Source of the DNA: a virus
IMG/VR virus record: IMGVR_UViG_3300009433_001838
Location: 1-21,748 of that record
Reading direction: 5' to 3' (one strand)
Length of the DNA: 21,748 bases
The notes under the pieces: model-generated
The model's database searches: none
Told to the model about the DNA's origin: nothing
Seen by the model: the letters and a program-made list of their open reading frames with translations, nothing else
Translations under genes and position numbers: made by a program
Part shown: piece by piece, positions 1 through 21,748 of the stretch
Layout of the letters: the number at the start of each line of letters is the position of its first letter
Numbering within the stretch: the first letter of the stretch is position 1

Positions 1-1
1 C

Positions 2-856
2 ACTAATCAATATGGTGGGGGCATTGCTTGTCAAGGACCGACTGCTAATATCACACCATTTATTACTCATGCTCGTAATGAGAAGGATCCATTTGAGACA
101 CATTACATGGAACCTCAGTATGACAACAGAGACTTTGAAGGTCAGTTAGTAGAAACTCAAAAGGTAGTAAAGAACTGGCCATGGGAATCTTGGTATGATG
201 ATAGAACATATACGAATGCAGATGGTGAAACTGTTCGTGCCTTTGAAGATGGTCAGGATATGACTATCCGAACAATGGAAATGATGGGTGATGGTGTCCC
301 CGATAATCCTGGTCGTGAACTCTGGCAGAAACCAGTAAGAACTGGTGACGCTAGAAACTATAGTACCAGTCTTGGTTTATCCGCAACAATCTCTTTCCCA
401 CTTGATGGAGGACTACAAGAACGTTGTAAGCAAGCAGCAGATACTCAGATACAAATGCAGCAACAGTTGATTGCTAATAAAAGATTAGACTTTGAGATTG
501 CGAGACTTAAGAATTGTGGTGAACTTATGCAGAGGGGAATCAGTTTCCATCCCAGAAGTCCTTATTTTAAAGTGTGTGCTGATGTGGTAGTTCAAAATGT
601 AACTACTGTCAAGCAACATCGTCACTCTATCCCTTCGGTTTCAGTGCCGACCGTAGGATCTTTATCGCCCGGTTCCGGTCGCGTTGCTCCGCCTTCCTCT
701 CAGTCGCAGACAATACCGGGGGTTTCTTACCCCGTAAGGCAGCAATCTTCTTCACAACCTTCTTCGTCACAGGTTTCACCACTTTTAACAAAAGGTCAGC
801 AAGAGGTTTTGCGAGCAGTGCCGAGGTCGTTGCCACCACAGCAACTGCAACGGTAG
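2..856 (+). CDS. Partial unknown protein entering from the left edge; only plus-strand gene
   Basis: The reading frame is open from the first complete codon of the window to a TAG at 854-856, so the start lies outside; an internal ATG at 107 is not needed as a start. I do not recognise the family. The visible part has an acidic, aromatic-rich N-terminal half, then a helical, Gln-rich stretch around the Cys of LQERCKQAAD, and a Cys-containing motif RGISFHPRSPYFKVCADVVV. After that it becomes a Ser/Pro/Gln-rich tail. That tail (from about base 627) is antisense to the Lys/Arg/Ala-rich end of the minus-strand gene. Its composition is what one expects of a shadow frame, so the natural protein may end earlier, or a frameshift may exist. 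A secreted or virion protein is possible; this is inference only. Confidence 0.6.
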   Translation, partial: TNQYGGGIACQGPTANITPFITHARNEKDPFETHYMEPQYDNRDFEGQLVETQKVVKNWPWESWYDDRTYTNADGETVRAFEDGQDMTIRTMEMMGDGVPDNPGRELWQKPVRTGDARNYSTSLGLSATISFPLDGGLQERCKQAADTQIQMQQQLIANKRLDFEIARLKNCGELMQRGISFHPRSPYFKVCADVVVQNVTTVKQHRHSIPSVSVPTVGSLSPGSGRVAPPSSQSQTIPGVSYPVRQQSSSQPSSSQVSPLLTKGQQEVLRAVPRSLPPQQLQR

Positions 857-1430
857 CAGTTATCATACCTGCTGATGGTATGTTTTGGACAATCTGATCA
901 GGTATATCTAAATTTTCAAATACAGGGAGACATTCTTTTCCTACTGTCTCATACCTAGTAATCTTTTTATTACCCTCTAGGATTGTTCCTACAGGGTTTT
1001 TTAATTGTTGTGCTCTATCAGGACACTCTACTTTTTCAGGAGGTGGTGGTGTATTTGTCTTTGACTTTGGTGGTGTAACTTCTTCTACTTCTGGTGCTTT
1101 ATATGGTGGGGGTGGTGGAGATGTTGTTTCTATCGTTAATCTACGAGGATCATAATCAACTGGATTATAACTAGGAGTTCCTGCATCACAAAATACCTGG
1201 ACACCATCCTTGTCCTCTTCTTTTAGAGTTGTATTCTGACTACTATCTCTATGCGACTCAACGCATCCTGGTATATTAACAATAGGAACACCCACCTGTG
1301 TAGACACGGGTGGGTAAATTGGAACTGCTTGTGAAGGTGTCTTTAACCAATCAGGTGTTTCACTAATGAATAAATTACCAACTTGCTTAATTCCAATATC
1401 AATATTACCTATTTGGATTTCTGGAATCAT
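627..1430 (-). CDS. Unknown proline-rich protein with one membrane segment and basic tail
   Basis: This 267-residue protein is not assigned to a named family. The N-terminal part (1-60) is hydrophobic and beta-like. Residues about 105-135 are proline-rich, with runs PPPPPY and PPPPEK. A hydrophobic helix lies near 190-210 (ATVAVAVVATTSALLA), followed by a strongly basic Lys/Arg-rich C-terminus. Its ATG overlaps the TAA of the upstream nuclease gene as TAATG, so translation is probably coupled. It is the last gene of the operon that starts with the lysozyme. Membrane anchor plus Pro-rich spacer plus basic tail would fit a virion or envelope-associated protein, but that is inference. Its 3' end overlaps the converging plus-strand gene by 230 bases. 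Confidence 0.75.
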   Translation of the reverse strand: MIPEIQIGNIDIGIKQVGNLFISETPDWLKTPSQAVPIYPPVSTQVGVPIVNIPGCVESHRDSSQNTTLKEEDKDGVQVFCDAGTPSYNPVDYDPRRLTIETTSPPPPPYKAPEVEEVTPPKSKTNTPPPPEKVECPDRAQQLKNPVGTILEGNKKITRYETVGKECLPVFENLDIPDQIVQNIPSAGMITATVAVAVVATTSALLAKPLADLLLKVVKPVTKKVVKKIAALRGKKPPVLSATERKAEQRDRNRAIKILRSALKPKG

Positions 1431-1891
1431 TACTCAACCAGAGTGCCATGTTCTCTACGAATGACACGAAGTGCTTCAAGGTTCATATCTTTGGTGCCAC
1501 CATCATATGCATGAGCATATCCTTCTTCAATCATTTGCTCGTTAAGGGACACGCTGTCGTCCCCAATGTAAAGCCACCCCAGAAGACGACCGTATTTGCC
1601 AGTACCGCCAACAAGTTCAGTCCTAACAGACAACTCATCATCACCAGCCAACGTACCTTCGAGTTTCTCTTTGAGCCAGTTGGTTGCGTCGATTCCAAGT
1701 GCTTTCTCCTCTAGGTTTTTGGTCCTTTTCTCTGGCGTATCAACTCCAGCAACTCTAACTCTTTCTTTCTTGTATAAATCAAACCCGAGGTCGATAGTAA
1801 CATCAATAGTATCACCATCAAGGACACGGTTGATCTCCGTCACTCGGAAGTTGTAGCAGGACTTCCTGCTTGGGGGTGTCATCTGTCCCAT
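1430..1891 (-). CDS. Staphylococcal-nuclease-like (thermonuclease) endonuclease
   Basis: The 153-residue protein is a compact SNase-fold (OB-fold) calcium-dependent nuclease that hydrolyses DNA or RNA. The core motif DGDT is at 25-28. The catalytic set is complete: Arg46 five residues before Asp51 in RVRVAGVDTPE, Glu54, and Arg102 in KYGRLLGWLY; these match SNase Arg35, Asp40, Glu43 and Arg87. No signal peptide is visible, so it would act in the cytoplasm unless released at lysis. A likely role is degradation of host nucleic acid, inferred from the family. The start could be Met1 or Met4; both overlap the upstream membrane-protein gene, by 74 or 65 bases. It sits in the lysozyme operon and its stop overlaps the next start. 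Confidence 0.9.
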   Translation of the reverse strand: MGQMTPPSRKSCYNFRVTEINRVLDGDTIDVTIDLGFDLYKKERVRVAGVDTPEKRTKNLEEKALGIDATNWLKEKLEGTLAGDDELSVRTELVGGTGKYGRLLGWLYIGDDSVSLNEQMIEEGYAHAYDGGTKDMNLEALRVIRREHGTLVE

Positions 1892-2027
1892 CTTTTAATT
1901 CTGCAAACGCTATCCTTAATATGTATACGATACAATAGAATGCTCCTGCAACTGCAAGTATCACCATAATGATCACTGACCATACAGGATCATTTGGATT
2001 ATCTAGGGGGCGAAGAAACAGTTCCAT
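1818..2027 (-). CDS. Small single-span membrane protein
   Basis: The 69-residue protein has one clear transmembrane helix at about residues 17-42 (VIIMVILAVAGAFYCIVYIL). A short N-terminal segment precedes it and an acidic, polar C-terminus (DGTDDTPKQE) follows. No family is recognised. Its C-terminal 74 bases overlap the start of the nuclease gene, and its start overlaps the end of the preceding gene by 29 bases, so it belongs to the same compact operon. The hydrophobic helix in this exact frame and its place in a run of overlapping genes support reality. A role in lysis (spanin- or holin-accessory-like) is only suggested by the neighbourhood. Confidence 0.65.
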   Translation of the reverse strand: MELFLRPLDNPNDPVWSVIIMVILAVAGAFYCIVYILRIAFAELKDGTDDTPKQEVLLQLPSDGDQPCP

Positions 2028-2193
2028 CTTTACTATTCACACTAGGGATTAATTGATAAGATAATTTATCTCTCAGTTTATTTACACGTTCTTCATCAAA
2101 TTGGGAAAATTTTCCTCTCTTCTCTACATGTTTATAATAATGTAAAGCATTTTGGATGATTGTAAAATCTTCCATATCTAATTCAAAATTCAT
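1999..2193 (-). CDS. Small unknown soluble protein
   Basis: I chose the ATG at 2193, giving 64 residues starting MNFELDMEDF. It overlaps the TAA of the upstream gene as TAATG, a usual coupling arrangement; the frame also extends two codons further to a TTG. The sequence is charged and helical, with FTIIQNALHYYKHVEKRG and FDEERVNKLRDKL suggesting two amphipathic helices. There is no signal peptide or membrane span. Helical, charged proteins of this size are common in T4-like cyanophages, but I cannot give a function. Confidence 0.65.
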   Translation of the reverse strand: MNFELDMEDFTIIQNALHYYKHVEKRGKFSQFDEERVNKLRDKLSYQLIPSVNSKDGTVSSPPR

Positions 2194-2756
2194 TAGCAAT
2201 CATTAAATACACTACCAACTGTAGAACCAACAGTAGAACCTACTCTACCACCTAAAAGTGCTACCCAACCAGCCGCCAACCATCCAACATAAGGAATGCC
2301 AATTACAGCAGGAACACCAACACCAGCAGCAATACTAGTTCCTGCCATTGCACCTTGTGACCGTGCTCCAGCGTCCGCCACGATACACTCTATTTCTTTT
2401 GCAGACTTTCCCTCGCCGTCTACAGCACCTCCTAGATTTCTAGTGCCGTCCATAGTGTATTGATCTCTGCGCCACTCACGGCGACTTTCGTTACCACCAC
2501 CAAACAATCCTCTCTTCTCTTTATCTAATGATAGAGATTTCTGTGACTCAAGAACAGCAGGATCGTTTGCTTTATATTCTATACTATAACCTTCTTTATC
2601 TGCCTCAATCTTGTATGAGGAATAATCTCCCCTCGGAAAATTAATAACTGGTGCTTCTGGCACTCTGGTTGCTTTAATGATGTGTCCCAGAACACCGATA
2701 TGTGCTACGGCAACAACACCACCAACTCCTAATGCAGTCCATTTAAAGAAGGTCAT
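2193..2756 (-). CDS. Unknown membrane protein with glycine-rich hydrophobic C-terminus
   Basis: The start chosen is the ATG at 2756 (MTFFKWTALGVGG), four bases after the stop of the upstream gene. A longer frame to 2861 would only re-read the upstream gene. The 187-residue protein has an N-terminal transmembrane helix (residues about 5-27), a hydrophilic charged middle, and a C-terminal hydrophobic Gly/Ala-rich section (GTSIAAGVGVPAVIGIPYVG, then WLAAGWVALLGG). It ends with a small repeat VGSTVGSTVGSV and a terminal Cys. The glycine-rich end resembles membrane-disturbing or glycine-zipper segments, which would suit a lysis or virion-penetration role; that is inference. No named family recognised. 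Confidence 0.75.
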   Translation of the reverse strand: MTFFKWTALGVGGVVAVAHIGVLGHIIKATRVPEAPVINFPRGDYSSYKIEADKEGYSIEYKANDPAVLESQKSLSLDKEKRGLFGGGNESRREWRRDQYTMDGTRNLGGAVDGEGKSAKEIECIVADAGARSQGAMAGTSIAAGVGVPAVIGIPYVGWLAAGWVALLGGRVGSTVGSTVGSVFNDC

Positions 2757-2760
2757 AAGA

Positions 2761-3189
2761 TTACATCTGATAAGGTTTTTCTGTTGAAGCAAATCCAATT
2801 TGGATTGGTGCTTGTTCGATACGAATAGTTTGTGCAGGTGCAGTTTGTGCTGCTGCAGCAATCAATCTTTCCATATCTGCTTTACTAATACCACCACCAT
2901 TGCCATTACTTTCTCCTGCTTTCTTTGCTGCCTGAACACCAAAAGTCGCAAGCACCCCAGTAAAGACACTCGCGATAAAAGTAGGATCTAGTTTTTGTTC
3001 AGGAATTCCAAGTGCTGGTGGAAGTTTGATGTATGCCAACGTGAGTATTCCGCCAGACCAAACAAGGATGCCGAGCCTAACAAAAGTAGACAGAATAGCA
3101 AGCTGCTCTTCTTTATCATCTGCAGCTGCCTTTATCTTTCCCAGAAGACCTTTCTTCTTGGGATCTTCTTTCTTGACTTCCTCTGGCAT
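2761..3189 (-). CDS. Small two-helix membrane protein, holin-like candidate
   Basis: The 142-residue protein begins with a very basic/acidic cytoplasmic stretch (EEVKKEDPKKKGLL). It then has two hydrophobic segments: roughly residues 36-57 (GILVWSGGILTLAYI) and 69-90 (TFIASVFTGVLATFGVQAA). A hydrophilic tail with a Gly/Asn linker (SNGNGGG) and an amphipathic helix follows. Two spans, a charged terminus and a lysozyme gene in the same operon fit a holin, but no diagnostic motif exists for holins, so this is a candidate role only. Twenty-one bases separate it from the upstream metallopeptidase-like gene, and four bases from the next gene. Confidence 0.75.
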   Translation of the reverse strand: MPEEVKKEDPKKKGLLGKIKAAADDKEEQLAILSTFVRLGILVWSGGILTLAYIKLPPALGIPEQKLDPTFIASVFTGVLATFGVQAAKKAGESNGNGGGISKADMERLIAAAAQTAPAQTIRIEQAPIQIGFASTEKPYQM

Positions 3190-3210
3190 TCCATATGGAG
3201 CAACGCATCT

Positions 3211-3885
3211 CTATTTAGAAATATAACCTTCTTTAACTAGATACTCTCTAGTTAAAGGAGTTGGTTCATATTCAGTCCACATTTGACCAGCAGCACAAGC
3301 ATTCAATGCATTCATAGTCATACCTTCTGTCTTACCTGCCCACATTGCTTCCTTCTCCCACGGAATTGCTCCTGGTTGCAATGCATATGTCCTACGTACC
3401 ATCTCTTGCCACATCTCAGGAACACTTTCCTCCGGTAAGATAATAGCAATCAAACTATTATCAATCGTTCCTGCCATACAATCCTGTGCAGCGTGCCATC
3501 CTTCATGACGCATCACACTCATTAAAACATGAGGGCGACTCATGAATGTCTTATTTAAATAGAAGTTATTACTTACAGTATGATAGACACCACGATTTCC
3601 TACTGGAAAATACTTTTCGTCAGCAAGATATACACCCACACCAACTTCACTTAGTGAAGAGAGCATATGATTGAACTCTTGTGCCACTGAAGTAAATGCT
3701 TCAGGGTTATCATAATTTGAAGAAACATCTAACAAAGAATTTACTTCAGTCACATCATCGGTGCATTCTCGAAGAAGCATACAACCCATAGAATGACTAG
3801 AATAATAATGTTCTTTTCTAATAGGGTCTGCCATTGCAGGAGCAGCAAGACATGCTGCCATCAAGGCCATAATAAGTTTTTTCAT
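3211..3885 (-). CDS. Secreted HExxH zinc-metallopeptidase-like protein
   Basis: I start at the ATG at 3885, one base after the upstream TGA. This gives MKKLIMALMAACLAAPAMA, a textbook signal peptide with cleavage after AMA (residue 19); the longer frame to 3936 buries it. The mature part has the motif HEGWH at 127-131 (H127, E128, H131), the zinc-ligand and catalytic-Glu signature of HExxH peptidases. A possible third ligand is Glu177 or Glu179 in WEKEAMWAG. Cys35, Cys41, Cys136 and others could form disulfides. The protein (224 residues) would be exported to the periplasm. Sitting in a lysozyme operon, it may help open the envelope at lysis or mature a secreted protein. Family assignment beyond the motif is not certain. 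Confidence 0.8.
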   Translation of the reverse strand: MKKLIMALMAACLAAPAMADPIRKEHYYSSHSMGCMLLRECTDDVTEVNSLLDVSSNYDNPEAFTSVAQEFNHMLSSLSEVGVGVYLADEKYFPVGNRGVYHTVSNNFYLNKTFMSRPHVLMSVMRHEGWHAAQDCMAGTIDNSLIAIILPEESVPEMWQEMVRRTYALQPGAIPWEKEAMWAGKTEGMTMNALNACAAGQMWTEYEPTPLTREYLVKEGYISK

Positions 3886-3886
3886 A

Positions 3887-4141
3887 TCAGAAAGGTAGAG
3901 CGGGTCCGGTAGTTGTGGGAAGTGGTAGAGCACCACCAGTAGTATCAGGAAGTTCTGGCAGTGCAGAATCCATCATTCCAGGTAGAGCACTAGTAATCGC
4001 TTCTGCTGCTGCTTTAGCAACATTCTCTTTTACTTGTTCGACAATAGCATCACGACGGAGATAAACAACTGTTCCTCCACCGATGATACCTGCAGTTCCT
4101 ACAAATGATAGGACTGCTAAAACATTAATTACTTTTTGCAT
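3887..4141 (-). CDS. Small N-terminally anchored protein with ALP repeats
   Basis: The ATG at 4141 (MQKVINVLAV) is preferred to an upstream ATG at 4165. A GAGG Shine-Dalgarno core lies six bases before it, inside the end of the upstream gene. The 84-residue product has one N-terminal transmembrane helix (about residues 4-28), a charged helical stretch (DAIVEQVKENVAKAAAEAIT), and a low-complexity tail in which ALP recurs four times. An N-terminal anchor followed by a helix facing the periplasm is the layout of an inner-membrane spanin, but the match is only architectural. No family recognised. Its stop is one base before the start of the metallopeptidase-like gene. Confidence 0.7.
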   Translation of the reverse strand: MQKVINVLAVLSFVGTAGIIGGGTVVYLRRDAIVEQVKENVAKAAAEAITSALPGMMDSALPELPDTTGGALPLPTTTGPALPF

Positions 4142-4346
4142 AATAAGCCTCGTAGTATTTGGCAATGCCGTTGCAATTTACATTACCTTGAGATACCCAG
4201 TCGTGAGCACACTCGTATATAGATTGATTAGCATACTTCGATTTTCTTGTGTTGTCAAGTTCAGTGCCATACCTACTTAACAAAATAAGAAGAGCTTGTT
4301 CTCTGAGTTTGAGTTTCTCTTTACTATATCTCCAATCATCAACCAT
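4125..4346 (-). CDS. Small unknown helical protein
   Basis: I chose the ATG at 4346 (MVDDWRYSKEK, 73 residues), which overlaps the end of the upstream gene by eight bases and has GGAG seven bases before it. An in-frame ATG at 4388 lies inside the repeat-coding end of the previous gene. The protein is hydrophilic, with a helical KLKLREQALLILLSRYGTE segment and two Cys (ECAHDW, VNCNG). No signal peptide or family is visible. Position in the lysozyme operon is the only clue to function. Confidence 0.65.
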   Translation of the reverse strand: MVDDWRYSKEKLKLREQALLILLSRYGTELDNTRKSKYANQSIYECAHDWVSQGNVNCNGIAKYYEAYYAKSN

Positions 4347-4749
4347 GAATATTCTCCGATCCTCCTTGGAAGTTTTCTGATCCACCAACTGGGTCTAACT
4401 GAGTTGTAGTCTTTCCACACCTGGTTGCCATATCATACATCACTTCATGGATGTTGTCAGGTTCTTTGGGGTCTTGCCATTCAGGACGCAACCACCACCC
4501 ATCATGGGGATCGTCATTGATGTGTTCATACTCCAGTTGTTTTTCTGATTTCACGGGTTCTCCAAACCAAGGATCATTTTTTAAAACTTTTGGTGCAGGT
4601 ATTCCTATGAAACCATACCCTTGAGTAAGGTGTCCTGGTCCACATTCAAATAGAGGTGCTTCTAAGTCATCAATGGTACATCTAACTTCTTTCTGTTTAG
4701 TAAATCCAAGAATACCTTTGAGAGTTTTAGTGAGGTTGGTGCCAATCAT
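4339..4749 (-). CDS. Unknown 136-residue protein ending in a heptad repeat
   Basis: No family recognised. The protein is soluble, rich in Trp, Pro, Asp and Glu in its middle (HDGWWLRPEWQDPKEPDN), and contains three Cys. It ends with an imperfect tandem repeat, GGSENFQ-GGSENIH-G (bases 4345-4386). The second copy doubles as the Shine-Dalgarno region (GGAG) for the next gene. The start overlaps the stop of the lysozyme gene by four bases (ATGA), so the two are probably translationally coupled. This may be a lysozyme partner or virion component; that is inferred only from coupling. Confidence 0.7.
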   Translation of the reverse strand: MIGTNLTKTLKGILGFTKQKEVRCTIDDLEAPLFECGPGHLTQGYGFIGIPAPKVLKNDPWFGEPVKSEKQLEYEHINDDPHDGWWLRPEWQDPKEPDNIHEVMYDMATRCGKTTTQLDPVGGSENFQGGSENIHG

Positions 4750-5327
4750 ACCAATACGAGTTTGTTAGAGTAGTTATAAGCATAGATTTCACGGTTCCCT
4801 TTAATCCCCCAACCCAACCAATAATAGGCAGGAACCATATACTGAGAGATACTTTGTCCATTACCTTCAAAGTCTGGAAGGACTTTTTGGAAGATAGGTT
4901 CATTAATCATATAACGTGTCTGACACTCAAGAGTGCTAGGGTCACAATCATACTTATCAGAGAAATACCTCAACCCCAAATAACGGTGTGTAGAGGTCCA
5001 CTGAATGAGTCCGTACCCACCCCTATGGCAATCATCGTAAAGAACTCTAGCACCTCCCTCGCAAATGTTGGAATGGAACTTGCTTTCTTGTTTAATGTTA
5101 CCCAGGATCGTTGCCAAGGCATTTGGATCTGTGATTCTTGTTTTGTCTTGTAGTTGTTCAAGGACATACTTTTCTTCTGGTGAGCATTCAGGACACTGCC
5201 AGGAGGGTTCGTGTGGAACTACAGGGATGCTGACAACATCTTCTTTAATTGTAATTGGTGCGGATTTAGAGGCACAGGATGCACCAAGAATCCCTAATGC
5301 AAATAAGGCAGCTAAACGGCGGAACAT
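4746..5327 (-). CDS. Exported lysozyme, phage-tail-lysozyme (Phage_lysozyme2) type
   Basis: This protein should cleave peptidoglycan. From the ATG at 5327 it has 193 residues: a basic-hydrophobic export signal MFRRLAALFALGILGASC (Cys18 could be a lipidation site, although the lipobox is poor), a linker with CPEC, then the catalytic domain from about residue 65. The domain shows LATILGNIKQESKF with the likely catalytic Glu81, and GGYGLIQWTSTHRYLGL, the paired signature of phage tail lysozymes. An in-frame ATG at 5354 is excluded because it touches the -10 box of the promoter. The gene leads the left operon, next to small membrane proteins. It could be the lysis enzyme or a virion-borne one; the export signal favours a periplasmic lysis role. 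Confidence 0.85.
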   Translation of the reverse strand: MFRRLAALFALGILGASCASKSAPITIKEDVVSIPVVPHEPSWQCPECSPEEKYVLEQLQDKTRITDPNALATILGNIKQESKFHSNICEGGARVLYDDCHRGGYGLIQWTSTHRYLGLRYFSDKYDCDPSTLECQTRYMINEPIFQKVLPDFEGNGQSISQYMVPAYYWLGWGIKGNREIYAYNYSNKLVLV

Positions 5328-5328
5328 T

Positions 5329-5351
5329 AAAAAAGGAGCGTATTGCCCCTT
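5329..5351 (-). terminator. Terminator-like hairpin abutting the lysozyme start
   Basis: Read on the minus strand, AAGGGGC, loop AATAC, GCTCCTT form a 7-pair stem (one G-T pair) that runs directly into a run of T and then the lysozyme ATG. It would end transcripts coming from the hli operon upstream. Transcripts starting at the adjacent promoter begin inside the left arm and could not form the full stem. Confidence 0.6.
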
Positions 5352-5352
5352 C

Positions 5353-5381
5353 ATTATAGTTTATTCGGTTTTGCCTGTCAA
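5353..5381 (-). promoter_or_regulatory. Consensus sigma70 promoter for the lysozyme operon
   Basis: On the minus strand a perfect TTGACA (5376-5381), a 17-base spacer and a perfect TATAAT (5353-5358) lie just upstream of the lysozyme gene. The -35 box contains the TGA stop of the preceding 42-residue gene. The predicted start point, about 5346, falls inside the terminator hairpin, leaving a leader of roughly 20 bases without a clear Shine-Dalgarno site. Such host-like promoters are typical of early cyanophage genes. Confidence 0.8.
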
Positions 5382-5506
5382 GGTGACGGTGCGTAAACTG
5401 GTTGCATCAGTCCACCACCTGGTCCGTCATTGTCATCATCAATGTTTTCTTGGGATAAACTCCAAAGGATAAATCCCATAACCATTGTTGCTGATAGCAA
5501 TAACAT
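5378..5506 (-). CDS. Very small membrane protein with acidic-glycine linker
   Basis: The 42-residue frame starts at an ATG directly after the TGA of the small hli gene (TGAATG). It consists of a hydrophobic N-terminal helix (MLLLSATMVMGFILWSLS), an acidic turn (NIDDDNDGPGGG), and a hydrophobic tail LMQPVYAPSP. The sharp division into helix and acidic linker, and exact junction with its neighbour, argue that it is real. It is probably a thylakoid or plasma membrane microprotein. Being grouped with Hli proteins suggests a role near the photosynthetic membrane, which is inference. Its stop lies inside the -35 box of the lysozyme promoter. Confidence 0.7.
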   Translation of the reverse strand: MLLLSATMVMGFILWSLSQENIDDDNDGPGGGLMQPVYAPSP

Positions 5507-5614
5507 TCACCATACTCCCGGAATGATTTGTCCTGTGACTGCATAACTACCCATTGCGGCAATGACTCCGATCATTGCTGCCCAACCATTAATCCGTTCT
5601 GCGTTTTCGTTCAT
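5507..5614 (-). CDS. hli: Minimal high-light-inducible protein (35 residues)
   Basis: The encoded peptide reads as almost nothing but one chlorophyll-binding helix: AERINGWAAMIGVIAAMGSY. This fits the Hli/ELIP pattern A-E-x-x-N-G-x-x-A-M-x-G, with Glu6, Asn9 and Gly10 in place. The arginine often found after NG is Trp here. It ends TGQIIPGVW. Hli proteins bind chlorophyll and carotenoid in thylakoid membranes and protect photosystems; phage copies are thought to keep photosynthesis going during infection. An AGGAG Shine-Dalgarno sequence lies eight bases before the ATG. The start overlaps the previous small gene by 26 bases and the stop touches the next ATG. Confidence 0.85.
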   Translation of the reverse strand: MNENAERINGWAAMIGVIAAMGSYAVTGQIIPGVW

Positions 5615-5759
5615 TTGTTTGCTCCTGTGTTTTGTTTGTAATAATTACTTTGCTACCATCGTGACTGAACATCAGTTCATCATCACAGTCCCAACAAAGT
5701 TCTTCAAATAAGGCGTTGAGTTTCTCCATGTCATCATAGAGAGCATTGGGATCAGGCAT
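5589..5759 (-). CDS. Small acidic cysteine-containing protein
   Basis: The 56-residue protein starts MPDPNALYDDMEKLN and contains CWDCDDE, a C-x-x-C pair in an acidic context, followed by a basic end (NERKRRTD). CxxC could bind a metal or be redox-active, but one pair alone is weak evidence. It lies between the 75-residue membrane protein (22 bases upstream) and the minimal hli gene, whose start it overlaps by 26 bases. No family recognised. Confidence 0.65.
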   Translation of the reverse strand: MPDPNALYDDMEKLNALFEELCWDCDDELMFSHDGSKVIITNKTQEQTNERKRRTD

Positions 5760-5781
5760 AATAGATTAGAAGATATCTTAT

Positions 5782-6009
5782 CTATTCTCCTTCACTCAAT
5801 ACAAAATAGAATTTGCTTTGATCTACTGGTGCATTCTCATAAGATGAAATGTCACCATACTGTTTGTGGTCTTTGTAACCTACCATGCGACCCTTCGTAT
5901 TTTGAAGAGCAGACATGAAGACTACGAAAAAGAATACTGCTGGCGCACCGACAAGCAGTGCTCCTCCAATTACATAATAAGTCAGAATTTCAAGTAGAGA
6001 GTTTTCCAT
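5782..6009 (-). CDS. Small membrane protein in the hli operon
   Basis: The 75-residue product has one long hydrophobic helix at residues 5-34 (about LEILTYYVIGGALLVGAPAV, then FFFVVFMSAL). A polar, Tyr-rich cytosolic or lumenal tail follows (KGRMVGYKDHKQYGDISSYE). Its ATG overlaps the TGA of the 28-residue gene upstream by one base (TGATG). It is not a recognisable photosystem subunit, although size and layout resemble small photosystem or cytochrome subunits and it is flanked by Hli genes. Function unknown. Confidence 0.7.
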   Translation of the reverse strand: MENSLLEILTYYVIGGALLVGAPAVFFFVVFMSALQNTKGRMVGYKDHKQYGDISSYENAPVDQSKFYFVLSEGE

Positions 6010-6095
6010 CAGTAGGTTTCTGAAAGTTGTTCCACAGTATAACCGAGCAGACAGAAAAAAGCAACTGTCGTGACGGTGAAAATAACTTCAGTCAT
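6009..6095 (-). CDS. 28-residue single-helix microprotein
   Basis: Between two clear genes a short frame runs from an ATG at 6095 to a TGA at 6009-6011. It encodes one hydrophobic helix (VIFTVTTVAFFCLLGYTV) and a short polar end (EQLSETY). At both ends it overlaps its neighbours by one base in the form TGATG: with the 72-residue Hli gene upstream and the 75-residue membrane protein downstream. This precise double coupling is the main support. It resembles one-helix photosystem-type peptides in size only; no family match. Confidence 0.6.
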   Translation of the reverse strand: MTEVIFTVTTVAFFCLLGYTVEQLSETY

Positions 6096-6313
6096 CAGAA
6101 TCCGAAGACACCAAAGAAAAATACACTACCGGAAGTAGCATAAGAGATAACAGCAGCAACAAATCCAAGCATAGCAGTGCGTCCATTCAATTTCTCCGCC
6201 CTTTCGGCATATGACTCATATCCATAACGCTCAGCATCGGTCTGAGAGACATACATCTGGGGTTCTTTAGCGAACAGATTCTGTTGTCCGCGATCGTTCG
6301 TTGTTACAGTCAT
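6095..6313 (-). CDS. hli: High-light-inducible protein (72 residues)
   Basis: The N-terminal half is polar; the C-terminal half is the Hli chlorophyll-binding helix, AERAEKLNGRTAMLGFVAAV followed by ISYATSGSVFFFGVFGF. Glu, Asn-Gly-Arg and Ala-Met-x-Gly-Phe are all conserved. The protein would insert in the thylakoid membrane, bind chlorophyll and dissipate excess energy. A GGAG site precedes the ATG by about five bases, and a perfect sigma70 promoter lies 28 bases upstream, so this is the first gene of the small hli operon. Its TGA overlaps the next ATG. Confidence 0.95.
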   Translation of the reverse strand: MTVTTNDRGQQNLFAKEPQMYVSQTDAERYGYESYAERAEKLNGRTAMLGFVAAVISYATSGSVFFFGVFGF

Positions 6314-6340
6314 GTTACACTCCGTTATAAATCTTTACAT

Positions 6341-6369
6341 ATTATATAGGAAACATAAAGTTTTGTCAA
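6341..6369 (-). promoter_or_regulatory. Perfect sigma70 promoter for the hli operon
   Basis: On the minus strand TTGACA (6364-6369), a 17-base spacer and TATAAT (6341-6346) match the bacterial consensus exactly. It fills the 57-base gap between the upstream membrane-protein gene and hli, giving a leader of roughly 20-25 bases. Host RNA polymerase should use it early in infection. Confidence 0.85.
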
Positions 6370-6370
6370 G

Positions 6371-6580
6371 TCAGTAGTCATCGTTTCTGCCATACCTGGT
6401 ACAGGTCTTTTTATTTTCTGCTGATGATCTACACCACTGTCTCACATAACTATCTGCATCCTGCTCCATAGAGAAGTGGGCATGGTTATGCAGTGTCCCT
6501 ATCAGTGCTATCGTTCCCAGCAACATAAGGGAGGTCAGTGTCCCTGGATTCGTTATGAAAGTTATGAGATACTTTTTCAT
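6371..6580 (-). CDS. Small exported or membrane-anchored protein
   Basis: The 69-residue protein starts MKKYLITFI and has a hydrophobic helix (about residues 13-31, LTSLMLLGTIALIGTL), then a polar His/Asp/Arg-rich tail with two Cys (VRQWCRSS, KKTCTRY). It looks like a one-span membrane protein with a periplasmic domain that could hold one disulfide. Unusually, its ATG follows directly after the T-run of an intrinsic terminator, leaving no Shine-Dalgarno site. A promoter overlapping that terminator could make a very short leader. No family recognised. Confidence 0.65.
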   Translation of the reverse strand: MKKYLITFITNPGTLTSLMLLGTIALIGTLHNHAHFSMEQDADSYVRQWCRSSAENKKTCTRYGRNDDY

Positions 6581-6607
6581 AAAAAAAGGGGATGCCGTCG
6601 CACCCCC
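6581..6607 (-). terminator. Intrinsic terminator of the beta-barrel gene
   Basis: Minus strand: GGGGGTGC, loop GACG, GCATCCCC (8 pairs, one G-T) followed by seven T. It lies 38 bases after the beta-barrel gene stop, and its T-run ends exactly at the ATG of the next gene. Confidence 0.85.
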
Positions 6608-6636
6608 AGTATAACATCTAGATGTTTATGTGTCTA
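6608..6636 (-). promoter_or_regulatory. Near-consensus sigma70 promoter overlapping the terminator
   Basis: Minus strand TAGACA (6631-6636, 5 of 6), a 17-base spacer and TATACT (6608-6613, 5 of 6). The expected start point, about 6601, lies inside the left arm of the terminator stem, so its transcripts would escape that terminator. It would drive the 69-residue gene. The same layout occurs in front of the lysozyme gene. Confidence 0.55.
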
Positions 6637-6645
6637 TATGAACGA

Positions 6646-7011
6646 TCAGAAGTTGTACTTGACGCCCAACTTACCACCCAGACCGAAGTCATCATCGTCT
6701 TCAGCGGTCAGGAAGGAGAGCTCACCATAGACTCCGAGGGCATCGGAAACGGGGACGCCAACACCTGCTTTACCAGAGAACTGGGTGTCAGTTTCTTCAC
6801 CGTCAACAGCGACGATGGCAGGACCAGCCTGGACGTAGTAAGAAGCAGCACCTGCTTCTCCTTCAAAACCTACGTGAAGGTCTGTCGTGGCAGAAGTGTA
6901 GTCATCGCCAACCCAACCAGCATTGGTTTCGACGTTGACGTAGGGACCTGCAAGGGCAGCGCCAGCAGAAGCGAACAGAGCAGCGGAAGCTGCGAATACA
7001 GATTTAAACAT
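6646..7011 (-). CDS. Secreted small beta-barrel-like outer-membrane protein
   Basis: The 121-residue protein has a clear signal peptide (MFKSVFAASAALFASAGAALA) with cleavage after ALA. The mature part consists of alternating strands rich in Gly, Tyr and Val (YVNVETNAGWVGDD, TDLHVGFEGEAG, ASYYVQAGPAIVAVDG, GVYGELSFLTAEDDDD, GGKLGVKYNF). It ends in Phe, the usual outer-membrane beta-barrel signature. About six to eight strands fit a minimal OmpA/OmpX-like barrel. It would be assembled in the host outer membrane, perhaps altering phage adsorption or permeability; that is inference. Its DNA is visibly more GC-rich than its neighbours, compatible with high expression or a host origin. An AAAGG site precedes the ATG, and its own promoter and terminator flank it. 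Confidence 0.85.
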   Translation of the reverse strand: MFKSVFAASAALFASAGAALAGPYVNVETNAGWVGDDYTSATTDLHVGFEGEAGAASYYVQAGPAIVAVDGEETDTQFSGKAGVGVPVSDALGVYGELSFLTAEDDDDFGLGGKLGVKYNF

Positions 7012-7032
7012 TTGTTTTACCTTTAGTTACTT

Positions 7033-7074
7033 GCGGAATGGATACCCGCAGATGAATAGGGACTCGACTGTCCC
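7033..7074 (-). other. Two small hairpins in the beta-barrel gene leader
   Basis: The leader contains GGGAC/GTCCC around a six-base loop (7059-7074) and GCGG/CCGC around a nine-base loop (7033-7049). Both would sit in the roughly 100-base 5' untranslated RNA made from the promoter at 7117-7150. They may stabilise the message; no known riboswitch is recognised. Confidence 0.35.
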
Positions 7075-7116
7075 GTGTTATGAATACCCTTTGTTATTTT
7101 ATGACAAAAGGTTAAG

Positions 7117-7150
7117 TATTTATACTACTCGAAGTTTCGTAGTATGTCAA
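7117..7150 (-). promoter_or_regulatory. Composite promoter: T4-type late box plus -35 and dyad
   Basis: Minus strand: an exact TATAAATA (7117-7124), the late-promoter box of T4-like phages, is preceded by TTGACA (7145-7150) whose TGA is the stop codon of the last glycan gene. Between them lies an inverted repeat (7123-7144), TACTA-CGAA / TTCG-AG-TAGTA with a two-base loop. A sigma70 reading (TTGACA, 17 bases, TAGTAT) is also possible but weaker. The dyad could act as an operator or as a weak end to the glycan operon. It drives the secreted beta-barrel gene. Confidence 0.65.
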
Positions 7151-7980
7151 GTGGGTGGGGTTTCACTACCTTGTTGTTGTGAGTGATGGGTAACCCTACC
7201 CAAATATGGGTCATAGTTCATCCAGTCTCCAATATTAACACTGGCACCTTGTTGTTGCCAATAGTTTGTGAGAGCAGCATGAGGACCCTGATGAAAGACC
7301 CCAATATGTTCTTGATGAATCGTAGAACCGAATTCCAGATTATACAAGAACAATGGAATGGTATAAGTCTTTCCAGTTTCCAAAATTACATCTTCGGAAA
7401 CTGCTCTGGGAACGACTCCGTTATCCAGTTTGTATTTGTCACCACGGATGTGATGCTTGATTATTTTAGCAGCATGGTGGCGAGAAATCAAGTAGGCAGC
7501 AGCAGAAAAATCATTGATAAATTTCAGATGCAGTTTAACGTGAATGTCTCCCGTTGTGATCGTGGTCATCTGAACACAGTCCCAGTCATAGGGAAGGTAT
7601 CCAATAAACTCACGCCAAGTGAAATTCCAATACTTCACTGTGAAGAAGTCTACATCATCTTCAAGAATCATGCAATACTCATCATCAGTCTCCTCATAGA
7701 AGTGCTTAATTGCCTTGAGATGCGACATACAACATCCCAACTCAGCAGGACTGACGTTATCAGGAACCTTACCCTTCAGATGCTCAGAAGGATCATCCTC
7801 CCTAGCATCGTATCCAGCAATTCTAGTATGGGTTTTAATATCCCAATACTTAAACTGCTCCTCCATGAAGAATCTCCGATTCTCATCGGCATCTAGATTC
7901 AACCAATAGATTGCGGGGAGTCCTTCTAGTTTATGGGTGGACTTATTCTTGTCCATCTTACTAAATTCGTGTCCATCCAT
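7147..7980 (-). CDS. Glycosyltransferase family 25-like protein
   Basis: The 277-residue protein carries the marks of the GT25 (LPS beta-galactosyltransferase type) fold. The N-terminal strand is LPAIYWLNLDADENRR (about residue 21-36), then ELGCCMSHLKAIK and the acidic metal-binding motif CMILEDDVDF, then a SAAAYLISRHHAAKI segment. It would transfer a sugar from a nucleotide donor to a glycan in the cytoplasm; no membrane span is seen. The C-terminus has a Gln/His-rich tail. The start may be the ATG at 7980 (overlapping the previous gene by 20 bases) or one at 7956, after the previous stop. It is the last gene of the 15-gene glycan operon. Confidence 0.85.
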   Translation of the reverse strand: MDGHEFSKMDKNKSTHKLEGLPAIYWLNLDADENRRFFMEEQFKYWDIKTHTRIAGYDAREDDPSEHLKGKVPDNVSPAELGCCMSHLKAIKHFYEETDDEYCMILEDDVDFFTVKYWNFTWREFIGYLPYDWDCVQMTTITTGDIHVKLHLKFINDFSAAAYLISRHHAAKIIKHHIRGDKYKLDNGVVPRAVSEDVILETGKTYTIPLFLYNLEFGSTIHQEHIGVFHQGPHAALTNYWQQQGASVNIGDWMNYDPYLGRVTHHSQQQGSETPPT

Positions 7981-8761
7981 CGGGCGTTACGTCTTTTGTA
8001 TCGTGAATTTTTGTATAACCCTCAGCACCAAACCACTGACGGGGAGCAATTACTTTCTTATCTACATTAGCAGAGAGCCATGCCCCCCACCAAGAGAAAG
8101 TAGAATTAGCAATGATGAAATCCTCACAAAGAGACATCAAACACAGGTCAAGACGATTGTCTTCGTTCTCAGAAATCATAAAATTATTTCCTGAGAAGAG
8201 TTCTTGCTCACTACACCATGCAGGATCATCAGAGAAAACAATCACATTACGATATACCTCAAAGTTCGACAATGCTTTCTTGTAATAATCAAGAGTACAT
8301 GGAGGATGATTAGCAGAGTTAGTCACATAATCAGTGCGGCGAACGTGCAATGCAATGGGATTCTCTACATCCTCCATCATTTCCTTACAAGGATTCAAAA
8401 TCGCATCCTTAAAGGTAAAGTCTTGACGAATCTCATCTTCAATGTGCTTGAAGTATTTTTCTGTCTGGAAGTATCCCTGCAAAACTACATCATCAGGACA
8501 CTGGTCAAACAACTCCTTGTCAAAGTGAAAGTGTCTTTCAGCAAGAGTAGGTGCCTCATATATTCCAGTCCTAACTTTCAGATCGAAAGAGTCAAATAAC
8601 TCTGTCCGAAGCATGTTTCCAATACCATCATCCATAAAGTTAGTATGATATGAAATCATATAATCATATCCATGATGCCTAGCAATGCCCTTTAGAGAGG
8701 CATACTGGAACATCTGATTGGCAAGTCTGCCCATTCGTCCAAGATTATTAAATCCAATCAT
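7961..8761 (-). CDS. GT11 alpha-1,2-fucosyltransferase-like protein, copy 1
   Basis: The 266-residue protein has the full set of GT11 motifs: GRLANQMFQYASLKG (about 11-25), HVRRTDYV (GDP-sugar-binding HxRRxD), FSDDPAWCSEQ, and DFIIANSTFSWWGAWL. It should transfer L-fucose (or a related GDP-L-sugar such as colitose or L-galactose) to a galactose-like acceptor. It has a second, diverged copy at 13990-14847. The start overlaps the upstream gene by four bases (ATGA). No membrane segment, so it acts on a cytosolic acceptor. Confidence 0.92.
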   Translation of the reverse strand: MIGFNNLGRMGRLANQMFQYASLKGIARHHGYDYMISYHTNFMDDGIGNMLRTELFDSFDLKVRTGIYEAPTLAERHFHFDKELFDQCPDDVVLQGYFQTEKYFKHIEDEIRQDFTFKDAILNPCKEMMEDVENPIALHVRRTDYVTNSANHPPCTLDYYKKALSNFEVYRNVIVFSDDPAWCSEQELFSGNNFMISENEDNRLDLCLMSLCEDFIIANSTFSWWGAWLSANVDKKVIAPRQWFGAEGYTKIHDTKDVTPDGWTRI

Positions 8762-9579
8762 TCGACTTTTGCTTTCTGAGTTTTAAGGTACTCCTGTGCA
8801 TCATAATAGTCGGAAAGTTCTTGAGTGTCAAACTTAAGAATCATCTCATACAGGTTTTTATTGTTTTCAATATATGGGTTGGTAAACCAGGAGTTAGGAG
8901 TTCTCTCATGCTCCATATGATAGACGTTTCCATCATATCTACCAACATTATATCCAAGGAGTTTGAATCGATGATACCTTTCATTATCTTCATACCCGTA
9001 GGCAATGAAGTTCTCATTCTCTAGACCACCTTGAATATATTTTTTAGTAGAATAGAACTGACAGAATCCATACTTAGCATCATATACTTTAGATTGCTCT
9101 AAAAGAATACTCAGATCGTAATCGTTGTTAATGAACCTAGAGACTAAATCATCGTCAGTGAAGATCTGATATTGCCAATTACCATCACCATAAGGATAGA
9201 CCATATCATAGGTGCCATCCAAGATCATCTCTTCACATTTTTGGTAGGATTCAAGGGGGAGAAGAATGTCACAGTCATAATTAACGACAACAGGAGTCTT
9301 TGTCATCATCACCATATCATTGAGAAGTCTAGTTCTATGGAAGAACTGATCATTGTTCTTCTCAAAGACATGAATCAATCGCTTACACTTCTCTTCACCT
9401 ACACACTCTTTAATTTGAGATAGTGCAGATGCCTCAAAAGCAGACTCCGAGTCTGACTCTTTGATAATAAGAGTGCAGTCAGTATTATCAAGAAGATATA
9501 TCGAACTGACCACCACGTTTCGCAATCGATCAAAAGATTCGATTCGTAGTGGCACGATAAAGGTAGTATTACTCAGCAT
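8758..9579 (-). CDS. GT-A glycosyltransferase (GT2/GT7-like)
   Basis: In this 273-residue protein the N-terminus (TTFIVPLRIESFDRLRNV) starts a GT-A nucleotide-binding fold. NYDCDILLP supplies the D-x-D metal site. The C-terminal block FIAYGYEDNERYHRFKLLGY followed by VYHMEHER resembles the galactosyltransferase/GalNAc-transferase C-terminal domain (Glyco_transf_7C), in which the E-D pair contributes the catalytic base. The substrate is not predictable. It overlaps the upstream GT2 gene by 11 bases and the downstream GT11 gene by four, so the three are co-translated. Confidence 0.85.
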   Translation of the reverse strand: MLSNTTFIVPLRIESFDRLRNVVVSSIYLLDNTDCTLIIKESDSESAFEASALSQIKECVGEEKCKRLIHVFEKNNDQFFHRTRLLNDMVMMTKTPVVVNYDCDILLPLESYQKCEEMILDGTYDMVYPYGDGNWQYQIFTDDDLVSRFINNDYDLSILLEQSKVYDAKYGFCQFYSTKKYIQGGLENENFIAYGYEDNERYHRFKLLGYNVGRYDGNVYHMEHERTPNSWFTNPYIENNKNLYEMILKFDTQELSDYYDAQEYLKTQKAKVE

Positions 9580-10306
9580 AGTCTCTTGTCTCCTTGTGCT
9601 TTTCAGTTACGTATTCTAACTCCTTAGCGTTTGCTTGCCAAGACCCATCAGGGTGTTCGCAGATAATATCTAGTTCCAAATTAGATGAAACTCTATAATC
9701 CCCTTCTCTACTACAAACACAGATGTCATCAATAATATCAGGCATACCATGAAAATATCTCATCCTATGATAGAACTCTGTGTCCATCAACATCTTACAT
9801 TCAGGGTCAAAGTATTCTAGGCACTCTCTTCTCAATGCAACAATAGAAGGTCCACCCATAAAGTTCTGTCCCTCTAAAAGATGTTCAGACCAACGTGGAA
9901 CCATGGGACGATAGAAGTTTTGTCCATCAGACGTATGAGAGAATCCTGTCACTATCCATGAGCATTCACTCTCAGTGAATCGATTACGAATCTTTTCCAA
10001 CGCAGCATCGTCAGTGAACAAATCATCCTGGAACATAATTTTAATCAGGTCACCAGAGCAATACTTTAGTGCGTTGTTAGTGTTAGCAGGACCGTTCCCT
10101 CTATCATAAAAGTTTCTAATGTATGTTACAGGAAAAGTACTGGAATACTTATCGCATACATTAAGAATGTCATTGTTTTGTGATTGATCAGAAACAACAA
10201 CCTCTACATCTCTATATGTCTGGTTACTAATAGTATCAAACATCTCGGTAAGAAACTTTGCACCAAGACCACTCATACCATAAGCAGGGATAGCAATAGA
10301 AATCAT
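9569..10306 (-). CDS. Glycosyltransferase family 2
   Basis: The 245-residue protein is a typical inverting GT2 enzyme. It has MISIAIPAYG at the start, NQTYRDVEVVVSDQSQN, GNGPANTNNALKYCSGDLIK, and the metal-binding MFQDDLF around residue 93-99. Later DTEFYHRM resembles the D-x-x-F acceptor-site region. It is cytosolic and shows no membrane helices, unlike lipid-linked GT2 enzymes. The donor and acceptor are unknown. It overlaps its upstream neighbour by four bases (ATGA). Confidence 0.9.
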   Translation of the reverse strand: MISIAIPAYGMSGLGAKFLTEMFDTISNQTYRDVEVVVSDQSQNNDILNVCDKYSSTFPVTYIRNFYDRGNGPANTNNALKYCSGDLIKIMFQDDLFTDDAALEKIRNRFTESECSWIVTGFSHTSDGQNFYRPMVPRWSEHLLEGQNFMGGPSIVALRRECLEYFDPECKMLMDTEFYHRMRYFHGMPDIIDDICVCSREGDYRVSSNLELDIICEHPDGSWQANAKELEYVTEKHKETRDYAE

Positions 10307-11175
10307 CTTAATGCTGTCCCAACTCTCTTTGCCATCCTTAGGAAAGTACTCTGTTTACCCGTGTCAAAGGGGTTAGATAATGATAAAAGAATAAAGTCTA
10401 CCACTGCTTCCTTGACATGTTCTGCACCTCTCTCAACATTGAATACAGAGTGCCTACCATCATCATCGGTGTATGGATGATGCCATTCTCCTTCAGGAAT
10501 ATACTTCTCAGTTTTATGGACCTTCTGATAAGAGAATGCGTTAGGTAACTCATTAAACCTTGCTTCAGTATCAGGGTCATCAGAACATACAAAGAACTTC
10601 TTATCACCTGTTTTTGCAACTGTCTGAATCCAGTGGTCAACATCAAACGATTCGATGTTTACAAAATCAGTCATACGAAGATGAATACCATAGTAACCCT
10701 GCCGCAATTCATTTTCATCCAAGAACTTACCAACAGTGGCAAGAACATCGTCACTAAATTTAAGGTCTCTAATAGTCTTCTTGATTTCCTCCTCAGGAAT
10801 CCAATCATATAGCAAAGGAGTGTAATAGAAGATTGGGTTATCCGAAGAGTTTACAAAGTTTCGGAATGACTCAACATTCATATTACTTGGTTCCATCCTA
10901 CCAGGACTTCTAAAGAACTGTAGATAGGATGCGTCACATGAGAGAAGACTATATTGTTCTCCAATAGGATAATATTCTCTAATGTTTGTATCAGTTGCCT
11001 CAAGATCATTTTCTCTGGAGAAAAGTTCATAGAACCTTGCTCTACACATATTTGTGCTAGGCCAACTTACCGTGACTGGTAGATTACACAGTCTCGCTAG
11101 TGTAATGCCACCAATCAAACCACTATATCTGTTACCAAAACTGCCATCGCAGCATACATGAAAATGTTTCATCAC
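10303..11175 (-). CDS. Fucosyltransferase-like GT-B protein (NodZ/GT23-like fold)
   Basis: The 290-residue protein begins HFHVCCDGSFGNRYSGLIGG, a loop resembling the GDP-binding entry of fucosyltransferases. It then shows GYYGIHLRMTDFVN (a H-x-R-x-x-D variant of the GDP-fucose site) and KKFFVCSDDPDTEARF, the usual later strand. Overall order matches GT11, GT23 and NodZ-type enzymes, but it is distinct from the two GT11 copies, so the exact family is uncertain. It would use a GDP-L-sugar donor made by the same operon. It overlaps the end of the interrupted methyltransferase by four bases. Confidence 0.75.
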   Translation of the reverse strand: MMKHFHVCCDGSFGNRYSGLIGGITLARLCNLPVTVSWPSTNMCRARFYELFSRENDLEATDTNIREYYPIGEQYSLLSCDASYLQFFRSPGRMEPSNMNVESFRNFVNSSDNPIFYYTPLLYDWIPEEEIKKTIRDLKFSDDVLATVGKFLDENELRQGYYGIHLRMTDFVNIESFDVDHWIQTVAKTGDKKFFVCSDDPDTEARFNELPNAFSYQKVHKTEKYIPEGEWHHPYTDDDGRHSVFNVERGAEHVKEAVVDFILLSLSNPFDTGKQSTFLRMAKRVGTALR

Positions 11176-11966
11176 TCACTCAGGTCATCAATGTAAAATG
11201 CTTCTGTCTCTTTTTGGAAGTAACCAAGGACTCTATTTCTGTCTTCAAAAATGTCAGACCAGTCATCAATATTCTCTTTATAGTTCTTCTTTTTCTTGAT
11301 ATGAACTGTAGTCAGTCCCCAGGATTCAGGACGATGAAGTACAGAAATGTAATCATCTTCATAAGTAAATCCTTCGTTACCATGCTTATCAAACAGTTCA
11401 GTGATTCCAAAGAAGCGACCTACTGCAACCTCAGGACGATCCCACTGAATACCGTTCTCCTTAACTTCAGGAACCCAGGTAAGGTCATGCATTCCTGCTG
11501 GCCAGTTAGTATCATGGAAGACAATATATCCATCCTCCTCCATATGATCCCACCAATTATAGAGTTCTGATGCAACCTGAGCAGCAACGTGAATAGAATC
11601 TACAAATAGAAGTTTTACAGTACCATACTCTTCAGTATCCCATGCCTTACCGACACTAGAACTATCACCCTGAATTATTTTATAAGTTGGATATTCGCCA
11701 AGGTCAAATCCAAGACGCCTGAACTAAGTATCAACTCCATAGACAGTGTTGTTTCTCTCTACAGAATCATAAGTCATGGTAAGAGAAGACACGCCATAGT
11801 CAACCCCAAGGTCAACAAAGACATTATTCTCTCCACACTTGTCTACTACTCTTGCAAGTTGATAGAGGTTTGTTCCAAGGTTACTAAAAACAAAATTCTC
11901 TTCCGTTGAGAAGTTCCATCCACCATAGTTACCGGCACGAATGCCTTTTCCAATCGTTACTGTCAT
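11172..11966 (-). pseudogene. SAM-dependent methyltransferase interrupted by an in-frame TAG
   Basis: One continuous frame from the ATG at 11966 (two bases after the previous stop) would encode 264 residues but has a TAG at codon 81 (11724-11726). Before it are NVFVDLGVDYGVSSLTM (SAM-binding motif I region) and VYGVDT (end of the second strand). After it, in the same frame, follow FRRLGFDLGEYPTYK, IIQGDSS, VKLLFVDSIH and HMEEDGYIVFHDTNWP, as expected for a class I methyltransferase of the Methyltransf_24 kind. No frameshift is needed. A Trp codon (TGG to TAG) at this site would fit, as Trp often follows this strand. It may be a recent nonsense mutation, a sequencing error or readthrough. A sugar O-methyltransferase is the likely original role. 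Confidence 0.8.
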
Positions 11967-11967
11967 G

Positions 11968-13302
11968 TCAGAATCCAATTTTTTCGTTTTCACAGAAGGG
12001 GTAATTATTTTTAGTCAGATAATTATAAAGAACTGATTTATATTTGGAGTTTTTTAACTCAGGAGTAAGCGAAAGAAACTCTTGTACGACATATTTATCC
12101 AGGTATGGATATCTGGTCTCAAGACCAAAAGACCCTGCGACGTGTTCTTCCTTTGCGATGTATGTTTCTTGTGAACTACCATAAAAAGATGCCCAAGGAA
12201 AAATAGTTGAAAGGTCATCAGGAAATAGTCCACCAAAGTTACTGTGAGAATACTTTTTAGTCCCACCGAAACCGTAGTCTGAAAACAATTCATCTGCTCC
12301 AGAACCAGAGAGATAGATTTTTCTTTCATCTTTTTTTGCCAAAGTGCAGACAGCAACTAAACTTCCTGCTCCATGGTCATCCTTAATGTTCATATGATAT
12401 TCATTATAGTCACTGGAACTAGAATGAACAGTATTCTTAAATGGTTCTACTTTATCAATCAGATACTTGGTAAGTAACTGGCGACCAGGACCATACTCAT
12501 CGATAGTAAACTTTTCATACTGAGATTCGCCACTGATAAGGTCATGTCTACCAGTAAGCACAGGCATATTCTCAGTGCCAGTGATACTGTATGCTTTATA
12601 TGGGATGTCTTGCCGTCTCAATTCACATGCAATAGAACCACTATCGTATCCACTAGAGAGTCCGATAAAGATTTTCTCTCGAATACCCTTAGTCCTCTTA
12701 CGAATGGACTCCGCAAACGCAGTATTCCAATCATCAAAGGTAGTCTTATTCTGAGTCAAATCAAACTTAAACACTGGACCTTGGTCCAAAACCTTCAGAG
12801 TGTCCATGTCAAGGAGCATCCTGGTGTTTGCAGGTATCTTCTTGATATCAGTAAACCCAAGGGCAAGCAGGGCAGACTCAAAGGTCGCTACACCAATCTT
12901 ACCTCCATTGATAGCATACCAAATCGGTTTAGTGGCGAAGACATCTGACGATAAAACAATACGTTCGTTCGCATAATCCACAAGGCAAATTGCAAACTCA
13001 CCATCCAACATATTTGGAAAGTGAAATCCATGCTGCAGATACTTTGGAATAATACATTCACCATCGGAGTTGTAGTGCTCCATGGCGTTGTAAATCTCTC
13101 CATTGTATACACATGCAATTTGCCTCTCCTCATTGAGGAAAGGTTGTGGAGTGAACTCACCACTAATACTAAGAAGATTATGGACAAATGTATATTCACC
13201 AACTTCTACAACGTTAGTACTGTCTGGTCCACGATCTTCCATGTATCGGTTTACATAGTCAAGATCTTCTATTTCTTTATTCGTAAAAAGAAAACTACAC
13301 AT
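11968..13302 (-). CDS. asnB: Asparagine-synthase-like glutamine amidotransferase
   Basis: The 444-residue protein has both halves of glutamine-hydrolysing asparagine synthases. The N-terminal nucleophile is Cys2 (MCSFLF), with RGPDS (24-28), VYNGEIYN (65-72) and DGEFA (100-104). The ATP pyrophosphatase domain has LSSGYDSGS (215-223) and LSGSGADELFSDYG. It is shorter than typical AsnB (about 550-620 residues). Within a sugar operon such proteins may amidate a uronic acid or similar carboxylate rather than make asparagine; this is inference. Supplying asparagine to the infected cell is the alternative. The start overlaps the previous gene by eight bases. Confidence 0.85.
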   Translation of the reverse strand: MCSFLFTNKEIEDLDYVNRYMEDRGPDSTNVVEVGEYTFVHNLLSISGEFTPQPFLNEERQIACVYNGEIYNAMEHYNSDGECIIPKYLQHGFHFPNMLDGEFAICLVDYANERIVLSSDVFATKPIWYAINGGKIGVATFESALLALGFTDIKKIPANTRMLLDMDTLKVLDQGPVFKFDLTQNKTTFDDWNTAFAESIRKRTKGIREKIFIGLSSGYDSGSIACELRRQDIPYKAYSITGTENMPVLTGRHDLISGESQYEKFTIDEYGPGRQLLTKYLIDKVEPFKNTVHSSSSDYNEYHMNIKDDHGAGSLVAVCTLAKKDERKIYLSGSGADELFSDYGFGGTKKYSHSNFGGLFPDDLSTIFPWASFYGSSQETYIAKEEHVAGSFGLETRYPYLDKYVVQEFLSLTPELKNSKYKSVLYNYLTKNNYPFCENEKIGF

Positions 13303-13993
13303 TAGATAGAAAGTTATGAACTCTACGATGATTTGAATTAATTACTTGAGGAAGAATTTCATTTTGCATAATACCATTTGCTCTACCAGGCATAATGGTG
13401 GGTTTGATGTTATGCATATCCATAGCAAAAGGAAGACTCAATTGATCTCTAGAAGAATACTTACAAATAATCTCCCACCATGTTAGCATAAGTTCTTGAA
13501 TTTCCAAACTGTTTCTCTGAATTCTACAAGGCAACTCATACAAACCATTTTCTTCAGGATAACTACGTGACTGATAAAAATTCACCTGTGATTGAACGTG
13601 GTATCCTTTATCAAATTTTATTCCTTGAATGATATTTGCTTCAGCATACACACAGTTCCTTTCTGGGTGTTTGAATAAAGCGATATCACTATCTTTCAGA
13701 TATTTTTCTACAATCTCTTTCGGATCCATCATGACTGCGTGAGTAGAATCAATCCAGATGTAGTAATCATATCCAGGTACAAAAAGATGAGGTAAGACCT
13801 TATAAATCTTGGCATTCCTTCTGTTTGCATACTCTCTATCAATAGAGAATTTCCTCAATGTCATTGGAGTCCATATAGAATCCCCAATTAACTCTTCCTC
13901 TACAAAAGCAAAGTAGTCTGCAGAATCATATTTTACATTAACCTCTGCTGGGAGAGTAGCACCAACAGAAGCAGTTAAGACAGCAATTTTCAT
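13295..13993 (-). CDS. DUF616-type (TOD1/MUCI70-like) glycosyltransferase-like protein
   Basis: This 232-residue protein starts MKIAVLTASVG and has NRRNAKIYKVLPHLF, then PGYDYYIWIDSTHAV (the D-x-T/S position of a GT-A metal site). KHPERNCVYAEA follows. This order (YDYYIWID, KHPxRxCxYxEA) is characteristic of DUF616, whose plant members act in cell-wall glycan synthesis. A late H/R-rich stretch ends the protein. Cytosolic, no membrane segments. Coupled by four-base overlap to the upstream GT11 gene. Confidence 0.75.
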   Translation of the reverse strand: MKIAVLTASVGATLPAEVNVKYDSADYFAFVEEELIGDSIWTPMTLRKFSIDREYANRRNAKIYKVLPHLFVPGYDYYIWIDSTHAVMMDPKEIVEKYLKDSDIALFKHPERNCVYAEANIIQGIKFDKGYHVQSQVNFYQSRSYPEENGLYELPCRIQRNSLEIQELMLTWWEIICKYSSRDQLSLPFAMDMHNIKPTIMPGRANGIMQNEILPQVINSNHRRVHNFLSNV

Positions 13994-14847
13994 AACTCAA
14001 TCCAGTTTTTGTTTTCAGGGACAATATCAGAGGTGTCATGGTCATATGCTTTACCAAACCACATCTTAGGAGAAATTAGTTTACGTGTTCTATCTTTCTG
14101 AAGATAACCACCCCACCATGATAGCGAACTGTTGGCAGTGATACCACCATCACACAGAGACATGAGGCACAAGTCCACAAAGGGAACCAGAGCACCATCT
14201 TCATGCGTATCAGTTGACTCTGACATGTTAAACCTATCAGCAGAGAAGAACTCCTGCTCTTTACACCAATCAATAGAATCAGAGAAAACAATCACAGGAG
14301 TATCTTCTGGGAAGTGCTCAAGTGCCTTCTGATAATACTCAATAGGTTGGAGGGGGTGATGATCTTGAAGATTAGTGTATGCCCATTTGAATCCTCTCTT
14401 ATCTGCTAAGTTAGGGTCACCCCTACGAACATGCAACATTATAGGACGAGTATCAAATCCACTCATCATTTCTTCACAAGGTTTTACAATTTCATCATGA
14501 AACTGCAAGTCATTCCGAATGACATCTTCAATCTCAACAAAATACTTATCTGTCTGATAGCAACCAAGCAGGTTCACATTGTCAGGACAGTTGTCATACA
14601 GGTTCTCATCAAAATGAAAATGTGCCTCCTGAACCCCTTGCTGGGTATTCAGAAAAGCAATGTTCTCTTCTTTGATTCCATCCAACTTAAAGCATTCATG
14701 AACACCGTAGTTATCAATACTGTCGTATGGGGGAGGAAATACAAAGTCAAATCCTTTATGTGCTGCAATGCCACGGAGAGAGGCATACTGAAACAATTGA
14801 TTGCCTAAGCGGCCACTGTTACCAAGTCCGTTAAATCCAATAGTCAT
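13990..14847 (-). CDS. GT11 alpha-1,2-fucosyltransferase-like protein, copy 2
   Basis: The 285-residue protein has GRLGNQLFQYASLRG (about 12-26), HVRRGDP, PVIVFSDSIDWCKEQ and GGITANSSLSWWGGYL, the diagnostic GT11 set. It is clearly related to the copy at 7961-8761 (shared beginning IGFN-LG, shared DLCLMSLC) but diverged, with an extra segment after HVRRGDP. The two may use different donors (GDP-L-fucose, GDP-colitose or GDP-L-galactose) or acceptors. Four-base ATGA overlaps on both sides. Confidence 0.92.
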   Translation of the reverse strand: MTIGFNGLGNSGRLGNQLFQYASLRGIAAHKGFDFVFPPPYDSIDNYGVHECFKLDGIKEENIAFLNTQQGVQEAHFHFDENLYDNCPDNVNLLGCYQTDKYFVEIEDVIRNDLQFHDEIVKPCEEMMSGFDTRPIMLHVRRGDPNLADKRGFKWAYTNLQDHHPLQPIEYYQKALEHFPEDTPVIVFSDSIDWCKEQEFFSADRFNMSESTDTHEDGALVPFVDLCLMSLCDGGITANSSLSWWGGYLQKDRTRKLISPKMWFGKAYDHDTSDIVPENKNWIEL

Positions 14848-15695
14848 TTGTAATTCTTTTTCATTTCATTATACACCTTTCTAATACCAACATCAATGGT
14901 AGTTTTGGGAACCCACCAATTTAAAATATAATTGTCTGCTTCATTTCTCTTATCCATCTGAACACTATCTTTTGCTAGACCAGGTTTAATCTCAACATCA
15001 TAATTACCATCAACAGCAAAGCATCCTTTAATAATAGAGGCAACTTCTTTAATTGTCTCTGATCTAAATGCTGTAATGTGAAGAGGATCCTCTGGTTTGA
15101 AGTCAGTATAGTTTTCCATAACCGTCTCCAATGCTTCACAGCAATCCTCAGCATAGAGAAACTGACGTTCTTCAGTGCCATCGGTCAACATCTCAAATTG
15201 ACCCTCTTCAAACCCTCTACGGATAAAGTCAGTGATGACATGTGCTTTCTCCATGTCCTTTTCAATTCCATAGACATTCCAGAACTTAACAGTCAGTCCT
15301 TTGAGTGCAGTAGTATGCAGTTCACCGACACGTTTCATCACACCATAAGGAGAGTAAGACATGTTACTCATTTGAGATGAGGCAAAGACAAATCTCTTCT
15401 TAAATTTTCCAAGTAAGCGAAACGTATTTGCCATCATGCGAGTGTTGTTATTCACAAACTCAAATGTATGCTGATACTTCTTCAGGTAACGTGAACCACC
15501 CACATCAAAAGCAAGAAAGAATACAAAATCAGCGTACTGAATTGCATTCTCTACTACAGTGTTGGGTGTCACTCTCAAATCATATTGAGCACCATTTACA
15601 ATATCAACATTAGTTACATGATGTCCTTTATCTTTTAAGTAATCAGATAGATAAGCACCGATCTGTCCAGCAGATCCTAAGATTGTAATATTCAT
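14844..15695 (-). CDS. Extended SDR sugar-nucleotide epimerase/dehydratase
   Basis: The 283-residue protein has the Rossmann start MNITILGSAGQIGAYL (G-x-x-G-x-x-G), a Ser in FVFASSQMSNM, and the catalytic Y-x-x-x-K as YGVMK. Near the C-terminal part, RQFLYAEDCCEAL is the usual extended-SDR substrate-domain motif. It therefore acts on a nucleotide sugar with NAD(P), but which reaction is unclear. Because it follows the GDP-mannose 3,5-epimerase it may work on the same branch. It is not a Gmd or Fcl copy. Overlaps both neighbours by four bases. Confidence 0.88.
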   Translation of the reverse strand: MNITILGSAGQIGAYLSDYLKDKGHHVTNVDIVNGAQYDLRVTPNTVVENAIQYADFVFFLAFDVGGSRYLKKYQHTFEFVNNNTRMMANTFRLLGKFKKRFVFASSQMSNMSYSPYGVMKRVGELHTTALKGLTVKFWNVYGIEKDMEKAHVITDFIRRGFEEGQFEMLTDGTEERQFLYAEDCCEALETVMENYTDFKPEDPLHITAFRSETIKEVASIIKGCFAVDGNYDVEIKPGLAKDSVQMDKRNEADNYILNWWVPKTTIDVGIRKVYNEMKKNYK

Positions 15696-16747
15696 TCTTC
15701 AGAATTAGCAGCAATTTGATCAGAAATCCAAGCATAAGTTCTAGCAATACCTTCCTCCAGAGTCATACTATAGTCCCATTGCAGTGCTTCACGAATCAAT
15801 TCGTTATTAGAGTTGCGTCCACGCACACCCAGAGGACCATCAATATGAATCTTCCTTACATCCTTACCAGCAACCTTTCCAACAGTGTCTACTAGTTGAT
15901 TGATAGTCACCATCTCTTCAGAACCAATGTTTACAGGTCCAAGGAAGTCAGATTCCATCAGGCGACGAGTTGCTTCGATACACTCATCAATGTAGAGGAA
16001 TGAACGAGTCTGTTCACCATCGCCCCAGACCTCAATAGCACCACCGTCTTCAGGTAGATATGCTACTTTACGACACATTGCAGCAGGAGACTTCTCCTTA
16101 CCACCATCCCAGGTGCTATCAGGTCCATAGATGTTATGGAAGCGAGCAATACGAACGGGGATACCATGGTTGCGATTGAACGTTAGATATAGACGTTCAG
16201 AGAACAGTTTCTCCCAACCATATTCAGAGTCAGGACCAGCAGGATAAGCATCACTTTCCTTGAGTCCAGGGTTGTCCACATCCATCTGAGCATACTCAGG
16301 ATACATGCAGGCAGAGGAGGAATAGAAAATCTTAGTTCTGTTCTGTTCAACCTGCTTATTCAACTCCAGTTGACACTTGAGCATGTTAAGGTTGATAGCA
16401 GCAGAGTTATACATCACCTCAGAGTCATTGTCTCCAGAGAAGATATAACCAGCACCACCCATATCAGCAGCATACTGATAGATTTCATCAAAAGGTTCTA
16501 CAAACTTCTCTGCCACATTTGCATAGAAGTTACCCTGATATCCAGAGAACCTGATGACACGACCCATCAGACTGATGTCCGTAAGATCTCCAAGGATGAA
16601 CTCATCAGCAAGAGTAGGAGAATATTCTGGACGCTTGATATCTACACCACGTACCCAGTATCCCTCACTCTTGAGACGGCGAACCATATGACTACCAATA
16701 AATCCACCAGCACCACAAACAAGTGCAGTCTTTTGTCGTTCAGACAT
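15692..16747 (-). CDS. gme: GDP-mannose 3,5-epimerase-like enzyme
   Basis: This should convert GDP-D-mannose to GDP-L-galactose (and GDP-L-gulose). The ATG at 16747 has GGAGG five bases upstream and gives 351 residues. Diagnostic features are VCGAGGFIGSHMVRRL, WVRGVDIKRPEY, AADMGGAGYIF, SSSACMYPE with Cys147, LKESDAYPA, and YGWEK with Tyr176 and Lys180. FHNIYGP, GGKEKSPAAMCRK (the second catalytic Lys) and WGDGEQTRSFLYIDEC complete the set. Spacing matches plant GME (Cys145, Tyr174, Lys178), so this is a specific call rather than a general epimerase. It has GDP-mannose as substrate in common with Gmd, forming a branch point. Confidence 0.92.
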   Translation of the reverse strand: MSERQKTALVCGAGGFIGSHMVRRLKSEGYWVRGVDIKRPEYSPTLADEFILGDLTDISLMGRVIRFSGYQGNFYANVAEKFVEPFDEIYQYAADMGGAGYIFSGDNDSEVMYNSAAINLNMLKCQLELNKQVEQNRTKIFYSSSACMYPEYAQMDVDNPGLKESDAYPAGPDSEYGWEKLFSERLYLTFNRNHGIPVRIARFHNIYGPDSTWDGGKEKSPAAMCRKVAYLPEDGGAIEVWGDGEQTRSFLYIDECIEATRRLMESDFLGPVNIGSEEMVTINQLVDTVGKVAGKDVRKIHIDGPLGVRGRNSNNELIREALQWDYSMTLEEGIARTYAWISDQIAANSEE

Positions 16748-16748
16748 T

Positions 16749-17507
16749 CTATCCTCCAATAAATTCAGAAATTTCGTGTTTTACTCTAGCATGAAAGTCC
16801 CAGTATTCTTTGGACTTTCCGTAGTTTTCTTCTACTACATCTACACGATCATCATAAAACTTCTCATCAAGATTGTCAAGAATATCCTTGAGTTCTTCGA
16901 TAGTATTAAAAATAATCATGCCATCGGTATTGAAATAATCACCGATGTTCGATGCACCCCAATAGATTGGGATAGTTTTAGAAGCAAGGCAATCGATCAA
17001 CTTTTCAGTAATCCAGTTATCTCGCTGCTCGTTCTCTACAACTATGTGATATTTAGCAGTTTCAAAGAGAAAGTTCTTGTTCGGTGTTCGCGGTGGCGAC
17101 TTGTGCTTGACAATACTAAAACCATTCAGGTCCTCTGCCTCTTGTAACCCCTCCCAAATTTGCAGACGGAGTTTATGTCCAGGGGCCCATCCCTTATTAC
17201 TGGTGTTAAAGGAACAAATCTTCTGTTTGTTTGGTTTGAACTCATCCCATTCAATCCAACAGCAACCAAAGATAAACTTTTGAGCATTAGGAAGGTCTAG
17301 AAGGTCTTCCCTCCAGGTAAGAATTAAATCAAACTGTTCTGCGTTTGCTCTTACATTATTGGCAATGTCAAGAATAGAAGGTGGTTCACATAAAACCAAT
17401 ACATTTATACAGTCTGCTTTCCATGCGAGTGCATCATAGGAAATATGAACCTTCTTCTCAAACTGACCATCTGTGGACAGTGTTCCACTACACTCAATAT
17501 CATACAT
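16749..17507 (-). CDS. GT10-like fucosyltransferase
   Basis: The 252-residue protein has the C-terminal GT10 (alpha-1,3/1,4-fucosyltransferase) signature: YHIVVENEQRDNWITEKLID followed by CLASKTIPIYWGASNIGDYF. This corresponds to the F-x-x-x-x-EN---D-x-x-TEK---VP-x-x-G donor site. The N-terminal half (FDLILTWREDLLDLP, KFIFGCCWIEW) is as in short bacterial members. Expected donor is GDP-L-fucose or a related GDP-L-sugar from this operon. No membrane anchor. Overlaps the ColD-like gene by eight bases; its stop is two bases before the GME start. Confidence 0.87.
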   Translation of the reverse strand: MYDIECSGTLSTDGQFEKKVHISYDALAWKADCINVLVLCEPPSILDIANNVRANAEQFDLILTWREDLLDLPNAQKFIFGCCWIEWDEFKPNKQKICSFNTSNKGWAPGHKLRLQIWEGLQEAEDLNGFSIVKHKSPPRTPNKNFLFETAKYHIVVENEQRDNWITEKLIDCLASKTIPIYWGASNIGDYFNTDGMIIFNTIEELKDILDNLDEKFYDDRVDVVEENYGKSKEYWDFHARVKHEISEFIGG

Positions 17508-18675
17508 TTGGAATTACCTCGTTCAAAATTTCAAGAAGTCTATTTACTTTTCTGTCAGTTACGAATTGACTATTACCCACGTACAATCCATTCTTATGTA
17601 GGATCTCTACGTTGGGTTCCTCTCGCTGAGTGCAGAGTTCATACTTCCTAAATGCAGGATGGCGAAGAAGATTGCCACTGATAATAGGACGAAACTCAAT
17701 TTCATTAAGCATCAAAGTTCCCTTTACCTTTGCAACACACTTCTCATCAAAAGGAATAATTGGTAGAGAAAAACTACTATTACCCGGTTGATACTGAGGT
17801 GTTCTGAGTCCCTTATGAAACAAAACACCGTTATAATACTGACGGTAATTTTGTTTACGGATTTCGATATTCTTATTAAGTTTTTTTAGTTGAGAAAGTC
17901 CTAGAACAGCACAGATTTCATGGTTACGGAAGTTATATCCATCCGTCATGAACAAGAATGCAGGATCAATATCAGGGTTTTCTGTTACATATTTGTCACG
18001 ATTAAAGTCAGATTCCCTTGCCATGCCATGGGATCTCTTCATTCGCATCAAATCATAAAGGTCTGGATTGTTAGTGCAGACCATTCCACCTTCAACAGTA
18101 GTGATATGATGTCCAAAATAAAAACTAAAAGTTGATCCAGCAGATAGAGTTCCTCTCTTGTTTAGATTAGAATCTTGAACACCATGAGACTCACAAACGT
18201 CTTCAAGAATCAATGCGTTAGGAAAAATATCCTCAATCTTCTCCACATCAGAGGACAATCCAATCAAGTGTGTGACAAAAACTACCTTAATATCAGGATG
18301 TTGAGTGGCAACATACTTCAATTCTTCGATATCAAAGGAGAAATTGTTCAGATTAATGTCACAAAAGATAGGTTGTAATCCATTTTGAATGACTGGACCA
18401 ACATTAGTGACCCAAGTCGTAGCAGGAACTAGAACTTTGTCTCCGTCTTTAAGACCACAGAGTTCTTTGATAGATGCAATCAAAAGAGAGTTGGCAGTGC
18501 TACCACTAGAAACATAAAGAGAGTAATCAACACCCAACCACTCTGCCCACTTCTTTTCAAATTGACGAACCTTAGGTCCATTTGTCAATCTCGAACTAGT
18601 GAGAAGAAATGCTGCCATTTTGAGACGATCTTTGAAGGTAATCGTCTCTTCCATCAGAGGCCAAGATTCAATCAT
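17500..18675 (-). CDS. colD: ColD-like GDP-4-keto-6-deoxymannose 3-dehydratase (PLP)
   Basis: The 391-residue protein belongs to the DegT/DnrJ/EryC1/StrS PLP family. It shows SSGSTANSLLIASI, EDVCESHG (Asp159 for the PLP ring nitrogen) and SFYFGHHITTVEGGMV. In ordinary sugar aminotransferases the last motif has a PLP-binding Lys; here His189 stands in that place. His at that point is the mark of the 3-dehydratases ColD and the Fe-S enzyme E1 (RfbH). Length (E. coli ColD is about 388 residues) and the presence of Gmd and Fcl/ColC genes favour ColD. It would remove the 3-hydroxyl from GDP-4-keto-6-deoxymannose, leading to colitose. Four-base overlap with the upstream gene. Confidence 0.85.
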   Translation of the reverse strand: MIESWPLMEETITFKDRLKMAAFLLTSSRLTNGPKVRQFEKKWAEWLGVDYSLYVSSGSTANSLLIASIKELCGLKDGDKVLVPATTWVTNVGPVIQNGLQPIFCDINLNNFSFDIEELKYVATQHPDIKVVFVTHLIGLSSDVEKIEDIFPNALILEDVCESHGVQDSNLNKRGTLSAGSTFSFYFGHHITTVEGGMVCTNNPDLYDLMRMKRSHGMARESDFNRDKYVTENPDIDPAFLFMTDGYNFRNHEICAVLGLSQLKKLNKNIEIRKQNYRQYYNGVLFHKGLRTPQYQPGNSSFSLPIIPFDEKCVAKVKGTLMLNEIEFRPIISGNLLRHPAFRKYELCTQREEPNVEILHKNGLYVGNSQFVTDRKVNRLLEILNEVIPNV

Positions 18676-19595
18676 GTGTTTTTCTTCTCCAACTTGTAGT
18701 ATTCATAAGTATTTTTCAATCCCTTTTCCAGGGAAGTTTTAGGTTTCCAACCAAGATTTTCTAGTTTTGACACATCAAGAAGTTTTTTCATCATACCATC
18801 TGGTTTATCAGTGTCCCACTTTATTTCCCCTTTAAACTCAACCACATCTTTAATGATGTCTGCAAGTTCTTTAATAGAATAATCAACGCCACTTCCTACA
18901 TTGATTATATCGCCATCATTGTAGTTAAGCATCAGAAATACACAGGCATCCGCAAGATCTTCAACGTAGATAAATTCCCTTCTAGCGACTCCAGTCCCCC
19001 AACAGGTAACACTATCATCAGATGTAGAGAACTTAGATATCAAAGATCCAATAACATGTCCTGTACTGGAGTTGAACTTATCCTTCGGACCATAAACATT
19101 ACAAGGTTGAGCAGTGATAAAGTTACAATTATATTGCTTCCGATATGCTTGGCACAGTTTAATACCAGCAATTTTAGCGATGGAGTACGCTTCATTAGTA
19201 GGTTCAAGATGTCCTGATAATAGATACTCTTCCCTCATAGGCTGAGGACATTCCTTAGGGTAGATGCATGATGAACCCAGGAACAAGAGTTTCTTTACCT
19301 TATATTTGTGCGAACACTTGATAATATTGCTCTGAATAGAAAGGTTATCAAGTAAAAAGTCAACAGGATGAGCAGCATTATCCCCAATACCACCACATTT
19401 AGCTGCTGCTAAGAGCACGTAATCAGGTCTTTCCAACTTAAAGAAAGTAGAAACCTGATCATAATCAGATAAATCCAACTCCTTTCTCGTCTTTAGAACT
19501 AGATTTCTATACCCAAGTTCACCTAATCGTCTTACGATTGCAGATCCAACCATCCCAGTGTGACCTGCAACGTAAATCTTGTCACTCATATGCAT
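18672..19595 (-). CDS. fcl: GDP-L-fucose synthase or GDP-L-colitose synthase (Fcl/ColC)
   Basis: Starting at the ATG at 19595, which has GGAGG 11 bases upstream, the protein has 307 residues. It shows [29 protein letters not shown] with Ser108 and Cys110, [11 protein letters not shown] with Tyr137 and Lys141, and STGHVIG with a His. These match the catalytic set of E. coli GDP-fucose synthase (Ser107, Cys109, Tyr136, Lys140, His179). The enzyme epimerises at C3/C5 and reduces C4 of GDP-4-keto-6-deoxymannose (to GDP-fucose). If the ColD-like enzyme acts first, the product is GDP-colitose. ColC is an Fcl homologue, so motifs cannot separate them. An ATG at 19589 is the other possible start. Confidence 0.9.
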
Positions 19596-20652
19596 AACGA
19601 CTGAATCCTCCCGATGTAAGAAGTTCATCTCTTTTAGCAAACTCGATGTCCTTATTTACCATCTCTCCAATCATCTCATCCAGAGTAATTTCTGGTTTCC
19701 AACCAAGAGTCTCTCTTGCTTTGGTTGAATCACCAAGCAAAGTCTCAACTTCAGCATCCCTAAAGTACCTAGGACTAACACTAATTACCACATTACCAGT
19801 GTTTTTATCGATTCCAATCTCATTTACACCCTCACCTTGCCACTGAATATCCATTCCAAGGCACTTACCAGTGCGCTCACAGAACTCTCTAACAGTGATT
19901 TGTTCCATAGTAGAGATCACAAAGTCATCTGGTACATCATGTTGCATCATCATCCACATAGCACGGACGTAATCCTTAGCATGACCCCAGTCACGCTTAG
20001 CATCTAGGTTACCCAGTCTCAAAGTCTTCAGAAGACCAAGACTGACCCGTGCAAGGTCCCGTGTAATCTTCCTAGTGACAAAAGTTTCACCTCTACGGGG
20101 TGATTCGTGGTTGAAAAGGATACCAGAACACGCAAACATACCGTATGACTCACGATAGTTCTTAGTAATCCAGTGAGCATATAGTTTTGCTACCCCATAT
20201 GGAGACCGTGGATAGAAGGGAGTAGTCTCTTTCTGAGGATTTTCTTGCACCAAACCAAACATTTCTGAGGTAGATGCCTGGTAGAACCTAGTCGTTTTCT
20301 CCAAACCAAGGATACGAATTGCCTCAAGGATACGAAGAGTTCCAATCGCATCACTGTTAGCAGTGTACTCAGGTGTTTCAAAAGAAACCTTCACATGACT
20401 CTGAGCACCTAGGTTATAGATCTCATCAGGTCGAATCATCTGAATCAAACGAATCAAATTCGTAGAATCAGTCAAATCACCATAGTGCATATAGAAGTTT
20501 TTACTTCCATTAAAGACATGATTCACTCTATCAGTATTAAATGAAGAACTTCTTCGTTTAATACCATGCACTTCATATCCTTTTTCCAAGAGTAACTCAG
20601 CAAGATAAGAACCATCTTGCCCCGTTAGTCCCGTAATCAGTGCTCTTTTCAT
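19582..20652 (-). CDS. gmd: GDP-mannose 4,6-dehydratase
   Basis: The 356-residue protein makes GDP-4-keto-6-deoxy-D-mannose from GDP-mannose, the first step towards fucose, colitose and related sugars. It has the NADP-binding [10 protein letters not shown] (8-17), [15 protein letters not shown], catalytic Thr128 and Glu130 in QASTSEMFG, and Tyr152 and Lys156 in YGVAK. All are four residues below E. coli Gmd numbering. [13 protein letters not shown] and [15 protein letters not shown] are also present. Full length and intact. It leads the 15-gene glycan operon, behind a terminator-linked promoter. It overlaps the downstream gene by 14 bases. Confidence 0.97.
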
Positions 20653-20674
20653 ACGTTCATTCTACTATCTCAAC

Positions 20675-20703
20675 ATTATACAAAAAAAGACAGGTTTATG
20701 CAA
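20675..20703 (-). promoter_or_regulatory. Likely promoter of the glycan operon, overlapping a terminator
   Basis: Minus strand: a perfect TATAAT (20675-20680) begins two bases after the T-run of the terminator. A weak -35 TTGCAT (20698-20703, 3 of 6) lies 17 bases upstream, within the terminator loop and stem. The leader to gmd would be about 15 bases with no clear Shine-Dalgarno site. The -35 is poor, so an activator or phage factor may be needed. Confidence 0.5.
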
Positions 20704-20711
20704 CCTGTCTT
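20682..20711 (-). terminator. Strong intrinsic terminator before the glycan operon
   Basis: Minus strand AAGACAGGTT, loop GCATA, AACCTGTCTT gives a perfect 10-pair stem followed by T residues. It ends the right-edge small-gene operon and isolates the glycan operon from it. Confidence 0.9.
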
Positions 20712-20729
20712 AGAGGGAACTTTCATGCA

Positions 20730-20815
20730 CGCCACTTGCTCTTTTACCTGAAGCAAGAAACAGGGCGGGAGTGTTACCTCCATCCGCACCACTTACTCTT
20801 AGGTAAAGTAAGAAA
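20730..20815 (-). repeat. Two tandem degenerate hairpin repeats, 57-base period
   Basis: Two related units lie between the 68-residue gene and the terminator. Each holds a six-pair stem: CTTGCT/AGCAAG (20735-20757) and CTTACT/AGTAAG (20792-20812). They differ by a compensating G-C to A-T pair, and the sequence around them (TTTCTT before, AAGTGG after, on the minus strand) is shared. This suggests selection on RNA structure, possibly processing or 3'-end protection of the small-gene message. Not a known riboswitch or CRISPR. Confidence 0.55.
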
Positions 20816-20817
20816 CC

Positions 20818-21024
20818 TCAGAGATCGCCAAACTTAGCAGGAAATTCACGCTTGAGTGCAGCAATCAGTTGCTCTACTCTTGCAGCATCTCCACCGCCAC
20901 CGCCGCCGTCACATTTTTCATGTGCTTTCGCTTCTAATGCCTTTACCCTTGCTTCGATTTCTACATCATACTTGGACATTGCTGCTCCGCTTGCAGACTT
21001 TGCTGCTTTTCCTTGAATTGACAT
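20818..21024 (-). CDS. Small helical protein with poly-glycine hinge
   Basis: The 68-residue protein has a polar N-terminus (MSIQGKAAKSASGAAMS) and a helix YDVEIEARVKALEAKAHEK with coiled-coil spacing. A run of six glycines follows Cys-Asp, then a second helix (AARVEQLIAALKREF). An alternative start at Met16 would give just the helices. No family is recognised; the helix-Gly-helix pattern suits an oligomeric or virion-associated protein, by inference. After its TGA the same frame stays open for 34 sense codons through the hairpin repeats, which I treat as chance. Confidence 0.65.
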   Translation of the reverse strand: MSIQGKAAKSASGAAMSKYDVEIEARVKALEAKAHEKCDGGGGGGDAARVEQLIAALKREFPAKFGDL

Positions 21025-21130
21025 TTTAATAAATTAATAACATCTTTTTTTATTTAGTTTTTAGAGGGTCTTATGACTCCACCAGTTCTGTTAAAGTCCA
21101 TCCGTGACTTTGGGATCATCCCGACCAGGG

Positions 21131-21367
21131 CTAGTTTACATGACATACCGAGTCTTTGATATAGCAGGGTTTACCTGTCAACCACTTAGGATACTCTGCA
21201 TCTTCCATTGCTAGAAGGCATTGTGCCTGGTTGTCGAACAGATAAACGTCAAACCATCTACGATTGTAGTAGTCTTGCTCCTGTAATCTATAATCAGGTT
21301 TACCATTGAGTTCAATGATACCCTTTTCAACAAACCTAAAAGGTCCACGTTCTAATAGAACTTTCAT
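21131..21367 (-). CDS. Small unknown protein
   Basis: The 78-residue protein (MKVLLERGPFRFVEKG) is rich in aromatic and charged residues (DYYNRRWFDVYLFDN). It has three Cys (QCLLAM, PCYIKD, VCHVN) and no signal or membrane span. Its ATG overlaps the TGA of the upstream gene by four bases. No family recognised. About 106 bases follow before the next gene and contain nothing I can confidently assign. Confidence 0.65.
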   Translation of the reverse strand: MKVLLERGPFRFVEKGIIELNGKPDYRLQEQDYYNRRWFDVYLFDNQAQCLLAMEDAEYPKWLTGKPCYIKDSVCHVN

Positions 21368-21576
21368 GCTTCGACTGCTTCAAGATCGACAGAGATTTGT
21401 TCCATCAAAATATCATAATCATCAAGGGCATCACCTGAGAAGACAACGCCAGTGTTTTCATAATAACGACGGACTTTTTTGAGAAGTTTCGGATTCTTCA
21501 CATCCAGGAAGAACTCTCCATTTACCGCACCCTTAAGGGTTTGGATGTCTTTCTTGAACTTAGTAGTCAGTGTCAT
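21364..21576 (-). CDS. Small unknown protein, first in its operon
   Basis: The 70-residue protein (MTLTTKFKKDIQTLKG) starts basic and ends acidic (DDYDILMEQISVDLEAVEA), with a likely helix-strand-helix arrangement and no Cys. No family recognised. A consensus sigma70 promoter lies 23 bases upstream of the ATG, so it probably is an early gene. It is translationally coupled to the next gene through ATGA. Confidence 0.65.
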   Translation of the reverse strand: MTLTTKFKKDIQTLKGAVNGEFFLDVKNPKLLKKVRRYYENTGVVFSGDALDDYDILMEQISVDLEAVEA

Positions 21577-21598
21577 TGTTCCGTTTGTTGACCTTAGT

Positions 21599-21628
21599 AT
21601 TATAAGGGTTTGACAGGGTTTCTGTCAA
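21599..21628 (-). promoter_or_regulatory. Sigma70 promoter between tRNA and small-gene operon
   Basis: Minus strand: TTGACA (21623-21628), an 18-base spacer and TATAAT (21599-21604), both boxes perfect. The -35 box starts one base after the tRNA discriminator base. It would drive the two coupled small genes and the 68-residue gene. Confidence 0.8.
21610..21628. repeat. Perfect inverted repeat overlapping the -35 box
   Basis: TTGACAG and CTGTCAA, seven bases each with a five-base loop, cover the -35 box and half of the spacer. It could be a repressor operator or a processing hairpin downstream of the tRNA; it lacks a T-run, so terminator function is unlikely. Confidence 0.6.
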
Positions 21629-21629
21629 G

Positions 21630-21702
21630 TGCTTCCTGTGAGGATCGAACTCACCTTAGGCAAATTATGAGTTTGCTGCATTCACCAGATTGCTAAGGAA
21701 GC
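21630..21702 (-). tRNA. tRNA with CAT anticodon (Met, or Ile if lysidine-modified)
   Basis: Minus strand cloverleaf of 73 bases: acceptor GCTTCCT/AGGAAGC, D-arm with TGGTGAA loop, anticodon stem GCAAA/TTTGC with loop CTCATAA (anticodon CAT), and T-arm GTGAG-TTCGATC-CTCAC, then discriminator A. CCA is not encoded. The first pair G-C and the general sequence do not settle whether it is elongator Met or Ile2 (AUA). Its last bases lie against the -35 box of the next promoter. Confidence 0.92.
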
Positions 21703-21705
21703 AAA

Positions 21706-21748
21706 TAGGACTGCTGGGAATTGAACCCAGTTTACCCCGTTATAAGCA
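21706..21748 (-). tRNA. Partial tRNA cut by the right edge
   Basis: Minus strand 3' half: T-arm CTGGG-TTCAATT-CCCAG and 3' acceptor strand CAGTCCT with discriminator A are clear. The anticodon region at the edge reads CTTATAA if a four-base variable loop is assumed, which would give anticodon TAT (Ile); this is tentative because the 5' half is missing. It is separated from the CAT tRNA by three bases. Confidence 0.75.

Follow-up and report, generated by a model that had tools for sequence, protein, structure and literature searches.

An in-frame TAG codon in the glycan-cluster methyltransferase gene of a cyanophage contig: nonsense mutation or consensus error

The virus record IMGVR_UViG_3300009433_001838 was analysed over its whole length of 21,748 bases (hereafter the window) and was found to possess a methyltransferase gene interrupted by an in-frame TAG codon. 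The favoured explanation, given a little better than even confidence from sequence comparison, is a recent, isolated and private C-to-T nonsense mutation which would have created a null allele in one cyanophage lineage. The observed basis for this reading is the stop itself, a single-base difference, the intact gene of the relatives and purifying selection. A sequencing or assembly (consensus) error in this one metagenome contig, the virus itself having a Gln codon and an intact methyltransferase, is the lesser but still substantial possibility; both are ordinary events and neither is firmly separated from the other. The stop is an ordinary gene-killing mutation or a sequencing error, and no new coding trick.

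The window is assigned to a T4-like cyanophage on the basis of flanking genes with counterparts in hundreds of Synechococcus and Prochlorococcus phages and the presence of high-light-inducible-protein genes (Table 1), and the record is most likely part of a larger genome. The first of the two high-light-inducible proteins is only 35 amino acids long and covers the C-terminal half of its family. The methyltransferase lies within a fucose/glycan cluster of a kind known from cyanophages, in which it is the sole broken gene. This cluster combines GDP-fucose synthesis genes with several fucosyltransferase-like genes (GT10, two GT11 and O-FucT-like), which suggests that a fucosylated glycan is synthesised or modified by the phage.

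Table 1. Positions in the window of the interrupted gene, its neighbours and other features discussed.
Feature	Position	Strand	Remark
Class I SAM-dependent methyltransferase gene (Methyltransf_24), interrupted	11172..11966	-	264 codons
In-frame TAG, methyltransferase codon 81	11724..11726 (11726-11724)	-	Private to this record
Predicted truncated product	11724..11966	-	80 aa; from sequence
First ATG/GTG/TTG restart	11172..11543	-	180 nt past the stop; would yield 123 aa
Upstream neighbour, glutamine amidotransferase/asparagine-synthase-like (AsnB-like)	11968..13302	-	
Downstream neighbour, O-fucosyltransferase-like (O-FucT-like)	10303..11172	-	Below Pfam cut-off
Two high-light-inducible protein genes	5507-5614 and 6095-6313		
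Cyanophage glycan cluster	7147..20652	-	
Cluster genes (1)			GMD, GDP-fucose synthase-like, DegT aminotransferase, GT10, two epimerases, two GT11
Cluster genes (2)			TOD1-like, AsnB-like, methyltransferase, O-FucT-like, GT2, GT7C, GT25

The likely start of the methyltransferase gene is the ATG at 11966-11964 and it ends with the TGA at 11174-11172. Methyltransferase sequence is found on both sides of the TAG in one frame, with no frameshift. The product read through the stop covers the whole Pfam Methyltransf_24 domain (51.2 bits, E 2.5e-13, against a curated cut-off of 26.3), while the C-terminal piece alone covers just its second half; no hit for the methyltransferase was obtained in NCBIfam, nor in a sequence profile search of the PDB. 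An AlphaFold model of an intact relative shows a Rossmann-like fold (mean pLDDT 72 and pTM 0.79 for the best of five models), for which TrmR and small-molecule O-methyltransferases were the fold neighbours in the PDB (E about 1e-7). In this model codon 81 maps just after strand beta-2, inside the SAM-binding fold. The 80-residue product keeps motif I (DLGVDYG) and, following beta-2, the acidic residue (VYGVDT), and nothing beyond.

According to the favoured explanation, a single C-to-T change would have converted CAG (Gln) to TAG, and translation would halt after 80 of 264 residues. As these 80 residues would be without beta-strands 3-7 of the Rossmann-like fold, no active enzyme is expected from the interrupted gene, judging by the model, and the allele is expected to be null. 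A phage with the TAG would presumably lose one methylation of its glycan product, both the loss of activity and the glycan target being predictions. The gene is tightly packed between its neighbours: the stop of the AsnB-like gene precedes the methyltransferase ATG by 1 nt, and the O-FucT-like ATG and the methyltransferase TGA have one base in common. From this arrangement, translation of the O-FucT-like gene may be coupled to that of the interrupted gene, and because of the one-base overlap a polar effect is plausible, by which the O-FucT-like gene would perhaps be translated less well.

Sixteen related IMG/VR contigs were found to encode the same protein (71–100% identity), uninterrupted in every one. 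The initial annotation had described an in-frame amber codon in an otherwise intact methyltransferase without frameshift, and these relatives, together with the sequence and the full-domain match, bear that description out. The alignment with homologues that it had called for placed a glutamine at the codon-81 position in all 16, encoded by CAG in the ten closest and by one of the Gln codons in the remaining six. The TAG and its flanks are thus no chance juxtaposition. Wherever a relative's sequence extended far enough to either side, the methyltransferase was flanked by the AsnB-like and O-FucT-like genes. No second record bearing a TAG at this site was identified among the other viral contigs searched, a set from which near-identical records may have been missing.

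The same relatives dispose of a split gene, in which two separate natural proteins would meet at the TAG. Each half does form an open reading frame; however, the halves are fused in 16/16 relatives, so that the prospect of homologues existing as two separate proteins, raised earlier as a possible refutation, proved false and this reading is contradicted. Furthermore, the stop falls inside the SAM-binding fold, the 180 nt that follow it contain no in-frame ATG, GTG or TTG, and the product of the first restart would lack the SAM-binding half. A split gene can hardly be credited.

Beyond these contigs the protein is rare. Among 50,697 GenBank phage records only one relative was detected, at 32% identity in a Kyanoviridae record, and yet 16 IMG/VR contigs encode the methyltransferase; at the DNA level the gene region matched nothing in GenBank phages. 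In the relative from marine virus AG-345-L05 (32% identity) an Asn is aligned with codon 81, from which it appears that Gln is not strictly required there. In this single-cell Pacific virus (L057, 4449-5255) the distant methyltransferase lies close to a protein which on visual inspection looks similar to the window's GT25 protein (7147-7980), and this suggests that the glycan cluster is partly conserved in AG-345-L05. A search for cellular relatives in bacterial and archaeal genomes gave pattern hits, none of which was confirmed. Literature searches on cyanophage LPS genes and on nonsense variation in metagenomic viruses found nothing directly relevant.

The age and nature of the change can be judged from the closest contig, G010 (IMGVR_UViG_3300025892_001961), a sister contig of 44.9 kb which aligns to the whole window with no gaps and 38 mismatches. 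Its methyltransferase gene is identical to that of the window, letter for letter, save for one C-to-T at the first position of CAG (Gln), giving TAG. The initial annotation had proposed a single TGG to TAG change; a single substitution it is, but the ancestral codon was CAG or CAA (Gln), as in the relatives, and not TGG. The stop is considered recent, since apart from it the gene matches that of G010 and shows no further decay. Between positions 542 and 21748 of the window (21.2 kb) only four differences from G010 were found, all of them transitions (99.98% identity), comprising three synonymous changes and the stop. The window's bases at 12382 and 20101 also occur in other populations, which indicates that much of the difference between the two contigs is true variation, while those at 11726 and 18328 are private when compared with all relatives checked. 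The remaining 34 of the 38 mismatches sit in positions 1-541, and this abrupt divergence marks either a recombination boundary or the end of a mixed-strain contig.

These observations bear on a consensus error in both directions. The change is confined to a single record, position 11726 is one of only two window-private changes (the other being 18328), and the divergence at 1-541 hints at a mixed-strain assembly. On the other hand, the consensus appears generally good, as the differences from G010 other than the stop are all synonymous, two of the three being common to other populations; there is no homopolymer or frameshift at the site, and the remaining genes of the glycan cluster are unbroken.

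The methyltransferase gene, judged by its sequences, is under strong purifying selection (dN/dS of 0.02–0.04 among relatives, in comparisons with the window or G010) and is always intact elsewhere, which also supports an error. No internal stops were found in 164 gene-by-contig comparisons (23 genes, 13 contigs). A random substitution in these genes would give a stop in 4.6% of cases, and a transition in 2.2%. One stop among four changes is therefore unlucky, although not remarkable for a feature that was chosen for looking odd. Against the null allele, the TAG is present in one sequence only, a null would not be expected to become the consensus in so strongly selected a gene, and the assembly may mix strains, given the divergence from G010 at 1-541. 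Strong purifying selection thus favours an error, whereas a real change is favoured by the largely clean comparison with G010 and by the lack of an error-prone context. Recent loss and sequence error, both listed in the initial annotation, are what remains of the options offered there.

Functional readthrough would require low-level decoding of UAG, by a near-cognate tRNA or a host amber suppressor, yielding a little full-length enzyme. Glutamine-inserting amber suppressors are known and would restore exactly the residue lost, and the frame is intact downstream of the TAG. However, the search for a CTA-anticodon tRNA was negative in the window (an incomplete genome), in the 44.9-kb G010 and in a 194-kb relative, which goes part of the way towards the suppressor check suggested earlier. 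The folding of the RNA at and after the stop is not more stable than that of shuffled sequence (z +1.0), so that a stimulating 3' structure is absent, and the stop is conserved in none of the 16 relatives. The readthrough option put forward earlier gained no positive support and is very unlikely.

Phase-like variation, in which a glycan modification would be switched on and off by reversible mutation at codon 81, has in its favour that such systems usually end in just this way, a surface-glycan enzyme being lost through one change. However, the site shows no repeat tract, the TAG was found in no other contig searched, and point substitution is not known as a mechanism of phase switching. The phase-like part of the earlier proposal of recent loss was therefore not sustained, and such switching is regarded as highly improbable. 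A further suggestion, distinctly unlikely, is that part of the population maintains the TAG as a true allele, since the loss of this glycan methylation, or its presence in mere traces, would help against some hosts, or that a glutamine-inserting suppressor of the host decodes it and makes the modification host-dependent.

Reassignment of TAG to Gln across the genome (genetic code 15) occurs in some crAss-like phages (PMC9523058), and the TAG of the window does stand exactly at a conserved Gln. However, TAG terminates 6 of the 24 genes of the window, several of which end with TAA or TGA at or near the same place in relatives, and the TAG at codon 81 is the only one in frame in the genes checked. 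The earlier view that global recoding is unlikely was upheld: code 15 is contradicted by TAG serving as a terminator and by the single in-frame TAG, and next to no weight is given to it. In some crAss-like gut phages this code is proven, and it was assigned by increased coding density (PMC9523058), so that one in-frame TAG is no reason to invoke it here. Together, the TAG terminators, the negative search for a CTA-anticodon tRNA in these sequences, and the lack of readthrough structure and of a nearby restart disfavour recoding, a split gene and programmed readthrough.

If the nonsense mutation is real, a phage would have lost one step of glycan modification with the rest of the cluster in the window still intact, giving a small hint at variation in what phage glycan clusters make. 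Otherwise it serves as a caution that relatives and reads should be consulted before a coding trick is proposed for a lone nonsense codon in one environmental contig.

With respect to known systems, the protein resembles Pfam Methyltransf_24 (PF13578) in its full-domain match over the cut-off and its predicted Rossmann-like fold, although it shares only 10–17% identity with the solved structures listed (TrmR and the O-methyltransferases). The cluster is similar to the LPS/nucleotide-sugar cluster of Synechococcus phage ACG-2014f, another T4-like cyanophage with GMD, epimerases and an aminotransferase, but differs from such cyanophage clusters in its many fucosyltransferase-like genes and in a methyltransferase that is nearly absent from GenBank phages. 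With code-15 phages (PMC9523058) the window has in common a TAG at a conserved Gln position, and it departs from them in having one in-frame TAG, TAG as a normal terminator and no CTA tRNA found. The allele differs from the classical T4 amber mutants in being known from an environmental contig consensus, with no suppressor host known, and is like them in that a T4-like phage gene, otherwise intact, carries a single substitution to UAG.
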